Source: Salisaeta longa DSM 21114 (GTDB lineage: Bacteria > Bacteroidota > Rhodothermia > Rhodothermales > Salinibacteraceae). Taken from it: a DNA stretch of 64,000 nt. The notes beneath the pieces are model-generated. The model saw only the letters and a list, made by a program, of their open reading frames with translations, ran no database searches and was not told the origin of the DNA. The first letter of the stretch is position 1. Each line of letters opens with the position of its first letter. Shown here piece by piece: positions 1-64,000 of this stretch. The translations under genes were made by a program, and so were the position numbers. Where the stretch lies: positions 828,005 to 892,004 of the forward strand of contig NZ_ATTH01000001.1 of NCBI RefSeq assembly GCF_000419585.1, written 5' to 3'.

Positions 1-1647
1 ATGTATCGCTACCTGTGGGACGGCCGGTTGCTGTGGGAAGGCATCAACCCGTACCGCTTCCGTCCCTCCGACCCGGCGCTCGCGGCTTTTCGGGACGGCT
101 TCCTCTACGAACGCCTCAACTCCGCCTCCTACTTCAGCGTCTATCCGCCCCTCTCGCAACTCGTGTTTGCCGTGGGCGGCGTATGGTACGACCTCCATCC
201 CCTCGCGGGCTACTACGCCATCAAGGCCCTCGTTGCCGGTGCCGAGATGGGCGGCCTCTTGGTCCTTCGCCGCATGGTTACTGCCCGTGCGTTCATGCTC
301 TATGCCTGGCATCCGCTGGCCGTTTTGGAAATTGCGGGGCAGGGCCACACCGAGGGACTGGCCGTTGCGGCGCTGGTGCTCACCGTGTGGTACGCGCGCG
401 CCCGTCGCCCCCGCCTCGCCTCCGTAGCGCTTGCAGCCGCGGCGCTTGTCAAGCTCACGCCGGTGCTGGGGGCGCCGCTGTTGGCCTGGCGGTTTGGGTG
501 GAAGGGCGTGTGGCCGGGGCTCGGGCTCGCGGGGGCGGCCCTCGTGCCGTTTTGGGCGCCGTATGCCGCCCCGCACGTCCTGGAGTCGCTGCGGCTGTAC
601 GTGCAGCTGTTCGAGTTCAACGGCGGCCTCTACAGCGGCCTCAAGCAGGGCCTCTGGATGCTTACCGGCACGGATTGGAGCAAGGTCCTGGGGCCGCTCA
701 TGGGCGGGACGTTTGGCGTAGCGCTCATCGGCTGGTACGTATGGGATTATCACCGCCGGCCCGCGCTTGGGTGGACCCTCTACGGCATCCTGGGAACGTT
801 TTTGGCGCTGAGCACCACCGTGCATCCGTGGTATCTGCTGTTCGTCCTGCCGCTAGCGGTTGTCGTGGGGCGCGCGCCCTGGGCGTGGACGTGGCTGGGC
901 CTGTGCAGCCTGGGCACGTACCTGTTCTACACCACCGGCTGGTACGTGCCGTGGGTGGTGGCCGGCTGGGGCGGCTGGGTCGTTCTGTTGGTGCGTGCCC
1001 ACGGTGGCGATGCCCTGCAGGCCCTCCAGCGGCGGCGGGCGGCCCGCAAAGCCGCACGTGTCGCAGCCCTTACGGATGATGAGACCCTGCGCGACGCGCG
1101 CGTCCTGGATTGTGGGGCGGCCGAGGGCTACGTCGGGCAAGCCCTGCTGCCGTACGGCCCCACTGCGGTGCAGCTCGTGGATGTCGCGGATATGAACCAG
1201 ACGGCCCTGCCGCACACCGTGTACGATGGGCACACGCTGCCGTATGCCGATGATGCGTTTGACGTGACGGTGCTCTACTTTGTGCTGCATCACTGCGCGG
1301 CCCCCGAGCGGGTGCTGACCGAAGCGCTGCGCGTGAGCCGCGGGCCGGTCGTAATTGTGGAGTCAACGTACACCACCGCGTGGCAGCGGCGCTTGTTGCG
1401 TGTGCTCGACGTATGGGCCAACCGGCTGCGCGGCGGCGCTGTGATGCAGGCGCAGGAGCTGCATCTGGCGTTTCGATCGCCCGAGGGCTGGGCGTCAGCG
1501 ATTCGCCGGTGCGGCGGCCGCGTGACAACGCGCGTCTCCTGGGGCCCGTGGTGGCACCATCAGGTGGGATTCGTGGTGGAGGCCGCGTCCTCTTCGCGGA
1601 GGGCAAGCACTGCTGCGGGCGTTGCCTCTTCGGCGTCTAGGGTGTGA
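1..1647 (+). CDS. GT-C membrane glycosyltransferase fused to SAM methyltransferase (5' end probably cut)
   Basis: The first ~345 residues are strongly hydrophobic with many membrane segments and carry YRYLWDGR...GINPYR, the motif that follows the acidic catalytic loop in integral-membrane mannosyltransferases of the GT-C/GT87 kind. Normally a helix and a DxY-type loop precede it, so the real start probably lies left of the window. From about residue 360 a class I SAM methyltransferase begins (VLDCGAAEGYVG, about residue 367; then LPYADDAFDVTVLYFVLHH). Expected role: transfer of a polyprenyl-phosphate-linked sugar at the membrane, with methylation of a lipid or glycan by the cytoplasmic domain. 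The substrate is unknown. The last 88 bp overlap the 3' end of convergent miaA. The domain families are well supported; the fusion as one polypeptide is read directly from the unbroken frame. Confidence 0.72.
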   Translation: MYRYLWDGRLLWEGINPYRFRPSDPALAAFRDGFLYERLNSASYFSVYPPLSQLVFAVGGVWYDLHPLAGYYAIKALVAGAEMGGLLVLRRMVTARAFMLYAWHPLAVLEIAGQGHTEGLAVAALVLTVWYARARRPRLASVALAAAALVKLTPVLGAPLLAWRFGWKGVWPGLGLAGAALVPFWAPYAAPHVLESLRLYVQLFEFNGGLYSGLKQGLWMLTGTDWSKVLGPLMGGTFGVALIGWYVWDYHRRPALGWTLYGILGTFLALSTTVHPWYLLFVLPLAVVVGRAPWAWTWLGLCSLGTYLFYTTGWYVPWVVAGWGGWVVLLVRAHGGDALQALQRRRAARKAARVAALTDDETLRDARVLDCGAAEGYVGQALLPYGPTAVQLVDVADMNQTALPHTVYDGHTLPYADDAFDVTVLYFVLHHCAAPERVLTEALRVSRGPVVIVESTYTTAWQRRLLRVLDVWANRLRGGAVMQAQELHLAFRSPEGWASAIRRCGGRVTTRVSWGPWWHHQVGFVVEAASSSRRASTAAGVASSASRV

Positions 1648-2516
1648 TAGTCGTCATAGCGCCGAAACCACGTGAGCTGCCGCTTGGCGTAGCGCCGCGT
1701 GTTGCGCTTCACGCGGCGTATCATCTCCTCGCGCGACATCTCGCCACGCAGGTGCTGGATGGGCTCGCGGTAGCCGATGGTGCTCAGCGGCGGTTCGTCG
1801 AGGCGCGCGCCGCGGTCCATCACCGCTTGCACCTCGTCCAAAAGCCCTGCGTCGAGCATAGCGTCCACGCGGGCATTGATGCGGTCGTACAGCGCAGGCC
1901 GCGGGCGATGGAGCACCGCCGTGACGTACCGGAACGGCGGCTCCGGCTGATTGGCGTAGTAGTACGACAGCGGCTTGCCCGTGCCGTGGTACACCTCCAG
2001 CGCGCGGATGACCCGATGCGTTTTTGTGGGATCGGCCGAGGCCGCTTGTTCGGGGTCTACGGCTTGCAGCTCTGCGTAGAGCGCTTCGGCGCCCTCGTCG
2101 GCCAGGCGCTCCTCCAGGCGCGCCCGCACGGCATCGTCGACGGACGGGATATCGGCCAATCCGTACTGAAGGGCGTGCAGGTACAGCGTCGATCCGCCAA
2201 CCAGCAGCGGCTCCCGGCCGCGCGACAAAATCTCCCGGATGCGTTTATTCGCGGCCGTCGCAAAGGCACCAGCCGAGAAGTCGGCGTCCGCGGTGATTGA
2301 CAGCTCGTTGATGAAGTGATGCGGCACCCGAGCGAGAACGTCGTCGCTGGGCGTAGCCGTGCCAATGTTCAGTTCCTGGTACACCTGCCGGCTGTCCACC
2401 GAGATGATTTCCGCATCGATGGCCTCGGCCACCGACAGGCTCAGGGCCGTTTTGCCGACCGCCGTAGGGCCGGTGATGGTCAGGAACGGGCCAGGGCGTG
2501 CCGGGGCATTGCTCAT
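1560..2516 (-). CDS. miaA: tRNA dimethylallyltransferase MiaA
   Basis: 318 residues, the usual length. The P-loop GPTAVGKT is at residues 16-23, followed by the family signature ISVDSRQVYQELNIGTA and the later VGGSTLYLHAL and RVIRALEVY stretches. MiaA transfers a dimethylallyl group from DMAPP to N6 of A37 in tRNAs reading UNN codons, giving i6A. The methylthiotransferase MiaB that acts next is encoded at 38160-39611. The start ATG overlaps the stop of the upstream small gene by four bases (ATGA), suggesting translational coupling. The 3' end runs 88 bp into the convergent glycosyltransferase/methyltransferase gene. Confidence 0.97.
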   Translation of the reverse strand: MSNAPARPGPFLTITGPTAVGKTALSLSVAEAIDAEIISVDSRQVYQELNIGTATPSDDVLARVPHHFINELSITADADFSAGAFATAANKRIREILSRGREPLLVGGSTLYLHALQYGLADIPSVDDAVRARLEERLADEGAEALYAELQAVDPEQAASADPTKTHRVIRALEVYHGTGKPLSYYYANQPEPPFRYVTAVLHRPRPALYDRINARVDAMLDAGLLDEVQAVMDRGARLDEPPLSTIGYREPIQHLRGEMSREEMIRRVKRNTRRYAKRQLTWFRRYDDYHTLDAEEATPAAVLALREEDAASTTNPT

Positions 2517-2752
2517 CCAGAAGCAGTAGGTTGTGGCGACTGATCGGGCATGGACGACGGACGAACGGACAGCCCCGGCGGTCGATCCAAGGGCGCAGCA
2601 TCGCCCGACACCGACGGCCCGCCGCCTCCATCGTCAGACGAATCGTCGCCTTCGTCGTCTCCTACCGGGCGGTTTTTGTAGGCGTAGATGAACATGGCCA
2701 GACTCATGATCCCCAAAACGATGTAGTCCAGGAACGACAGCAACGTATCCAT
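2513..2752 (-). CDS. small single-pass membrane protein, translationally coupled to miaA
   Basis: 79 residues from the ATG at 2750-2752. One hydrophobic segment (residues 5-23, LSFLDYIVLGIMSLAMFIY) is followed by a basic residue pair and a long acidic, Gly/Ser/Pro-rich tail (GDDEGDDSSDDGGGG) that should be disordered. The stop overlaps the miaA start as ATGA. A longer in-frame reading to 2842 exists, but its extra residues look non-coding and cross the upstream spacer. No family recognised. The plus-strand gene at 6734-6964 has the same plan (membrane helix, then an acidic/proline tail). Function unknown. Confidence 0.6.
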   Translation of the reverse strand: MDTLLSFLDYIVLGIMSLAMFIYAYKNRPVGDDEGDDSSDDGGGGPSVSGDAAPLDRPPGLSVRPSSMPDQSPQPTASG

Positions 2753-2893
2753 AACAAGAGGTTGCAGCTTATTTGTGGGCCGGGTAGGCGCTTGTAGCGA
2801 AAAGGTACTGCGGGGTTTCTTCGGTGCAGGATTCCCATGCACATCTGTTCACGCGATGAGCACTCAAATGGCACGTGGCGGTCCACCGAGGAC

Positions 2894-2929
2894 AACAAAA
2901 AACGGCAGCCCTCCCAGGGAGAGCTGCCG
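2894..2929 (-). terminator. intrinsic terminator of the rhodopsin gene
   Basis: On the minus strand, 31 nt after the rhodopsin stop, a 12-bp stem (2903-2914 with 2918-2929, including two T-G pairs, CTG loop) is followed at once by TTTTTTGTTG (2893-2902). It is a textbook rho-independent terminator separating the rhodopsin transcript from the miaA genes downstream. Confidence 0.9.
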
Positions 2930-2960
2930 CATCGTACAAGACCGTATGTACGGCGTGTAC

Positions 2961-3761
2961 CTACTGCGCAGCCACAGGCTGGGCCATCTCGTCGACCACA
3001 AAACCTTCTTGCTCCGACTTGCCCTTCGCAATGGCGTAAATCAGCACGCCAAAGCCGGCCTTCGCGGCAACATCCGCGATGGTGTACCCCACTTGGATGG
3101 TAACTAGCGAGCTAGCGCCTTCAAAACCGGCAAAGGGAGCCATGTACACAATGGGATAAAAGCCCCAGGTAAAGAGCATGAGCAGGCGTGCGTTCTTCAG
3201 TAGCACCTTCACCTCGCCAGTTTGCTCATTAATCGTTGATCCCAGTTCGGTAAAGAGGACGTACAGGATGTAGATGAACGGCACGGTGCTCGCGATGCCC
3301 CAGATGACACGCGTTGCGGTGTCCGTGGCAATTTCGCCCGGATAGCCCAGCGCGATCATCGCAGCAGCAGCAATGCCCAAGCGTGCCATCATGGAACCGC
3401 TTTTGCCTTTCGGCAAACCGGAGACCATCACGAGCTCAATGACGAGAAGCGGCACGGTGAGGAGCCAGTCAACGTAGCGATATGCGTCGTTGAAAGGCTT
3501 GCCGCTATACTCGTACATCGTAGCTGCGTCGTTCAGCACGTAGGCCGCGTCCCAGCTGTTGAAGATACGGAAGTAGTGGTACCCGGCAATAAAGACCACG
3601 AGCGACGATACCATCATCGAGACGCGGTACTTCGGCGCCAGATTCTTCTGGGCCTGCACAAAGTACACAAACGCTGCGAACATCGTCGCAACGGTGAACG
3701 AGAACATATTGTACACCAGCGAAAACTGGCCTGGTGTTAAGTCTGGAAGTCCTTCGACCAT
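2961..3761 (-). CDS. xanthorhodopsin-type light-driven proton pump
   Basis: 266 residues, seven membrane segments. The retinal Schiff-base lysine is K234 (ADVAAKAGFG). Helix C reads DWLLTVPLLVIE: D98 (acceptor), T102 and E109 (donor), the DTE pattern of outward proton pumps. L106, at the colour-tuning site, predicts green absorption. H62 on helix B matches the His that pairs with the acceptor in xanthorhodopsins. G155 (RVIWGIAST) falls where Salinibacter xanthorhodopsin and Gloeobacter rhodopsin have the glycine that leaves room for the keto-carotenoid antenna ring. An AAGGAGG Shine-Dalgarno lies 9 nt before the ATG, rare in this window. Lycopene cyclase and ketolase-like genes lie directly upstream on the same strand. 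Antenna binding is inferred; pumping is well supported by motif. Confidence 0.95.
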   Translation of the reverse strand: MVEGLPDLTPGQFSLVYNMFSFTVATMFAAFVYFVQAQKNLAPKYRVSMMVSSLVVFIAGYHYFRIFNSWDAAYVLNDAATMYEYSGKPFNDAYRYVDWLLTVPLLVIELVMVSGLPKGKSGSMMARLGIAAAAMIALGYPGEIATDTATRVIWGIASTVPFIYILYVLFTELGSTINEQTGEVKVLLKNARLLMLFTWGFYPIVYMAPFAGFEGASSLVTIQVGYTIADVAAKAGFGVLIYAIAKGKSEQEGFVVDEMAQPVAAQ

Positions 3762-3770
3762 AGGTTGATG

Positions 3771-3777
3771 CCTCCTT
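3771..3777 (-). promoter_or_regulatory. strong Shine-Dalgarno of the rhodopsin gene
   Basis: Minus-strand AAGGAGG, nine bases before the ATG at 3761. Most genes in this window have no recognisable Shine-Dalgarno, so this one fixes the start and suggests high expression. Confidence 0.85.
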
Positions 3778-3783
3778 GAAAGA

Positions 3784-3795
3784 TTGAACGTTCAA
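3784..3795. promoter_or_regulatory. 12-bp perfect palindrome in the rhodopsin leader
   Basis: TTGAACGTTCAA lies 23-34 nt upstream of the rhodopsin ATG. A second palindrome, GGACCGGTCC, is at 3835-3844. Both sit between the predicted promoter and the ribosome-binding site and could be operators or RNA structures. No regulator can be assigned. Confidence 0.4.
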
Positions 3796-3908
3796 CGTGA
3801 AAGGAGCGATAGAGCACGGGCCTACTGCCTTGCGGGACCGGTCCATGCAGCACGAGGGCCGCGTAGTCGCTAGACAGTGCGCAGCACATACGCTTGCGCA
3901 GGGGCCCG

Positions 3909-3955
3909 TTTCAATACGCAGTTTTCAATATAGACTGAACGCACTCGGATGCCAA
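3909..3955 (-). promoter_or_regulatory. sigma70-like promoter with direct repeats upstream of rhodopsin
   Basis: Minus strand: TTGGCA (3950-3955), a 17-bp spacer, then TATATT (3927-3932), each 5/6 to the E. coli consensus. TATATTGA also resembles the Bacteroidota -7 element TAnnTTTG. TATTGAAA occurs twice at a 14-bp period (3923-3930 and 3909-3916), the first copy overlapping the -10. The predicted leader is about 160 nt. Confidence 0.55.
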
Positions 3956-4053
3956 CACAGAACGCAACGATAAAGATACATGGTATTAACGATGGTGTAA
4001 TGTTGAAATGTAGCGGGGTGTAGCGGCGATAATTCGCCCTGTGTTTGCATGGA

Positions 4054-4827
4054 CTATGCGTTAGAGGACAGGACCCGGTGGCGTTTGGTGAGTGCCTCGG
4101 GCAGGTCGATCAAGAAGAGAAGCGTTCCTTGTACGACGAGTATATTTGTCATTAAAAAGAATGTGGCTTCTTCAATGGGTAAGACGCCCAGCAGATCGAC
4201 GCCGAGCGTATACTGATCGTTGATGTACCAGATATTGAGGCCGATGGCGGTGGTATCGGCAATCCACAGGTACAGGGTGGGCAGCCCTACGGTGTAGGCA
4301 ATAATCCGCCGGTGCGCCCACAGCACCGATCCGCCGTACAGCCACATACCGGCAATGACGGGGCAGGCCCATCCTAGAATGAGCCCCATGTACAGGCCGC
4401 TTGGGTCAGACCACGCGATGAGGGCCCAGCCTGCTATGGAGAGAAGACCCCACACGGCGGCTCCCACCCAGCGCGGCCCCGGGTGGTGGTCGATAGGACG
4501 CTGTGGCTGCCAGTCGGTGGTCCATCGCGCCAGCCAGTGGTACAGAAAAAGCCCGGTGAGGATGGGTTGGAGAATGAAGAAGGCATACTCTTCAACCGGG
4601 ACGTAGCCGATGGTCGCCAGCACACGCTCGGGGCCGTAGCCCCACACATTGCGGTACACCAGGTAGTTGTCCCACGGCGTGGTGTAACAGAAAGCGATGA
4701 GGCAAATGGTGGGCAGGGCCCAGCGTCGGCGGCGGGCACTCACGCCGTTTAATGACGCCGGTAGGGTGAGCGCCAGGAGCGCGATCGGTGGTAGAAGAAA
4801 AACAACATGAAACTGCCAGTAGGTCAT
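4054..4827 (-). CDS. crtYcd: lycopene beta-cyclase, fused CrtYc-CrtYd type
   Basis: 257 residues from the ATG at 4825-4827, where the family's usual N-terminus (MTYWQFHVVFLLPP) begins. The frame stays open to a TTG at 4864-4866, so 13 more residues are possible. Neither start has a Shine-Dalgarno. Two homologous halves, each with about three membrane helices, carry the paired motifs PVEEYAFF and PIEEATFF, the duplicated acidic motif of heterodimeric bacterial CrtYc/CrtYd and the fused archaeal/fungal enzymes. It cyclises the ends of lycopene to beta-ionone rings. It sits between the ketolase-like gene and the rhodopsin gene, so it probably supplies the ring of the antenna carotenoid and possibly beta-carotene for retinal. 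No retinal-forming dioxygenase is in the window. Confidence 0.85.
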   Translation of the reverse strand: MTYWQFHVVFLLPPIALLALTLPASLNGVSARRRRWALPTICLIAFCYTTPWDNYLVYRNVWGYGPERVLATIGYVPVEEYAFFILQPILTGLFLYHWLARWTTDWQPQRPIDHHPGPRWVGAAVWGLLSIAGWALIAWSDPSGLYMGLILGWACPVIAGMWLYGGSVLWAHRRIIAYTVGLPTLYLWIADTTAIGLNIWYINDQYTLGVDLLGVLPIEEATFFLMTNILVVQGTLLFLIDLPEALTKRHRVLSSNA

Positions 4828-4950
4828 GGCGAGCCGGCCCATCAGAAACGGAGGAATCACGGACAACTAACTTACACGCCACAAGTACCGATTGCCGACT
4901 GCCGAGGGGGTGTGTTGCGATCCCTTTACGATTGAGGCCGTCGATGTGGC

Positions 4951-6516
4951 CTAGCTGAGCGCCTTCAGTACAACGCGGGCGGCGTTGCGGCCCGAGGCAC
5001 CCATAATGCCACCGCCTGGGTGCGTGCTGGCCCCCGTTAGAAAGAGACCGGGCACGGGGCCCTTGTAATTGGCCAGACCCAGCGCGGGCCGCGCGGCAAA
5101 CATCTGGTCGATGCTCATCTCCAGGTGCATCACATTGCCTCGAAACAGCCCCAGGTGCTTTTCCAGCCACTCGGGGTGTTGAAAGAGCTGCCCCACGATG
5201 GATGCTCGGGTGCCCGGCGCGTACTGCTCAAACGTGTCGATTAGGGTGTTGGCAACGCGGGGCGCAATCTCCTCCCAGGTGTCCCCGTTGGCCAGCTCGT
5301 ACGGAAAATATTGCCCCCACAGCCACAAGACCTCGCCACCGGGCGGCGCGAGCGTGTCGTCGGCCGCGCTGAACGTCATGGCCACGATCGGCGGGTCGGA
5401 GGAGGGGCGCCCGCCCAGGTATTCGCCATATGCGGCGTTGATCTGCTGCAGGTCGCGGCATAAGAGCTGCAACCCGACGCGCGCTTCACGCCCGGGGGCC
5501 GCGCGGTATTCCACCGGCGTATCGAGCGCAAGCCGAAGCATCGCGCCAAAGCCGTTGCCGATGCGCAACCCATCGGCCGCCTCAGGGCGATACGCCCGGG
5601 GCAGCAAATAATCGAAGGTCTCCTTCGCGTGGGTGGCGGCGACCACCGCACGGGCTGTGGCGGTCTCATCGCCCCATCGCACGCCGGTCGCCCGCCCACG
5701 CTCGACAAGAATTTCGTCGATGGGCGTATTCGTAAATACTGCACCGCCGTGCGCCTCAATATGTTGCCGCAGCGCCTGCGTGAGCATCCCCGAACCGCCC
5801 CGTGGGCGCGCTACGCCGCCTTCATGATACAGCGGATGCCAGAGCGCAAACGGACCGGTGAGCGGTTCGGTGGGGGGCGGCCCCGACTGTGCGGCCATCC
5901 ACGCGAGGGGCGCTTGCACCTTCGGCTCGCTAAAGTAGTCCTGCACCACCGTGCCGTAGGGCCGCAAGATGCGGCGCAGCGACGCGTCCCAGGCCATCGG
6001 CGTGCGGGCCCCGCCCAGGTTTTTGCCCAGGTTCAGCGGGTTGGGCGCCGACAGAAACATGTCGCGCATCGAGAGCGAGAAGTCCCGCCAGTCGTCTACA
6101 AAGCGGCGGTAGGCGTCGCCCTGTCCGGGAAAGCGTTCATTGAGATGGTCGACCGTCCGCTCCAAATCCCGGTAGATAAACAACGCATCGTCGTCGGGAA
6201 ACGGCGCGAAAAACATCGGGTCGAGGTCGATGTACTCCAACCCGTAGTGCGACAGCCCCAGCTCCTCGACAATAGGCGTGAGGCGGATCAAGATGTGGGC
6301 GCTTCCGCCCAGGTCAAACCGGTAGCCGGGCACGATCTCTTTGGTAGATACCGCGCCCCCAACCACGTCGCGGCGCTCAAAAACCGCCACCCGATACCCG
6401 GCCTGCGCCAGATAGGCACTCGTGATGAGGCCGTTATGCCCCGCTCCGATCGTGATGACATCGTACGTCACGGCATGTACGGGCGTTAATTTTGCAGAGT
6501 TGCGATAACGAAACAT
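4951..6516 (-). CDS. CrtO-like carotenoid ketolase / phytoene-desaturase-family FAD oxidoreductase
   Basis: About 521 residues from the ATG at 6514-6516 (in-frame GTG alternatives exist at 6525 and closer to the conserved start). The FAD-binding motif [21 protein letters not shown] leads the conserved region, followed by [21 protein letters not shown]. The C-terminal FAD motif [21 protein letters not shown] is typical of CrtI/CrtO/PYROXD2 proteins. The GAGHNG form and length fit CrtO 4-ketolases better than CrtI desaturases. With the lycopene cyclase and rhodopsin on the same strand, the economical reading is a ketolase producing the 4-keto ring of a salinixanthin-like antenna. A saturase or desaturase role in the same pathway is the main alternative. 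Confidence 0.7.
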
Positions 6517-6549
6517 ACAACACACAGCACGTACATCGAATGAACAGAT

Positions 6550-6572
6550 GTGGGGCTTTCGTGAAACCCCAC
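6550..6572. promoter_or_regulatory. hairpin in the divergent spacer upstream of the ketolase-like gene
   Basis: GTGGGG (6550-6555) pairs with CCCCAC (6567-6572), and the inner TTT/AAA adds three pairs around a bulged C. It lies 34 nt upstream of the ketolase-like ATG on the minus strand. There is no T-tract on either side, so a terminator is unlikely; an operator or leader structure is possible. Confidence 0.3.
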
Positions 6573-6733
6573 GAACGGTTACGCGTCTGCATTAAGGAAC
6601 CGTGAAGCATGTGGTTGTTCGCCTGCGTCCTTTGTGAGACGCCAACACGCGGCCCGCTAGATACCTCTAAAACAGCGCCCAGACGCTAACGTACGTCATG
6701 AGCCTGTTGCGCTTGTGATAAGCCCCCGTGCCT

Positions 6734-6964
6734 ATGAACTGGATCTACCAACTCTTCAGCTTCTTCGCTGCCTTTGGCCCTGTCGTTCTTGGGGTGCTGT
6801 TATGGCATGTGCTGTGGAATGGCGATTCGGGATCGGACGATGACCCGCCGGGGGGCACCAACTGGTCGCCGGAGCCCGAGCCGCCTCGCTGGTCGGGCGA
6901 CCGGTCGCCGCGGCACGGTCCGCCGGTGCCTTCGCCGCAATGGCCTGTTCCCAAGCGCTCGTAG
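6734..6964 (+). CDS. small single-pass membrane protein with acidic/proline tail
   Basis: 76 residues from the ATG (an in-frame GTG lies two codons earlier). Residues 2-29 are hydrophobic (YQLFSFFAAFGPVVLGVLLW). The rest is acidic, then Pro/Trp/Ser-rich (GSDDDPPGG, PEPEPPRW), and probably disordered. The stop is 9 nt before the cyclase gene, so the two are probably co-transcribed. No family recognised; compare 2513-2752. Confidence 0.5.
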   Translation: MNWIYQLFSFFAAFGPVVLGVLLWHVLWNGDSGSDDDPPGGTNWSPEPEPPRWSGDRSPRHGPPVPSPQWPVPKRS

Positions 6965-6973
6965 CTTCTGCCT

Positions 6974-7588
6974 ATGGACCTCATCGATATCTCGCGGCCC
7001 GCGCATCCGTCGACAGCGGCATGGCCGGGCGACCAACCCTTCAACTGGTCGTGGACGGCTCGTATGGGGGCGGGCGCCGCGGTGAACGTGGGCGCGTACA
7101 CCGCAAGCACGCATCATGCCACCCACGTGGATGCGCCGCTGCACTACACGGACGGCGGGGCTGATGTGACAACGTGGCCCCTTGCGGCCTTTGTGGGGCC
7201 GGCCGAGGTGGTGAAGGTGACGGACGATCGTATTGAGCCGTCGGCCGTGGCGGAGGTGCGCGCCCCACGCGTGCTGTTTCAAACGTCCCACAGCAATCAG
7301 CCGTCAGATGTATGGCACGACGACTTTCCGGCCATTGCGCCGGCAACCATTGAGGCCCTTGCGGCGCGGGGAACCGTGCTCATTGGCACCGATGCGCCAT
7401 CCGTAGATCCTGTCGATAGCAAAACGTTGCCCGCGCATCAGGCCTTGGGCACGCACCGCATTCCCAACCTTGAAAACCTGGATCTAAGCGGCGTTGCTCC
7501 GGGCCGCTATCGGCTACTGGCAATGCCGCTTTACATGCCGGGGGCCGACGCGGCTCCGGTGCGGGCGGTCCTTGCGCCACGCGAGTAA
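6974..7588 (+). CDS. cyclase-family metal hydrolase, kynurenine-formamidase-like
   Basis: 204 residues, the normal size for KynB-type enzymes. The metal-binding motif HxxxHxD is present as H47, H51 and D53 (STHHATHVDAPLHY), and the N-terminus IDISRPAHPSTAAWPGD matches the family. KynB hydrolyses N-formylkynurenine to kynurenine and formate. No other kynurenine-pathway gene is nearby, so the substrate is inferred only from family resemblance; the wider cyclase family includes other amide and ester hydrolases. It follows a small membrane protein gene by 9 nt. Confidence 0.75.
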   Translation: MDLIDISRPAHPSTAAWPGDQPFNWSWTARMGAGAAVNVGAYTASTHHATHVDAPLHYTDGGADVTTWPLAAFVGPAEVVKVTDDRIEPSAVAEVRAPRVLFQTSHSNQPSDVWHDDFPAIAPATIEALAARGTVLIGTDAPSVDPVDSKTLPAHQALGTHRIPNLENLDLSGVAPGRYRLLAMPLYMPGADAAPVRAVLAPRE

Positions 7589-7715
7589 GCACCGCGCGCC
7601 GATCCAAACGATATTGCAACGGCCCCAACGCCTGTTGAAAACGGACGTACGGCTGTTGCACGAGGCTTCGCGCCTCATTCACCACGCATCCCCTATCACC
7701 CAAGCGCAATTGCTT

Positions 7716-8921
7716 ATGGATCGTTTCAGCAGAGATCACCTTCGTCAGTTGGCCGAACATCAGGGCGCGCCCTGTGCCTCCATCTATCTTCCCAGCGTTC
7801 GGCACGAATCGGATGCGGCGCAGAATGTCATCCGGTACAAGAATCTGCTGCGCGACGTGCGCGACCAACTCCGCGCGCAGGACTATCGCGAGCCGGCTAT
7901 CGACGACCTGTTGGACGAAGCGCGCCGCAAGATTGACGATACGGCGTTCTGGCGCCACATGGCCGAAGGGCTGGCGGTGTTCATTGACGCGTCCGGCACG
8001 CGCTTCTTCCGCCTTCCGCTCTCCTTTGACGAGGTGGCGGTTGTGGGATCGCGCTTCCATCTGAAGCCGCTCTTTCCCATCCTGGCGACCAACAACCGCT
8101 TTTACATCCTGGCGCTGCACAAGAGCAATGTGCGCTTGTACCAGGGCACGCATCAGGCCATTGGGCTCATTGACAGCGATGCAATTCCCGATGACATCGT
8201 GGAGGCGGTGCGCCAGTACGAGGATGCCGAGCGCGAGCTACAGCAGCACACGGCAAACCGGACGAGCCGCGGTCGACAAGACGCGGCCTTTCATGGGCAC
8301 ACGGCCTCCGAGGATGACAGCGCCCGTGCCCACGAGGAGCTGCGGCGCTTCTTCCAACAGATCGATGACGGCATCCAGGAGCAGATCAATGACGACTCGG
8401 TGCCGATGGTCCTGGCGGGGGTTGCGGAGTATCTGCCGGTGTACCGCGAGGTCAATTCGTACAGCGGCCTTGTCGCAGACGACATCATTGCTGGGAATCC
8501 CGAAGACATGCGCGAGGACCAGCTTCATGAGCAGGCATGGGCGATGGTTGAGCCGATCTTTCTGGAGACGCAGAAGGAGGCGCTCGATGCATTCGATCAG
8601 TATTTCCACCAGGACGGCGGTGCCTTGGCCTCCGAGGACTTCCATGAGATTGTGCCGGCGTGCGTGTACAGCCGCGTTGACACGCTGTTTGTGCCCATCG
8701 GACAGCATCGCTGGGGCCGCTTCGATGCGACCGACAACGTTGTGACCCTTCACGACGAGCGCACGGGCGACAACGAGGACCTGCTGAACTACGCGGCGGT
8801 ACAGGCCTATCTAAACGGTGCGACGGTGCACGCGCTGCGGCCGGAGAACATGCCGGGCGGGCGCAGTATTGCGGCCACGTTCCGCTTTCCGGCCGACGTG
8901 TCGGCGGCCGAACGCGGCTAA
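7716..8921 (+). CDS. baeRF-type (eRF1-like) protein
   Basis: 401 residues from the ATG at 7716; the open frame reaches back to 7494 but the extra residues look non-coding. The opening MDRFSRDHLRQLAEHQG...ASIYLP and the segments RFFRLPLSFDEVAVVG, RFHLKPLFPIL and FYILALHKSNVRLYQG are typical of bacterial proteins classed as archaeo-eukaryotic release-factor-like (baeRF, probably family 3). These share the eRF1 middle-domain fold and are thought to act on ribosomes or peptidyl-tRNA, but no member's reaction is firmly known to me. It is a single gene closed by a strong terminator. Confidence 0.7.
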   Translation: MDRFSRDHLRQLAEHQGAPCASIYLPSVRHESDAAQNVIRYKNLLRDVRDQLRAQDYREPAIDDLLDEARRKIDDTAFWRHMAEGLAVFIDASGTRFFRLPLSFDEVAVVGSRFHLKPLFPILATNNRFYILALHKSNVRLYQGTHQAIGLIDSDAIPDDIVEAVRQYEDAERELQQHTANRTSRGRQDAAFHGHTASEDDSARAHEELRRFFQQIDDGIQEQINDDSVPMVLAGVAEYLPVYREVNSYSGLVADDIIAGNPEDMREDQLHEQAWAMVEPIFLETQKEALDAFDQYFHQDGGALASEDFHEIVPACVYSRVDTLFVPIGQHRWGRFDATDNVVTLHDERTGDNEDLLNYAAVQAYLNGATVHALRPENMPGGRSIAATFRFPADVSAAERG

Positions 8922-8958
8922 GGAGCAAGCGGCTACATCCTTGCATCTGCAAACAGCG

Positions 8959-8995
8959 CCGGGCATGTCCTTACGGGCATGCCCGGTTGTTTTTT
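8959..8995 (+). terminator. intrinsic terminator after the baeRF-type gene
   Basis: A 12-bp stem (8959-8970 with 8975-8986, one T-G pair, TTAC loop; core CCGGGCATG) is followed by TTGTTTTTT (8987-8995). It sits between the convergent baeRF and dnaE genes. Confidence 0.9.
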
Positions 8996-9018
8996 GAGGC
9001 GCTGCGCTGCTGTCAGGG

Positions 9019-12000
9019 CTACGTTTCATCGCGCAGGCGGATGCCCTCGGTGCCAAAAAGCCGCTGTGCCTCGCGCATGAAGGTGGCATTCGGGTCAATC
9101 ATAAACGCGTGGCTGCGTAGCCGCTCGGGGGTGTCGAGCTCGTTGCTTGTAATGTTGAAGTAGAGCGCGCAGTGGCCGTCGTCGTGGTCGGCGCAGAGGG
9201 TACGAAACGCCTCTACGTCGGGCCGCGTGAGCGTGTTGAGGTCGAGGTCAATTTCGATGGCGCGCACGCGCTCCTCGCGCACCTTCCACATGGGCGTCAC
9301 GTCGCGCACAATGACCGACACGGCCCCGCCGCGCAGCTCGACTTTGCCCTTTACAAGCACCACCTTGTCGACCTCCAGGTACGCCTGGATCTTGTCGAGC
9401 ACCGAGGCGAAACACACCAGCTCGCCCTGCCCGGTAAAGTCCTCAAGCGTGGCAAAGGCAATGGGTTTGCCCTTCTTCGTCGTGGCCCGCTTCACTTCCG
9501 TAAGGATGCCGCAAAACGTACGCACAGGCCCGCCCCGTCCGCGGCCGCGGCTGTCGCCGCCCATCGCTTCCATCAGGCGCTCAAGCGACTCGGTATCGCC
9601 CAACTGGGCATTGGCAAACGCCTCGGCCTCGGCCTTGTACTCATCAAGCGGGTGCCCCGACACGTAAAATCCAAGCACGTCGTGCTCCTTTTTGAGCTTT
9701 TCGCTCTTGGGCCAGGGCTCGGTGCGGGGCAGGCTGGGCTCCATGGCCCCCGAGCCGATGGTGCCGTCGCCAAATAGCGAATTCTGGCCCGCGGCGCGGT
9801 CGGCCTGCACCTTTTGCCCGTAGCGCACGGCGGCGTCCACGGCGTCGGTGAGCTGTGCGCGGTGCCCCTCCAGGTCGTCGAGGGCACCGGCGAGGCCAAG
9901 GGCTTCCAGCGTGCGCTTGTTGACCGTGCGCAGGTCCAGCTCCCGGGTGACGTCCCAAAGTGTTTCGAAGGGGCCGTGCTCGCGGCGGGTGTCCACCAAC
10001 GCCTCAATGGCGCCCTCGCCAGCGCCCTTCACGGCGGCGAGGCCAAAGCGGATGTTGCCTTCGTCTACCGTAAAGTCGACATTGCTCCGGTTCACCGACG
10101 GCGGGAGCACGTCGAGGCCCATGGTGCGGGCTTCCTCCAGCACCACGCTCAGCTTGTCGTTGTTATCCATGTCGTTCGTCATGGCCGCAGCCATGAACTC
10201 CGGCGGATAGTGCGCCTTAAGGTATGCTGTTTGATAAGCAACGATAGAGTACGCCGCTGCATGACTGTTGTGGACAATGATGTCATTGGCCACGAAGTTA
10301 TGGGTGTCCTCGACTGTCAAGTCATATACTTCTTCCACCGGCCCTTCTTCAATTGAAGCAACTTCGTCCCAATAGATGTCCGAAGCTGCCCATTGGTCGA
10401 GGGTGTCATCCTGCGTTGCCGCAGCAAGCGCCGAGATTGTGGACCGCGCGTACCCCTTTTTCCGGCTATCTCGATTCAAGAGACGAGGAGACATCCCGTG
10501 ATCACGCATGAAGCCTTTCATCGACAGCCCCTGTTCTGCCGATGCACTTCGGACTGCTTTTCGGACGATCGGAAGCACGCTTGTTGGAATAACATCTTGC
10601 GTCATGCGCCCACTGCCAATGCATGTGGACTGCATTTCTGTGAGATCGCGCTTACGCTTCCCAACGAGATGGGGCCCAATTTTTTTTGCAAATGACGCTA
10701 TGGCTGTGCTAGACACCCGCACTACATATCCAGGCTTCTCTCCCCCTCTGTATTTAAAACGTTTCTCGTATATTGTACTCGGTAGGGACAACCGAAGCAG
10801 AAGGTGATGAACATCATGCGCTAGCTGCTCTGAAGAAGTGGCGTAAAAAATCTGCCCTCCTTTCGCGTCAATCCCTCCGTCGCCCGTCCAGAGGCGCCCA
10901 AGAAAAAGCTCGATTTGGCTCGTAGGAAGCTGAAAGATTGCTTCCGGTACAAACTTTGTCGTCGCACGCTCATTCCGCAGCCCCAGCGTGTCGATGAACG
11001 CAACGGCTCCATTCGGCTTAGATAAGTCTTTTCGCCTTGCATAAATGGACATCGCCGACTTTGATCGGTCAATGGTTGCCGTGCTATTGGGAAAACGGCA
11101 AAGGTGCGTACAATAGTCTTCGAGCTCTTCCTCTGACTTAGTGTAAACGTAGAAACTACTTGGATGGCAGAGGTTACCCTCGCTAATAGCGTACGCCAAG
11201 ACAACAATTTCGTGCGCGTTCATGGCGTTCGAGGAGCTATAAGGCACTCCTCGGGGGATTGCCACACGCTCTCCAACCTCCAGGTCTCCAAGGTGCACCC
11301 AACCTTCGGGCGTGTATACCGGATGGTTCGCCGTCGCACGGATGCGGCGCCCGGTGCGCGTTTTTAAGGTGTATGTTTGCGCCGTTCCACTGGAGAAGGC
11401 ATCCACCACGCGTCGCTCGACCAGTTGCTGTGTGGACTCATCCAAAGAGGCAACAGTTACGTCGGTCTCGCGGCCCTCCACAATGTCGATTACCGGAATG
11501 CGCCGCCCGGTGCTCGTATCAACCACGGTAGTGTCTCCGGTCACACACTTGTTGAAGCCATACCCGGCAAACTTCGCCATCAGCTCCCATACCTCCTCGA
11601 TGGTGTCGTCGTCGACCCCTTGCGCGCGGGCGCCCTCGACAAACTCGCCCTTCATTCTGTTGACAACTTTCTGCTTCTTCTTGCCCATTCCACGCCGCAG
11701 AATATCGGCTTTGCCAAGAGAGAAGCCGCCCATCACCTGGGCCATCTGCATCACCTGCTCCTGATAGACGGGGATGCCGTACGTCGGCTTTAGGATTTCT
11801 TCCAGCATGGGGTGCGGATACTTCACCGGCGCGCGCCCGTGCTTTCGGTCGATGTAGTCGGGGATGTTCTCCATCGGGCCGGGCCGATAGAGCGAGTTCA
11901 TGGCGATCAGGTCGTTGATCTCCGTCGGCTTCAGCTTGCGCAGCCACTCGCGCATGCCCGTGGACTCGAACTGAAAGATGGAAACCGTCTCGCCCCGCTG

Positions 12001-13794
12001 AAACAGCTCGTAGGTTGCTTCATCATCCAGCGGAATGTCTTCCAGATCGATGGAGACGCCGTGGTTTTCTTCGATGAGCCGCAGCGCGTCGTTGATGACG
12101 GTGAGCGTCTTGAGGCCCAGGAAGTCCATCTTCAGCAGGCCAAATTCTTCCACCCAGTCGCCGTCGTACTGCGTGGTGATGACCTTTTCGCCCTTGGATT
12201 TGGAGACCGACACGGGCACGTATTCGCTTACGTCGCCGGGCGCAATGATGACGCCGGCGGCATGCACCCCCGTGTGGCGCACCGAGCCTTCGAGCACCTC
12301 GGCGTAGCGCATGGTCTTGCGCACCTGCGGGTCGTTGGCTTCCTTGAGCGCGCGGAACTCCGGGTTTTCGTTGAACGCCTGCTCCAAATCGACGCCCACG
12401 CCGTCTGGCACCATCTTGGCAATCCGGTCGGCCTCATCGAGCGGTACGTCGAGCACGCGGGCCACGTCGCGCAGCGCGGTTTTGGCGCCCATCGTGCCAA
12501 AGGTGATGATCTGGCAGACGTTCTCGCGCCCGTACTTGTCGACCACGTAGTCAATGACCTTGCTCCGCCCGCGGTCGTCGAAGTCAATGTCGATGTCGGG
12601 CATCGAGACGCGCTCCGGGTTGAGGAAGCGCTCAAAGAGCAAGTCGTATTCCAGCGGGTCCACGTTTGTGATGCCCAGGCAATAGCTCACGCAGCTGCCG
12701 GCTGCCGATCCGCGGCCGGGGCCCACGCGTACGTCAAGCGTGCGCGCCGCTTCCGTAAAGTCCTGCACAATCAGGAAATAGCCCGAGTAGCCCATCTCCT
12801 GAATGATGCCCAGCTCGTGGTTCAGGCGGTCGACCACGCGCTGCGACAGGTCTTCGCCGTAGCGCTCCTTCGCCCGCTCGAAGGTGAGGTGGCGCAGGTA
12901 ATCGTCCATGCCCGAAAAGCCCTCGGGGATGGGGTAGTGCGGCATGAGCAGGTCGCCCATCGGCAACTCGAAGTCGCACGTATCGGCCACGCGCCGGGTG
13001 TTAACGAGCGCCTCCTGCTGAAAGCGCGCCGGGAGACCGGTGAGCGCCGTAGTCATCTCCTCGGCGTTCTTCAGGTAGAACTTGTCGTTCTCGAAGCGCA
13101 TCCGGTTCGGATCGTTGTAATCCTTGCCGGTTTGCAGGCACAGCAGAATATCTTGCGCGTCGGCGTCGTCCTGCTCAACGTAGTGGACGTCGTTGGTGGC
13201 AATGGCCGGCACGTCGTATTCCTTGGCCCAGCGGCTCAGAACCTCGTTGCAGGTGTGCTGCTCGTCGATGCCGTGATCCTGAAACTCGATGTAGTAATCG
13301 TCGCCGAAGACGTCGAGGTACCACTCAAAAATCTCGCGGGCTGCGGCTTCGCCCTTGTGCAAAATGGTTTGCAAAACCTCGCCCTGGAGGCAGCAGGTGG
13401 TGGCCACCAAGCCTTCGCTGTGTGCAGCAATGAGGTCGTGGTCGAGGCGCGGCTTGTAGTAAAAACCCTCGGTAAAGGACTTCGAGGAGAGCTTCATCAG
13501 GTTCTTGTAGCCCGTTTCGTTCTTGGCCAAGAGCACCTGGTGGTAGCGCGTGCGGTCGGTGGTGTCGTCGATGCCGCTGGGCGTCACGTAGAACTCGCAC
13601 CCGATGATGGGCTGCACGTCGTGCTTGCGGGCGGTCGTGTAGAACTCGGGCACCCCGTACAGATTGCCGTGATCGGTGATGGCCACCGCGGGGATGTCTT
13701 CCCGTTTGGCTTGCTTCACCAACGCGTCGATGCTGGCCGCGCCGTCGAGGAGGGAATATTGCGTGTGGCAGTGCAGATGACAGAAGTCGCCCAT
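9019..13794 (-). CDS. dnaE: DNA polymerase III subunit alpha with in-frame intein
   Basis: 1,591 residues from the ATG at 13792-13794, where DnaE homology starts (MGDFCHLHCHTQYSLLDG). A TTG reading to 13842 is less likely. Without the 427-residue intein the protein is 1,164 residues, the normal DnaE length. The PHP domain begins with HLHCHTQY (residues 6-13) and TDHGN; the polymerase active-site motif PDIDIDFDD is at about 399-407; the C-terminal half has the helix-hairpin-helix and OB-fold regions. It is the replicative polymerase catalytic subunit. The intein occupies residues 750-1176, splitting GYGFNK from SHAAAYS, a highly conserved stretch, so splicing should be essential. Single gene on its strand. 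Confidence 0.97.
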   Translation of the reverse strand: MGDFCHLHCHTQYSLLDGAASIDALVKQAKREDIPAVAITDHGNLYGVPEFYTTARKHDVQPIIGCEFYVTPSGIDDTTDRTRYHQVLLAKNETGYKNLMKLSSKSFTEGFYYKPRLDHDLIAAHSEGLVATTCCLQGEVLQTILHKGEAAAREIFEWYLDVFGDDYYIEFQDHGIDEQHTCNEVLSRWAKEYDVPAIATNDVHYVEQDDADAQDILLCLQTGKDYNDPNRMRFENDKFYLKNAEEMTTALTGLPARFQQEALVNTRRVADTCDFELPMGDLLMPHYPIPEGFSGMDDYLRHLTFERAKERYGEDLSQRVVDRLNHELGIIQEMGYSGYFLIVQDFTEAARTLDVRVGPGRGSAAGSCVSYCLGITNVDPLEYDLLFERFLNPERVSMPDIDIDFDDRGRSKVIDYVVDKYGRENVCQIITFGTMGAKTALRDVARVLDVPLDEADRIAKMVPDGVGVDLEQAFNENPEFRALKEANDPQVRKTMRYAEVLEGSVRHTGVHAAGVIIAPGDVSEYVPVSVSKSKGEKVITTQYDGDWVEEFGLLKMDFLGLKTLTVINDALRLIEENHGVSIDLEDIPLDDEATYELFQRGETVSIFQFESTGMREWLRKLKPTEINDLIAMNSLYRPGPMENIPDYIDRKHGRAPVKYPHPMLEEILKPTYGIPVYQEQVMQMAQVMGGFSLGKADILRRGMGKKKQKVVNRMKGEFVEGARAQGVDDDTIEEVWELMAKFAGYGFNKCVTGDTTVVDTSTGRRIPVIDIVEGRETDVTVASLDESTQQLVERRVVDAFSSGTAQTYTLKTRTGRRIRATANHPVYTPEGWVHLGDLEVGERVAIPRGVPYSSSNAMNAHEIVVLAYAISEGNLCHPSSFYVYTKSEEELEDYCTHLCRFPNSTATIDRSKSAMSIYARRKDLSKPNGAVAFIDTLGLRNERATTKFVPEAIFQLPTSQIELFLGRLWTGDGGIDAKGGQIFYATSSEQLAHDVHHLLLRLSLPSTIYEKRFKYRGGEKPGYVVRVSSTAIASFAKKIGPHLVGKRKRDLTEMQSTCIGSGRMTQDVIPTSVLPIVRKAVRSASAEQGLSMKGFMRDHGMSPRLLNRDSRKKGYARSTISALAAATQDDTLDQWAASDIYWDEVASIEEGPVEEVYDLTVEDTHNFVANDIIVHNSHAAAYSIVAYQTAYLKAHYPPEFMAAAMTNDMDNNDKLSVVLEEARTMGLDVLPPSVNRSNVDFTVDEGNIRFGLAAVKGAGEGAIEALVDTRREHGPFETLWDVTRELDLRTVNKRTLEALGLAGALDDLEGHRAQLTDAVDAAVRYGQKVQADRAAGQNSLFGDGTIGSGAMEPSLPRTEPWPKSEKLKKEHDVLGFYVSGHPLDEYKAEAEAFANAQLGDTESLERLMEAMGGDSRGRGRGGPVRTFCGILTEVKRATTKKGKPIAFATLEDFTGQGELVCFASVLDKIQAYLEVDKVVLVKGKVELRGGAVSVIVRDVTPMWKVREERVRAIEIDLDLNTLTRPDVEAFRTLCADHDDGHCALYFNITSNELDTPERLRSHAFMIDPNATFMREAQRLFGTEGIRLRDET
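10267..11547 (-). mobile_element. DnaE intein with LAGLIDADG homing endonuclease
   Basis: 427 residues from Cys (codon 11545-11547) to Asn (codon 10267-10269), followed by Ser+1. Splicing motifs are complete: block A begins CVTGDTTVVD; block B has ATANHPVYT; block F is VYDLTVEDTHNFVAND; block G ends IIVHN with Ser as the next residue. Between them are two DOD endonuclease motifs, LAYAISEGN and LGRLWTGDGGID, whose acidic residues (E and D) are intact, so homing activity may persist. By eye the coding DNA is richer in A/T than the surrounding dnaE, consistent with transfer. The insertion point is four residues downstream of the site used by cyanobacterial split DnaE inteins (Y before CFNKSH). 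Confidence 0.95.
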
Positions 13795-14005
13795 AGGGAC
13801 CGGTGCGCGCGAAGAGAAAGAGACCCATAATGCGTTTCCCAACTAACAACAGCGAGCCGTCGGGTGCAATGGGCGGCGGCGCGGCACACGCAATTTTCTA
13901 CGTGCTTTATTACTGTTATTGTTATTTCTTTTGTAACGTTTGCAGCTTGCAGTCCACCAAGCGTCCTGCTTGTACAGCGCCTTATTTACCTTTGTCTTAC
14001 AACCT

Positions 14006-14881
14006 ATGCGAACATTCCACGCCTTCTCCTGCGCGTTGCTCATAGTAGGAGCGGGCTGCTCATCGCCCGACACCGACCCAGAAAAAGCGCATTCAGGCGA
14101 GCAACAGCGCGTGGAACGCACCACCCAGCGTCTTGAGCAATCATCCGGCGGGCGATTGGTGTTGGATGCCATAGAAGCGCACGGTGGATTGGCGGCTTGG
14201 TACCGCGCCCCTACGAGCTCCTACCGCTGGACGTATGCGAATAAGGGTGCCAACCTGCAGTTCACATCGTTCATGATGGTGAATAACCAAACGCGCACCG
14301 CATACCACGAGCTCACCGCGCTCGGACCCTATGGCAATCCACAGCCTATTGATGCGCGTTTTGCCTGGAATGGTACACGCGCATGGATATATGCCGACAC
14401 GCTTCAGCAGCCTAATCCGCACTTTTGGGCCCTTACCGGCTTTTATTTTGAGCAGATTCCCTTTGTACTGGCCGATCCGGGGCTGACGTACACGCGGTTG
14501 CCGGATGATACACTTGATGGAGTTCCGTACGACATGGTGAAGGTCGGCTTTACGCCAGGCGTGGGGGATTCGCCCGGCGACACTTACACGCTGTACGTGC
14601 ATCCCGAGACGAGGCGTGTGGACGCAATCCGCTATACGGTGAGTTATGGTCGCGGCGCGCAGCCCGGGGATCTTCCACAAACGCTGTTCTACTACGAGGA
14701 CTACATCACGGTCGACGGCCTGACGGTGCCCACGCATTTTCGCGGGTATACTTTTCAGAACGGTGCGCGTGGCGCACCTAAGAACGAAGCCTGGGCCGAC
14801 AGCATCTCGTTTCGACGGCCGTTTGATCCCTCGAAGCTAGAGGCACCGGCCGGCGCCCGCTTTGTTGAGCCGCCTGCTTAA
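14006..14881 (+). CDS. probable lipoprotein, LolA-fold-like hypothetical
   Basis: 291 residues from the ATG at 14006. The signal peptide MRTFHAFSCALLIVGAGCSS has a Cys in lipobox position, although -3 is Gly rather than Leu/Val. The mature part (DAIEAHGGLAAWYRAPTSSYRW... and FAWNGTRAWIYADT) resembles Bacteroidota outer-membrane lipoprotein-sorting-like proteins with a LolA-type beta fold. Function unknown. It converges on the 14898-15245 gene with only 16 bp between stops. A CTGTTATTG element lies 85-93 nt upstream. Confidence 0.65.
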   Translation: MRTFHAFSCALLIVGAGCSSPDTDPEKAHSGEQQRVERTTQRLEQSSGGRLVLDAIEAHGGLAAWYRAPTSSYRWTYANKGANLQFTSFMMVNNQTRTAYHELTALGPYGNPQPIDARFAWNGTRAWIYADTLQQPNPHFWALTGFYFEQIPFVLADPGLTYTRLPDDTLDGVPYDMVKVGFTPGVGDSPGDTYTLYVHPETRRVDAIRYTVSYGRGAQPGDLPQTLFYYEDYITVDGLTVPTHFRGYTFQNGARGAPKNEAWADSISFRRPFDPSKLEAPAGARFVEPPA

Positions 14882-14897
14882 CGAGCACCACGGGGCG

Positions 14898-15245
14898 CTA
14901 CTCGATTGCGTTTGACGGGGGAGGGGTGCGCGCATACACGTCAAACACCGTGCGGCCGTCGGGCAGTACGGCAGCCACAACGGCTTCTTCCGTCGGTGTA
15001 TACGTGGTGGTGAGGCGATGAAGGTGCTGAAAGGCGCCAGTCTGCGCTGCGTCGTCGTCGGTAAACGTGAGGTAGCGCAGCGGGCGCTGTTGTGCGGCAT
15101 CAGACGGCGCCTCCTCTGCTCGCAGATCGAAAACGACGGCGCCACGCCCCTTCCGCTGATACTGCTTCCACGCCTGACGCGCAATCGTCGCCCAGTGGGC
15201 GTCTATGAGTTGTTCGAGCAAAGCGCCGGGGGCTACATCGTCCAT
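14898..15245 (-). CDS. hypothetical soluble protein, 115 aa
   Basis: Starts MDDVAPGALLEQLIDAHW at an ATG 20 nt after the previous gene's stop. The frame continues upstream but overlaps the membrane-protein gene and looks non-coding. Mixed alpha/beta composition with a charged helix (WATIARQAWKQYQRKGRG) and no signal peptide or membrane segment. No family recognised. Position suggests it is the last gene of the minus-strand run containing hisA and hisF. Confidence 0.55.
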   Translation of the reverse strand: MDDVAPGALLEQLIDAHWATIARQAWKQYQRKGRGAVVFDLRAEEAPSDAAQQRPLRYLTFTDDDAAQTGAFQHLHRLTTTYTPTEEAVVAAVLPDGRTVFDVYARTPPPSNAIE

Positions 15246-15265
15246 AGCACAACAGGTCCTACAGG

Positions 15266-15574
15266 TTATTTGTCGTCGGCCGGCCGATCGGAGGCGCGTC
15301 GCCGGTGGCGCTGCGCAAAGAGGTCCTCGCCGTTCGCAACGCGGGTGCTGGCATGCCACAGCAGCGCACTGCCCGCGCCCGTGGCCCCGACCACGAACAC
15401 CAGGGCGGGAATCCACAGCGGGGCCTCGTAGCCAAACTGACTCGCCTGGATCTCGGGATGGGCCCACGCTTGCCGCGCCAGCCAACCGCCGATGACGAGT
15501 CCCATGAGCACAAAGACGACCGCACCGCCTTTCAGCACGTAGGCCGCGCGGGGCGTTTCGTTGGAATTAGGCAT
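15266..15574 (-). CDS. two-helix inner-membrane hypothetical protein
   Basis: 102 residues from the ATG at 15572-15574. Two hydrophobic segments (about residues 15-31 and 50-68), an N-terminus [10 protein letters not shown] on the cytoplasmic side and a basic C-terminus ([16 protein letters not shown]). The start overlaps the hisF stop by 8 bp, indicating coupling. Function unknown; no sign that it belongs to histidine biosynthesis beyond position. Confidence 0.55.
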
Positions 15575-16370
15575 GCTGGGCGAAGGTCTCGGTCCATTCG
15601 GGGGTTGCGGGACGCACGGCGACACCGGCCGCGCGAAGGTGCTCCTTGGCCTCCTCAACGGTAAACTCCTGGAAGTGAAAGATGGAGGCGGCAAGCACGG
15701 CGCTGGCTCCGCCGTCTTCCAGGCCCTCTTGCAGGTGCTGCAGCGAACCCGCACCGCCGGAGGCAATGACCGGAATGCGCACGCGCTCGGTGATGGCCCG
15801 AAGCAACGCGGTGTCGTATCCGCTTTTGGTGCCGTCACGATCCATGGAGGTGATCAAGAGCTCGCCGGCCCCGCGGGTTTCGGCTTCTTTGGCCCACGCA
15901 ATAGCATCGCGGCCCGTGGCTTTGCGGCCGCCGTGGACGAACACTTCCCACCGCAGCGGGTCGTCGCTTACGCGCTTTGCATCAATGGCGACCACGATGC
16001 ACTGTGCGCCAAAGGCCTCCGCGCCGCGGGTAATCAGGGTAGGGTCGTGGACGGCCGCCGAGTTGATGGCGACCTTGTCGGCGCCCGCGTGCAACATGGC
16101 GCGCATATCGTCTACGGTCCGTAGCCCGCCGCCCACCGTAAGCGGAATGAACACCTGATCGGCCGTCCGCCGCACCACATCGTGCATGATGTCGCGCTCC
16201 TCGTGCGTGGCCGTGATGTCCAAAAACACCAACTCGTCGGCGCCCGCGTGGTCGTACGTGCGGGCCTGCTCCACCGGGTCGCCTGCGTCACGCAGCTCGA
16301 CAAAGTTGATGCCCTTCACCACGCGGCCGTTGTCGACGTCGAGGCACGGAATGATGCGTTTTGCTAACAT
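15567..16370 (-). CDS. hisF: imidazole glycerol phosphate synthase cyclase subunit HisF
   Basis: 267 residues, a (beta/alpha)8 barrel. The catalytic aspartates are D11 ([14 protein letters not shown]) and D130 (VVAIDAKRV). With glutaminase HisH (not in this window) it converts PRFAR plus ammonia to imidazole glycerol phosphate and AICAR. Phosphate-binding GGG and SGGAGS loops are present. It lies 42 bp downstream of hisA, the preceding step. No Shine-Dalgarno. Confidence 0.97.
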
Positions 16371-16412
16371 GGCAGTTGCGTAAAATGAAAAGAGAAGCTT
16401 GGGAGACGGGGG

Positions 16413-17222
16413 TCAGCAGGGCTTCAAGGCATCGTCGCGCAGCGGTGCCGTCGAAAACGTATCGAGGTCTACCGCGTCTTTGTCGTTCCAGCTCCAGAAT
16501 TGCTGGCATGGAAAGCGGTTCTCGTACAGGGCCGTTCCGGTAATGACCGAATCGACGCCGTACGGCGTAAGCGTTTGGATCGCCAGCAGGTCTTTGTACG
16601 CGCCCACGCCGCCCGATGCCGTGATGCGCATGTCGGTGAGGTGCTTGCCCATGACGCGGTACGCGTCGATATTGGGCCCTTCCAGCGTTCCGTCGCGGCT
16701 GATGTCGGTGTACACGATGCGGCGTACCCCGCGGCGTTCCATGTCGAGGGCCAGATCGACGGCGTCGACGCCCGATCCTTCCGTCCAGCCTTGCACGCGC
16801 GCTTCGCCGTCGCGCGCGTCGATGCCCACCACAATGCGGCGGCAGCCAAAGCGTGCTACGGCCTCTTCCACCATGTCCGGATCTCGAACGGCGGCCGTGC
16901 CAATGATGACGCGGTAGACGCCCATCTCCAGCGCGGCCTCGATATCATCCAGCGACCGGATGCCGCCGCCAAGCTGCACCGGAATGTCCAGCGCATCGCA
17001 CATCTTGCGAATGACGGCGCGGTTGTCTGCGCGATCCTCCGATCCGCCGCGCGCCGCGTCGAGATCCACAATGTGCAAGGTGCGCGCGTTTTGCACCCGC
17101 CACAGCTTGGCCATCTTCACGGGATCGTCGAAGTAAACGGTTTCCTGTTCGTAGGATCCCTGGTGCAGGCGAACACAGCGTCCGCCCCGCAGGTCGATGG
17201 CGGGAATTACGAGAGTCGTCAT
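16413..17222 (-). CDS. hisA: ProFAR isomerase HisA
   Basis: 269 residues, (beta/alpha)8 barrel. Catalytic D10 (IPAIDLRGG) and D135 (VVGIDARDG) are present, with GGGIRS and the SGGVGAYKDL phosphate-binding loops. It isomerises ProFAR to PRFAR, the substrate of HisF downstream. The C-terminal ~25 residues after CQQFWSWNDK extend slightly beyond the usual end. It follows the carboxypeptidase-regulatory gene by 36 bp on the same strand. Confidence 0.97.
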   Translation of the reverse strand: MTTLVIPAIDLRGGRCVRLHQGSYEQETVYFDDPVKMAKLWRVQNARTLHIVDLDAARGGSEDRADNRAVIRKMCDALDIPVQLGGGIRSLDDIEAALEMGVYRVIIGTAAVRDPDMVEEAVARFGCRRIVVGIDARDGEARVQGWTEGSGVDAVDLALDMERRGVRRIVYTDISRDGTLEGPNIDAYRVMGKHLTDMRITASGGVGAYKDLLAIQTLTPYGVDSVITGTALYENRFPCQQFWSWNDKDAVDLDTFSTAPLRDDALKPC

Positions 17223-17258
17223 GGAGGGTGGGGGCGTGGATCCGTCAGGACGTGCTGA

Positions 17259-18422
17259 TCATGGGTCATTGGAAACCGCAGCATCCGCGGAAGTTCTGCT
17301 CCGCAGGCCGGTGCCCGGCGGTCGGTATTCGACGGGGAGGAGTTCGGCGATGCGCTCGAAGGCAAAATAGCCGTAGACGGTGGCGCCGTAGGGTTCGACG
17401 ATGTCGCCAAAGCGGTCGACGTGCACGCGGTCTTCGTTCAGGACGATGTGCGAGGTTTGGACGGAGCGCGCGCCGCGGGTGTGCCAAAGCCCGGCCCAGT
17501 CGAGATAGGCGTCGCTCTCGGCTTCGCGCCGGTACACCACCTTCAGCCGCCCGCTGAAGTCAAGCGCATAGGTCGAGTCGCCCAGCGGGGTGAGGAGCGT
17601 CGTGGGATCTACCGGAACGTAGCGCGGCCGGCGGTGACGCGGGGTGACGCCCGCCCGCGGTGCCCACTCCAATACGAACCCTTCTTCACGGCTTGTACCG
17701 GCCATGAGGCTGCGCATCAGGTGGCGCACGGAGCCGTAGTACGCCCGCCGGCGCGCCGCCCGCCAGCGCCGCGCCTCTGCCGGAGAAGCTGGCGTGAGCG
17801 GATAGAACGTGGGCGCGCCGTCCCAGCGCACCACATCGCCGCTGCGCTCAAACGCCTTCAGCGCATACACCAACCGGTAGCCCAGGGCCCGGTTCTCAAT
17901 TACGAGGGGCCCGCTGGCCGCTACCCGAAACCGCCCCCACCATCGCGTATCGAAGGTGAGGGCTTCGGGGTTGACCAGGTAGCAGCGCTCCGCGTAATGC
18001 GAGGTGCCAAGGAACAGCCGCTGGAACGTCCCCAGATGATCCCACCAGTCGTCATCGCGGGCCGCGCGCACTTCCACCGGTGCCATAGGAATGACCGTGC
18101 GTTGCAGCCGAAACGTAAACTGATACGTCGTGTCGCGGGTCTGCAGCAAAAAGGCGCGTTCCTGGGGCTTATAACCAACCATCGAAGCCATCAGCCGGAT
18201 GGCCCGCGGTTTTTTGATGACGATCGTAAAGCGCCCCTTAGCGTCGGTGGCGGTGCCTTCCAGCGAGCGGCCCAAAAAGACGTGCGCGTCCTGCAGCGGT
18301 GCGCCAGTGCCCGCATCCAGCACGCGCCCGGTGAGGACGGTAGGCTGGGCCTGTGCCGTCATGCCCAGCACGGCCCATGTCCATAGCATCCATCCGATCC
18401 ATCGCCCCAGTGGTTTCCCCAT
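17259..18422 (-). CDS. exported protein with carboxypeptidase-regulatory-like domain
   Basis: 387 residues from the ATG at 18420-18422, which has GGAGG 5 nt upstream and opens a signal peptide (MGKPLGRWIGWMLWTWAVLGMTAQAQ). An ATG eight codons earlier is possible. Residues ~35-115 are a CarboxypepD_reg-like beta sandwich (TGRVLDAGTGAPLQDAHVFL, ATDAKGRFTI). The remainder contains WWDHLGTFQRLFLGTS, a signature seen in Bacteroidota surface proteins of unknown function. It is probably periplasmic or outer-membrane associated. First gene of the run that includes hisA and hisF; the link to histidine synthesis is positional only. Confidence 0.75.
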   Translation of the reverse strand: MGKPLGRWIGWMLWTWAVLGMTAQAQPTVLTGRVLDAGTGAPLQDAHVFLGRSLEGTATDAKGRFTIVIKKPRAIRLMASMVGYKPQERAFLLQTRDTTYQFTFRLQRTVIPMAPVEVRAARDDDWWDHLGTFQRLFLGTSHYAERCYLVNPEALTFDTRWWGRFRVAASGPLVIENRALGYRLVYALKAFERSGDVVRWDGAPTFYPLTPASPAEARRWRAARRRAYYGSVRHLMRSLMAGTSREEGFVLEWAPRAGVTPRHRRPRYVPVDPTTLLTPLGDSTYALDFSGRLKVVYRREAESDAYLDWAGLWHTRGARSVQTSHIVLNEDRVHVDRFGDIVEPYGATVYGYFAFERIAELLPVEYRPPGTGLRSRTSADAAVSNDP

Positions 18423-18545
18423 GACGGCCTCCACGCCTTCCTGCATTCACCCACCCTTAACATAGGATGCGCTTGCAGCAAATGCAATAGCCGACGCGCG
18501 AAGCGTTCTGAATCCGCAACGGTCGCACGCTTCACGGGGAGGCCG

Positions 18546-20522
18546 CTACGACGCCTCTTGGATGGCCGTGACGGTGCGCGGATCTTCGAGGCTTGAGGTG
18601 TCGCCGAGGTCTTCGCCGAGGTACGCAGCGCGGATCAGGCGGCGCATCACCTTGGCGTTGCGGGTTTTGGGAAGGGCGTCGGTAAACAAGAGGGCGCCGG
18701 GTTTGAGGGGTTTGCCCAGTTCGTCGATGACGGCCTGCTCCAGTTCCTCGCGCAGCGCCTCAGAGGCCTCATGGCCGGGTTTGAGGACCACGAACACCAC
18801 CACTTCCTGTCCTTTCACCTCGTGCGGCACGCCTACGGCTGCGCTTTCCGCTACGGCATCGTGCGCATTCACAAGCGCCTCGACCTCTGCCGGGCCCAGC
18901 CGCTTGCCGGCTACGTTGATGGTGTCGTCGGAACGGCCCAGGATGTACCAGAGGCCGTCCGCATCGATGGCCGCGAAGTCTCCATGCACCCACGTGTCGT
19001 CGAAGCGCCGCCAGTAACTGTCGAGGTAGCGCTCGTCGTCTTGCCAAAAGCTGCGCGTCATGCCAATCCAGGGTTTGCGGATCACCAGCTCGCCGACTTC
19101 CTCGCGCACCGGCTGGCCCTCGGCATTCACCACGTCGGCATCCATGCCGGGCACCGGCCCCGAGAAGGCGCCGGGCTTCAGCGGCTTGAAAAAGTTGCCA
19201 CACAAAATGCCGCCGCTGATTTCCGTGCCGCCGGAGTAGTTCAGGATCGGCTTTTCACCGTTCAGCACGTGCTGAAAGCACCACTGCCATGCCTCGGGGT
19301 CCCACGGACTGCCGGTAGAGCCTACCGCGCGCAGGCCCGACAGGTCGTGGCCCGCGAGGGGCTCCGTACCGTGCGTTTTGAGGGCGCGGATGAGCGTAGG
19401 CGACACGCCCAGGTGCGTTACGTCATGATCTTCCACCAGCCGCCAGAGGCGGTCGGGGCCGGGGTGATCCGGCGCGCCGTCGTACAGCACCATCGTAGCG
19501 CCAATGGTGAGGGTGCCAAAGACGAGCCACGGCCCCATCATCCAGCCCATGTCGCTCATCCAGTACATCGTCTCGCCCGGCTTCAGGTCCATGCTGTGGT
19601 ACATGTCCTGCGCGCCTTTGATGGGAAACCCACAGTGCGTATGCACAGCGCCTTTCGGCGCGCCGGTGGTGCCGCTCGTGTAGATGATCATGAGGGGGGC
19701 GTCGGCGCCGGTGCGCGCCGTCTCGGCCGGACCCGCGTGCCCGGCCATGAAGTCGTCCCACCAAACATCGCGGCCTGCGGTCATGGGCGTGTCGCTACGA
19801 CCCAGGTGCCGGTGCACAATCACGTGCTCCACGCTGGGGCACTCGGCAAGCGCCTCGTCGGCCACTTCCTTCAGGTGGATGGGCTTCGAGCGGCGCGCAA
19901 AGCCATCGGCCGTAAACAGCGCCTTGGCGCCGCCGCCCTTCAGCCGGGTGATGACGGCGCCGGGGCCGTAGCCGCTAAAGAGCGGCAGCAGCACGCCGCC
20001 AATCTTGACGATGGCCAGGAAGGCGATGACGATTTCGGGCGTCATGGGCATAAACAGCCCGATGCGATCGCCCGCGCCCAGCCCCTGCGCGCGCAGCGCG
20101 TTGGCGCACTGGCACACGCGGTCGTGCAGCTCGCCGTAGGTGAGCGTCACCGTCGCTCCGTCTTCTCCTTCCCACCGCAGCGCTTCCCGGTGCTCCACCG
20201 GCGTACCTTGCCACTTGTCCAGCAAGTTGTGCACGATGTTCATCTCGCCGCCCACGCACCACCGCGGGTGTTGCGGCCCACGGGTGTTGTCCAGTATCTG
20301 TTCGTAGTCGGTGTAAAACTCGATGCCAAGGTCGTCCAGCACCGATGCCCAAAACCAGGCCACATCGTCGGTAGAGCGCGCCATTAAGGCATCGTACGTG
20401 TCGATGCCGTGCCGATCCATGAAGCGTTGGAGGTTGGTGTCGGCGATGACCTCCGGGGCGGGCGTCCAGGCAATGGCTTGACCAAACGGAAAGCTGTCGT
20501 GGCTGGAAGCGGTTTCAGACAT
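18546..20522 (-). CDS. AMP-forming acetyl-CoA synthetase-like acyl-CoA synthetase
   Basis: 658 residues from the ATG at 20520-20522. The long open reading upstream to 20768 overlaps purC and is not used. The ATP/AMP motif IIYTSGTTGAPKG is at about residue 280; YSGGTEISGG, the hinge region GRSDDTINVAGKRLGPAEVE and the C-terminal acylation-target lysine in KTRNAKVMRR follow. Size and the N-terminal ACS domain fit acetyl-CoA synthetase relatives, but residues deciding between acetate, propionate or larger acids cannot be judged here. Last gene of a likely four-gene run with purC, lacI and the ThiD-like gene. Confidence 0.85.
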   Translation of the reverse strand: MSETASSHDSFPFGQAIAWTPAPEVIADTNLQRFMDRHGIDTYDALMARSTDDVAWFWASVLDDLGIEFYTDYEQILDNTRGPQHPRWCVGGEMNIVHNLLDKWQGTPVEHREALRWEGEDGATVTLTYGELHDRVCQCANALRAQGLGAGDRIGLFMPMTPEIVIAFLAIVKIGGVLLPLFSGYGPGAVITRLKGGGAKALFTADGFARRSKPIHLKEVADEALAECPSVEHVIVHRHLGRSDTPMTAGRDVWWDDFMAGHAGPAETARTGADAPLMIIYTSGTTGAPKGAVHTHCGFPIKGAQDMYHSMDLKPGETMYWMSDMGWMMGPWLVFGTLTIGATMVLYDGAPDHPGPDRLWRLVEDHDVTHLGVSPTLIRALKTHGTEPLAGHDLSGLRAVGSTGSPWDPEAWQWCFQHVLNGEKPILNYSGGTEISGGILCGNFFKPLKPGAFSGPVPGMDADVVNAEGQPVREEVGELVIRKPWIGMTRSFWQDDERYLDSYWRRFDDTWVHGDFAAIDADGLWYILGRSDDTINVAGKRLGPAEVEALVNAHDAVAESAAVGVPHEVKGQEVVVFVVLKPGHEASEALREELEQAVIDELGKPLKPGALLFTDALPKTRNAKVMRRLIRAAYLGEDLGDTSSLEDPRTVTAIQEAS

Positions 20523-20578
20523 AAGGCAAACAAGCAGATGGATGGTGTGTGAGAATGCGAAAAGGCGCACCGCGTGCG

Positions 20579-21538
20579 CTACGCCTGCTGGGTGAGAGCC
20601 GCGCGGATGCGCGCTTCGGGATCGGGGTGCGTATCGGGCGTGAACGCCTGACCGGTGAGCGCTTCGTACAGTTCGATGTAGCGCTCGGCGACCGTCACGC
20701 GGAAGTCGTCGGGCAGGTCGGGGAGCGTCTGCCCGGCTTTGCCCTGAAACCCGTGATTCATCAGCCATTCGCGCACAAACTCTTTTGAGAGCTGGCGCTG
20801 CGGGGCATCGGCAGCGAGGCGTTCGTCGTAGGTGTCGGCGTAGTAGTAGCGCGAGGAGTCGGGCGTGTGCACTTCGTCGATGACGACCAGCGTGCCATCG
20901 GGCGTGCGGCCAAACTCGTACTTCGTGTCAACGAGGAGCAGCCCCTGCGCTTCGGCCATGGCCGAGCCACTGGCAAAGAGCGCAAGCGCATACGATTCCA
21001 GCTGGTCAAACGTCTCGGCATCAATGAGGCCCCGCGCGATGGCCGCCTCCCGCGAAATGTCCTCGTCATGGCCCTCGGCCGCTTTGGTGGCGGGGGTCAG
21101 GACGGGCTCGGGGAGCTTGCTGGCCTCTTGCAGGCCGTCGGGCAGCGATTGGCCACAAAGCGTGCGCCCGCCGTCGCGGTACACGCGCCAGGCATGCCCG
21201 GCCAGGTAGCCGCGCACCACAAACTCAATGGGGATAGGCGTGCAGGCCGTGGCGACGGTCACGTTCGGATCGGGCACCGAGCGGACGTGGTTGGGCACGA
21301 GGTCTTCGGTGGCCGCGAAGAAGTGCGCGGCGATCTGGTTCAGCACCTGGCCCTTGAAGGGAATCGTTTGCCGCAGTACATGGTCGAACGCAGAGATCCG
21401 ATCGGTCGTCACCAAAACGAGCTCGTCGTCGCGGCGATAGGTGTCGCGCACCTTGCCTTCGTAGCGCTCGCCGAGGGCGTCGAGGCGGGTGGAGCGTATC
21501 GTGCGGTCCAGTTGCTGGCGAATCAGCGCGGTGTCCAT
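20579..21538 (-). CDS. purC: SAICAR synthetase PurC
   Basis: 319 residues from the ATG at 21536-21538, the longer (eukaryote-like) class. YEGKVRDTY, TDRISAFDHVL and the conserved VRGYLAGHAW and DTKYEFG segments are all present. It joins CAIR with aspartate in purine synthesis. It lies 58 bp after the LacI-type regulator and 56 bp before the acyl-CoA synthetase; this regulator pairing is not a standard purine arrangement. Confidence 0.96.
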   Translation of the reverse strand: MDTALIRQQLDRTIRSTRLDALGERYEGKVRDTYRRDDELVLVTTDRISAFDHVLRQTIPFKGQVLNQIAAHFFAATEDLVPNHVRSVPDPNVTVATACTPIPIEFVVRGYLAGHAWRVYRDGGRTLCGQSLPDGLQEASKLPEPVLTPATKAAEGHDEDISREAAIARGLIDAETFDQLESYALALFASGSAMAEAQGLLLVDTKYEFGRTPDGTLVVIDEVHTPDSSRYYYADTYDERLAADAPQRQLSKEFVREWLMNHGFQGKAGQTLPDLPDDFRVTVAERYIELYEALTGQAFTPDTHPDPEARIRAALTQQA

Positions 21539-21596
21539 CGGGTGGGTCGTTGGTGGAAGGGGCACAAACGGCGCGAGCGGCGTGAGGGCGGCGGAT

Positions 21597-22634
21597 CTAT
21601 GGATGCGGGCGCGTCGACTTCCGCGCCCGCAGCTCGGGCGCAATCAGCTTCGAGATGATGTCGGGGCCCTTGTTGGCGGTGCGCTCCAAGAGGATAGACG
21701 TTGCTTCTTCGCCCACGTCGTGCATGTTCTGGGCAATGCTCGTAAGGCCGATGAAGCGGCTCATCTTGATGTCGTCGTAGCCCACGAGCGAAAAGTCATC
21801 GGGCACTTCCTTGCCGGCCTCCCGGATGGCCTGCCACGCGCCAATGGCCTGCACGTCGCTGCTGGCAAAAATGCCCGTCACGGGCTCGTCCATGGCCAGC
21901 AGTTGCTGCATCGCCTCGTAGCCCGCTTCTTCGCTGAACCCGTCATGCTTCCGCGTCTTGCCGCTTGCAATAAGCGACGGATCGAAGGTGATGCCGGCAG
22001 CCTCCAACGCTTGGCGGTAGCCGCGTTCGCGCGCGTTGCGCAGCCGGTTTTCGTGCGGCGTGGTGATCATGCCGATGCGGGTGTGACCCAGCTCAATCAG
22101 ATGCTCCACGGCCAGGCGCGCGCCGGGCTCGTCGTCCCAGTAGAACGAGTCGAAGCCGTCCCACCGCGAGCCAACCAGCACCGTTGGCGCCCCCAGCGGA
22201 TTCAGGAAGTTGTCTACGACCTCCTGGTTCGCCTTGAGGCCCGCGAGCAACAGGCCGTCCATGGCGCCGGCGCGGTCGAGAAAGTTGCCCAGGGATGTTT
22301 TGGGCGCGGCCCACGCCAGGTCGCACAAGAGCAGATCAATTTCCGAGTTGCCAAGTGCCGCCCGCACCCCCTTCAGCAGCTCGTTGTGGAACGGCGTCGT
22401 AAACGTGGGCACGGCCACCGCGATGGTGTTCGCCACGCTCTGCGCGAGCGTTTTGGCCGTACGGCTCGGCCGAAAGTTGAGCTCCTCGATAACCCGCCGC
22501 ACGCGCTCACGCGTGGCCTCGGATACGTCGCTCGAATCGTTGACCACGCGCGATACCGTCGATATGGCGACGCCGGCACGCTCGGCAACGTCGTAGATCG
22601 TGGCTTTTTCAGAGTCCCGCTTCTGGGATGGCAT
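21597..22634 (-). CDS. LacI-family transcriptional regulator
   Basis: 345 residues. An N-terminal helix-turn-helix (ATIYDVAERAGVAISTVSRVVN, about residues 11-32) is followed by the hinge helix FRPSRTAKTLA and a periplasmic-binding-protein-like effector domain (FHNELLKGVRAAL, VLVGSRWDGF, GIFASSDVQAIGAW, VGYDDI). Ligand unknown, probably a sugar or nucleoside. It lies 40 bp downstream of the ThiD-like kinase gene, so it may control that kinase or a distant catabolic locus. Confidence 0.93.
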   Translation of the reverse strand: MPSQKRDSEKATIYDVAERAGVAISTVSRVVNDSSDVSEATRERVRRVIEELNFRPSRTAKTLAQSVANTIAVAVPTFTTPFHNELLKGVRAALGNSEIDLLLCDLAWAAPKTSLGNFLDRAGAMDGLLLAGLKANQEVVDNFLNPLGAPTVLVGSRWDGFDSFYWDDEPGARLAVEHLIELGHTRIGMITTPHENRLRNARERGYRQALEAAGITFDPSLIASGKTRKHDGFSEEAGYEAMQQLLAMDEPVTGIFASSDVQAIGAWQAIREAGKEVPDDFSLVGYDDIKMSRFIGLTSIAQNMHDVGEEATSILLERTANKGPDIISKLIAPELRARKSTRPHP

Positions 22635-22674
22635 AGAAGGATCAACGCTTGGAAGGTAAGAGAACGCAGCGCAC

Positions 22675-23517
22675 TTAGGGGTTTACGGCTGGCGCGGCGT
22701 GTTGCTGCAACGCAGAAAAAAGATAATGCATACGTTGGTCATTGTCACATTGCTGCGCGGCCCGGAGCGCTTCGGTGATTTGTCCCTTGGCTTTTTGGAG
22801 CGCCTCCAGCCAGTCGCCGTCTGCTACGTAGTGGCTCAGCAGGCTGGCAAGCAGTCCGCTTGCGGCGCCGTGCAGCGTGTCGATACCGTCGAGGTACGGT
22901 GCCTCAAAGACCGCAAACTCGTCGCCATCATAGAACAGATCCACCGCGTAGTTGGGCGCGTCGCCATCGTCCTCAAAATAGTGCGTGGGGAGTTTGCCGC
23001 AGCGCAGGAGCACCCGCGGTGCGCCTTCCTTGGCAATGCGCTGGGCCGCCACCTGGGCATCATCGAGGCTCGGAATCTTCATGCCGGCCAGCAGCTCGGC
23101 GTCGGTCCGGCCAATGGATACGACGTCGGCCGCGCCAATGTGGGCGCCGATGGCGTCAATGCCGCGCTGGTCGATGATATCTTCACCGCTCGGTCCGCTG
23201 AGCGTCACGTCAAACACCAGCGGACCGGCGAGGTGGGCCTCAAGCATTTCAAAGACGGCCTCCACCGCGTGCGCATCGCCCAAAATGCCAACCTTGGCGG
23301 CCGTGGGCGTGCGCACCTGAAAGGCGTGTTCGATTTGCGCATGCACGGTGTCGCTGGGTACATGCAGCACATCCGTGACAACCCCGTCGCTGGCCACGAT
23401 GTGACTGGTGCACACGGTCGCTGCGTCGCCGCCGAGTGCTTGCACGGCCAGACGGTCGGCCATGAGGCCCCGCGACAGCGTGGGGTAATGGGCATTGACG
23501 AGCAGAGGGTAAAACAT
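22675..23517 (-). CDS. ThiD/PdxK-like kinase family protein with altered active site
   Basis: 280 residues from the ATG at 23515-23517. The ribokinase-like fold of hydroxymethylpyrimidine/pyridoxal kinases is recognisable (NAHYPTLSRGLMADRLAVQALGG; VVSIGRTDAELLAG; final helix LEALQKAKGQITEALR). The catalytic anion-hole motif, normally HGTGC or GxGD, reads HGAAS (216-220), so Cys/Asp is Ser and two loop residues are Ala. Either the substrate differs or phosphotransfer is lost. It is followed by a LacI regulator and lies divergently from the pterin-like operon at 23769. Confidence 0.65.
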   Translation of the reverse strand: MFYPLLVNAHYPTLSRGLMADRLAVQALGGDAATVCTSHIVASDGVVTDVLHVPSDTVHAQIEHAFQVRTPTAAKVGILGDAHAVEAVFEMLEAHLAGPLVFDVTLSGPSGEDIIDQRGIDAIGAHIGAADVVSIGRTDAELLAGMKIPSLDDAQVAAQRIAKEGAPRVLLRCGKLPTHYFEDDGDAPNYAVDLFYDGDEFAVFEAPYLDGIDTLHGAASGLLASLLSHYVADGDWLEALQKAKGQITEALRAAQQCDNDQRMHYLFSALQQHAAPAVNP

Positions 23518-23704
23518 GGACGCTAATGATGGGGGCGGAGGACACAAAAAGATAGCGCTCCAACAGAGTGAAACGCCTTACTCTAAAGAGACATCCGTGG
23601 TAGAGTTCACGGGCGTGCAGGCTCTTCGTAGCATTTGTAACATTGTCCGTTGCCCCTGAACACGCCGCCTTGGTGCTCATTGCTTCATGCGCGCAAATTT
23701 TATA

Positions 23705-23733
23705 CTGAACGGCCGTTTCCTTTGTGCGTTCAG
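23705..23733 (+). promoter_or_regulatory. inverted repeat upstream of the ribA-type operon
   Basis: CTGAACG (23705-23711) and CGTTCAG (23727-23733) form a perfect 7-bp inverted repeat with 15-bp spacing, 36 nt before the ATG at 23769. The TGAACG half-site also forms the palindrome in the rhodopsin leader. It could be an operator. I saw no FMN riboswitch in this spacer. Confidence 0.35.
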
Positions 23734-23768
23734 GTCTCTCCACAAGATAAAACCCGATTGCATTTGTT

Positions 23769-25130
23769 ATGAGCGTGACGCACACCGTCCGGCGTCTCAC
23801 CCACACCCGCATCCCCACCGTTGATGGAACGTTTGCCCTTTCCCTGTACGAGAACAGCCGCGATGATAAAGACCACCTAGCCCTCGTGCATGGCGATGTG
23901 CGCGGCGCCGATGATGTGCTGGTGCGGGTGCATTCGGAATGTTTTACGGGCGACGTGCTGGGGTCGCTGCGCTGCGACTGCGGCGAACAACTCAACCGCT
24001 CCATGCAAATGATTGCGGAGGCCGGGCGCGGCGTGCTGCTGTATTTGCGGCAGGAAGGCCGTGGCATTGGGCTGCTCAGCAAGCTGCGGGCCTACGACCT
24101 GCAGGATGAAGGATACGACACGGTAGAAGCCAACCTGATGCTGGGGCACGGGGCCGACGAGCGCGACTACACGATCGGTGCCCTGATGCTTGAAGACCTT
24201 GGCGTTGCATCGGTGCGGCTGCTGACCAACAACCCCGAAAAGATTGAGAGCCTGGAGCGCCACGGCGTAACCGTCACCGAGCGCGTGCCCCTTACGCCGC
24301 ACCTCAACGAACACAACACCGACTACCTCCAAACCAAAGCCAACCGCATGCGGCACATGCTCGACCTGGGGCCGATGCCGCGCGGGCGCCACGCAAACCG
24401 CGCGGGCGCTGGATCTGCTTCCCTGCGCGAGCGCGCCCGCGCTTATTTTAAACGCAACGGTCTGCCGTTCGTAACCCTCACCTACGCGCAAGCCCTCGAC
24501 GGGTCGATTGCCGCAAGCACCGAGGAACCGCTTGCCATCAGCGGGGCGGCGGCACTCACCATGACGCACGAGCTGCGCGCGCTGCACGATGCGATTCTTG
24601 TAGGCATCGGCACGGTGCTCACCGACGACCCGCAGCTTACCGTGCGCCGTACTGAGGGCCCCAACCCGCGGCCCGTCATCCTCGATACGTCGTTGCGCAC
24701 GCCCCTCGATGCACAACTGTTGCAGGGCGACGGCCCCGCGCCGCTCATTGCCACCGACCGCTCGGCCGATCCGGCGCGCGCCGAAGCCCTCGAAGATGCC
24801 GGTGCTACCGTCCTCCGCCTCGACTGCGACGCGCAGGGCGTATGCCTCGATGCGCTCCTCGATGCCCTGGCTGACGAAGGATTGCAAAGCCTGATGGTGG
24901 AAGGCGGCCGCGAGATTATCACCAGCTTCCTTTCGCAGCAGCACGTCAATCACCTCGTCCTCACCATCGCGCCCCGCTTTGTGGGCGGCGTGCCGGCCGT
25001 GGCACCGCTCGATGTCTCGGGCGATGGCTACGCGGCGGCCACGCAACGGCTGCCCGCTCTGGAAAACATCCACTATCAATGGTACGGCACCGACCTCGTA
25101 CTGCATGGGGATCCGACGTGGGAGGCGTAG
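23769..25130 (+). CDS. GTP cyclohydrolase II fused to a RibD-type reductase domain
   Basis: 453 residues. Residues ~1-205 are GTP cyclohydrolase II (RibA): the zinc cysteines in [16 protein letters not shown], then [11 protein letters not shown] and [16 protein letters not shown] linker follows, and from about 235 a RibD C-terminal/DHFR-fold reductase ([38 protein letters not shown]). No deaminase domain is present, so the predicted order (ring opening of GTP, then reduction of the ribosyl group) is that of archaea and fungi rather than the usual bacterial RibA/RibD order. It heads a tight operon with a dehydrogenase (3-nt gap), a PTPS-like protein and a methyltransferase, pointing to a specialised pterin or pyrimidine rather than riboflavin alone. 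Confidence 0.88.
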
Positions 25131-25133
25131 GCC

Positions 25134-26156
25134 ATGGTGCAGCGCACAGCCCTTTACCATGTGGCGCCCCGGGAGGTGGAGGTGCGTACCGAGCCGTTGC
25201 CGCCTCCGGAGGATGAGGCGGTGCAGGTAAGCGTGCAGCGATCGGCCATTAGCGCGGGCACCGAACGGCTGGTGTACGAAGGCGCCGTGGCGTCGGATAC
25301 GACCGCCGACACCACGCTCGATGCCCTGGCCGAAGACATGTCGTATCCGTTTTTGTACGGATACGCCACCGTGGGCCGCGTAATTGCCTGCGGGGCTGCC
25401 GTCGACGATGCGCAGTGGCGCGGGCGCCGCGTGTTTGCCTTCCAACCACACGCTAGCCACTACAACGCTGCGCCGGACACCCTCATTCCGATGCCCGACG
25501 CCATTGCCGACGAAACGGCGCTTTACCTTCCCAACCTGGAAACCGCCACGTCGCTGGTGATGGATGCCGCGCCGCGGATTGGCGAGCGCATCGCCGTCTT
25601 TGGCGCAGGCATCGTTGGTTTGCTCACCACGCACCTGCTGGCCGATTTTCCACTCGCGGGCCTCGTGGCGGTCGAGCCGTCTGCGTCTCGTCGTCACATG
25701 GCGCAGGCGCTGGGGGCCGACGCGGCGGTTGCGCCGGGCGACACGCCGGAGGAAACGGCAGATCGCGTAGCGGCGGCACTTGGCGCCGAAGCGGACGGGG
25801 CGATTGAGGTGTCGGGTCAGCCGGCCGTGTTCTCGCAGGCCGTGCGGAGCGTCGGCTATGGCGGCCGCGTGATTGTGGGGTCGTGGTACGGAACCAAGCG
25901 GGCGCCGCTGCAGCTCGACACACACTTCCACCGAAATTCCGTGAAGATAGTGTCAAGCCAGGTGAGCACCATTGCCCCGGTGCTGCGCGGGCGATGGACG
26001 AAGGCACGACGCCTTGATTTTGTGAAGAAACAGTTGCGACAGGCGTCATTTGCCGACATTTTTTATACCCGCACGGTTCCAATTGATCAAGCATCTAATG
26101 TGTTTGATGAGTATATGTATGACAGTAAATACATACAGCTATTTCTTTCCTATTAG
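25134..26156 (+). CDS. medium-chain dehydrogenase/reductase lacking zinc cysteines
   Basis: 340 residues, MDR superfamily. A GroES-like N-terminal half is followed by a Rossmann domain with VFGAGIVGLLTTHLL and GGRVIVGSWYGTK. The catalytic zinc Cys position reads SAGTERLV and the four-Cys structural zinc loop is absent, so it is probably not a classical zinc alcohol dehydrogenase. It starts 3 nt after the RibA-RibD fusion and ends 14 nt before the PTPS-like gene; it probably oxidises or reduces the pathway intermediate. The last ~80 bp are conspicuously A/T-rich. Confidence 0.8.
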   Translation: MVQRTALYHVAPREVEVRTEPLPPPEDEAVQVSVQRSAISAGTERLVYEGAVASDTTADTTLDALAEDMSYPFLYGYATVGRVIACGAAVDDAQWRGRRVFAFQPHASHYNAAPDTLIPMPDAIADETALYLPNLETATSLVMDAAPRIGERIAVFGAGIVGLLTTHLLADFPLAGLVAVEPSASRRHMAQALGADAAVAPGDTPEETADRVAAALGAEADGAIEVSGQPAVFSQAVRSVGYGGRVIVGSWYGTKRAPLQLDTHFHRNSVKIVSSQVSTIAPVLRGRWTKARRLDFVKKQLRQASFADIFYTRTVPIDQASNVFDEYMYDSKYIQLFLSY

Positions 26157-26170
26157 AATCCTAAACACCG

Positions 26171-26560
26171 ATGTACGAAGTTCACGTAGAGCGTTCTTTC
26201 GTCGCCCAGCACTACCTCACCGTCCCCAATTGCGGTCCAGAAAATGAGTGGCATTCGCACACGTTTAAGGTCTGTCTTGATATTGCCTCTCCGTCCCTGA
26301 ATACGCACCAATATGTCGTTGACATCGACGACGTGAATCGTGCACTGGACGCCATCGAGGCGCGCTATCGCGACGTGACGCTCAACGATCTGCCGGAATT
26401 TGAGGGAAAAAATCCGAGTGTGGAATGGTTCGCGCGCTGCGTGCATGCGCAGGCGCTGGATGTGATCGAGGCGCCGCCAGAGGACGCGACGCTCACGGTG
26501 CGCATTTGGGAAGACGACACCGCCTGGGCTGCGTACACGGCCCCGATGCACGATGACTGA
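26171..26560 (+). CDS. 6-pyruvoyltetrahydropterin synthase / QueD-like protein
   Basis: 129 residues. Zinc-ligand histidines are visible at SFVAQHYL and EWHSHTF, with the nearby Cys (PNCGPENEWHSH) in the position of the catalytic Cys. The later LNDLPEFEGKNPSVEWFA matches the family's LND...NPSxExxA motif with its substrate-binding Glu. The Asp-His pair that normally precedes LND by three residues seems to read Arg-Asp, so the proton-relay His is missing. The substrate is probably a GTP-derived pterin or pyrimidine made by the enzymes encoded just upstream. The stop overlaps the methyltransferase start by 8 bp. Confidence 0.8.
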   Translation: MYEVHVERSFVAQHYLTVPNCGPENEWHSHTFKVCLDIASPSLNTHQYVVDIDDVNRALDAIEARYRDVTLNDLPEFEGKNPSVEWFARCVHAQALDVIEAPPEDATLTVRIWEDDTAWAAYTAPMHDD

Positions 26561-27497
26561 TTCTTCGGATGCGCCGTTCGATGAACCGCTGGATTATCCC
26601 CGGTACCTCACCGCAAAGGCCGCTGTCGACGAGCAGGCGCTAAGCCCGCGGGTCTGGCAGCCCTTTGTCGATTGGCTGCGTGGGCACGCGTCCGAGAAGC
26701 CCCTGCGTATCGCCGACATGGGCGGCGGCATTGGATTTACGCTGCTGCGGGTGCTTGCGGCCGTCGAGCGTCCACTAACGTACTTCTTGGTAGACGCGTC
26801 GGCTGCCAATCTTGCCCGGGCCCGGTCGAATTTGCGCAACTGGGCACAGGAGCGTGGTTTTGCGACGGAGGCGCACGACACCCCCATCACCATCCGGCGC
26901 CCGTCAGGGCACGCAACGGTGCATTTCTGCCGGGGCGATGCGATGACATGGCGGCCCCCTGATGGGGCGCCCATTCACGCGCTTGCCTCGCAGGCGCTGC
27001 TCGACTTGCTTCCGCTCGATCGCACCCTGCAGCACTGGCGGAGCCTACTGTTGAGCGACCACCGGTGCTACCTCGCGCTACTCTTCGACGGCGCAACGGT
27101 CTTCGAGCCCCCCGGCGGTTCGTTAGCTATCCAGCAACCAATCATCGACGCGTACCACCGCTCGATGGAGGCGCGACGCGTCGAGGGCGCGCCCACCGGC
27201 GGTGCCTATTGTGGGCGGCGGGTGGTGCGCTGGCTCTACAAAAACAACGCACAACTCTTCACGGTAGATTCCTCAGACTGGTCTATTCTTGGATCTACAT
27301 ATGACCCGTTATCTGACAACGAATCATTGTTCGTTCAGGTCATCGCGTCGTTCGTTAAGTCCGAAGGCCGGGCATCGGAGAAGGTGTCATCAGACATTGT
27401 AAACGAGTGGTATGACAAAATAATTGATAGCATAACTTCTGACCAAATTTATTTCCGTGCATCGCACCTTGACATCCTCGCGGCGCTCAAAAAATAA
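26553..27497 (+). CDS. class I SAM-dependent methyltransferase
   Basis: 314 residues. SAM-binding motif I is IADMGGGIGFTLLRVL (about residues 52-67) and the acidic motif II is YFLVDASAANLARAR. No close functional family recognised. It is the last gene of the four-gene operon and overlaps the PTPS-like gene by 8 bp, so it probably methylates the pathway product. From about 27240 to the stop the DNA is noticeably A/T-richer than the first two thirds, and the corresponding residues (NEWYDKIIDSITSDQIYF) look like a divergent C-terminal extension. Confidence 0.8.
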   Translation: MTDSSDAPFDEPLDYPRYLTAKAAVDEQALSPRVWQPFVDWLRGHASEKPLRIADMGGGIGFTLLRVLAAVERPLTYFLVDASAANLARARSNLRNWAQERGFATEAHDTPITIRRPSGHATVHFCRGDAMTWRPPDGAPIHALASQALLDLLPLDRTLQHWRSLLLSDHRCYLALLFDGATVFEPPGGSLAIQQPIIDAYHRSMEARRVEGAPTGGAYCGRRVVRWLYKNNAQLFTVDSSDWSILGSTYDPLSDNESLFVQVIASFVKSEGRASEKVSSDIVNEWYDKIIDSITSDQIYFRASHLDILAALKK

Positions 27498-27942
27498 ATT
27501 GAACCGGATACATGTGCGCGTTAGCTATTTTTTGTGAGGTTTCAGGGCGGCGGCCGCGTCGAAATTAGGCCGTAGCATGGCCCTTGAGAAGGCAAACGTG
27601 CGCTCAAAAATTGCCTCGCGCCGCGGCGTAGAATACGGAAGAAAACGCCGAATAGGAGCGCTACGGTTGGATTTCGGCTGCTCACTGTGCTGCCAGAACG
27701 CTCGAATCGCGCAAAATGAGAGCCGCTGAGACGCGAAAAGTTTGGCGTGTGCGTGGGGTTGTGCGATCAATCGCGCCTACGGCGCTCACGCTGAAGGCCC
27801 GAAAAACACGATCGGGCGGCCGGACCGCTTGCATTTGTTCCCCGCGCATACCCATATTCATGTGTGCAGGTTGACTTCCGATAAGATGCAATTACCGGAA
27901 GTCAGAAAACGACCGATTCGTTCATTTTATCTTCACGGTTTC
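27498..27942. other. intergenic region holding a recombinase core-like site
   Basis: 445 bp without a convincing gene; short frames on both strands have no family features. The only structure I can support is the inverted repeat at 27873-27903, annotated separately. No tRNA is visible that could serve as an attachment site. Confidence 0.5.
27873..27903. promoter_or_regulatory. putative tyrosine-recombinase core site
   Basis: GACTTCCGATAA (27873-27884), a 7-bp centre GATGCAA (27885-27891), then TTACCGGAAGTC (27892-27903). The arms are inverted copies matching at 11 of 12 positions. Twelve-base arms around a 6-8 bp overlap region are the architecture of core sites cut by tyrosine recombinases, and the site lies 40 bp upstream of such a gene. 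Assignment as its att or resolution site is inference. Confidence 0.55.
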
Positions 27943-28986
27943 ATGGAGAAAGCCTCCGGCCCCTCGTCCGCCGATTCATCGTCGCGTGCCGGCACCGATT
28001 TGCCCGCGCCCCGCGCCGACGAACACACACAACTCGCGCACCTCACCGACGCGAACGCCCGCGCGCAAGCTTTTGCGTCTAAGGCGCGCGCCGAAAATAC
28101 CAAACGCGCCTACCGCGCCGACTGGAAGCAATTCGTTGGGTGGTGCGAAGAACGCGGCGTCCGCCCGCTGCCCGCGCTCCCCAAAACCGTGGTGCTCTAC
28201 GTCTCGGCGGTGGCCGACGACTACAAGCTGTCGACGCTGGAGCGCAAGCTGACGGCCATCAGCCAAGCGCACAAAACAGCCGGCTTCGATAGTCCGGCGC
28301 TCACGGCCAAGGAACCGCTCCACTCGGTGTGGGCCGGCATCGCGCGCACCAAGTCGCGCGCCAAAGACAAGGTGGCGCCGCTCATGACCGACGAGCTGCG
28401 GATGATTGTGGATGCGCTGCCCCGCACCGACGAGAACCTTTTTACCACGCGGGCCCTGCGCGACCGCGCGCTCCTGCTCGTAGGCTTTGCCGGGGCCCTG
28501 CGCCGCAGCGAGCTCGTGGGCCTGCAGCAAGACGATGTCAATGTGACGGCCGACGGGCTTCGCCTCATCGTCCGCAAGAGCAAATCCGACCAGGAGGGCA
28601 AGGGCCTCGTGAAGGGCATCCACTACGGCAAGCACCCGCACACGTGTCCGGTGCGGGCCCTCCGCGATTGGACGCGCCGCGCTTCCATCAGCGAGGGGCC
28701 GCTCTTCCGCGGCATCGACCGGCACGGCAACATCCGCGAGCGCGCGCTTTCGGGCCGCTCGGTGGCACTCATCCTAAAGAAAGCCGTAAAGCGCGCCGGG
28801 CTGAATCCGGAGGCGTACAGCGGGCATTCGCTTCGCGCCGGTTTCACCACGCAGGCGGCGCGCGAAGGCGTGCCCGAGCGCGTCATCATGAAGCACACCG
28901 GGCACAAGTCGATCCGCATGGTGCGCGAATACATTCGCGAGGGGCAACTCTTTGACGAGAACCCGACCGACGCCCTCGGGCTCTAG
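27943..28986 (+). CDS. tyrosine recombinase/integrase (solitary)
   Basis: 347 residues from the ATG at 27943. The N-terminal SAM-like core-binding domain covers about residues 35-135 (ENTKRAYRADWKQFVGWC). The catalytic set is complete: R187 (ALRRSEL), a Lys in RKSKSDQ (212/214), H295 and R298 (HSLRAGF), H321 (HTGHKS) and the nucleophile Y330 (REYIREG). No phage, transposon or plasmid genes flank it. Its stop is 7 bp from the convergent SDR stop. It may catalyse its own mobility or the inversion/resolution of a local segment. Confidence 0.92.
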   Translation: MEKASGPSSADSSSRAGTDLPAPRADEHTQLAHLTDANARAQAFASKARAENTKRAYRADWKQFVGWCEERGVRPLPALPKTVVLYVSAVADDYKLSTLERKLTAISQAHKTAGFDSPALTAKEPLHSVWAGIARTKSRAKDKVAPLMTDELRMIVDALPRTDENLFTTRALRDRALLLVGFAGALRRSELVGLQQDDVNVTADGLRLIVRKSKSDQEGKGLVKGIHYGKHPHTCPVRALRDWTRRASISEGPLFRGIDRHGNIRERALSGRSVALILKKAVKRAGLNPEAYSGHSLRAGFTTQAAREGVPERVIMKHTGHKSIRMVREYIREGQLFDENPTDALGL

Positions 28987-28993
28987 CTAAATG

Positions 28994-29761
28994 CTACCGC
29001 ATGACCAGACCGCCGTCCACGATCAGGTTCTGGCCCGTCACGGCGCGCGCCCAGGGCGAGGCGAAGAAGAGAATCGCATCGGCCACATCCTCCGGCGCCG
29101 TCACCATCTGCAAGGGCGTCGATTCCTTGATGAGGCCAAACACTTCGTCGGAGGTCGCCGCGCTGGCGTCGGTGGTTTTGAGCAGCCCGCCCGACACCAT
29201 GTTCACGGTGATGCCCGCAGCGCCCAGCTCGTGGGCCATGTTGCGCACCCAGCCCAGCAGTGCCGCCTTGGCGGTGGTGTAGTCGTGATAGGGCACGACG
29301 GGGTTTTGGACGAGGTTTGACCCGATCGCCACAAACCGCCCGAAGCCCGCGTCTTTCATGCCGGGCAGGCACGCCTGCAGGGCATTGAGTGCGCCGCGCA
29401 CCGTACCGCTGAGCTGCTCGTCGTAGGCCGCCCAGTCGATGGTAGGCGCGCTATCGCGCGCCGCGGGGTCAAATTGGTAGTTGATGAGCGCATTGCTGAT
29501 GACGGTATGCACCGGCGCGCCGAAGTGGTCGGTGGCCTGCGTTACCATAGCGTGCACGGCATCCGGGTCGCGCACATCGGCTTGTACGGCCAACGCCTGA
29601 TCGGCGCCCAACGTGTCGGCGAGCGCCTCCGCTTTTTCGGCGCTCTGGTAGTAGTTGATGATGACGCGAGCGCCTTCGCGGGCAAAGGCCCGGGCGGTGG
29701 CGGCACCCAGTCCGCGGCTCGCGCCGGTGATGAGAACGACTTGCTCGTTGATGGCAGGCAT
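28994..29761 (-). CDS. short-chain dehydrogenase/reductase under a TPP riboswitch
   Basis: 255 residues from the ATG at 29759-29761. Cofactor motif TGASRGLG (residues 12-19), the catalytic Ser region (VAIGSNLV) and YxxxK (YTTAK) are all present; the end PEDVADAILFFAS...GQNLIVDGG is typical of FabG-like 3-oxoacyl-ACP reductases. The usual NNAG motif reads SNAL. A TPP riboswitch occupies its leader, so expression should respond to thiamine pyrophosphate. That suggests a role in thiamine or precursor metabolism rather than fatty-acid synthesis; the substrate is unknown. Confidence 0.87.
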   Translation of the reverse strand: MPAINEQVVLITGASRGLGAATARAFAREGARVIINYYQSAEKAEALADTLGADQALAVQADVRDPDAVHAMVTQATDHFGAPVHTVISNALINYQFDPAARDSAPTIDWAAYDEQLSGTVRGALNALQACLPGMKDAGFGRFVAIGSNLVQNPVVPYHDYTTAKAALLGWVRNMAHELGAAGITVNMVSGGLLKTTDASAATSDEVFGLIKESTPLQMVTAPEDVADAILFFASPWARAVTGQNLIVDGGLVMR

Positions 29762-29813
29762 ACGGCTTCGGGATACGTGAAGAAGCAATCGGTGAAGCCA
29801 GCGATGCCGCCTG

Positions 29814-29893
29814 CGATGCTTCCCTTCGCCGGTACAAGCCGGATCAGGTTCAAAGGGTCTATCTCAGCCCCGCGCGGGGCACCCCTAGCTTCG
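29814..29893 (-). promoter_or_regulatory. TPP riboswitch (THI element)
   Basis: The minus strand reads GGGGTGCCCC...GGGGCTGAGATAGACCC, then TTTGAACCTGATCCGG and GCGAAGGGAAG, carrying the invariant CTGAGA and ACCTGATC of the aptamer. P1 can form between CGAAGCT (29887-29893) and AGCATCG (29814-29820) with one mismatch; P3 is GCCCC/GGGGC. It ends 52 nt before the SDR start. The platform region contains a second GCATCGC copy that could compete for P1. No terminator hairpin with a T-run is visible, so control may be at translation. Confidence 0.93.
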
Positions 29894-30002
29894 TTTATAG
29901 GGTACAGCGGCGCCGTGTCGATTGCAACGCCTTCACAGCGGATCCATCGCCCGACGCCGCCGGTTTTCCTGGCACCGCCTTCTGCCAACCTCACGACTGC
30001 CC

Positions 30003-31655
30003 ATGCCCGAGACGACCCACGCCGGATACATCGTAGACCTTCATGCGCGCTCCATTCGTCCGGGGGTGGTGCATGTGCGCGACGGCCGCATCGCGGCCCT
30101 CGAATCTGCGGAGGACGTGCCGCATCGGTTCTTGCTGCCCGGACTCATCGACGCCCACGTACACGTCGAAAGCTCGATGCTGGCACCGTCCGAGTTTGCG
30201 CGCGCCGCCGTGCCGCATGGCACCGTCGCCACCGTCTCCGATCCGCACGAAATTGCGAACGTGTTGGGGAAGGCAGGTGTGCGCTTCATGCTGGAGGATG
30301 CGAGCCGCGTGCCCCTCAAGATCAGTTTTGGCGCGCCCTCCTGCGTGCCCGCAACGCCGTTTGAAACCGCGGGGGCCGCGCTCGGGCCCGACGACGTAGC
30401 CACGTTGCTCGACGATCCGGCCATTGGATACCTCAGCGAGATGATGAATTACCCCGGCGTTCTCAGCGGCGACGCCGAGGTGCAGGCCAAGCTGGAGGCT
30501 GCGCAGGCGCGCGGGCTGCCGGTGGATGGTCACGCCCCCGGATTGCGGGGCGCGGAGGCCGAGCGCTATGCCGCCGCGGGCATCTCCACCGAGCACGAAT
30601 GCACCACCCTGGCCGAAGCCCGCGACAAGCTGGCCGCCGGCATGCACATCCTGATCCGTGACGGCTCGGCCGCGCAAAACTTCGACGCGCTCATCCCGCT
30701 GATGGCCGAAGCGCCGGAGCGGCTCATGTTCTGCACCGACGACGCCCATCCCGATATGCTGCGCCGCGGCCACATCGACCGGCTCGTGCGGCGCGCCCTG
30801 GCGCGTGGCTACAACCGCTTCGATGTCTTGCGGGCCGCGTGCGTGCATCCGGTGACGCATTATTCCCTCGACGTAGGCCTGCTGCGCGTGGGCGATCCGG
30901 CCGATTTTATCGTGGTCGATGACCTCAACGCGTTTACCGTGCAGGCCACGTACATCGACGGGCAGCGGGTGAGCGAAAACGGCACTGCTAACTTCTCCGC
31001 CACACCCCCCGAAACGCCCAACGCCTTCCACGCCGCGCCGGTAGAACCCGCCGATCTGGAGGTCCCCGCCACCGGCGATACGCTCCGCGTCATCGAAGCC
31101 GCCGACCATCAGCTGACCACCGGCGAAGCGCACCTGCCCGCCACCATCGTGGATGGCGCGGCGGTCGCCGATCCCGCACGCGATGTTCTCAAGCTGGCCG
31201 TCATCAATCGATACGTCGACGCGCCGCCCGCAACGGCGTTTGTCCGTGGATTTGGATTGGAACGCGGCGCGATGGCATCGAGCGTCGCCCACGACTCGCA
31301 CAACGTCATTGCCGTGGGGGCAAACGACGACGCGCTCGCCCGGGCCATCAACGCCGTCATTGCCGAAACCGGCGGCATCAGCGTGGCCACGCCCGAGGAC
31401 GTGGCGTGCCTTCCGTTGCCCATTGCCGGCCTCATGAGTGCTGCGCCGTTTGAAACCGTCGCCACACGCTACGAGGCCCTCAGCCGAAGGGTGCAAGACG
31501 AGCTGGGGAGTCCGATGGAGGCCCCCTTCATGACGCTTTCGTTCATGGCGCTCCTCGTGATTCCGTCGCTCAAGCTGAGCGATCAGGGATTGTTTGACGG
31601 CGATGCGTTTGCATTCACCGATGTGTTTGTGCGGAACAAACCACCCACCGTCTAA
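30003..31655 (+). CDS. ade: adenine deaminase
   Basis: 550 residues from the ATG at 30003, an amidohydrolase of the AdeC/Ade type. Metal-binding motifs LPGLIDAHVHVESSML, VDGHAPGL and STEHECTT are present, with FCTDDAHPDML and the C-terminal domain containing VAHDSHNVIAVG and SFMALLVIPSLKL. It hydrolyses adenine to hypoxanthine plus ammonia. It is divergent from the TPP-regulated SDR. It is probably monocistronic, with the toxin-antitoxin genes 67 bp downstream. Confidence 0.95.
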   Translation: MPETTHAGYIVDLHARSIRPGVVHVRDGRIAALESAEDVPHRFLLPGLIDAHVHVESSMLAPSEFARAAVPHGTVATVSDPHEIANVLGKAGVRFMLEDASRVPLKISFGAPSCVPATPFETAGAALGPDDVATLLDDPAIGYLSEMMNYPGVLSGDAEVQAKLEAAQARGLPVDGHAPGLRGAEAERYAAAGISTEHECTTLAEARDKLAAGMHILIRDGSAAQNFDALIPLMAEAPERLMFCTDDAHPDMLRRGHIDRLVRRALARGYNRFDVLRAACVHPVTHYSLDVGLLRVGDPADFIVVDDLNAFTVQATYIDGQRVSENGTANFSATPPETPNAFHAAPVEPADLEVPATGDTLRVIEAADHQLTTGEAHLPATIVDGAAVADPARDVLKLAVINRYVDAPPATAFVRGFGLERGAMASSVAHDSHNVIAVGANDDALARAINAVIAETGGISVATPEDVACLPLPIAGLMSAAPFETVATRYEALSRRVQDELGSPMEAPFMTLSFMALLVIPSLKLSDQGLFDGDAFAFTDVFVRNKPPTV

Positions 31656-31722
31656 CGTCTACTGTCTGCATATGGCCAGCTCCGAAAGGCCATCTGTCTA
31701 ACCACAAACCATCGGTGCGCCC

Positions 31723-32142
31723 ATGCCCTCTACATCTACAGCGGCTTCCGTGGCCGACCTGCACATTGCCAACGACCGCGAGGCCGATACGGAAATTCGC
31801 GGCGGGTATCCAGTCCGTATTGCAGAAGAGCTGCAGGACGTGTTGGCGCTCACCGATGCCGAGATGGCCGATGTGCTGGGGCGCTCGCGACGCACCTACA
31901 CGCGCTATCGGCGCCAGGATAAGCAATTGGGCTTGCCGGAATCGGAGCGCATCTTCCGATACATTCGGTTGCTGCAGCGCGCCGAGCACGTCTTTGGTAC
32001 GGCGGAGAAAGCGGCATGGTGGATGAAAGAGCCAAATCCGTCGCTGAACGGCCGCCCCCCGTTTGATGTAGCGCTCACCGCGCCGGGCGCAGCACTGGTG
32101 GACGATCTGCTTGCGGGCCTCGAACACGGCTTTCCGGTGTAG
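31723..32142 (+). CDS. Xre/MbcA/ParS-type antitoxin (DUF2384)
   Basis: 139 residues. The N-terminal helix-turn-helix-like part (ELQDVLALTDAEMADVLGRSRRTYTRYRR) is followed by the toxin-binding domain (RIFRYIRLLQRAEHVFGTAEKAAWWMKEPNPSLNG region). This is the antitoxin architecture paired with RES-domain toxins; such antitoxins bind the toxin and repress their own promoter. The RES gene follows after 50 bp. Confidence 0.9.
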   Translation: MPSTSTAASVADLHIANDREADTEIRGGYPVRIAEELQDVLALTDAEMADVLGRSRRTYTRYRRQDKQLGLPESERIFRYIRLLQRAEHVFGTAEKAAWWMKEPNPSLNGRPPFDVALTAPGAALVDDLLAGLEHGFPV

Positions 32143-32192
32143 CGTCTTTCGGTTGTAGATGTTCGCTGCCCTGCGTCTCTTTTCCGCTGCAA

Positions 32193-32666
32193 GTGCTCAC
32201 GCTCTACCGCATTGTGCATCGCCGGTACCGCACCGATCCATTTTCTGGAATGGGCGGGCTGTACCACAACAGCCGGTGGGCCTCGCAAGGACAGCGCGTC
32301 AGCTATGCGGCCGATCACTTGGCGCTGGCAACGCTTGAGAAACTTGCGGGCGTGCAGCGCGCGGACCTGATGGCCGAGATGGTGTACGCGAAGGCCGTCA
32401 TGGCCCCCGAACACGTGACGCAACTTTCTGCAGCGGAGCGGCCCGACGATTGGGATGCGGTGCCTGCGCCCGAAAGCACGCGCGCCGTGGGGGACGCGTG
32501 GCTTGACCGCGGCGATTACGCGGTGCTGCAAGTGCCCTCGGTGGTGCTGCCGGAGGGCGCAAATTACGTGATCAACAGCGAACACCCGGCGGCCGCCACG
32601 CTGACCGTTGAGACGGTTGCGCCGCTGCTGTTGGACAACCGGGTGCTCGCGCGCATCGGTACGTAG
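32193..32666 (+). CDS. RES-domain toxin
   Basis: 157 residues from a GTG start; an in-frame ATG matching the domain start is absent. The RES signature begins LTLYRIVHRRY and contains GGLYHNSRWASQG with R29, then Y38 and E49 (ALATLEKLAG), and a final INSEHPAA. RES toxins act on NAD+ (hydrolysis or phosphorolysis) and are neutralised by an Xre/DUF2384 partner, which is encoded immediately upstream. Confidence 0.9.
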   Translation: MLTLYRIVHRRYRTDPFSGMGGLYHNSRWASQGQRVSYAADHLALATLEKLAGVQRADLMAEMVYAKAVMAPEHVTQLSAAERPDDWDAVPAPESTRAVGDAWLDRGDYAVLQVPSVVLPEGANYVINSEHPAAATLTVETVAPLLLDNRVLARIGT

Positions 32667-32695
32667 GGGCAGCCACTGCCGGAACGACGCGCGGG

Positions 32696-33853
32696 CTACG
32701 TTTGGGCAAACGAGGCGACGGCGTACGTCCCCGTGGTGCGCCAGTCATCGGAGGCCTCGTCGAGGCGATGCACGGTCGCCGGCGGTACGCCGACGAGGGT
32801 GTCGCTTTTGATGGTGCGCAGCGCCAGCACCGATCCGCTGCCTGGGCCCAAGGCATCGGCCAGGGTGGCTTCGGCCGGCCAAAGCGCATCGTTGGTGATG
32901 CGCCGGTAGTTGGCATCGCCCTTTACGATGACGAGCGCGGCCGCCTGTAGCGGAGCCGCCAGCCGCGCGGGGCGCTCAAACCACCGGCCGTCGGTCGTCC
33001 AAAAGAAGTCGGGCACGATGCGGAGCCGGCCGTCGGCGATGTGTTGGCGGAATTGCTCGGCAAGCGCGCGGAGTGGCCCGCCCGCCTCCGCCAGCCGATC
33101 GAGCAGCGGCGGCACGTCCGCTGGCGTCACGTCACTGATAAGCACCGGCGCCATCTTGACATGCAGCACCACCGTTTCCGCGAGGTCGTGCGTCAGGAGG
33201 CCATCAGCCAGCGCAAAATCGAGGGCTTGCTCGGTGCCCGCGTTGTCCATCACCACGTGGACCGTTCCCCGATCGGTTTGCAGCAGGTGCTCGACCGCCG
33301 CGGGGATGTCGTTGACGAGCAGGTGGTCGTCGGCCGCCTGTGTGCCTTGCGCATGTGCTGCGGCGATGCTCCGATCCATCCGATTGCCCCATAGGGCCGC
33401 GTGCAGGCGGTGCGTCAGCATATCCGCGGGCGTCTCGAACGGCTGCAGGGCCCGCGTCACAACATCCGGCAGCGCAGCATCGTGGATGTCGTCGTGCTTC
33501 ATGGGGCGAAACGGATCCTGCTGCGTGGTCCAGTAGCGCGTAGCCTCCAGCATCTTCCGGTAGGCATACAGCTCCACAAAGAACCATTCGCCATCGAGCC
33601 ATGAGGCCGCGGGGCGTTCCGCCAGGCGCTCGGCCCACCAGTCGGCGTCGGGCGTCGGTTGGCGCAGGGGCGTTAGGGCAGCATCGGCACGAATCGCGTC
33701 CCGAAGAGCACGCAGCGCATCGTGCACCGCGGGCGGCCGGTCCGGATTCCGCGCGATCACATCGTCAATGATCGAGGGTATGCGCGCCTTCATGGAGCGA
33801 TGCGCAAAGGCGTTGGTGCCGTCGGTGCGAACGGCGGGGGGACGATCGGGCAT
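32696..33853 (-). CDS. DUF89/ARMT1-like metal-dependent phosphatase
   Basis: 385 residues from the ATG at 33851-33853. DUF89-family features are WFFVELYAYRKMLEATRYW, LLVNDIPAAVEHL, VHVVMDNAGTEQALD (metal-binding Asp-Asn) and VIVKGDANYRRI (second Asp-Asn). Members dephosphorylate damaged or side-product sugar phosphates and phosphometabolites. It converges with the RES toxin gene (29 bp between stops) and is followed upstream on its strand by recX (26 bp gap). Precise substrate unknown. Confidence 0.88.
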   Translation of the reverse strand: MPDRPPAVRTDGTNAFAHRSMKARIPSIIDDVIARNPDRPPAVHDALRALRDAIRADAALTPLRQPTPDADWWAERLAERPAASWLDGEWFFVELYAYRKMLEATRYWTTQQDPFRPMKHDDIHDAALPDVVTRALQPFETPADMLTHRLHAALWGNRMDRSIAAAHAQGTQAADDHLLVNDIPAAVEHLLQTDRGTVHVVMDNAGTEQALDFALADGLLTHDLAETVVLHVKMAPVLISDVTPADVPPLLDRLAEAGGPLRALAEQFRQHIADGRLRIVPDFFWTTDGRWFERPARLAAPLQAAALVIVKGDANYRRITNDALWPAEATLADALGPGSGSVLALRTIKSDTLVGVPPATVHRLDEASDDWRTTGTYAVASFAQT

Positions 33854-33879
33854 GGGCACAGGCAAGAGGGAGAAAAGAG

Positions 33880-34524
33880 CTACGCGCTATCGGCCTTGAG
33901 GTCGTCGACCACGCGACGGATGGTATCGGAGCGGAAGCCGCGGCGCTTGAGGTAGCGATACATCTTTTGCTGGCGCCGGCGCGGGTCGTCGTCGGTCAGG
34001 CGGCCCCAGCGTTTGCTGGCGTGGTGGCGTGCGGCGTCGAGCGTCGAGTGGTCGGCGAAAAAATCGGCCACGGCCTGCTCCACAATGGTACGATCGACGC
34101 CCCGCTTGCGCAGCTCGCGTTCGATGCGGAGGGGGCCGTAGCGCTTGGAGCGGAAGCGATTGTGGATATAGTCGCGCGCATAGGCGTGGTCGTCGAGGTA
34201 GCCCAGTTCATGCAGCCGGGCAACGACATCTGCGATGATGTCGTCGGGGTAGTCCTTGCGCTGCAGCTTGCGACGCACTTCCGCCTCGGTGCGCGGTTTG
34301 TGGGCCAGGTAATCGAGCGCGCGCTGCTTCGCCTCCACCCGCAGCTCGTCCACCTCCAGGGCTTGTTGCGCAGCCGGCGAGAGGGTGTCGCCCACGGCGA
34401 GCCGGTGCTTGGCGGCCACGTCGCGATGCACGCCAAACGCAAAGGCGCCATCCAGGAAGACGGAGATGCGGTTCGGGTCGTTCTGTTGCGTGTCGAGGCG
34501 CGTGATGGTGCGGGCGTCGGGCAT
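33880..34524 (-). CDS. recX: regulatory protein RecX
   Basis: 214 residues. The RecX three-helix repeats are visible: ALDYLAHKPRTEAEVRRKL, LHELGYLDDHAYARDYI with RYGPLRIERELRKRGV, and KMYRYLKRRGFRSDTIRRVV. RecX caps and inhibits RecA filaments. recA is not in this window. An N-terminal ~50-residue extension (ISVFLDGAFAFGVHRDV) matches the longer RecX form common in Bacteroidota. Confidence 0.92.
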   Translation of the reverse strand: MPDARTITRLDTQQNDPNRISVFLDGAFAFGVHRDVAAKHRLAVGDTLSPAAQQALEVDELRVEAKQRALDYLAHKPRTEAEVRRKLQRKDYPDDIIADVVARLHELGYLDDHAYARDYIHNRFRSKRYGPLRIERELRKRGVDRTIVEQAVADFFADHSTLDAARHHASKRWGRLTDDDPRRRQQKMYRYLKRRGFRSDTIRRVVDDLKADSA

Positions 34525-34581
34525 GGCAAAGGCGGGCAGCTCGGGAAAGCGCGAGGCGGCGAAAGCACGTACGAGGCAGCA

Positions 34582-35523
34582 TCAGCGCGGATTCGGGAGC
34601 GGCGTAACGCCCGAAGGCGCCACGCGAAAGCGGAGCGAATCGACCGCGACGCCCACGGCAACGCCCAACGCGCCCTCGACGTTCGAGGTGGGCTCGCGGC
34701 GGTCGGGGTCGGTGCTGCTGGTGATGAACGAGGCATAGGCTGCGGGGCCGCGGACGAGCGCCGTGCGCACTTCGTGCACCGGCAGCGGGGCCGTGGCCGA
34801 GTCGACCGGGACAGCGTACACCCCTGACCACTGGTAGTGCGGCGCGTTGGGCTGGGCGTATGTAATTTCGCGGGCGACGGCGGTGGGCTGCAGAAAGAAC
34901 TCCACAACCCGCGAGCTGAACGGCGGGCGGCTGGGCTGCAGCTGGGTGTGCATCCAGTAGGAGGTATCGGCGGGGGCGAGCGCCGGGGGCGGCGTCCATG
35001 CGATGGTCACATCCACCGGGTAGATGAACTCCTCCGAGGCGGGAATGTCGAGCGAATCACGGCGCAGGGAGTCAACGCGGATGGCACTTACGGGGGCGTC
35101 CGGGATCTGGAACCAAACAGAATCGATGGCAACAGGCAGCGGCGTTCGGCTGTCCGCGGTGGCTTGCGTTCCGTTCCAGAAGGCCGTAACGCGGAGCGGC
35201 GTTTGGGGCGGCACGGTAGGCGGCGGCCCGTCGGTGCGGTACCGCCCCGGGCGCCCGGGGATGGGGCGATAGGCATACGTCGTGCCGCCAAGCGTAAGGC
35301 GCACCGTCGCATCGGCCACCCCGCCCCCGCTTGGCTGATCGAGCGGGGTGGTTTGCCGGAGCGTGATGATGGGCGCCGGACGGTTGGTGGTCACGAAGGC
35401 TTCCACCACGAGCGCGGTGTCGGTGCGGCCCGGCGCGTACACGTCGCAGCCGCCCAGGCCGATGGCGACCAGCGCAAGCACAATCCAGCACCACCCGAAG
35501 CAAGGCGTACGTTGAGCACTCAT
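34582..35523 (-). CDS. DUF4249 outer-membrane lipoprotein
   Basis: 313 residues. The lipoprotein signal is CWIVLALVAIGLGGCD with a good lipobox (LGGC). The mature protein follows the DUF4249 pattern: ALVVEAFVTTNRPAPIITLRQTTPL, then an Ig-like domain and the DSVWFQIPD region. Its start overlaps the stop of the TonB receptor gene by four bases (ATGA), so the two proteins are probably made together as a receptor-lipoprotein pair comparable in arrangement to SusC/SusD. Ligand unknown. Confidence 0.85.
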   Translation of the reverse strand: MSAQRTPCFGWCWIVLALVAIGLGGCDVYAPGRTDTALVVEAFVTTNRPAPIITLRQTTPLDQPSGGGVADATVRLTLGGTTYAYRPIPGRPGRYRTDGPPPTVPPQTPLRVTAFWNGTQATADSRTPLPVAIDSVWFQIPDAPVSAIRVDSLRRDSLDIPASEEFIYPVDVTIAWTPPPALAPADTSYWMHTQLQPSRPPFSSRVVEFFLQPTAVAREITYAQPNAPHYQWSGVYAVPVDSATAPLPVHEVRTALVRGPAAYASFITSSTDPDRREPTSNVEGALGVAVGVAVDSLRFRVAPSGVTPLPNPR

Positions 35524-38147
35524 AGCGTCATCTCCAGCTCAAATAGCGGAAGGATGGGCAGGCCACGCTGATCGTCGCGCAGCACGCCCGTGGGCGTAGG
35601 CTCGTACTGCCGTCCCACTACGTTGGCGTGGTTCGTAACGTTGTAGAGCGTGAGGCGGGCCTTCCAGCGCGCGCTCAGCATTGAAAACCGATAGCCGGCG
35701 GTAGCATCTACGCGCCAGTACGTGGGCAGCCGGCCGTTGTTAATGCGCGGCCGGTACAAGTAGGTGGTGGGCGCTTCCTGCAACGGCGTGCCGACCGCAT
35801 AGCGGGCCACGGGGCGCGAGAGCGGAAACCCCCTGCGCGCATCGACGGCGAGGGTCGCGCTCCACGGGCCATCGCTCCACCCCAACACGCCGTTGAAGCC
35901 GACGGGCACGTCAAGGTCGGCCGGGCGCCAGCGGCCGTTGTTCTGCTCGGGGGTCTGCACCAGCGAGCGCCCGAGCGACCCACTCACCCGCAGTTGCCAC
36001 GGGCCGCGTTCGGCCAGCAGCGAGAGTTCGGCACCAAAGGCGCGGGCTTTGGCCGGCACGTACTGCCCCAGCAACGTGCCCACGTTGATGCCGGGCCCCT
36101 GCAGGTTATCCTTCGACTGAAAGACATCCTCGGGAATCAGCATGTTGTCCGTCAGCCGGGCGTACAGGTTCAGCTCGGCCGTCAGCATGGGCAGGGGATA
36201 GCTGCGGGCACCGGCGCTAAATTGCCAGGCCGTCGCGGGCGCGACTCCCGCATCCGAGGGAATCCACCGGCTCGATACCACATCGTACGCGAGCGAGAAC
36301 CGATCGCGCAGGCGGTGCAGGTATTGTACGTGACGCCCCGCCGCCGCGCGCAACGTAAGCCACGTGGGATGCAGCACGTACTGTGCGCTCAGTCGCGGTT
36401 GCACTTGCACGTGCGCCACGTCGCTAAAAAATGACGCCCGAACGCCCGTTTGCACCGTCAGCGGACCGGAGGGCTGCCACACGTCCTGCACGTAAGTCGT
36501 CAACTCCACCGCATCCAGACGGCTCACGTCGCGTTGCGTCTCTACATCCGACACCGAGCGCTGCAATCGGCTATCGAGGGTGCTGCTGAATGCAAACCGC
36601 GACACATGAAGTCCGGCCCGCAGCCGATGAGCCACCGAGTGGTAGTAGTCGACGTCGAACTTGGCACCCACGTCGCGCAGCGCCACCGTGTAGTTGGACG
36701 CGAGCGATGCCGTGGTGGTGGGCTGGATGAAGGCCTGCTCCTGCGCGCGATAGCCCGAAAAGTAGCCGGTGCTGGAAAGAAACAGGCGGTCGGATACCAG
36801 CCAGTCGTGTTGCAGGCTGGTGACGGTGTTGTCCCAGTTCTGGCGGACCTCAAAGAACAGGTCGGCCGGCCGCAGCCACGACGAAAAGTCGAACGAGAGG
36901 TCGAACGGCAATCGGAGATCGAGGTCGTCGCGGCCGCGATAAAACGTGAGCGACATGCGGTGGCGGGCATTCAGCCGCGCCGACAGCTTGGCGCTGGTGT
37001 CGTAAAAGTAGTAGCCGGTGCGCAGTGTATCGCGCCGCCCGGTGGCCGGATCGACGACGGGGTGCCGGCGCCCGATGAGCTTATCCACGTACGAGCGCCG
37101 CCCCGACACCATGAACGTCACGTCCTCACTTAGCGGCCCCTCCACCTGAAAGCGCGCGCTGAGTACGCTGAGGGCTGCGCTGGCGTGGGGCGTGCGCGCA
37201 TTGCCGTCCTTCATCTGGGCATCGAGGACCGAGGCCAGGCGGCCGCCGTGCTCGGGCGGAAAGGCGCCGCGGTAGAAGTTTGACGTTTTGAGCGTGCCGG
37301 TTTGGAACGTCGAAATTAGGCTGAAGGCATGCCACGGATGGTAGACCGGCGCGCCGTCCAACAGGTACAAGTTTTGATCGGGGGACGCGCCGCGTACGCT
37401 GAGGCCGCCGCTTAGGATGTTCGACTTGTGGATGCTGGGCATCCATTGCAGGGCCTTGAAAAGATCCGGCTCGCCCAGCGTCGGCAGCTCGTCCAGCTGA
37501 TTCATCGACAGCGTCATCACGCCCGGCACGTATGCTTGCTCGGGATTGGCTGTAGCAGAGCCCTCCACGACGATGCTGTCGGCTGCAATGGTTGTCGTTT
37601 GGAGGAGGACCTGGTTTGGGGCGCCCGTGGTTAGCGTCGTGTCGACGGCTCCGTAGCCCAGATAGGAAATGCGCACCGGATAGCGTCCGGGCGGCAGGCC
37701 CGAGAGGGCGAAATAGCCGTCCCGGTTGGTGACGGCGCCGGCATCGATGCTGGGAATGTAGATGTGGGCGCCGGGAAGCACTTCACGCGATCGAGCATCG
37801 AGGACCCGGCCGCGGAGGGTCGCGCGCGCCGCGGCGTTTGTGTCGGATACAATGACGAACTGATCGTCGCGTATGGCCGTGGCGGCCAGGCCCGATCCGC
37901 GAAGCACACAGCGCAACGCCGCCTCGGCATCATCGCCCACGTAGCGACAGCTTGCCGTGCGGCCGTTTACCACGCGCTCAGCAAATACAAGTCGGATGTT
38001 GCTCTGATCCTGAACCAGGCGAAGGGCTCGGTCCAGCGGCATTTTCTCGACATTGAGCCGAAGCGTTTGGCCATGCGCACCAAAGCCGCATGCCACCCAC
38101 AGAATCAATACTCCAGCACCGACGATCCAGCATCGTCGATCATACAT
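35520..38147 (-). CDS. TonB-dependent receptor with STN and carboxypeptidase-regulatory domains
   Basis: 875 residues. The signal peptide ends near GFGAHGQ. A secretin/TonB short N-terminal (STN) domain (LNVEKMPLDRALRLVQDQSN) covers about residues 30-100, as in receptors that signal to an anti-sigma factor. CarboxypepD_reg follows (RVLDARSREVLPGAHIYIP), then the plug (ELPTLGEPDLFKALQWMP, GGLSVRGASPDQNLYLLDG) and a 22-strand-type barrel ending FELEMTL. A strong AGGAGG lies 7 nt before the ATG. No sigma/anti-sigma pair is nearby. It is coupled to the DUF4249 lipoprotein gene; the transported ligand is unknown. Confidence 0.92.
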   Translation of the reverse strand: MYDRRCWIVGAGVLILWVACGFGAHGQTLRLNVEKMPLDRALRLVQDQSNIRLVFAERVVNGRTASCRYVGDDAEAALRCVLRGSGLAATAIRDDQFVIVSDTNAAARATLRGRVLDARSREVLPGAHIYIPSIDAGAVTNRDGYFALSGLPPGRYPVRISYLGYGAVDTTLTTGAPNQVLLQTTTIAADSIVVEGSATANPEQAYVPGVMTLSMNQLDELPTLGEPDLFKALQWMPSIHKSNILSGGLSVRGASPDQNLYLLDGAPVYHPWHAFSLISTFQTGTLKTSNFYRGAFPPEHGGRLASVLDAQMKDGNARTPHASAALSVLSARFQVEGPLSEDVTFMVSGRRSYVDKLIGRRHPVVDPATGRRDTLRTGYYFYDTSAKLSARLNARHRMSLTFYRGRDDLDLRLPFDLSFDFSSWLRPADLFFEVRQNWDNTVTSLQHDWLVSDRLFLSSTGYFSGYRAQEQAFIQPTTTASLASNYTVALRDVGAKFDVDYYHSVAHRLRAGLHVSRFAFSSTLDSRLQRSVSDVETQRDVSRLDAVELTTYVQDVWQPSGPLTVQTGVRASFFSDVAHVQVQPRLSAQYVLHPTWLTLRAAAGRHVQYLHRLRDRFSLAYDVVSSRWIPSDAGVAPATAWQFSAGARSYPLPMLTAELNLYARLTDNMLIPEDVFQSKDNLQGPGINVGTLLGQYVPAKARAFGAELSLLAERGPWQLRVSGSLGRSLVQTPEQNNGRWRPADLDVPVGFNGVLGWSDGPWSATLAVDARRGFPLSRPVARYAVGTPLQEAPTTYLYRPRINNGRLPTYWRVDATAGYRFSMLSARWKARLTLYNVTNHANVVGRQYEPTPTGVLRDDQRGLPILPLFELEMTL

Positions 38148-38159
38148 GCGCAGCCCTCC

Positions 38160-39611
38160 TTATGCCACGATGGTCTCCGTCTGCGCAGCTTCCTGAAGTG
38201 TGGTGCGCTCAAGGGCTGTGCCCAGCAAGGTGGAGGAGGTGCAGTCGTCGATGCGTACGCGGACGTAATCGCCCGCCTGATAGTCCTCCCGGTCGAACAC
38301 CACGCCCTTGTTTGTATCGGTGCGCCCAAAGAACTGCTCGTCGCTTTTCTTGCTCGGCCCTTCGACCAGCACAACGTGCGTGCGCCCAACCTCCTGCTTG
38401 TTGCTCTCCAATGCGTGCCCACGCTGGAGCGTGATGATCTCTTCGAGGCGGCGCTGCTTCACCTCCTCCGGAACGTCGTCTTCGTACTTGCGCGCTGCGT
38501 ACGTATTGGGGCGCTCGCTGTACTTAAACATGTACGCATGATCGTAGCGCACCTCCTTCATGAGGGAAAGCGTGTCTTCATGCTGTGCTTCGGTCTCGCC
38601 GCAAAAGCCTGCGATGATGTCGGTAGAGAAGCTGATGCCCGGACAAATCCGCCGCGCGCGCTCAATGAGCGCCAGATACTCCTTGCGCGTGTAGGTACGG
38701 CGCATGCGCTGCAGCACCTCGGTGTTGCCATGCTGTACGGGAAGGTGAATGTAGTTGCAGATGTTGGGCCGCTCGCGGTGCACATGCAGCAGCTCATCCG
38801 AGCAGTCCTTCGGGTGACTCGTAGAATAGCGAATCCGAAGCTCAGGCGATACGAGCGAGATGCGATGCAACAGCTCCGGAAAGCTGACTGCGGTTCCGTC
38901 CTGCGCGAAGTGATACGAGTTTACGTTTTGGCCCAGCACCGTCACCTCCTTGTAGCCGTCTTCCACGAGTTGCGCGACCTCCGAGAGGATGGTGGTCACC
39001 GGACGGCTGCGCTCGCGGCCCCGCGTAAACGGCACAACGCAGAACGAGCACATGTTGTCGCAGCCGCGCATGATGGAGACAAATGCAGAGAGTCCATTGG
39101 ATGCGTACCGGACCGGCGACACATCGGCATAGGTCTCCTCCTTCGAAAGCTGCACGTTTACCGCCGCCTGCCCGCTCTCATTGGCCTCATGGAGGAGGCG
39201 CGGCAGGTCGCGGTAGGCATCGGGCCCCACCACGAGGTCTACGAGCTTTTCTTGCTCCAGAAGCTTTTCCCGCAGGCGCTCGGCCATGCAACCCAGCACG
39301 CCAAGTGTGAGGTCGCGCTTCGCGTCGCGCTTCTGTGCACGCAGCATGCCCAGGCGGGTGCGCACCTTCTGTTCGGCATTTTCCCGGATCGCGCACGTGT
39401 TGATGAGCACCACGTCGGCTTCGGCCTCGTCACGGGTGAGGCCATAGCCATGCTCCTCAAGCACCGACGCTACAATTTCTGAATCCGAGACGTTCATCTG
39501 GCAACCGTAGGTCTCCAGATAAACCATCTGCTGGCCCGTGGCCTCGCGCGCGAGCGGCTTGGCCCGGTCAACGTCTTCGTCCAAGATGTCGATGTCTTGA
39601 ATAGGTTGCAT
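38160..39611 (-). CDS. miaB: tRNA-2-methylthio-N6-dimethylallyladenosine synthase MiaB
   Basis: 483 residues. The N-terminal methylthiotransferase domain carries cluster-binding C37 (ETYGCQMN), C73 ([10 protein letters not shown]) and C108 (GVLGCMAER). The radical-SAM cluster motif CxxxCxxC is C184/C188/C191 (GCDNMCSFC). A C-terminal TRAM domain follows from about residue 405. It adds the 2-methylthio group to i6A37 made by MiaA. Its stop is 12 bp before the TonB receptor start, so the two may be co-transcribed. Confidence 0.97.
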
Positions 39612-39745
39612 GGCAGAATCTGCGTCCAGGAATTCGACGAGGCGATAGGAGGAATGGGTGTACCAGGTGTCCTTTCATTCTGGCTCGGGGGATAACGTTC
39701 CCTCGTGGGGCGATAGATTTACGGGAAGAAGGCTATCGCATTACT

Positions 39746-39774
39746 GCTATAACTGGTATCTGCTCATCTTGCAA
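39746..39774 (-). promoter_or_regulatory. candidate promoter upstream of miaB
   Basis: Minus strand: TTGCAA (39769-39774), 17-bp spacer, TATAGC (39746-39751), each 4/6 to the sigma70 consensus, about 135 nt before the miaB ATG. The -35 overlaps a CTGTTATTG element (39772-39780) that recurs upstream of two other genes. Confidence 0.35.
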
Positions 39775-39870
39775 TAACAGACATAAGTAGATGCGTGAGG
39801 GTTGATGCCTCCTTCTACCCCAATCGTCAATGGGGATGCCGGTGTGACGTTGTCAGTGCACCGCGACGGC

Positions 39871-42800
39871 TTAGCGCACCACGGTCATTCGTTGCGTACG
39901 GACGGCAGCCGGTGTGGTGAGGCGTAGAAAGTACACCCCACTGGCAAGCCCACGCGTGCGAAACGTGACTTCCTTGCGGCCGGCCGTCTGTGTATCGTTC
40001 ACCAACACGCGAACGGCGCGTCCAAGCACATCGTACACGGCCACGCGCACCGGACCATCAACCGGAAGCTCGTAGCGCAGCGTCGTTTGTTGCTGGAAGG
40101 GGTTGGGGAAGTTGGCATGCAACGCTACGCGCGTGGGCGCCGCCCGCTCCACAATCACCGGGTCAACGAGCGACGCACGGCCGTCTGTATCCACCTGCCG
40201 GAGGCGATACGCAACCTTTGCGGCAGCAAACGGCACCTCGGCATCAACAAAGCGATACGTGTGGGGCGCGGTAGTCGTACCGGCGCCCGCGACAAATCCG
40301 ATGCGCGTAAATGCGTGGGTGCTGTCGCCGCCCACGCGGCGCAAAACGGCAAACCCCGCGTTGTTTGTCTCACTCGCTGTCTTCCAGGAAAGTCCGATGC
40401 CTTGTGACTGCTGCGTGGCCCGGAACGACACGAGCTCCACGGGCAGCGGCGTCGTTTGCAGCGTCGCGTAGTCGTCTTCCGTGGTTACGCCATTCCCCGG
40501 AGCCGAATCGGGATCTGTGGGCCCCGCTGCCGTCACCTCCGCGACACTCGTAAACGGCGCTTTGCTATCCACCGTGCCCGTTAGCGCCAGCGTAGCCGTA
40601 TTGCTCGCATCCAACAGCCCAAGTTGCCACACGCCCGTTGCGGCACTGTAGCTTCCGCTGCTCGGCATGGCCTGCGTTAGCGTGAATCCGGTGGGTACTG
40701 GGAACGCGGTCGACACGTCGCCCGCTCCGCCCGGACCGTCGTTGGTAAGCGTGAGGGTGATGGTAAACGGTTCGCCAGGCAGTGGATTGGAGGCGCTGCT
40801 CGTAAGCGCAAGCGAGACGTCGGCCGCCGGGACTCCCAGGGCGAGCGACGCGGTGTCGTCCTCGCCCGTGCCCGCCCCGGGCGTTGAGTCTGGATCGCGC
40901 ACGGCCGCAGCCGAAACGGCACCATTGGTGGTCACCTGGCTGCTTGTGTTCACCACACCTGTAAAAGAGAGCGTGACCGCATCGCCGCTTGCAATCGACG
41001 CGAGGGTCCACGTTCCTCCGCTGAACGTGCCTGCGGCGGTGGACACATTGTTGATGGACAGCCCGCTGGGGCCTTGCACCGAAACGGATACGTCGGCGGC
41101 TGCACTCGGGCCATCATTCGTGAGCGTGTACGTTACAACCTGCGACGTGCCGTAGTCCGGCGTGGTATCGCTGCCCGATACGGCGAGGGAGAGGTCGGCC
41201 GAGGGAGCGGTTAGCACCACCGAGTCGCTGTTGTTGTTGGCGACAGGGTCGTTCAGCGATTGGCTCACAATGGCGGACGTAAGCGTAGCATCGGACGTGA
41301 GTTGGGCGGTTGCTTCGATCGTTAGCGATTTGGTTTCGGCAGCGCCCAGCGTGGCCAGCGTCCATGTACCGGTTGCTGTAGCCGCATCGTAGCTCCACGC
41401 CCCGTCGCCTTGCACCTGATCGATCGACAGCCCGCTCGGAAGCGCGCCCTCAATGCGAACATCACTCGTTGCGGTTTGGCCGCCGGTCACCGACAGCGTC
41501 ACCGTGATGGCTTCGTTGTAGGCGGGCGTCGCGTTTGAGACAGCCAGCGCAACCGACAGATCGGCGTCGTTGTCTTCAATTGTCGCTGTAGCAGGCGCAG
41601 CGGGCGCTTGGGCGCCCGAAGGATTGGTGAGTGCGAGCTCAAAGGTTTCCGCGGATTCGTCCGATGCGTCATCGGCTGTGGCCACCGGTACCGTTTGCTC
41701 GGTAGTGCCCGCCGGGAAGGTGAGCGTACCGCTGACCGCCGTGTAGTCGCTGCCCGCCGTGGCCGTGCCACCTTGTGTGCGATAGTCGACCGTAGCTGCG
41801 GTACCCGACGGGGCATCGAGGGTAACGATAAACTGCGCCCCTTCCCCCTCAATCACAGACACATCTTGCACCGTAAGTTGCGGCGCCGCGTCGTCATTGG
41901 TGAGCGTGGTTGTCACCGTTCCGGTTTGGATCGTAGCATTGGACGGATTGGCGAGCGTCAGGGCAAACGTTTCGTCGGGCTCAAATGTCGCATCGCCCTG
42001 CACTGTCACATCTACGGATGCGGTGGTATTTCCGGCCGGAATGGTGAGCGTACCCGAGGCGCTGGCGAAGTCCGCGCCGGCCGTGGCCGTACCGTCCTGG
42101 GTTGCATAGGCGGCGGTGACGTCGTACACCAGCGGCTCCGACAACGTGACCGTGTACGTGAGCGCCTGCGTGCTGCCTGTGCCCTCGGCCACGTCCGACG
42201 GCCCGCTAAGCGACAAGGCGGCCTGCTGCGGCGTGAGCGTTTGGCTGTAGTAGTCATCGCCTTGACCATCCGCGGGCGTCGAGTCGGTATCCAGGGGCGC
42301 GAGGGCGGTCACCTCTGCCGTGACCTGCTGATCGGCAGACGGCGCGGCAACACGTACGGTCACCTGAAGCGCGGCCGAACCACCGCTAGGCACCGGTCCG
42401 GGCGTCCACACGACATCGCCCCCCGCCGGATTGTAGCTCGCTGCGTTCGTGCCACGAATGCTTTGGACGTCCAGCCCACCCGGAAGCGGTGCCGTAACCT
42501 CAACCCCAGTCGCGGTGCCGTTGCCCGTGTTGTCTAGGGACAACGTGTACGTCAGATCGGTACCATACGTCGCCTGCGCAGGCACGTCGGCCGTAAGCGC
42601 CACATCCACCGTTTCGGCTTCAAGGGTCACGCTGGCGTCCTCGTTGCCCGGCACCGGGTCCCGCGGATCTACAGTTTCGATGGTTGCACTGTTTGTAACC
42701 GCGGCCGTGGTGGTGAGCGTCGCGTTGATCGTAAGTGTACGCGTATCACCGGCGGGCACCGTGCCCACATCCCACACCGCGTCGCCGCTGGCAGGATCAT

Positions 42801-45390
42801 AGCTTGAAGCCGCGTCGCCGGTCGCCGACTGGAAGGCTAGGCCGCTGGGCAATGCATCGCGGACGGTGACGCCCGTCGCGGCATCGGGGCCGTTGTTTGT
42901 AAGCGTGAGGGTGAGCGCTACCGCGCCATTGAGCGGCGGGCGTGCATCGTCTGCAGCCTGCGTTAGGACGAGCTCGGCCGTGGGCACCGCCACAGTGGTT
43001 GGGTCATCTGCGGCTGCGGTTGCCGGGTCATCGGTGACGAGGTCTGCCACGTCGAACGTAGACGTCGCAATCGTTCCCTGGCTGCTAAACTGATTGACGT
43101 AGGGCGTGCTGCCCGCCGGCTGCTCGGGCGGATCGTTAACTGTGACCGTGAAGTCGTGGGTCGTTTGTGGAGCCGTCGCGCCGATGGCTTGTCCACTCAG
43201 CGTTCCCAGCGACGTGTTGGCCTGCCCGCTAGCCAGCGTCACCGCGCCTGGCAACGTCTCGCTTAGCGTAAGATCGCTTGCTGACTGATCGCCGGTGTTT
43301 GTGAGTGTCGTCGTAAACGTCACATCCTCGCCCGGATCGACCCGGCCGTCCCCATCGGCATCGGATGCCTGCGCATCGGTGCGCGTTGCGATGAGAAGGG
43401 GCGCCGCATCGACGGCCGTGACCGTAGGAGCCACGGCGGCTCCACTAGACGGCCGCGACGGAATGGCACCCGTTTCACGCGTGTCCACCGTCGACTGCAC
43501 GCTGAGCGTTGGCGCCGCTGTAGTCGACGGAAACGGGTCGGCAAGCGTCGCCTGGAAGGTGACCGTTAGCGTGGTGGGCGCGGTGCCGCCATACACCGCG
43601 CCAGCCGGTAGCACAACATTTTCGAGCGTGAGCGTGGCCTCCGTAGCATTTCCCGAAGCGACCGTGCCCACGTTGGTTGTAATGGAGCCCGGCACGAGCG
43701 TCAGGTTCGGATCAAGCGGGAGATCAACGGTGCCATTGGCAACGCCCACGTAGCTGTTGTTAGCCCCAGTGATGGTGTACGTGACCACATCGCCCGGATC
43801 GAGGGTGTTGTCGCTGCGTGAAGCCGTGCTGCTGCCATTGTCGGTGCGCGCGGTAAGCGCCAGCGTGTGCTCAAGAACTGGCGCCACCGACAGGCGGTGC
43901 ACCCGCCCCGAGGGTGGATCGAAGGACGTGCTGCGGGCCCCCACGTAGAATGTGGGCACCGCATCGCCGTTCAGGTCGACGGCTGCAACGCCACTTCCAA
44001 ACAAATCGCCTGCTGCGAGCGCGGGCGACGGGTTGAACCCGTTCGTGCCCGAGCGAAGGGCAAAAAGTGAACGCACCAATGAGGTCGTGCCATCCAGCGC
44101 CGCATTCAAATCGTTGGTGTACAGCAGGTAGGCCGCCCCCTGATCGTTGGCGGGCTCACCAAACGGATGCCAGCCTTCCGCACCGATCAGCACCTCCGAC
44201 GTGCCATTTCCATCCAGGTCATCGACCACAGCGATCGAGGTCCCAAAGTTCGAATTACTGGGCCAGCTATCGAGCGCAATGCCCCCAACGCCGTCCCCAA
44301 ACCGCGTATGCCGGTCGATGCTAAACGTATTCGCCGCATTATCGTAGTCGAGGTCGACGAGATAGACCGCGCCTCGGTTCGTTCCCCCAAGGTCGTCGGT
44401 GTACGCACCCACCAGCAACTCGGGGGTACCACCGCCATCCAAATCGTTCAGCGCGGCCACCGACTGACCAAAGCGGGCTCCTGCCGGCACGTTCGTCAAT
44501 CCAGCATTGTCGAGCACCGAATTATCAACGGTTTGAGCCGCCGTCAGCTCGGCCGCCCCTCCATTCCAGCCAATCTGGGCAAGAACGAAACCGCCCGGCG
44601 ACTGACTGCCCTGTGTGATTCCGTCATCGATAAGACGCCGCGTACCCAGCGCAAGCGTGGTAATGCTGCCACCCGTACCGTCTACGTCGCCCAGTGCGCT
44701 GATGCTTTCTCCAAAGTAGGCCCCGCCAAACCCCGTATTGGGCGTATTGCTCGTATTCCGGCGATCCAGCGTAAGGAGCGGATGCGTATCATCGAACTTG
44801 TCGAAGCCCAGCACATCGCCGCTGCTGTTTAGGCGAACGATGTAAAGCGCGCCCACCTTGCCATTACAGGCAATGTCATCGGGGCCCGCGCCCGGCGGGA
44901 AGGTGTTCGCGCCATCGTCAGCACAGTCGCTCACGCCATCCTGATTGATGTCGAGCGTTTTGTCGCCCGAGGCGCCTATCGCCAGATCCGGCACACCATT
45001 GCCATCCACATCGCCGATGGACGTGATCCCAGAGCCGAAGGCAGGCTCGATCGTGCCAAAGGGCATCAGCACCGCCGCGCCCATGTCGGTGGCGTCAATC
45101 GTTGCCGTGTCACGGATGGTGCCATCGGCCTGCATAAAGTGGAGGACCACCGCCCCAACGGAGCTCTGCCCATTGTACGGCGTGGCCGGGGCCCCCACCG
45201 CTAAGTCGCGCACCCCATTGCCGTCAATATCCCCGACAGCAACCACGCGCTCCCCATAAAAAGAAAGCCCATTCGGAGCCGTGCTTACCACCGCATGGTC
45301 CTGAATGAGCGAACCGGTTTGCCCCTGCGCCGGAGGCACAGCTAAAAGCAACAAGACACAGCCAAAAACAGCCGACAGCGTGCGTGACAT
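39871..45390 (-). CDS. giant T9SS-exported surface protein: FG-GAP, DUF11 and Calx-beta repeats
   Basis: 1,839 residues. After the signal peptide (LSAVFGCVLLLLAVPPAQGQ), six FG-GAP/integrin-like repeats with calcium-loop sequences (GDIDGNGVRDLAVGAP and variants) span about residues 45-490. About seven DUF11 Ig-like modules (LTNNGPDAATGV type) and two Calx-beta modules (about 1050-1265; GTATAGSDYTAVSGTLTF) follow. The C-terminal ~85 residues (HANFPNPFQQQTTLRYELP... VYDVLGRAV... GVYFLRL) are a type IX secretion sorting domain, so it should be secreted or anchored at the surface. It is the last and largest gene of the run with the tail-collar genes, 38 bp after the previous stop. Adhesion or surface-layer role inferred. 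Confidence 0.9.
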   Translation of the reverse strand: MSRTLSAVFGCVLLLLAVPPAQGQTGSLIQDHAVVSTAPNGLSFYGERVVAVGDIDGNGVRDLAVGAPATPYNGQSSVGAVVLHFMQADGTIRDTATIDATDMGAAVLMPFGTIEPAFGSGITSIGDVDGNGVPDLAIGASGDKTLDINQDGVSDCADDGANTFPPGAGPDDIACNGKVGALYIVRLNSSGDVLGFDKFDDTHPLLTLDRRNTSNTPNTGFGGAYFGESISALGDVDGTGGSITTLALGTRRLIDDGITQGSQSPGGFVLAQIGWNGGAAELTAAQTVDNSVLDNAGLTNVPAGARFGQSVAALNDLDGGGTPELLVGAYTDDLGGTNRGAVYLVDLDYDNAANTFSIDRHTRFGDGVGGIALDSWPSNSNFGTSIAVVDDLDGNGTSEVLIGAEGWHPFGEPANDQGAAYLLYTNDLNAALDGTTSLVRSLFALRSGTNGFNPSPALAAGDLFGSGVAAVDLNGDAVPTFYVGARSTSFDPPSGRVHRLSVAPVLEHTLALTARTDNGSSTASRSDNTLDPGDVVTYTITGANNSYVGVANGTVDLPLDPNLTLVPGSITTNVGTVASGNATEATLTLENVVLPAGAVYGGTAPTTLTVTFQATLADPFPSTTAAPTLSVQSTVDTRETGAIPSRPSSGAAVAPTVTAVDAAPLLIATRTDAQASDADGDGRVDPGEDVTFTTTLTNTGDQSASDLTLSETLPGAVTLASGQANTSLGTLSGQAIGATAPQTTHDFTVTVNDPPEQPAGSTPYVNQFSSQGTIATSTFDVADLVTDDPATAAADDPTTVAVPTAELVLTQAADDARPPLNGAVALTLTLTNNGPDAATGVTVRDALPSGLAFQSATGDAASSYDPASGDAVWDVGTVPAGDTRTLTINATLTTTAAVTNSATIETVDPRDPVPGNEDASVTLEAETVDVALTADVPAQATYGTDLTYTLSLDNTGNGTATGVEVTAPLPGGLDVQSIRGTNAASYNPAGGDVVWTPGPVPSGGSAALQVTVRVAAPSADQQVTAEVTALAPLDTDSTPADGQGDDYYSQTLTPQQAALSLSGPSDVAEGTGSTQALTYTVTLSEPLVYDVTAAYATQDGTATAGADFASASGTLTIPAGNTTASVDVTVQGDATFEPDETFALTLANPSNATIQTGTVTTTLTNDDAAPQLTVQDVSVIEGEGAQFIVTLDAPSGTAATVDYRTQGGTATAGSDYTAVSGTLTFPAGTTEQTVPVATADDASDESAETFELALTNPSGAQAPAAPATATIEDNDADLSVALAVSNATPAYNEAITVTLSVTGGQTATSDVRIEGALPSGLSIDQVQGDGAWSYDAATATGTWTLATLGAAETKSLTIEATAQLTSDATLTSAIVSQSLNDPVANNNSDSVVLTAPSADLSLAVSGSDTTPDYGTSQVVTYTLTNDGPSAAADVSVSVQGPSGLSINNVSTAAGTFSGGTWTLASIASGDAVTLSFTGVVNTSSQVTTNGAVSAAAVRDPDSTPGAGTGEDDTASLALGVPAADVSLALTSSASNPLPGEPFTITLTLTNDGPGGAGDVSTAFPVPTGFTLTQAMPSSGSYSAATGVWQLGLLDASNTATLALTGTVDSKAPFTSVAEVTAAGPTDPDSAPGNGVTTEDDYATLQTTPLPVELVSFRATQQSQGIGLSWKTASETNNAGFAVLRRVGGDSTHAFTRIGFVAGAGTTTAPHTYRFVDAEVPFAAAKVAYRLRQVDTDGRASLVDPVIVERAAPTRVALHANFPNPFQQQTTLRYELPVDGPVRVAVYDVLGRAVRVLVNDTQTAGRKEVTFRTRGLASGVYFLRLTTPAAVRTQRMTVVR

Positions 45391-45428
45391 AAAAAAGATC
45401 GGGTGAGGAGTGGGGAGTAGTGGATGCG

Positions 45429-45929
45429 CTAGCTTCGGGACGGGAACAGGCCGCGCAAGGCAATGCAGAAATTGACAACCGAAAACGGTTGCATGTTGGT
45501 ATGCGCCTGCCCACCGCCGGCCTGCTGTACGCCGCCCGCGGCCATCGAACGCCGATTGTCGGGCGATGCGTAGAAATCCGTGCGGGTTTCGGCAAAGACG
45601 GCCCCGATGGGGTCATCGGTTGTGGCCGCGTTGCTTTGGCCGCCGTAGGCATGCGCATGCGGTGGCATTTCGGCCGCGGTTAGGGTGTGGGCCTCCGTGC
45701 CGCCGCTCGCCCCCAACGAAAGGCCGGCACCAGCATGCACAGGCACGCGTCCGCGCAAGTCGGGCAACGCAAACGATGTACGACCATCGCCCCCATAGGT
45801 CGTCCCGAGCAACGAATATAGCGACTGATTTTGGTTGATGGGCAAAATCTGCCCATTGCACAGCGCCCATCCACGCGGCGCGAAGTTGAAACTCATGAGT
45901 CGAATTTCGCCCAGAAACGGTTCAGACAT
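45429..45929 (-). CDS. phage tail-collar domain protein (MdpB-like), copy 3
   Basis: 166 residues. It begins MSEPFLGEIRLMSFNFAPRG, then WALCNGQILPINQNQSLYSLLG, GDGRTSFALPDLRGRVPVHAG and HTLTAAEMPPHAHAY, and ends GLFPSRS. This is the tail-collar/microcystin-dependent-protein family, chromosomal relatives of phage tail-fibre tips that often bind glycans. Third of three tandem paralogues (12-bp gap from the previous). No phage structural genes are near, so it is not a prophage remnant. Confidence 0.9.
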   Translation of the reverse strand: MSEPFLGEIRLMSFNFAPRGWALCNGQILPINQNQSLYSLLGTTYGGDGRTSFALPDLRGRVPVHAGAGLSLGASGGTEAHTLTAAEMPPHAHAYGGQSNAATTDDPIGAVFAETRTDFYASPDNRRSMAAGGVQQAGGGQAHTNMQPFSVVNFCIALRGLFPSRS

Positions 45930-45941
45930 AATCGGTGCGCC

Positions 45942-46475
45942 TTAGCTGCGAGAAGGATAAATGCCGGAGAGTGCAATGATAAAGTTCAGACACAGCGCAG
46001 GCTGCATGTTGGTATGCGGTTGCCCGCCGCCTTCCGCCTGCAGGGCACTCGAATCCATGCTCTCGGGCGGAAAGTTGTATGTTGCGGCCTCTCCGTAAGC
46101 CGCGAGGCCCCCTTGAAACGACGCCGGGGCGTTACCCACAGGGGTGAATTGACGTCCACTATCGCCTGAGGCTTGTGGCACGTGGTCATGCACCGGAAGC
46201 TGATTGGAGGTCAGCTGCACCTCCTCGACGCCCCCTTTCCCACCCATCCGTCGCGCGGTGAGGCCCGGGCCATTGCCCGCATGCACCGGCACACGGCCGC
46301 GCAAATCGGGCAATCCAAAGGTCGTGCGCCCATCGCCGCCATAGAGCGTGCCGATCAATGAGAACAGTACATTATTTTGCGAAACGGCGAGCAACTGGCC
46401 GTCACACAAGGCCCACCCTTTGGGGGCAAAGTTGCCCGCAAACATGCGAATTTCTCCGACAAACGGTTCAGACAT
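45942..46475 (-). CDS. phage tail-collar domain protein (MdpB-like), copy 2
   Basis: 177 residues. MSEPFVGEIRMFAGNFAPKG start, GWALCDGQLLAVSQN, GDGRTTFGLPDLRGRVPVHAG, VEEVQLTSNQLPVHDH and the C-terminus IIALSGIYPSRS. Conserved ends with a variable centre (HDHVPQASGDSGRQ...) suggest a shared scaffold with different binding tips. Middle gene of the three; 11 bp after the copy-1 stop. Confidence 0.9.
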   Translation of the reverse strand: MSEPFVGEIRMFAGNFAPKGWALCDGQLLAVSQNNVLFSLIGTLYGGDGRTTFGLPDLRGRVPVHAGNGPGLTARRMGGKGGVEEVQLTSNQLPVHDHVPQASGDSGRQFTPVGNAPASFQGGLAAYGEAATYNFPPESMDSSALQAEGGGQPHTNMQPALCLNFIIALSGIYPSRS

Positions 46476-46486
46476 AAACGGCAGAG

Positions 46487-46999
46487 CTAAGATCTCGAAG
46501 GGTAAAGCCCGACAAGGGCAATGATAAAATGAAGGGCAAGGTACGGCTGTCGGTTGTTGTGGGCCTGCCCGCCGCCCGTTGTGGTGGTATTGACGCCCAT
46601 TGTAGCGTTGGAGGCCCCATCGCGATACAACGGCGTGCCGTCAGCGGGTTTGGCAAAGGCCCCACCGCGTGCGGCATTGCCAGGAAACGGGATGCCTTTC
46701 ATTTCATGCGTGTGACGTGGCATCTGATCGTTCGTGAGCGCAACGGCATCGGTCCCTGTTGCCTCTCCAAGTTGACGATCAGCTAGCCCTGGCCCCCTAC
46801 CGGGATGCATCGGCGCCCGCCCCTGGAGGTCCGGAAGGGCAAGGGTGGTTCGGCCGTCGCCTCCATACGTGGTTCCGAGCAAGGAAAAAAGCGCCGTATT
46901 CTGGGAGATGGGCAGCAACTGACCGTTGCAGAATGCCCACCCGCGGGGCGCAAACGTACCGGCGAAGATCCGAACTTCGCCAACAAATGGTTCAGACAT
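46487..46999 (-). CDS. phage tail-collar domain protein (MdpB-like), copy 1
   Basis: 170 residues, MSEPFVGEVRIFAGTFAPRG start, with FCNGQLLPISQNTALFSLLG, GDGRTTLALPDLQGRAPMHPG, VALTNDQMPRHTHEMKG and IIALVGLYPSRS. By eye it is more similar to the other two copies at both ends than in the middle, as expected from tandem duplication and diversification. It follows the Tat-signal gene by 47 bp. Confidence 0.9.
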   Translation of the reverse strand: MSEPFVGEVRIFAGTFAPRGWAFCNGQLLPISQNTALFSLLGTTYGGDGRTTLALPDLQGRAPMHPGRGPGLADRQLGEATGTDAVALTNDQMPRHTHEMKGIPFPGNAARGGAFAKPADGTPLYRDGASNATMGVNTTTTGGGQAHNNRQPYLALHFIIALVGLYPSRS

Positions 47000-47046
47000 G
47001 ATTCACGCTGCAACTTGGACAAAGCATGGGTGATACGGCTCTTGCG

Positions 47047-47472
47047 CTAAACGCGGCGATTGAAAATGGCCTCATAGTATCGTTGCTTGGCCCCACCGCC
47101 CTGCACAGGCACAAGAAAAAGCGCGAGCTCACCCATCTCCGCGTGCTTAAGGCGACAGGTTTGCTGTTGCAAGACCGGTGCTTCCGGTCCCTCGAAAAGA
47201 AGACTGAACTGGTGCTCCGAGCTTGACGCATCGGAGGCTTCACGTCCCAGGTCCTCAATGGAACGCAGGGTGAGGGTCAGCACGCCCTGATCGCTCACCA
47301 CTTTGAAAGACGTATCGGTATGCGGTGCAAAATCAGATCGAACCAGTTGCTGACTCATAACGGCGGCGGAATAGGTATAGGCGGCGGTTCGTGCGCTTGC
47401 TTGCAGGGGCGCTGTCATGAGCACACCTGAAACCGCCAAGCTCGTTTGCAGAAAGTAGCGGCGGGGAATCAT
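47047..47472 (-). CDS. Tat-signal exported protein, DUF6916-like
   Basis: 141 residues from the ATG at 47470-47472. The N-terminus MIPRRYFLQTSLAVSGVLM has a twin-arginine motif (RRYFL) followed by a hydrophobic stretch and ASA cleavage-like site. The mature part (FKVVSDQGVLTLTLRSIEDLG, HQFSLLFEGPEAPVLQQQTCRL, GELALFLVPVQGG) fits the small DUF6916 beta domain commonly encoded beside tail-collar genes. It is the first gene of the run leading to the three tail-collar proteins and the giant T9SS protein. Function unknown. Confidence 0.75.
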   Translation of the reverse strand: MIPRRYFLQTSLAVSGVLMTAPLQASARTAAYTYSAAVMSQQLVRSDFAPHTDTSFKVVSDQGVLTLTLRSIEDLGREASDASSSEHQFSLLFEGPEAPVLQQQTCRLKHAEMGELALFLVPVQGGGAKQRYYEAIFNRRV

Positions 47473-47701
47473 AGACGAGGGAGCAAGGGGGGACAACGGT
47501 CAGGGCGGATGGGGACGCACAGGGGAAGCATCTACCAGTGCTGGCCATCCATAGTACATCTAAACGTTACAAAGCGCAAACGCATTTCCATTCCACTTCA
47601 AAACCCACTACCAAGTCTTTTCGCAATAACAGATATTTAAAGCTTGTGCACAGAATCGATGCCTGACCGGCTGTACTTTCTATAGAACTTTCAGACAGGG
47701 C

Positions 47702-48247
47702 TCAACCAAACAAGAGCTGTACGACGTAGACCGACGCCAGCACGCCCACGAGGTCGGCAAAGAGGCCCGCGGGTACTGCATGGCGCGTTTCACGGATGTT
47801 GACAGCACCAAAGTACACGGCAATGACGTAGAATGTAGTCTCGGTTGAGCCGAACATCGTCGCGGCCATTTTCACCAGAATGGAATCCTCGCCGTACTGC
47901 TGGATCATATCCGCCACGATAGCGGCCGAGCCCGAGCCGGTAAGCGGACGAATCAGCGCCATAGGGAGCACTTCGGCCGGTATGTTGATCCACGCCAGCA
48001 CAGGATCGAGGGCCTGCACCAGGAAGTCCATGGCCCCCGAGGCCCGAAACATGCCGATGGCGAACAAGATGGCCACAAGGTACGGGATGATGCGCACCGC
48101 AACATCGAAGCCCTCCTTGGCGCCGTCCACAAACACCTCGTAGACGCGTACGCCTTTCACGAGGCCGTACACCGGAAAGCCCACCAGGATGGCCGGCAGC
48201 ACGAAGTACGAGAGGACGCTGATGGCCTGACGGATAAATTCAATCAT
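47702..48247 (-). CDS. spmB: SpmB-like nucleoside-recognition (Gate) membrane protein
   Basis: 181 residues from the ATG at 48245-48247. Membrane protein with the Gate-domain motifs PVYGLVKGVRVYEVFVDGAKEGF, AIGMFRASGAMD and LIRPLTGSGSAAI. Partner of SpmA; both occur widely in non-sporulating Bacteroidota, so the sporulation name is historical. A transport or membrane-gating role is inferred. It lies 42 bp downstream of spmA. Confidence 0.88.
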   Translation of the reverse strand: MIEFIRQAISVLSYFVLPAILVGFPVYGLVKGVRVYEVFVDGAKEGFDVAVRIIPYLVAILFAIGMFRASGAMDFLVQALDPVLAWINIPAEVLPMALIRPLTGSGSAAIVADMIQQYGEDSILVKMAATMFGSTETTFYVIAVYFGAVNIRETRHAVPAGLFADLVGVLASVYVVQLLFG

Positions 48248-48289
48248 GGCTGTGGGATAACAAAACAAGAGGGGAAAGCGAGCGGAGGC

Positions 48290-49291
48290 CTACGCGTCTG
48301 CCGGTGGATCGGGGGACGCGGTGAACGGATTGCTTTTGGCAAAGCGCGGCCATCGGCTGAGCACGTACGCCGCCCCGATGCCCGCGATGGTTGAGAACGT
48401 GGTTGCCAGAATGATCGAAAACACGAGCTGGTTGATCTGCAGCCCCATGATGGCGATGAGCAGCACCGGCGGCACAAGCTGCACGCTCGATGTGTTGATG
48501 GCCAGCAGCATGACCATGGCGTTGGTGGCGGTGTGCTCGGATGGGTTCAGCGACTGCAGGTCTTCCATCGCCTTGATGCCCAGCGGCGTGGCGGCGTTGC
48601 CCAGTCCAAACACGTTGGCCAGCAGGTTGAGCGAGACCGTGGCCAGCGCCGGGTGGTCTTTGGGCACCTCCGGAAACAGCGGACGCAGCACGGGCTGCAC
48701 CACCCGCGTGAGGCTGTAGATGATGCCGGCTTCCTCACCGATTTTGAGCAGGCCCAGCACCAGCGCCAGCACGCCGATGAGGCTGAGCGCCAGCGAGGCG
48801 GCGGTTTCTGCGAAGGACAGGGCGGCCTGGGCGATGTCGTTGAGCTTGCGGAAGCGGACCGGATCGAAGCGCACCTGCGTGACGGCGGCCTTGGCGCCGC
48901 GTTCGAGCGCGGGCCACGCGGTGGCTACGCCCCGCAGGGCCGGGTTGTCTTCGGTTGCGGTGGCTTCTTTGATATCGGCCAACGGGGCGGGAAGGGATGC
49001 CTCCGCGCCAAACTGCACCTGGCGTCCGTCCTTCGTTTGCACCAACACGCCGGCGTATCCGGCGGTGTCGGGCGTGGCCTGCACGCCGTAGTGCGCCTTG
49101 TACGCCGCGGGAGCGAGGCGCACCCGTACCGACTGGCGGCGGGCCTCGGGGCTGTACCCCTCGGGGAAGCTGAGGGTCACGGGCAGGGAGTCGCCGTTGC
49201 GGAATCGATCCGTGGACAGCTCATGAATGTCCGTGCCCAGCGCAAAGAGCAAGCTCCCGATGATGAGTCCCGACCAGATGTAGTTCAGCAT
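48290..49291 (-). CDS. spmA: SpmA-like nucleoside-recognition membrane protein with periplasmic insert
   Basis: 333 residues. The first membrane helix (MLNYIWSGLIIGSLLFALG) and the later core (SFAETAASLALSLIGVLALV; LNLLANVFGLGNAATPLGIKAM; MLLAINTSSVQLVPP) match SpmA, typically about 200 residues. Between helix 1 and the core is a hydrophilic ~130-residue insert (about 25-155), probably outside the membrane. Same operon as spmB. Confidence 0.87.
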   Translation of the reverse strand: MLNYIWSGLIIGSLLFALGTDIHELSTDRFRNGDSLPVTLSFPEGYSPEARRQSVRVRLAPAAYKAHYGVQATPDTAGYAGVLVQTKDGRQVQFGAEASLPAPLADIKEATATEDNPALRGVATAWPALERGAKAAVTQVRFDPVRFRKLNDIAQAALSFAETAASLALSLIGVLALVLGLLKIGEEAGIIYSLTRVVQPVLRPLFPEVPKDHPALATVSLNLLANVFGLGNAATPLGIKAMEDLQSLNPSEHTATNAMVMLLAINTSSVQLVPPVLLIAIMGLQINQLVFSIILATTFSTIAGIGAAYVLSRWPRFAKSNPFTASPDPPADA

Positions 49292-49561
49292 TGAACGCAG
49301 AAGACGTACCTAACGAACAGCGGAGGGCAGCACACGTGGGCGTCGGCCCGTGCGGCGTTGCTCATGATACACCACGCGCCGCGGACAATGCAAATGAACG
49401 CACGATAGCACGACTGGGTGTGCACGCAAACACCGGCTGTGGCGAATCAACGCGGGCGTTGGTGCCGCAGGGCGTAACTTCATCGTTTTCTAGCGGCACG
49501 ATCGACGCGCTCAGTCTTTGTACACCAAATACGCGCGTCAACTTCCGTCTGGTATTGTGTT

Positions 49562-51845
<2,284 letters not shown>

Positions 51846-51906
51846 CCGCTCCCGGCGCGGTGGTGCTCCGTCCAGGCGGCGTCGCTTGCCCTGCGGCGCC
51901 GCTTGG

Positions 51907-54900
51907 CTATACCCCCACGACCTCGAAGCTCGACCCCGTCGCCGGGTCTTTGGCCACCTCGATGCGCACCGGAAAGGCCTGTTTGAGACGCTCTAGGTGC
52001 GTGATGACGAGCACCTTCGCGAAGTCCTCCTGCACCGTCTGGATGGCTTCCACCAGGCGTTCGATGCCCTCCTCGTCCTGCGTGCCAAACCCCTCGTCGA
52101 TGATGAGGGTGCGCACCCGCACGCCGTTGCGCTCGGCCAGCAGTTGCGCCAGCGCGATACGCAGTGCAAAGTTGACGCGGAAGCTCTCGCCGCCCGAGAA
52201 TGTTTCGTAGGGCCGCGATGCGCCCTTCTCGTCGGTGATGATGATGTCGAGGGTTTCCTTGGTGCCGCCGCTTTTCTTGTTTTTGAGCGTCTGCAGGCGC
52301 ACGCTCATCTGCCCATCCGTCAGGCGGTCGAGCAGCTCGTTGGTGCGGCGCTCAATTTCGGGCAGGGTGTCCTCGATGATGAGCGACGGGATGCCGTGCT
52401 TCCCGAAGGCCTGCTTGAGGTGGCTGTAGATCTGCTGGTCTTTTTTGGCTTCGTCGCGGCGCTCGATGGCCGCGGTGCGCTCCTCACGGTCGCGGGCTGC
52501 CTGCTCCAGTCGCTCGTTGAGTTGGCCGAGGCGCTGCTGCGTCTCCTGAAGCGCCGCCTCGGCGGCCTCCACGGCCGCGGCCCGCTCTTCTTGCGCGGCC
52601 TTCACGTCGTCGAGGGCTCGCAGCTCCTCCTGCAGCGCCTCCTTCGCCTCGGCCTTTTCGGTGCGTTCGGCCTGGTCGGACGCCCGCTGTTCGCGCAGCC
52701 GGGCCCGGCGCTCCGACCACTCGCTGCGATTGGAGCGGGCGTTCTCCAGCGCCGTCAGGCGTGCCGGCGCATCGTCGAGGGTGCCAAGCTCTTCCTTGAC
52801 GGCACGCAGGCGTTCGTTGTCGAAGTCCACCGTGGTGAGCTGCTCTTGGAGCGTGGCGATCCGGTCCTGCAACGACTGAAAGGGCGTGCCTTCGTCAAGC
52901 GTTTCGCGGAGGTCGGCAAGGCGCGACGCCCGCTGCTTCAGGTCGCGTTCGATCTCTTCGCGGCGGCCCGCCAGCTCCTCCAGCTCGTTGAGGCGCTCGC
53001 GGTAGGCGTCGGCCTGGGCAGCTTGTTCTTGCGCTTTCTCCAGCGCCGCTTCGTCGAACGACAGGTTGCGCAACTTGTCCTGGACCGCTGCGCGCTTCTC
53101 GCGGGCGTCTGCGGCGTAGGTTTGCTCGGCGAGTTGGGTGCGGATGCGTTCCGCCTTTTCGCGGGCCGCGGACAGGTCGGTGCGGTGCTGCGACCGCTGG
53201 CGTTCTTGCTCGCGCGCCGTGGCGAGCCGCTCGGGGGCCGCGCTCCGTTCGTCGTACGCGGCCTTCGTCTCTTTGTAGGTGGCTCGGAGGGTGTCGCGGG
53301 CTTCGGTTTTTTCCGCGAGGGTGGCCGCTAGCGCCTCCATCTCTTCCGTGAGCTCTGCAACATCGGCTTCCAACGCGGCGGCCACTTCTTCACGATGCGC
53401 CTCCGTCAGGGGCGTGCCGCAGGTGGGGCACGCCTCGGCCGCGGTGCGTTGGAGCTGCTGCACCTGCGCGCGGCGCTCGTCGCGTTGTTCGCGCTTGGCC
53501 GCAAGGGCCGCCTCGGTTTGTTGGACGGCGCCGCTCAGGGCCTGCCCCTCTTCGCGCAAATCCTCCAGCCGCTCCGCCAGCTGCTCGCGCTCCGCGCAAC
53601 GTGCTTCCAACTGCTCCAGGCGCTCCGAGAGGGCGTCGGTGGCATCGAGCGCCGTCTGATGCTTCTGAATCTGCTCCTGCACGCCTTCCAGCCGCGTTTG
53701 CAGCGCGCGCTTCTGTTCGTTGATCGCTTGCGTGCAGGCCTCGCGCTGCTCTTTCAAGCGCTCTTGCTCGGCTTTCTTTTCCTGAAGCGCCTCCACCTGC
53801 TCCGCGGCCGCCGCGGCGGCATCCAGCTTCGACTGATAGCGCGGGCGCTTTGCCAGGCGCGTCTCCAGGTCGTCTAGTTTCTCCTGCTGGCGCTTCTGGT
53901 CCATCTCGGCCTGCTTCAGCTCCTGCTCCACCTGCTGGCGCTTCTCGCGGAGCCGCTGCTTGGCCTGGTCGATCTGCTTTTCTAGGCCGCGGTGCAGGTC
54001 GCGCTTTTCGTCGAGGGTGTCGCGCGCTTCCTGCAGCTCCGTGTAGCGATCCATGTTGGCCCGGATGGCGTCGGCCTGGTCGATGAGGGCATCGGCCGAT
54101 GCGATGCGTTCGTCGAGCTCCTCAATCTCCTCCGCATGACTCGCGATGCGTTCGTCGAGCGCGGCAATCTGCTCGGTGAGGGCCGCCACGTCATCGGCTT
54201 TGGCTTCGAGCGCCACACGGCGTTCGTTCAGCTTTTTTTCCTTGGCCCGCTGCTCCTTTAGCGCGGCCCGCTGGCGCTTGGCCGTTGCCTGCATCTCGTC
54301 GCGCGCCTCGGTCCAGTCGTCCACCGCCGCAAGCGCCTCGTCCAGCCGCTCGATGGCGTCCACCGCGCGCCGCCGCCGATCACGGGCTTCCTTGTAGCGC
54401 TCGTGGGCCGTCTGGCGCATCAGCCGGTAGCGCGTCAGGTTGAGCACGTTCACCAGGATCTCCTTGCGCTGGCTCGCGCTCTTTTTGGTGAACTCGTCGG
54501 AGCGGCCCTGCAGCAAAAATGCCGAGTTGATGAACGTGTCGTAGGTGAGGCCGAGCGTGGCGTCGATGCGTTCTTGCGTGGCCCGCTGCGTCTCGGCCGT
54601 GAGCGGACGAAACGTATCGCTGCCCTCCTCCTGCAGCTGAAATTCCAGCCCCGAGGTGGTCGTCTTGCCCGTAGCCGACCGCTCGAACGTGCGCGTGATG
54701 CGGTAGCGCACATCCTCCAGGTCGAAGGTGAAGTCCACCCGCATCTCGCGCGTGCCGATGCGGATGAGCTCCTCGTCGGGCTTGCGGCGCCCGCTCGACT
54801 TGCGCGCCTCGCCCCAGATGGCCCACGTCATGGCATCGAGCAGGGCCGACTTTCCTTCGCCGTTACCGCCCGAGAGGCAGGCCACATCGAAGGCATCAAA

Positions 54901-54966
54901 GTCGAGCGCCGGGGCCTGCGTGCCGTAGCTCAGAAAGTTTTTGAGTTGGAGTCGAACCGGTATCAT
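51907..54966 (-). CDS. sbcC: SbcC/Rad50-type exonuclease subunit
   Basis: 1,019 residues. Walker A GGNGEGKS at 33-40, the early QGRSDEFTKKS stretch of SbcC, two long Glu/Arg/Gln-rich coiled coils and a central zinc hook EACPTCGTPL at about residue 513. The C-terminal signature FSGGESFRVNFALRIAL and Walker B (VRTLIIDEGFGTQD) complete the ATPase. With SbcD it opens hairpins and processes DNA ends. No sbcD gene is adjacent, unlike the usual sbcDC operon. It converges with guaB (61 bp between stops). Confidence 0.95.
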   Translation of the reverse strand: MIPVRLQLKNFLSYGTQAPALDFDAFDVACLSGGNGEGKSALLDAMTWAIWGEARKSSGRRKPDEELIRIGTREMRVDFTFDLEDVRYRITRTFERSATGKTTTSGLEFQLQEEGSDTFRPLTAETQRATQERIDATLGLTYDTFINSAFLLQGRSDEFTKKSASQRKEILVNVLNLTRYRLMRQTAHERYKEARDRRRRAVDAIERLDEALAAVDDWTEARDEMQATAKRQRAALKEQRAKEKKLNERRVALEAKADDVAALTEQIAALDERIASHAEEIEELDERIASADALIDQADAIRANMDRYTELQEARDTLDEKRDLHRGLEKQIDQAKQRLREKRQQVEQELKQAEMDQKRQQEKLDDLETRLAKRPRYQSKLDAAAAAAEQVEALQEKKAEQERLKEQREACTQAINEQKRALQTRLEGVQEQIQKHQTALDATDALSERLEQLEARCAEREQLAERLEDLREEGQALSGAVQQTEAALAAKREQRDERRAQVQQLQRTAAEACPTCGTPLTEAHREEVAAALEADVAELTEEMEALAATLAEKTEARDTLRATYKETKAAYDERSAAPERLATAREQERQRSQHRTDLSAAREKAERIRTQLAEQTYAADAREKRAAVQDKLRNLSFDEAALEKAQEQAAQADAYRERLNELEELAGRREEIERDLKQRASRLADLRETLDEGTPFQSLQDRIATLQEQLTTVDFDNERLRAVKEELGTLDDAPARLTALENARSNRSEWSERRARLREQRASDQAERTEKAEAKEALQEELRALDDVKAAQEERAAAVEAAEAALQETQQRLGQLNERLEQAARDREERTAAIERRDEAKKDQQIYSHLKQAFGKHGIPSLIIEDTLPEIERRTNELLDRLTDGQMSVRLQTLKNKKSGGTKETLDIIITDEKGASRPYETFSGGESFRVNFALRIALAQLLAERNGVRVRTLIIDEGFGTQDEEGIERLVEAIQTVQEDFAKVLVITHLERLKQAFPVRIEVAKDPATGSSFEVVGV

Positions 54967-55116
54967 ACGCCTGTGCAGCGTCGATGCAAGACATGCGGAG
55001 CCTCCCGTACGACCGCGGGCCGCCGCGGTTGCGCCCCGAACGGCTCCGCGCTTGGCAACCGCTTCTGGGCGGGCGCTGTCTGAACCCCCAGTGGGGACGG
55101 CGCCCGCTCCACAGCA

Positions 55117-55581
55117 TCAAGCCGCGACGCGCGCAACATCCTGAACGGACGCGGCCGCCTCGGAGGGCGCGGGGCGAGCCTTCGGCGCATGCTTGCCAAT
55201 AAAGTAGTCGATGTACGACCCGGCGATGGACGCTTCCTCGTCCTTTCCGCAAAGGTAGTAGTCCTGCTTGTACGGCTTGTCCCACTGGCTCGGGAAGAAG
55301 AGCTCGCGGGCCTGCGGGGGCGTCAGATCCAGCGCGCGGGCCGCGGCGTTCCATAGGCAGCCGCCGGTGTGAAAGCCGCCCGCCTTGAGCAGGCGACGCT
55401 CGGAGAACGCATCCGTTTGCAGCAGCGCGTGCCCCGCGATGCAGCACTTAAAGCCCTCGGGCCGCGCATGATGCGCCAGCACCGCGCGGGCGTTGCGGGC
55501 AAACGCCCATTGCCCCGCGCAAAAACGGCTCGGAAAGTGCACGATGGCCTGCCGCACGGACTCCAGTCGTTCGACGTTCAT
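55117..55581 (-). CDS. hypothetical soluble protein, 154 aa
   Basis: Starts MNVERLESVRQAIVHF at the ATG 55579-55581; the upstream extension looks non-coding. Conserved-looking features are QWAFARNARAVLAHHARP, GFKCCIAGHALLQT and a Trp/Tyr-rich end (PSQWDKPYKQDYYLCG). No signal peptide or membrane helix. No family name available to me. Upstream lies a CGAAGCG/CGCTTCG inverted repeat (55611-55632, 8-nt loop) that may be regulatory. Confidence 0.6.
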   Translation of the reverse strand: MNVERLESVRQAIVHFPSRFCAGQWAFARNARAVLAHHARPEGFKCCIAGHALLQTDAFSERRLLKAGGFHTGGCLWNAAARALDLTPPQARELFFPSQWDKPYKQDYYLCGKDEEASIAGSYIDYFIGKHAPKARPAPSEAAASVQDVARVAA

Positions 55582-55817
55582 ATCAGACGTGGTTAATCGT
55601 AGAACAGTACCGAAGCGAAGAGTGCCGCTTCGTAACGCGTTCCTTAACGGGACATCGCTCCTATAGATTCGATCTACGCAACACCAATTGCAAGCGGATC
55701 GCAACGCTTTGCGGCAGACCGACCGCGCCCCGCCGGCCGGTTCGATTCGCGGCATGTTCTCGAACTTGTGTGGGCACCGGGCATTGCACAGCGTGTCTTA
55801 ATGCCTAAGCGTTTGTT

Positions 55818-56249
55818 ATGCAGCCCTTCCGTTCACATATTCGGAAATTGGGTGGGAGCCTCGTCGCGCTCCTCATCGGACTGCTCTGTCTGCAAGGACC
55901 GGCCCTTTCAGGCTGGCGCCATGTGCTCCCCACCGCATCGGGCCACACCAACACGTGCCCCTGTGCCGATCGCGGCTATTGTCTGATCGACGCCCACCAA
56001 GCATCGGCATGTCCGCGGTGCGCGGCGATGCAGGACGATGCATCGGATGCGCCCTGCCCTATGCTGCGCTCGTGCGACATGGGATCGTCGCTGGCCGCAG
56101 CGCCGCCCGTGATGCTCCGCGCCATCCCGGCGCCCGTGTCATCCGTGCGGGCCGATGATGCGCGGCCGCTCCGGCATCACGCAACACACGTCCCCCTCAC
56201 CTCGCAGCACCACCCGGCACCGTGGGGCCACCCGCCCTGGATGGGATGA
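55818..56249 (+). CDS. secreted Cys/His-rich small protein, possible metal binder
   Basis: 143 residues with a signal peptide (LGGSLVALLIGLLCLQGPALSG). The mature N-terminal half has seven Cys (47, 49, 55, 65, 68, 80, 86; e.g. CPCADRGYC and CPRCAAM), and the C-terminus is His/Pro-rich (RHHATH, SQHHPAPWGH). This suggests a periplasmic metal ligand. It lies directly upstream of the copper-receptor-like TonB gene, so copper or a similar metal is plausible. No family recognised. Confidence 0.6.
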   Translation: MQPFRSHIRKLGGSLVALLIGLLCLQGPALSGWRHVLPTASGHTNTCPCADRGYCLIDAHQASACPRCAAMQDDASDAPCPMLRSCDMGSSLAAAPPVMLRAIPAPVSSVRADDARPLRHHATHVPLTSQHHPAPWGHPPWMG

Positions 56250-56430
56250 TGCGCGGCCGGGCATTGCCCCGCCGAACGTCTTCGCATACCGCCGCCCGCG
56301 CTCAAAGCGCAGGGCCACGTATGTGCACGCGCCCCGTGCGATGCCCCACCGCGTCCGTCGTGTACGGCGATGGGCCGCATCGCTCCGCGCGTGCGCTAGT
56401 CCGACCCATCCACGACTGCCTGATTTTCCC

Positions 56431-58818
56431 ATGACGCATTTGATTGCTACGGCGAAGCGTTCGCGCTTCGCGTATTCGCTTGCATTATTCGCCTGCATCT
56501 TTTCGCTTCTCGGCCTACCGCCCACGGCCAACGCCCAACAGCCCGGCACGCTCACGGGCGTCGTGCGCGACGCCGCCACCGGCGATCCGCTGGTGGGCGC
56601 CAACGTGCAGCTCGCCGCCACCCCACGCGGGGCCGCTACCGGCACCAACGGCCGCTTTACCATGGCGCGCGTGCCCACCGGACGCTACACCGTTCGGGTT
56701 CGGTACGTGGGCTACCAACCCGCCGCCCGCTCGCTATCCATCCGCGCCGGCGACACCACGCGGATAGCGCTCGCCCTACGGCCTCGCACCGTAGGCATCG
56801 ACGTCGTCACGATTACGGCGCAGCGCGGCGCCACCACGCCACAGACGCAGCTCACCGAGGCGGAGATTCGAGAGGCCAACCCGCGCGGCGTGGGTAACCT
56901 GATGCGGCAGCTGCAGGGCGTATCGGCCGTGCGGCGCGGCCCGGTTGGCCTCGATCCGGTAGTGCGCGGCCTGCGCGGGCCGCAGCTCGGCGTGTACGTC
57001 GACGGCATGCGCACCTTTCCCGCCGGTCCCGCCCGCATGGACTCGCCCCTCAGCCACTCCGATCCGGCCACCATCAAACAAATTGAAGTGGTGAAGGGCC
57101 CGTACGCCCTCACCCTGGGCTCCGGCAGCATGAGCGCGGTGCGCGTGTCCACGAGCGGACTGTGGCAGGGGCCGCCTGCACCGCTCAGCGGACAGGTACA
57201 CACCGGATACGACACGAACCGCAACGCCTACGAGGCCACTGCCACGGCGGCCGGCCATGCGAAGCAGTGGGCCTATCGGGTGAACGGCGCGTGGCGCGAC
57301 GGCGGGGCCTACGAGACGGGGTCGGGCACGCGGGTGCCGGCTGCGTTTCAGAGCCGCGAAGCCACGGCGCACGTGGGCTACCGGTGGAGCGAGCGGTCGC
57401 AGTTGGAGCTTTCGGGCGGGTACAACCGGCAAGACGATGTGCGCTACCCGGGGCGCCTGCTCAACGCCACCTTTTTTGAATCCGGCCGGGGGCAGCTGCG
57501 CTACTCGTACGACGCGGCCCGCGGGCTGGTGCGCTCGGTGAAGGCGCAAGCCTACGCCTACCAGACGCTGCACGCGATGAACAACGAAGGCAAGCCGACC
57601 TTCGAATCGATCAATTTCCCCGGCCCCCCGTTGCGGATTACGGTGAATGCCGACATCACGACCGTGGGCGGGCGCGTGGCCACCGAGCTGGCCCCCACAC
57701 CCACCCTCCGCCTCACCCTGGGCGGCGACGCGTACCAGGCCCTCCGCGACGCCGAACGGCCGTTTCAGGTGGTCATGAACGGGCAACGCATGACGCCGCC
57801 CTTCTACGAAAGCGACCAGGTATGGCCCGGCGTTACCATGACCGACGTGGGCGTGTTTGCGCAGGCCAAGCAGCTCATGGGCTCGGTGGAAGCCACCGCC
57901 TCCGTCCGCACCGATGTGGTGTGGGCCGGCGCCGACGAGTCGCAGGTGAGCGACGTGTTCTTAGACATTGCGAACACCACGCGGGCCGCGCTCGATCAGC
58001 AGGAGGTGAACGTGAGCGGGGCGTTGATGCTAAGCGCGCCCCTTGCGGACGCGTGGACGGCAGCGCTGAGCGGCGGCACGGCCGTACGCACCGCCAGCGC
58101 CCTAGAGCGCTACGCCGACCGCTTTCCGTCCAACAAAGCCCAAACGAGCGCCGAATTCATCGGCGACCCCACGCTCGATCCGGAGCGCTCGTGGCAGGTC
58201 GATGCCGAGCTCACCGGACGGTATGCGCGGGCCGCGGTGCAGCTCAGCGCCTTTGCGCGCCGCATCGACAACTACATCACCCTCGCGCCCGCGCCCGGCG
58301 TCGCCCCCATGCTGCCGCTCCCTATTTTTGCCGCGGGGCCCTTCCGCTACGTCAACGGAACGGCCACCTTCTACGGCGGCGAGGCGCGGCTGCAGTACGC
58401 CCTCAGCCGTGCGCTGGACGTGCACGGCACCGCCAGCTACCTGTGGGGACGCAACGAGACCACCGACCAGCCCGCGTTTGGGATCGCGCCGTTTCGGTCC
58501 AGCCTTGGGCTGCGCTATGAGCCGCCCGCGGGGCGCTTTTTTGTGGAGGGCACCGTAACCGGCGTGGCCGCCCAAGACCGCGTGGCCCTCGCGTTGGGCG
58601 AATCGCCCACCGACGGCTACATGACCGCTGACGTCACCGGCGGCGTGACGGTGTGGCAGGCCCGTGGGGGCGCGGCGGCCGTGCGGCTGCAAGCCGGCAT
58701 CTCGAACCTCACCGATGCCGCGTACGTGGACCACCTGAACGCGAGCAATCCGTACACCGGGCAGCAAGTGCCCGAGCCGGGGCGCGTGTTCTTCGCGGAC
58801 GTCACCTACCGGTTCTAG
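56431..58818 (+). CDS. TonB-dependent receptor, copper-receptor-like
   Basis: 795 residues from the ATG at 56431. Signal peptide to about residue 35, CarboxypepD_reg domain (LTGVVRDAATGDPLVGANVQL, 41-120), plug with LMRQLQGVSAVRRG and VVRGLRGPQLGVYVDGMRTF, barrel ending VTYRF. The plug stretch MRTFPAGPARMDSPLSHSDP resembles the OprC/NosA copper-receptor family, and the end DHLNASNPYTGQQVPEPGR fits it too. In OprC a CxxxM motif binds copper; here the equivalent appears to be G199-x3-M203, without the Cys. Probable metal uptake, substrate uncertain. Confidence 0.83.
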   Translation: MTHLIATAKRSRFAYSLALFACIFSLLGLPPTANAQQPGTLTGVVRDAATGDPLVGANVQLAATPRGAATGTNGRFTMARVPTGRYTVRVRYVGYQPAARSLSIRAGDTTRIALALRPRTVGIDVVTITAQRGATTPQTQLTEAEIREANPRGVGNLMRQLQGVSAVRRGPVGLDPVVRGLRGPQLGVYVDGMRTFPAGPARMDSPLSHSDPATIKQIEVVKGPYALTLGSGSMSAVRVSTSGLWQGPPAPLSGQVHTGYDTNRNAYEATATAAGHAKQWAYRVNGAWRDGGAYETGSGTRVPAAFQSREATAHVGYRWSERSQLELSGGYNRQDDVRYPGRLLNATFFESGRGQLRYSYDAARGLVRSVKAQAYAYQTLHAMNNEGKPTFESINFPGPPLRITVNADITTVGGRVATELAPTPTLRLTLGGDAYQALRDAERPFQVVMNGQRMTPPFYESDQVWPGVTMTDVGVFAQAKQLMGSVEATASVRTDVVWAGADESQVSDVFLDIANTTRAALDQQEVNVSGALMLSAPLADAWTAALSGGTAVRTASALERYADRFPSNKAQTSAEFIGDPTLDPERSWQVDAELTGRYARAAVQLSAFARRIDNYITLAPAPGVAPMLPLPIFAAGPFRYVNGTATFYGGEARLQYALSRALDVHGTASYLWGRNETTDQPAFGIAPFRSSLGLRYEPPAGRFFVEGTVTGVAAQDRVALALGESPTDGYMTADVTGGVTVWQARGGAAAVRLQAGISNLTDAAYVDHLNASNPYTGQQVPEPGRVFFADVTYRF

Positions 58819-58855
58819 CAGCTTAGCAGCTAACCCTGGACGTAGGACAGCGCTA

Positions 58856-58892
58856 AAAGCGGCGGGCCACCCGGACGGGGGCTCGCCGCTTT
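58856..58892. terminator. bidirectional terminator between TonB receptor and Nudix gene
   Basis: AAAGCGGCG (58856-58864) and CGCCGCTTT (58884-58892) form a 9-bp stem extended by up to four inner pairs. It lies between two convergent genes with short A/T runs on both sides. The flanking T-tract is short, so efficiency is uncertain. Confidence 0.65.
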
Positions 58893-58910
58893 GTGTGTAC
58901 CGTCGCCGAG

Positions 58911-59663
58911 CTATAATAGCGTGTCCGCCACGCGATCCATGTGGGCCGCGAGGGTGTCGTATCCAATATGCCGCCGCGCCACCGCCCACCGCGCCCAGGC
59001 CACCCGCCGGATGCCTTCAGAGCGTTCGGGCCGGAAGGAGCGCTCGGGCGTTTCCATGCGGTACCAGTGCGTGGTCTTTACGACGTACGCCTCGTCCTGG
59101 GCGTAGCCGTGCACCGTGGTTCCCAGCGACTCGTGCACGGTGAGCGCCGTAATCCCCACCTCCTCACGCACCTCGCGGGCCGCGCAGGAGCGGAGCGTCT
59201 CGCCCGGGTCTTGCTTCCCCTTCGGCAAATCCCACACGCCGCGCCGGTAGATGAGGAGCAGCGCCAGCTCCTGGGGCGCCGGGCGGCACGTAACGTACCC
59301 GCCGCCGGCCGCAACCGCAATCGGAGGGCGGAAGGGCGCGATGTTCTGGCACGCCCCAGGTGCAATGCGGGCGCCGGGGGGCACCGGCGTGCCGTCTACC
59401 ACAACGATGCGCTGCCCCGCAGCCGCAGCCGCCTGGGCCGCAGCAAGCGTTGGATGCACCGCGTCGGCAACAAAGCCCGCACGGGCGATGCGGGCAGGCG
59501 GCGTAGCACTCAGGCAGAAGGCAAGCACGGCCGTACGGTCGTTGGGAAGGGCACAGACGCATTCGGCCGCTTCCACGACCGGCACCGCCCGCCGTTCCAC
59601 GACGGCTCCGCCCCGAACGATTGTGGGCGCCGCGGGTTGAGGCGATGCTTCGGTTTCTTTCAC
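58911..59663 (-). CDS. Nudix hydrolase with N-terminal extension
   Basis: 250 residues from a GTG start. The Nudix box is complete: GKQDPGETLRSCAAREVREEVGI (about residues 148-170). The N-terminal ~115 residues (AAECVCALPNDRTAVLAFCL, AAGQRIVVVDGTPVPPG) are unlike a standard Nudix protein and may form a separate alpha/beta domain. Substrate unknown. It is divergent from the Nfu-like gene with 14 bp between starts. Confidence 0.85.
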   Translation of the reverse strand: MKETEASPQPAAPTIVRGGAVVERRAVPVVEAAECVCALPNDRTAVLAFCLSATPPARIARAGFVADAVHPTLAAAQAAAAAGQRIVVVDGTPVPPGARIAPGACQNIAPFRPPIAVAAGGGYVTCRPAPQELALLLIYRRGVWDLPKGKQDPGETLRSCAAREVREEVGITALTVHESLGTTVHGYAQDEAYVVKTTHWYRMETPERSFRPERSEGIRRVAWARWAVARRHIGYDTLAAHMDRVADTLL

Positions 59664-59677
59664 CCACCGCGTACATC

Positions 59678-59971
59678 ATGGCGCACTTTGTCACCCAATC
59701 CACGCCCAACCCCAACAGCCTCAAGATTACCACGACGCTTGGCCCGTTCATAGACGACGGCATGGTAGCGGCCGCGTCGCTCGACGAGGCCGAGGACACG
59801 CCGCTTGCGGAGCGCCTGCTGCACGTGGCGGGCGTCACCTCCGTCCTCATCATGCCCGACTTCCTCACCGTCAGCAAGCAGCCCGCGGCCGAGTGGGCGC
59901 TCGTGCTCCCGAAGGTGAAGCACGTGCTGGCCGATCATTTCGATGTTACGTTGGACGAGGACGACGGCTGA
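59678..59971 (+). CDS. Nfu N-terminal-domain scaffold-like protein
   Basis: 97 residues from the ATG at 59678. STPNPNSLKITTTLG, the paired beta strands and VTSVLIMPDFLTVSK are diagnostic of the Nfu/NifU N-terminal domain. The Cys-bearing NifU C-terminal domain (CxxC) is absent, so it cannot itself hold an Fe-S cluster. It may help deliver clusters or interact with client proteins. About 100 bp upstream of tnaA. Confidence 0.85.
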   Translation: MAHFVTQSTPNPNSLKITTTLGPFIDDGMVAAASLDEAEDTPLAERLLHVAGVTSVLIMPDFLTVSKQPAAEWALVLPKVKHVLADHFDVTLDEDDG

Positions 59972-60070
59972 TGGCCCGTTGCCCGCCGCGCGGCCTTCCG
60001 GCAGCTTGCCAACGGCCGCCGGTAGCGCTACCTTGAACGCCCGCCTTTTGTCCACCAATCCCGCGGTTGT

Positions 60071-61441
60071 ATGCAAACGATCATTGAGCCCTTTCGCATC
60101 AAGTCCGTTGAGCCGATTCGCCTCACCACGCGCGAGGAGCGCGCGTCCATTCTGGAAGCGGCGCACTACAACCTGTTCGACGTGCGCTCGGAAGACGTGA
60201 TGATCGACCTGCTCACCGACTCGGGCACGGCGGCGATGAGCGCCGACCAGTGGGGCGGCGTGATGCGGGGCGATGAGAGCTACGCCGGCTCGCCGTCGTA
60301 CGAGCGCTTCGAGGCCGCGGTGAAGGCGCTCATGCCGTTCGAGCACGTCATCCCCACCCACCAGGGGCGGGCCGCCGAGCGGATCCTGATGGGCCTCGTG
60401 GGCGGCGCGGGCCGCGTGATTCCGAGCAACACGCACTTCGACACCACGCGGGCCAACATTGAGGCCACCGGCGCCGAGGCCCGCGACCTCGTGCACGCCG
60501 ATGGCCTTGACCCGGCCCTCGACCGGCCCTTCAAGGGCAACATGGACCTCGACCGGCTGGAGGCCCTGCTCGATGCGCGCGCCGCGGACGTTCCGCTGGT
60601 GCTGTGCACCATCACCAACAACTCCGGCGGCGGGCAGCCCGTCTCCATGGCCAACCTGGAAGGCATCGGTGCGCTCTGCCGGCGCTACGACGTGCCCTTT
60701 GTGCTCGATGCCTGCCGCTTCGCCGAAAACGCCTACTTCATCAAGCAACGCGAGCCCGGCTACGCCGACACGTCGGTTGAGGCGATCGTCCGCGAGATGT
60801 TTAGCCATGCCGACGGCATGACCATGAGCGCCAAAAAGGACGGCTTGGTGAACATGGGCGGCTGGATTGCCCTTAACGACGACGCATGGGCCGAGGCGGC
60901 CCGCAACCAGCTGATCCTCACGGAGGGCTTTCCGACGTACGGCGGCCTCTCGGGCCGCGATTTGGAAGCCATCGCCATCGGATTGCAGGAGGTCGTGCGT
61001 GAGGATTACCTCAACTACCGCATCGCCTCCACGCAGTACCTTGGCGACGCCCTCACCGACCGCGGCATTCCCATCGTACAACCCGTGGGCGGCCACGCCG
61101 TCTACGTCGACGCCAAAGCGTTCCTGCCGCACATCCCGCCGCTGCATTACCCGGGGCAGAGCCTGGCCGTGGCGCTCTTTCTGGCCGGCGGCATTCGCGG
61201 GTGCGAGATTGGCTCGGTCATGTTCGGGAAACAGCCCGACGGGTCCGAAGCACCCGCCGCCATGGAGCTCGTGCGGCTGGCCATTCCGCGACGCGTGTAC
61301 ACCCAGAGCCACATCGATTACGTCATTGAGTGCTTTGAGGAGGTGCAGGCCCAAAAAGAGCAGCTCCCAGGCTACCGTATCACCAAAGAGCCGCCGCAGC
61401 TGCGCCACTTCACCGCACACTTTGCGCCGCGCGATGCCTAA
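60071..61441 (+). CDS. tnaA: tryptophanase / tyrosine phenol-lyase family beta-eliminating lyase
   Basis: 456 residues. PLP enzyme of the beta-eliminating lyase family: PTHQGRAAERIL, ITNNSGGGQPVSMANL, FVLDACRFAENAYF (cofactor Asp/Arg) and the Schiff-base lysine K256 in MSAKKDGLVNMGG. Tryptophanase cleaves tryptophan to indole, pyruvate and ammonia; the choice between it and tyrosine phenol-lyase is by overall likeness only. No TnaC-like leader or transporter is visible next to it. The dynamin-like gene follows after 44 bp. Confidence 0.85.
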   Translation: MQTIIEPFRIKSVEPIRLTTREERASILEAAHYNLFDVRSEDVMIDLLTDSGTAAMSADQWGGVMRGDESYAGSPSYERFEAAVKALMPFEHVIPTHQGRAAERILMGLVGGAGRVIPSNTHFDTTRANIEATGAEARDLVHADGLDPALDRPFKGNMDLDRLEALLDARAADVPLVLCTITNNSGGGQPVSMANLEGIGALCRRYDVPFVLDACRFAENAYFIKQREPGYADTSVEAIVREMFSHADGMTMSAKKDGLVNMGGWIALNDDAWAEAARNQLILTEGFPTYGGLSGRDLEAIAIGLQEVVREDYLNYRIASTQYLGDALTDRGIPIVQPVGGHAVYVDAKAFLPHIPPLHYPGQSLAVALFLAGGIRGCEIGSVMFGKQPDGSEAPAAMELVRLAIPRRVYTQSHIDYVIECFEEVQAQKEQLPGYRITKEPPQLRHFTAHFAPRDA

Positions 61442-61485
61442 GCGCCGCGCCGCCTTCCCCAACGCCCGACCAACGCCCCCGGCCC

Positions 61486-63249
61486 ATGACGCCCCTGCTA
61501 CACGACGCCGCCCGCGCCCTCCTGACGGAGGAAGAGCACGCGCTGGAGCGCTTGCACGACCTGCTCGTGGCCACCGAGGCGCCCGAGGCGACGCGCACCC
61601 AGCTCCGCGACATGATTGCGCACCTCGGCGACCTCTTCCTGGTTGTGGTGGTGGGCGAGTTTAACGCCGGGAAGTCGAGCGTGATGAACGCGCTGTTCGG
61701 CACGCGCGTGATGGAAGAAGGCCCCGTGCCCACAACCGCCAAAATTACCCTTCTGCGCCACGGCGACGAACCGCTCACGCGGCAACTCAGCGAATTTGTG
61801 ACCGAGCGGCGCGTCCCGGCCGAGCTACTCCAGCACCTCACCCTGGTCGACACGCCCGGCACGAACTCCATCGTGCAGCAGCACCAAACGATCACCGAGG
61901 ACTTCGTCCCGCGCTCCGACCTCGTGCTCTTCGTCACGTCGTTCGACCGCCCGCTCACCGACTCCGAGCGGCAGTTTCTGGCCTACATCCGCGACGACTG
62001 GGGCCGCCGCCTCGTGGTGGTGCTCAACAAGGCGGATTTGGCCGAGACGCCCGACGACCTCCGGCAGGTCATCGACTATCTGGAGACGAACCTGGGCGAG
62101 CTGCTAGGCACCACCCCGCGTATTTTGCCTGTGAGCGCGCGGGCCGCGTGGAGGGCGAAGCAAGCCGGCACCCCCATCGACCCGGAGCATCCGAGCGGCT
62201 TTGCGGCGCTGGAAGCCTTTCTGCGTGATACCCTAGCGGGCCCCGAGCAGGTGGCGCTCAAGCTCGCCGCCCCCCTCGAAACGGGCCAGCGCCTCCTCGA
62301 ACAAACCGACAAGCGCCTCACCAAGCGCCGCGCGCTGCTTAGCGACGACGCCGACACGCTCGACGCCATGGAACGCCACCTCGACGACGCGCGCACCACC
62401 CTCGAAGCGCAATACGAGCAGCATCTCGCCGCCATCGAAGATGTGTTCGCCCACGTGCGGCGACGCGGCACGCAGTTTTTGGACGACCATATTCGCGTCA
62501 GCCGGCTGCAGCTGCTGCGCAACAAGGACGCCTTCAAGGCGCGGTTTGAGGAGCAGGTGGTGGACGAAACAACGCGTCAGATTGAGCACGTGGTAACCGA
62601 CGCCGTAGACGACGTACTAACCCAAACCATGAGCCTGCAACAGCGACTGTTGCGCACGTTTGCCGAGCGCGTGCGGGCCGCCACGCAACGCGCCGACGCG
62701 CTGGGCAGCGATCAGATGTCGTACGACCGCAAGGCGCTGGTGGAAGGCATCATGGACACCGCCGCGCGCGAGCTGCGCACGCACAACGTGCAGCACGAGG
62801 TGCAACGCATCGTGGAGAACGTCTACGACGACGCGACGCTTACCGTGGGCGCCGGGGTGGGCGCGGCCGCCGCGGGCGGGCTGGGCATTGTGCTGCTCAT
62901 TACCAGCACCGTCGACGCCCTGGGCGGGCTGGGGCTGGCCACCGGCGCGGCCGCTGCGCTGTACGGCGCTACCATCTTGCCCCGGCAACGCCGCAAAGCC
63001 ATCGAGGCGTTTACTGAGCGCATCGCCGCCCTGGAAGGGCGCGTGCAGGACGCCCTGCGCGCCCGCCTCGACCGATCTGTGGACGAGGCCCTGGAGCGCG
63101 TCTGGCAGATGGTGCAGCCCTTTGCCGCGGCCGTCGCGCAGGAGCAAGAAGCCCTGGCGGAGGCTACGGCCGCCCACACGTCCATTGCCGACGAGCTGCA
63201 GACGCTCCGCACACGCGTGCGCGACGAGGTGGGCGCGCCCCGCGTGTGA
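61486..63249 (+). CDS. bacterial dynamin-like GTPase
   Basis: 587 residues. GTPase motifs: P-loop VGEFNAGKSS (57-65), G2 PTTAKIT, G3 DTPG (122-125) and G4 NKAD (181-184). Long helical arms follow, and a hydrophobic hairpin of two membrane-type segments at about 450-495 (AAAAGGLGIVLLITSTVDALGGLGL), as in single-polypeptide bacterial dynamins that insert into and remodel membranes. Proposed roles in this family include membrane repair and phage or stress response. Probably co-transcribed with tnaA, though no functional link is known to me. Confidence 0.88.
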   Translation: MTPLLHDAARALLTEEEHALERLHDLLVATEAPEATRTQLRDMIAHLGDLFLVVVVGEFNAGKSSVMNALFGTRVMEEGPVPTTAKITLLRHGDEPLTRQLSEFVTERRVPAELLQHLTLVDTPGTNSIVQQHQTITEDFVPRSDLVLFVTSFDRPLTDSERQFLAYIRDDWGRRLVVVLNKADLAETPDDLRQVIDYLETNLGELLGTTPRILPVSARAAWRAKQAGTPIDPEHPSGFAALEAFLRDTLAGPEQVALKLAAPLETGQRLLEQTDKRLTKRRALLSDDADTLDAMERHLDDARTTLEAQYEQHLAAIEDVFAHVRRRGTQFLDDHIRVSRLQLLRNKDAFKARFEEQVVDETTRQIEHVVTDAVDDVLTQTMSLQQRLLRTFAERVRAATQRADALGSDQMSYDRKALVEGIMDTAARELRTHNVQHEVQRIVENVYDDATLTVGAGVGAAAAGGLGIVLLITSTVDALGGLGLATGAAAALYGATILPRQRRKAIEAFTERIAALEGRVQDALRARLDRSVDEALERVWQMVQPFAAAVAQEQEALAEATAAHTSIADELQTLRTRVRDEVGAPRV

Positions 63250-63336
63250 ACAGTTCGGTATCTACTGGATCGGCTTCTCGCTTAAGAACCTTGTAGACAT
63301 TAGCCCAGGTGAGTAGAACGTTAGGGTCGGCATACG

Positions 63337-63621
63337 CTATACCTCCAACGCCTCTGCAACGGGCCGCAAGACGTCGTTGAGGCGGGTGCGGACATCGCTG
63401 GGGAGCTCTTTGTCGGTCCCCACGTCGATCTGGAGACGGAACGGGATGCCGAAGGGCGCGGCGATCCGTTCGATCTCGGCAATCTCGTCGGCAAGGTCTT
63501 GCAGCTGGTGGGCCTCCAGCGTGCTCGCGGCGCGTGCTATGGTCGACCCAAAGCTGCCGACCGGCGGCTCTTCCCGCGTGTGCGGGGTCGTCCTCTCTCT
63601 ACCACCGCATGCTAAGTTTTG
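63337..63621 (-). pseudogene. 3' remnant of a minus-strand gene
   Basis: A 94-codon open stretch ending at TAG (63337-63339) has coding-like composition but no ATG, GTG or TTG near its 5' end, and an in-frame stop at 63622-63624. The readable part includes STLEAHQLQDLADEIAEIER and FGIPFRLQIDVG, ending LNDVLRPVAEALEV. It looks like the C-terminus of a truncated protein. I cannot name the family. Confidence 0.4.
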
Positions 63622-63700
63622 CTAACGTTCATTATCGGTAGCTAAGCGCACATGCAACGCAGCATCCATCCTGGGCGAAGCGCACAACGTGTGTGGCGCC

Positions 63701-63760
63701 GGTTGAGAGCCAGTGAGAGTTGCTGCGAGTAATTGAGAGCTAGTGAGAGTAGTTGAGAGT
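63701..63760. repeat. tandem array of six 10-bp units (core TGAGAG)
   Basis: TGAGAG starts at 63704, 63714, 63734, 63744 and 63754, with TGCGAG at 63724, so the spacing is exactly 10 bp for six units. Flanking bases alternate between GC/GT and TT/GT types. A 10-bp period cannot encode a simple peptide repeat; it places every copy on the same DNA face. Confidence 0.85.
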
Positions 63761-63962
63761 TGCTTGGCGGCGTTCAGTCCATCGCTTATGGCCACGGCCC
63801 GCCTAATCCATAAACGGGCCTCCACCTCGGGGCGCATGCGGCACCGGGTTCATCTCCATCTCGAAGCCCGCGTTGCTTTGCTTCAAGCGCTGCAGCCGCC
63901 TTGCTGCAGTGGCCTTGCCGACCCTCCGGTTGCGACGAGGACCGCTCTGATGGTGCATACAA

Positions 63963-63995
63963 AGACCTGTCAGGTCTTCAAAACCTGACAGGTCT
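63963..63995. repeat. perfect 13-bp inverted repeat with internally palindromic arms
   Basis: AGACCTGTCAGGT (63963-63975), a 7-bp spacer CTTCAAA, then ACCTGACAGGTCT (63983-63995). Each arm contains the near-palindrome ACCTGTCAGGT/ACCTGACAGGT. No adjacent gene is complete in the window. It resembles dispersed intergenic palindromes seen in Bacteroidota genomes; copy number cannot be judged from one window. Confidence 0.8.
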
Positions 63996-64000
63996 GGTGT

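Follow-up and report, generated by a model that had tools for sequence, protein, structure and literature searches.

The window analysed here, a 64,000-nucleotide stretch of the Salisaeta longa genome, contains a complete TPP riboswitch aptamer followed on the same strand by a gene for a FabG-like short-chain dehydrogenase (SDR):

29804..29896, minus strand: complete TPP riboswitch aptamer (RF00059), from cmscan at 74.9 bits and its core motifs
28994..29758, minus strand: SDR gene, 254 aa, of family NF006393 (PRK08642 type, annotated 3-oxoacyl-ACP reductase), from its NF006393 score, Pfam adh_short_C2 and Y161/K165

The cmscan match to RF00059 (29896-29804, minus strand, E 6e-13) spans model positions 1-105 of 105 and exceeds the Rfam gathering score of 54.3 bits; it is the single match to any RNA family across the whole window. 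Both the CUGAGA and the GAACCUGAU core lie within the aptamer. A sequence-only reading had called the aptamer from its motifs and named a poor riboswitch score as one outcome that would speak against it, with an Rfam TPP covariance-model search as the check; the full-length match above the gathering score bears that call out.

The aptamer occupies the leader position, with 45 nt between its 3' end and the SDR start codon. The SDR ORF is complete, running from the ATG at 29758 to a stop codon ending at 28994. We set aside a longer ORF from the TTG at 29788, whose start would fall within the leader, since the ATG better suits both the start typical of the family and the leader switch described below. 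Downstream is a convergent tyrosine recombinase gene (27742-28986, plus strand; Pfam Phage_integrase), its stop codon 7 nt from that of the SDR gene, and this recombinase may signal the edge of a mobile element. On the upstream side is a divergent adenine deaminase gene (29922-31655, plus strand). Because these neighbours are convergent and divergent, respectively, the riboswitch can serve only the SDR gene, as the sequence-only reading had proposed.

Beyond the recombinase gene, the plus-strand ORFs at 23769-27497 look like a pterin- or flavin-type cluster: an ORF that reads as GTP cyclohydrolase II (RibA) with a RibD-reductase-like part attached is followed by alcohol-dehydrogenase-like, 6-pyruvoyl-tetrahydropterin-synthase/QueD-like, and methyltransferase-like ORFs, all of these names except the methyltransferase being read off translations.

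The Salisaeta longa genome has four TPP riboswitches, among which the aptamer in the SDR leader scores best; the other three precede thiC, an NMT1/THI5-like gene, and tenA (names again read off translations). The NMT1/THI5-like protein (L177 652-1732; about 1836651-1837731 on C1 of its own genome) has no obvious signal peptide and no adjoining ABC transporter partner, and could be an enzyme instead of a binding protein.

The SDR and its family

The SDR matches NF006393 at 416.9 bits, well above the NCBIfam cut-off of 292, and its Pfam domain is adh_short_C2. It matches no known thi gene model, and against the FabG equivalog TIGR01830 it reaches 134.2 bits where the cut-off is 297.75; its description as a FabG-like SDR with no known thi identity therefore holds. 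These scores also weigh on the idea that the protein serves fatty-acid synthesis as a true 3-oxoacyl-ACP reductase (FabG) and is only incidentally under TPP control. NF006393 does bear that enzyme's name, and the closest solved structures are FabG enzymes, yet the TIGR01830 score is far below its cut-off, the conserved operon partners that we found are thiamine genes, and FabG-annotated SDRs often fail FabG tests (PMC13293336). We regard a FabG role as very unlikely, and gene context gives no support to the function that the family name states. The best PDB matches reach only E about 1e-30, so no close relative of the SDR has been solved. Among the 60 best is pyridoxal 4-dehydrogenase (PDB 3ndr), which similarly sets an SDR fold to work on a vitamin heteroaryl aldehyde, but which belongs to another subfamily (NF047923, which our SDR matches at 128.7 bits against a cut-off of 325) and works in the oxidative direction.

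Catalysis by the SDR should be possible, since the glycine motif (G13, G17, G19) and the Y161 and K165 of the YxxxK motif are invariant across the main NF006393 branch. A second set of invariant residues is specific to the family and absent from 11 other FabG-like SDRs: A91-L92, F97, Q116, N149-L150, Y158-H159, L193-L194, T197, S200, and Q244. Placed on the general SDR fold, most of these would lie at the substrate-binding site, and the pocket-side residues F97, Q116, L150, Y158, L193, T197, S200, and Q244 are common to the main branch and to a second branch whose members are linked to LuxE and LuxC genes.

TPP linkage across genomes

Searches of about 1,600 genomes yielded 97 NF006393 genes. 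The window's class supplied 12 of them. Within Actinomycetota, the class of Arthrobacter gave 8 and its family a further 33. Bacillota contributed 4 from a sample of the phylum and 35 from a single order, Alphaproteobacteria had 4, and Gammaproteobacteria had 1. Because the large searches scored a subset of the candidates in each genome, prevalence is a lower bound. A search of genome contigs with a single protein recovered one genuine family member, in Arthrobacter, besides 13 weaker SDR matches.

A TPP riboswitch lies upstream of the gene on the same strand in 90 of the 97 cases, across four major bacterial groups. In 64 it is direct (within 450 nt), and in 26, six LuxE-LuxC cases among them, it is farther up, heading an operon that contains the SDR gene. 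The remaining seven comprise one weak match (27.6 bits) and six genes without a riboswitch; the riboswitch-less members and a Caballeronia copy on a plasmid occupy scattered positions in the tree, suggesting loss of the riboswitch. In the window's bacterial family the riboswitch is directly upstream in all nine genomes in which the SDR was found (four of them slightly below the gathering score), which excludes chance; nor is the wider linkage a coincidence, given that genomes carry only 1 to 6 TPP riboswitches each.

Linkage of this extent suggests that the SDR gene is thiamine-related, and its control by thiamine is close to certain. A decayed or misplaced riboswitch beside an SDR unrelated to thiamine would agree with the SDR standing alone in the window and with the six relatives that have no riboswitch, but it is hardly credible when the link is kept in so many homologues over several phyla and when the aptamer in question outscores the other three in its genome.

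On a phylogenetic tree, the NF006393 proteins form one clade against the 11 other FabG-like SDRs (support 100/99). The LuxE-LuxC-linked SDRs are one group inside NF006393 (96/81), and the remaining members include the window's bacterial family as a single group (100/98). The sequence-only reading had asked whether all TPP-linked SDRs form one clade; tree members were gathered with the NF006393 model, and the answer is positive within NF006393, to which it is confined. The spread of the family over phyla suggests transfer of the SDR gene between lineages.

Operon layouts of relatives

Five operon layouts were found among the relatives. In the first, the SDR gene is alone, as in the window, and in the second it is followed by a gene for an NtaA/DmoA-type FMN monooxygenase (Arthrobacter, Pseudochrobactrum, Rhodococcus, Mesobacillus, and others). 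The third layout, thiM-thiE-thiD-SDR or thiM-thiD-thiE-SDR, occurs in Neorhizobium, Gemmobacter, genomes of the Bacillota order (with tandem TPP aptamers), an actinomycete, and a distant member of the window's class in which thiE is fused to thiL. The fourth, found in six related genomes, is tenI-thiO-thiS-thiG-thiF-SDR, with the SDR gene last and the small thiS inferred from a gap. The fifth is LuxE-LuxC-SDR, at 14 loci in Alphaproteobacteria and Bacillota:

L163, L164, L165, L167-L169, L173, L174, L192, L204-L207, L038: LuxE-LuxC-SDR loci

A TPP riboswitch lies upstream at 13 of these 14 loci. An NMT1/THI5-family binding protein related to the one at L163 is encoded at ten, and most of the operons have an NMT1/THI5-type ABC importer; L038, a 10-kb Lactiplantibacillus plasmid, carries a xanthine/uracil-type permease instead. 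Searches that started from LuxC arrived at the same layout in all nine matches, eight of them TPP-linked. The operon proteins match the Pfam superfamily models (LuxE 54 bits, LuxC 302 bits) and fall short of the NCBIfam equivalog cut-offs, with 55 bits where LuxE requires 550 and 93 bits where LuxC requires 750. They are thus homologous to the LuxC-LuxE fatty-acid reductase of luminous bacteria, which activates an acyl group and reduces it to an aldehyde, but differ from it in lying so far below the equivalog cut-offs, in being TPP-controlled, and in being followed by an SDR.

Tandem TPP aptamers, ∼155 nt apart, occur in one Bacillota order (L122-L125, L135-L137, L140, L187, and L193), where they precede thiM-thiD-thiE-SDR, thiD-SDR, or the SDR gene alone; the thiD-SDR pair at L137, behind two aptamers, has no thiM. 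In the window's family, the genes directly after the SDR gene (TsaD-like, carboxyltransferase, and amylase) were considered as pathway partners and rejected, being shared among close relatives only.

Two further observations concern riboswitches of the LuxE-LuxC operons. At L163 (6738-11132, minus strand) a second TPP riboswitch, facing the first, heads a branched-chain-amino-acid-type ABC transporter operon beside LuxE-LuxC-SDR, perhaps a further importer of thiamine or a precursor. Long TPP riboswitches of 131 to 141 nt are found at L164 (2613-2743), L182 (6694-6824), and L205 (7546-7686), a length that points to an extended P3 arm.

A predicted two-state leader

As is usual for TPP riboswitches (THI element, RF00059), the full-length aptamer lies in the leader of the regulated gene; the differences here are that this gene is an SDR instead of a listed thi gene or transporter, and that a start-codon switch is predicted from three leader elements:

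29885..29892, minus strand: P1 5' strand GAAGCUAG, with which the switch segment can pair as one of two options, from folds with the aptamer free and forced, with relatives similar
29794..29808, minus strand: switch segment GGCAUCGCUGGCUUC, predicted to pair with the P1 5' strand without TPP and with the start-codon region when the aptamer has formed
29757..29769, minus strand: pre-start element GAAGCCGU and start codon AUGCC, predicted to be sequestered once the aptamer has formed

With the aptamer left free, the optimal leader fold joins the P1 5' strand to the downstream CUGGCUUC; with the aptamer pairs forced, the CUGGCUUC segment instead pairs with GAAGCCGUAUGCC and the start codon is buried. 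Forcing the aptamer lowers the mean unpaired probability for the start region from 0.35 to 0.03; of 300 shuffled leaders, none reached so low a value in the aptamer-formed state, and 1.3% changed by as much. A segment of the CUGGCUUC type recurs in relatives, with the aptamer P1 strand or a GAAGCC beside the start codon as its alternative partners, and the triad of P1 strand, CUGGCUUC-like segment, and GAAGCC-like pre-start element can be read in most of nine leaders from the window's family. In a second, per-leader test over those leaders, the fraction of shuffles as good ranged from 0 to 0.23 and was 0.21 for the window's own leader; for the window alone, the leader statistics are weak in one of the two tests. 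Taken by itself, a single fold of the whole leader does not exceed shuffled sequences in stability (z -0.21), so only the two-state comparison is informative.

A simple scan of 28700-30100 found no intrinsic terminator and no sigma-70 promoter, and with no terminator there, control by termination is unsupported. The folds predict that TPP represses translation of the SDR (an OFF switch). When TPP is scarce, the switch segment would be bound to the P1 strand and the start codon would be more open; when TPP is bound, P1 would form and the freed switch segment would pair with GAAGCC/AUG, turning translation off.

Proposed function

The lux system makes aldehydes from acids in two steps, ATP-dependent activation of the acid by LuxE-type proteins and reduction of the acyl group by LuxC-type proteins, so that an SDR encoded after them would be a natural aldehyde-to-alcohol step. 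Thiamine salvage in turn depends on two alcohols, HMP for ThiD and THZ for ThiM, and these kinases are the other operon partners of the SDR. We therefore propose, with moderate confidence, that the SDR is an NADPH-dependent reductase that converts a thiamine-precursor aldehyde to the alcohol used by ThiD or ThiM, HMP being the likelier product, under a translational OFF riboswitch. The riboswitch, the gene, its TPP linkage across phyla, its operon partners, the single clade, and a leader able to switch are all computed; from these we infer the reductive direction, the aldehyde substrate, the cofactor, and the choice of pyrimidine over thiazole, with cofactor and substrate argued from relatives.

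The likelier substrate would be 4-amino-2-methylpyrimidine-5-carbaldehyde, yielding HMP, and the alternative a thiazole acetaldehyde, yielding THZ. In the sister branch a carboxylic acid would be activated by the LuxE-like protein and reduced to the aldehyde by the LuxC-like protein, leaving the SDR to form the alcohol. In monooxygenase-linked members, oxidative dealkylation by the NtaA/DmoA-type enzyme could yield the same aldehyde, as guessed from the chemistry of its family, and in the window's organism the lone SDR would act on aldehyde already present. The substrate may differ between branches, since proteins of the LuxE-LuxC branch share only 43-50% identity with the SDR of the window.

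We favor the pyrimidine because the transporters nearby are of NMT1/THI5 or nucleobase type, because L137 has thiD and the SDR gene without thiM, and because the other TPP-controlled genes of the window's genome are thiC, tenA, and the NMT1/THI5-like gene. A relative of the nucleobase transporters carries HMP (PMC5874261), and the carboxylic acid of this pyrimidine is a thiamine catabolite in rat urine, going by an entry in the reference list of PMC7780320 (Neal and Pearson 1964).

The thiazole side offers a rather unlikely alternative, in which the SDR would supply ThiM with THZ by reducing 4-methylthiazole-5-acetaldehyde that arises from damaged thiamine or thiazole acetic acid. It keeps real weight because of the fourth layout, where the SDR gene ends operons of thiazole-synthesis genes, and thiM is present in most thi-type SDR operons; however, thiD is equally frequent and once occurs without thiM, and the transporter types of the LuxE-LuxC operons also speak against the thiazole. 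The fourth layout favors neither an aldehyde nor the pyrimidine and counts against our preferred explanation, reductive salvage, as does the finding that neither LuxE-LuxC nor a monooxygenase adjoins the SDR gene in the window's genome.

The frequent occurrence of the SDR gene alone, and an FMN-monooxygenase partner that could handle xenobiotic-like compounds, would also suit a repair or detoxification enzyme that reduces or oxidises damaged or toxic thiamine analogues or by-products and takes no part in salvage. Under TPP repression, however, thiamine scarcity is what would bring the SDR on, a pattern more in keeping with supply than with protection, and the LuxE-LuxC, thiM, thiD, and importer partners likewise fit supply; we consider a repair or detoxification role improbable.

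Reductive salvage by the SDR has a parallel in the TenA/ThiXYZ route for formylaminopyrimidine, which is also a TPP-controlled recovery of HMP from thiamine breakdown products, and the window's genome too has a TPP-linked tenA and NMT1/THI5-like gene; the chemistry differs, being hydrolytic deamination there and reduction as proposed here.

More tentatively, the family may mark an unrecognised TPP-controlled salvage pathway, in which the carboxylic acid left by breakdown of a thiamine moiety, probably the pyrimidine, would be imported, activated by the LuxE-like protein, reduced to the aldehyde by the LuxC-like protein, and converted by the SDR to HMP; the lone SDR of the window would then be the last step, retained by itself.

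Rodionov et al. reportedly listed, in 2002, an oxoacyl-reductase-like gene linked to THI elements, oarX, so that the pairing of riboswitch and SDR is of a kind already known. Like the gene of the window, oarX is reportedly a FabG-like SDR behind a THI element; the LuxE-LuxC, monooxygenase, and tandem-riboswitch layouts are not known to belong to that listing. Within the limited set of papers covered, a literature search on the oarX name with thiamine, or on the TPP riboswitch with FabG-type names, returned nothing on the SDR gene, and a search for TPP-controlled LuxE-LuxC-SDR operons found no mention of them; this operon may be new. We know of no settled role for the widespread TPP-controlled SDR. 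The operon evidence turns that role into a concrete prediction of chemistry, from acid to aldehyde to alcohol, with named substrates, and its LuxE-LuxC part is what makes the function of the SDR testable. If the prediction is true, oxidised fragments of vitamin B1 that are now counted as waste would be a vitamin source that many bacteria can use.
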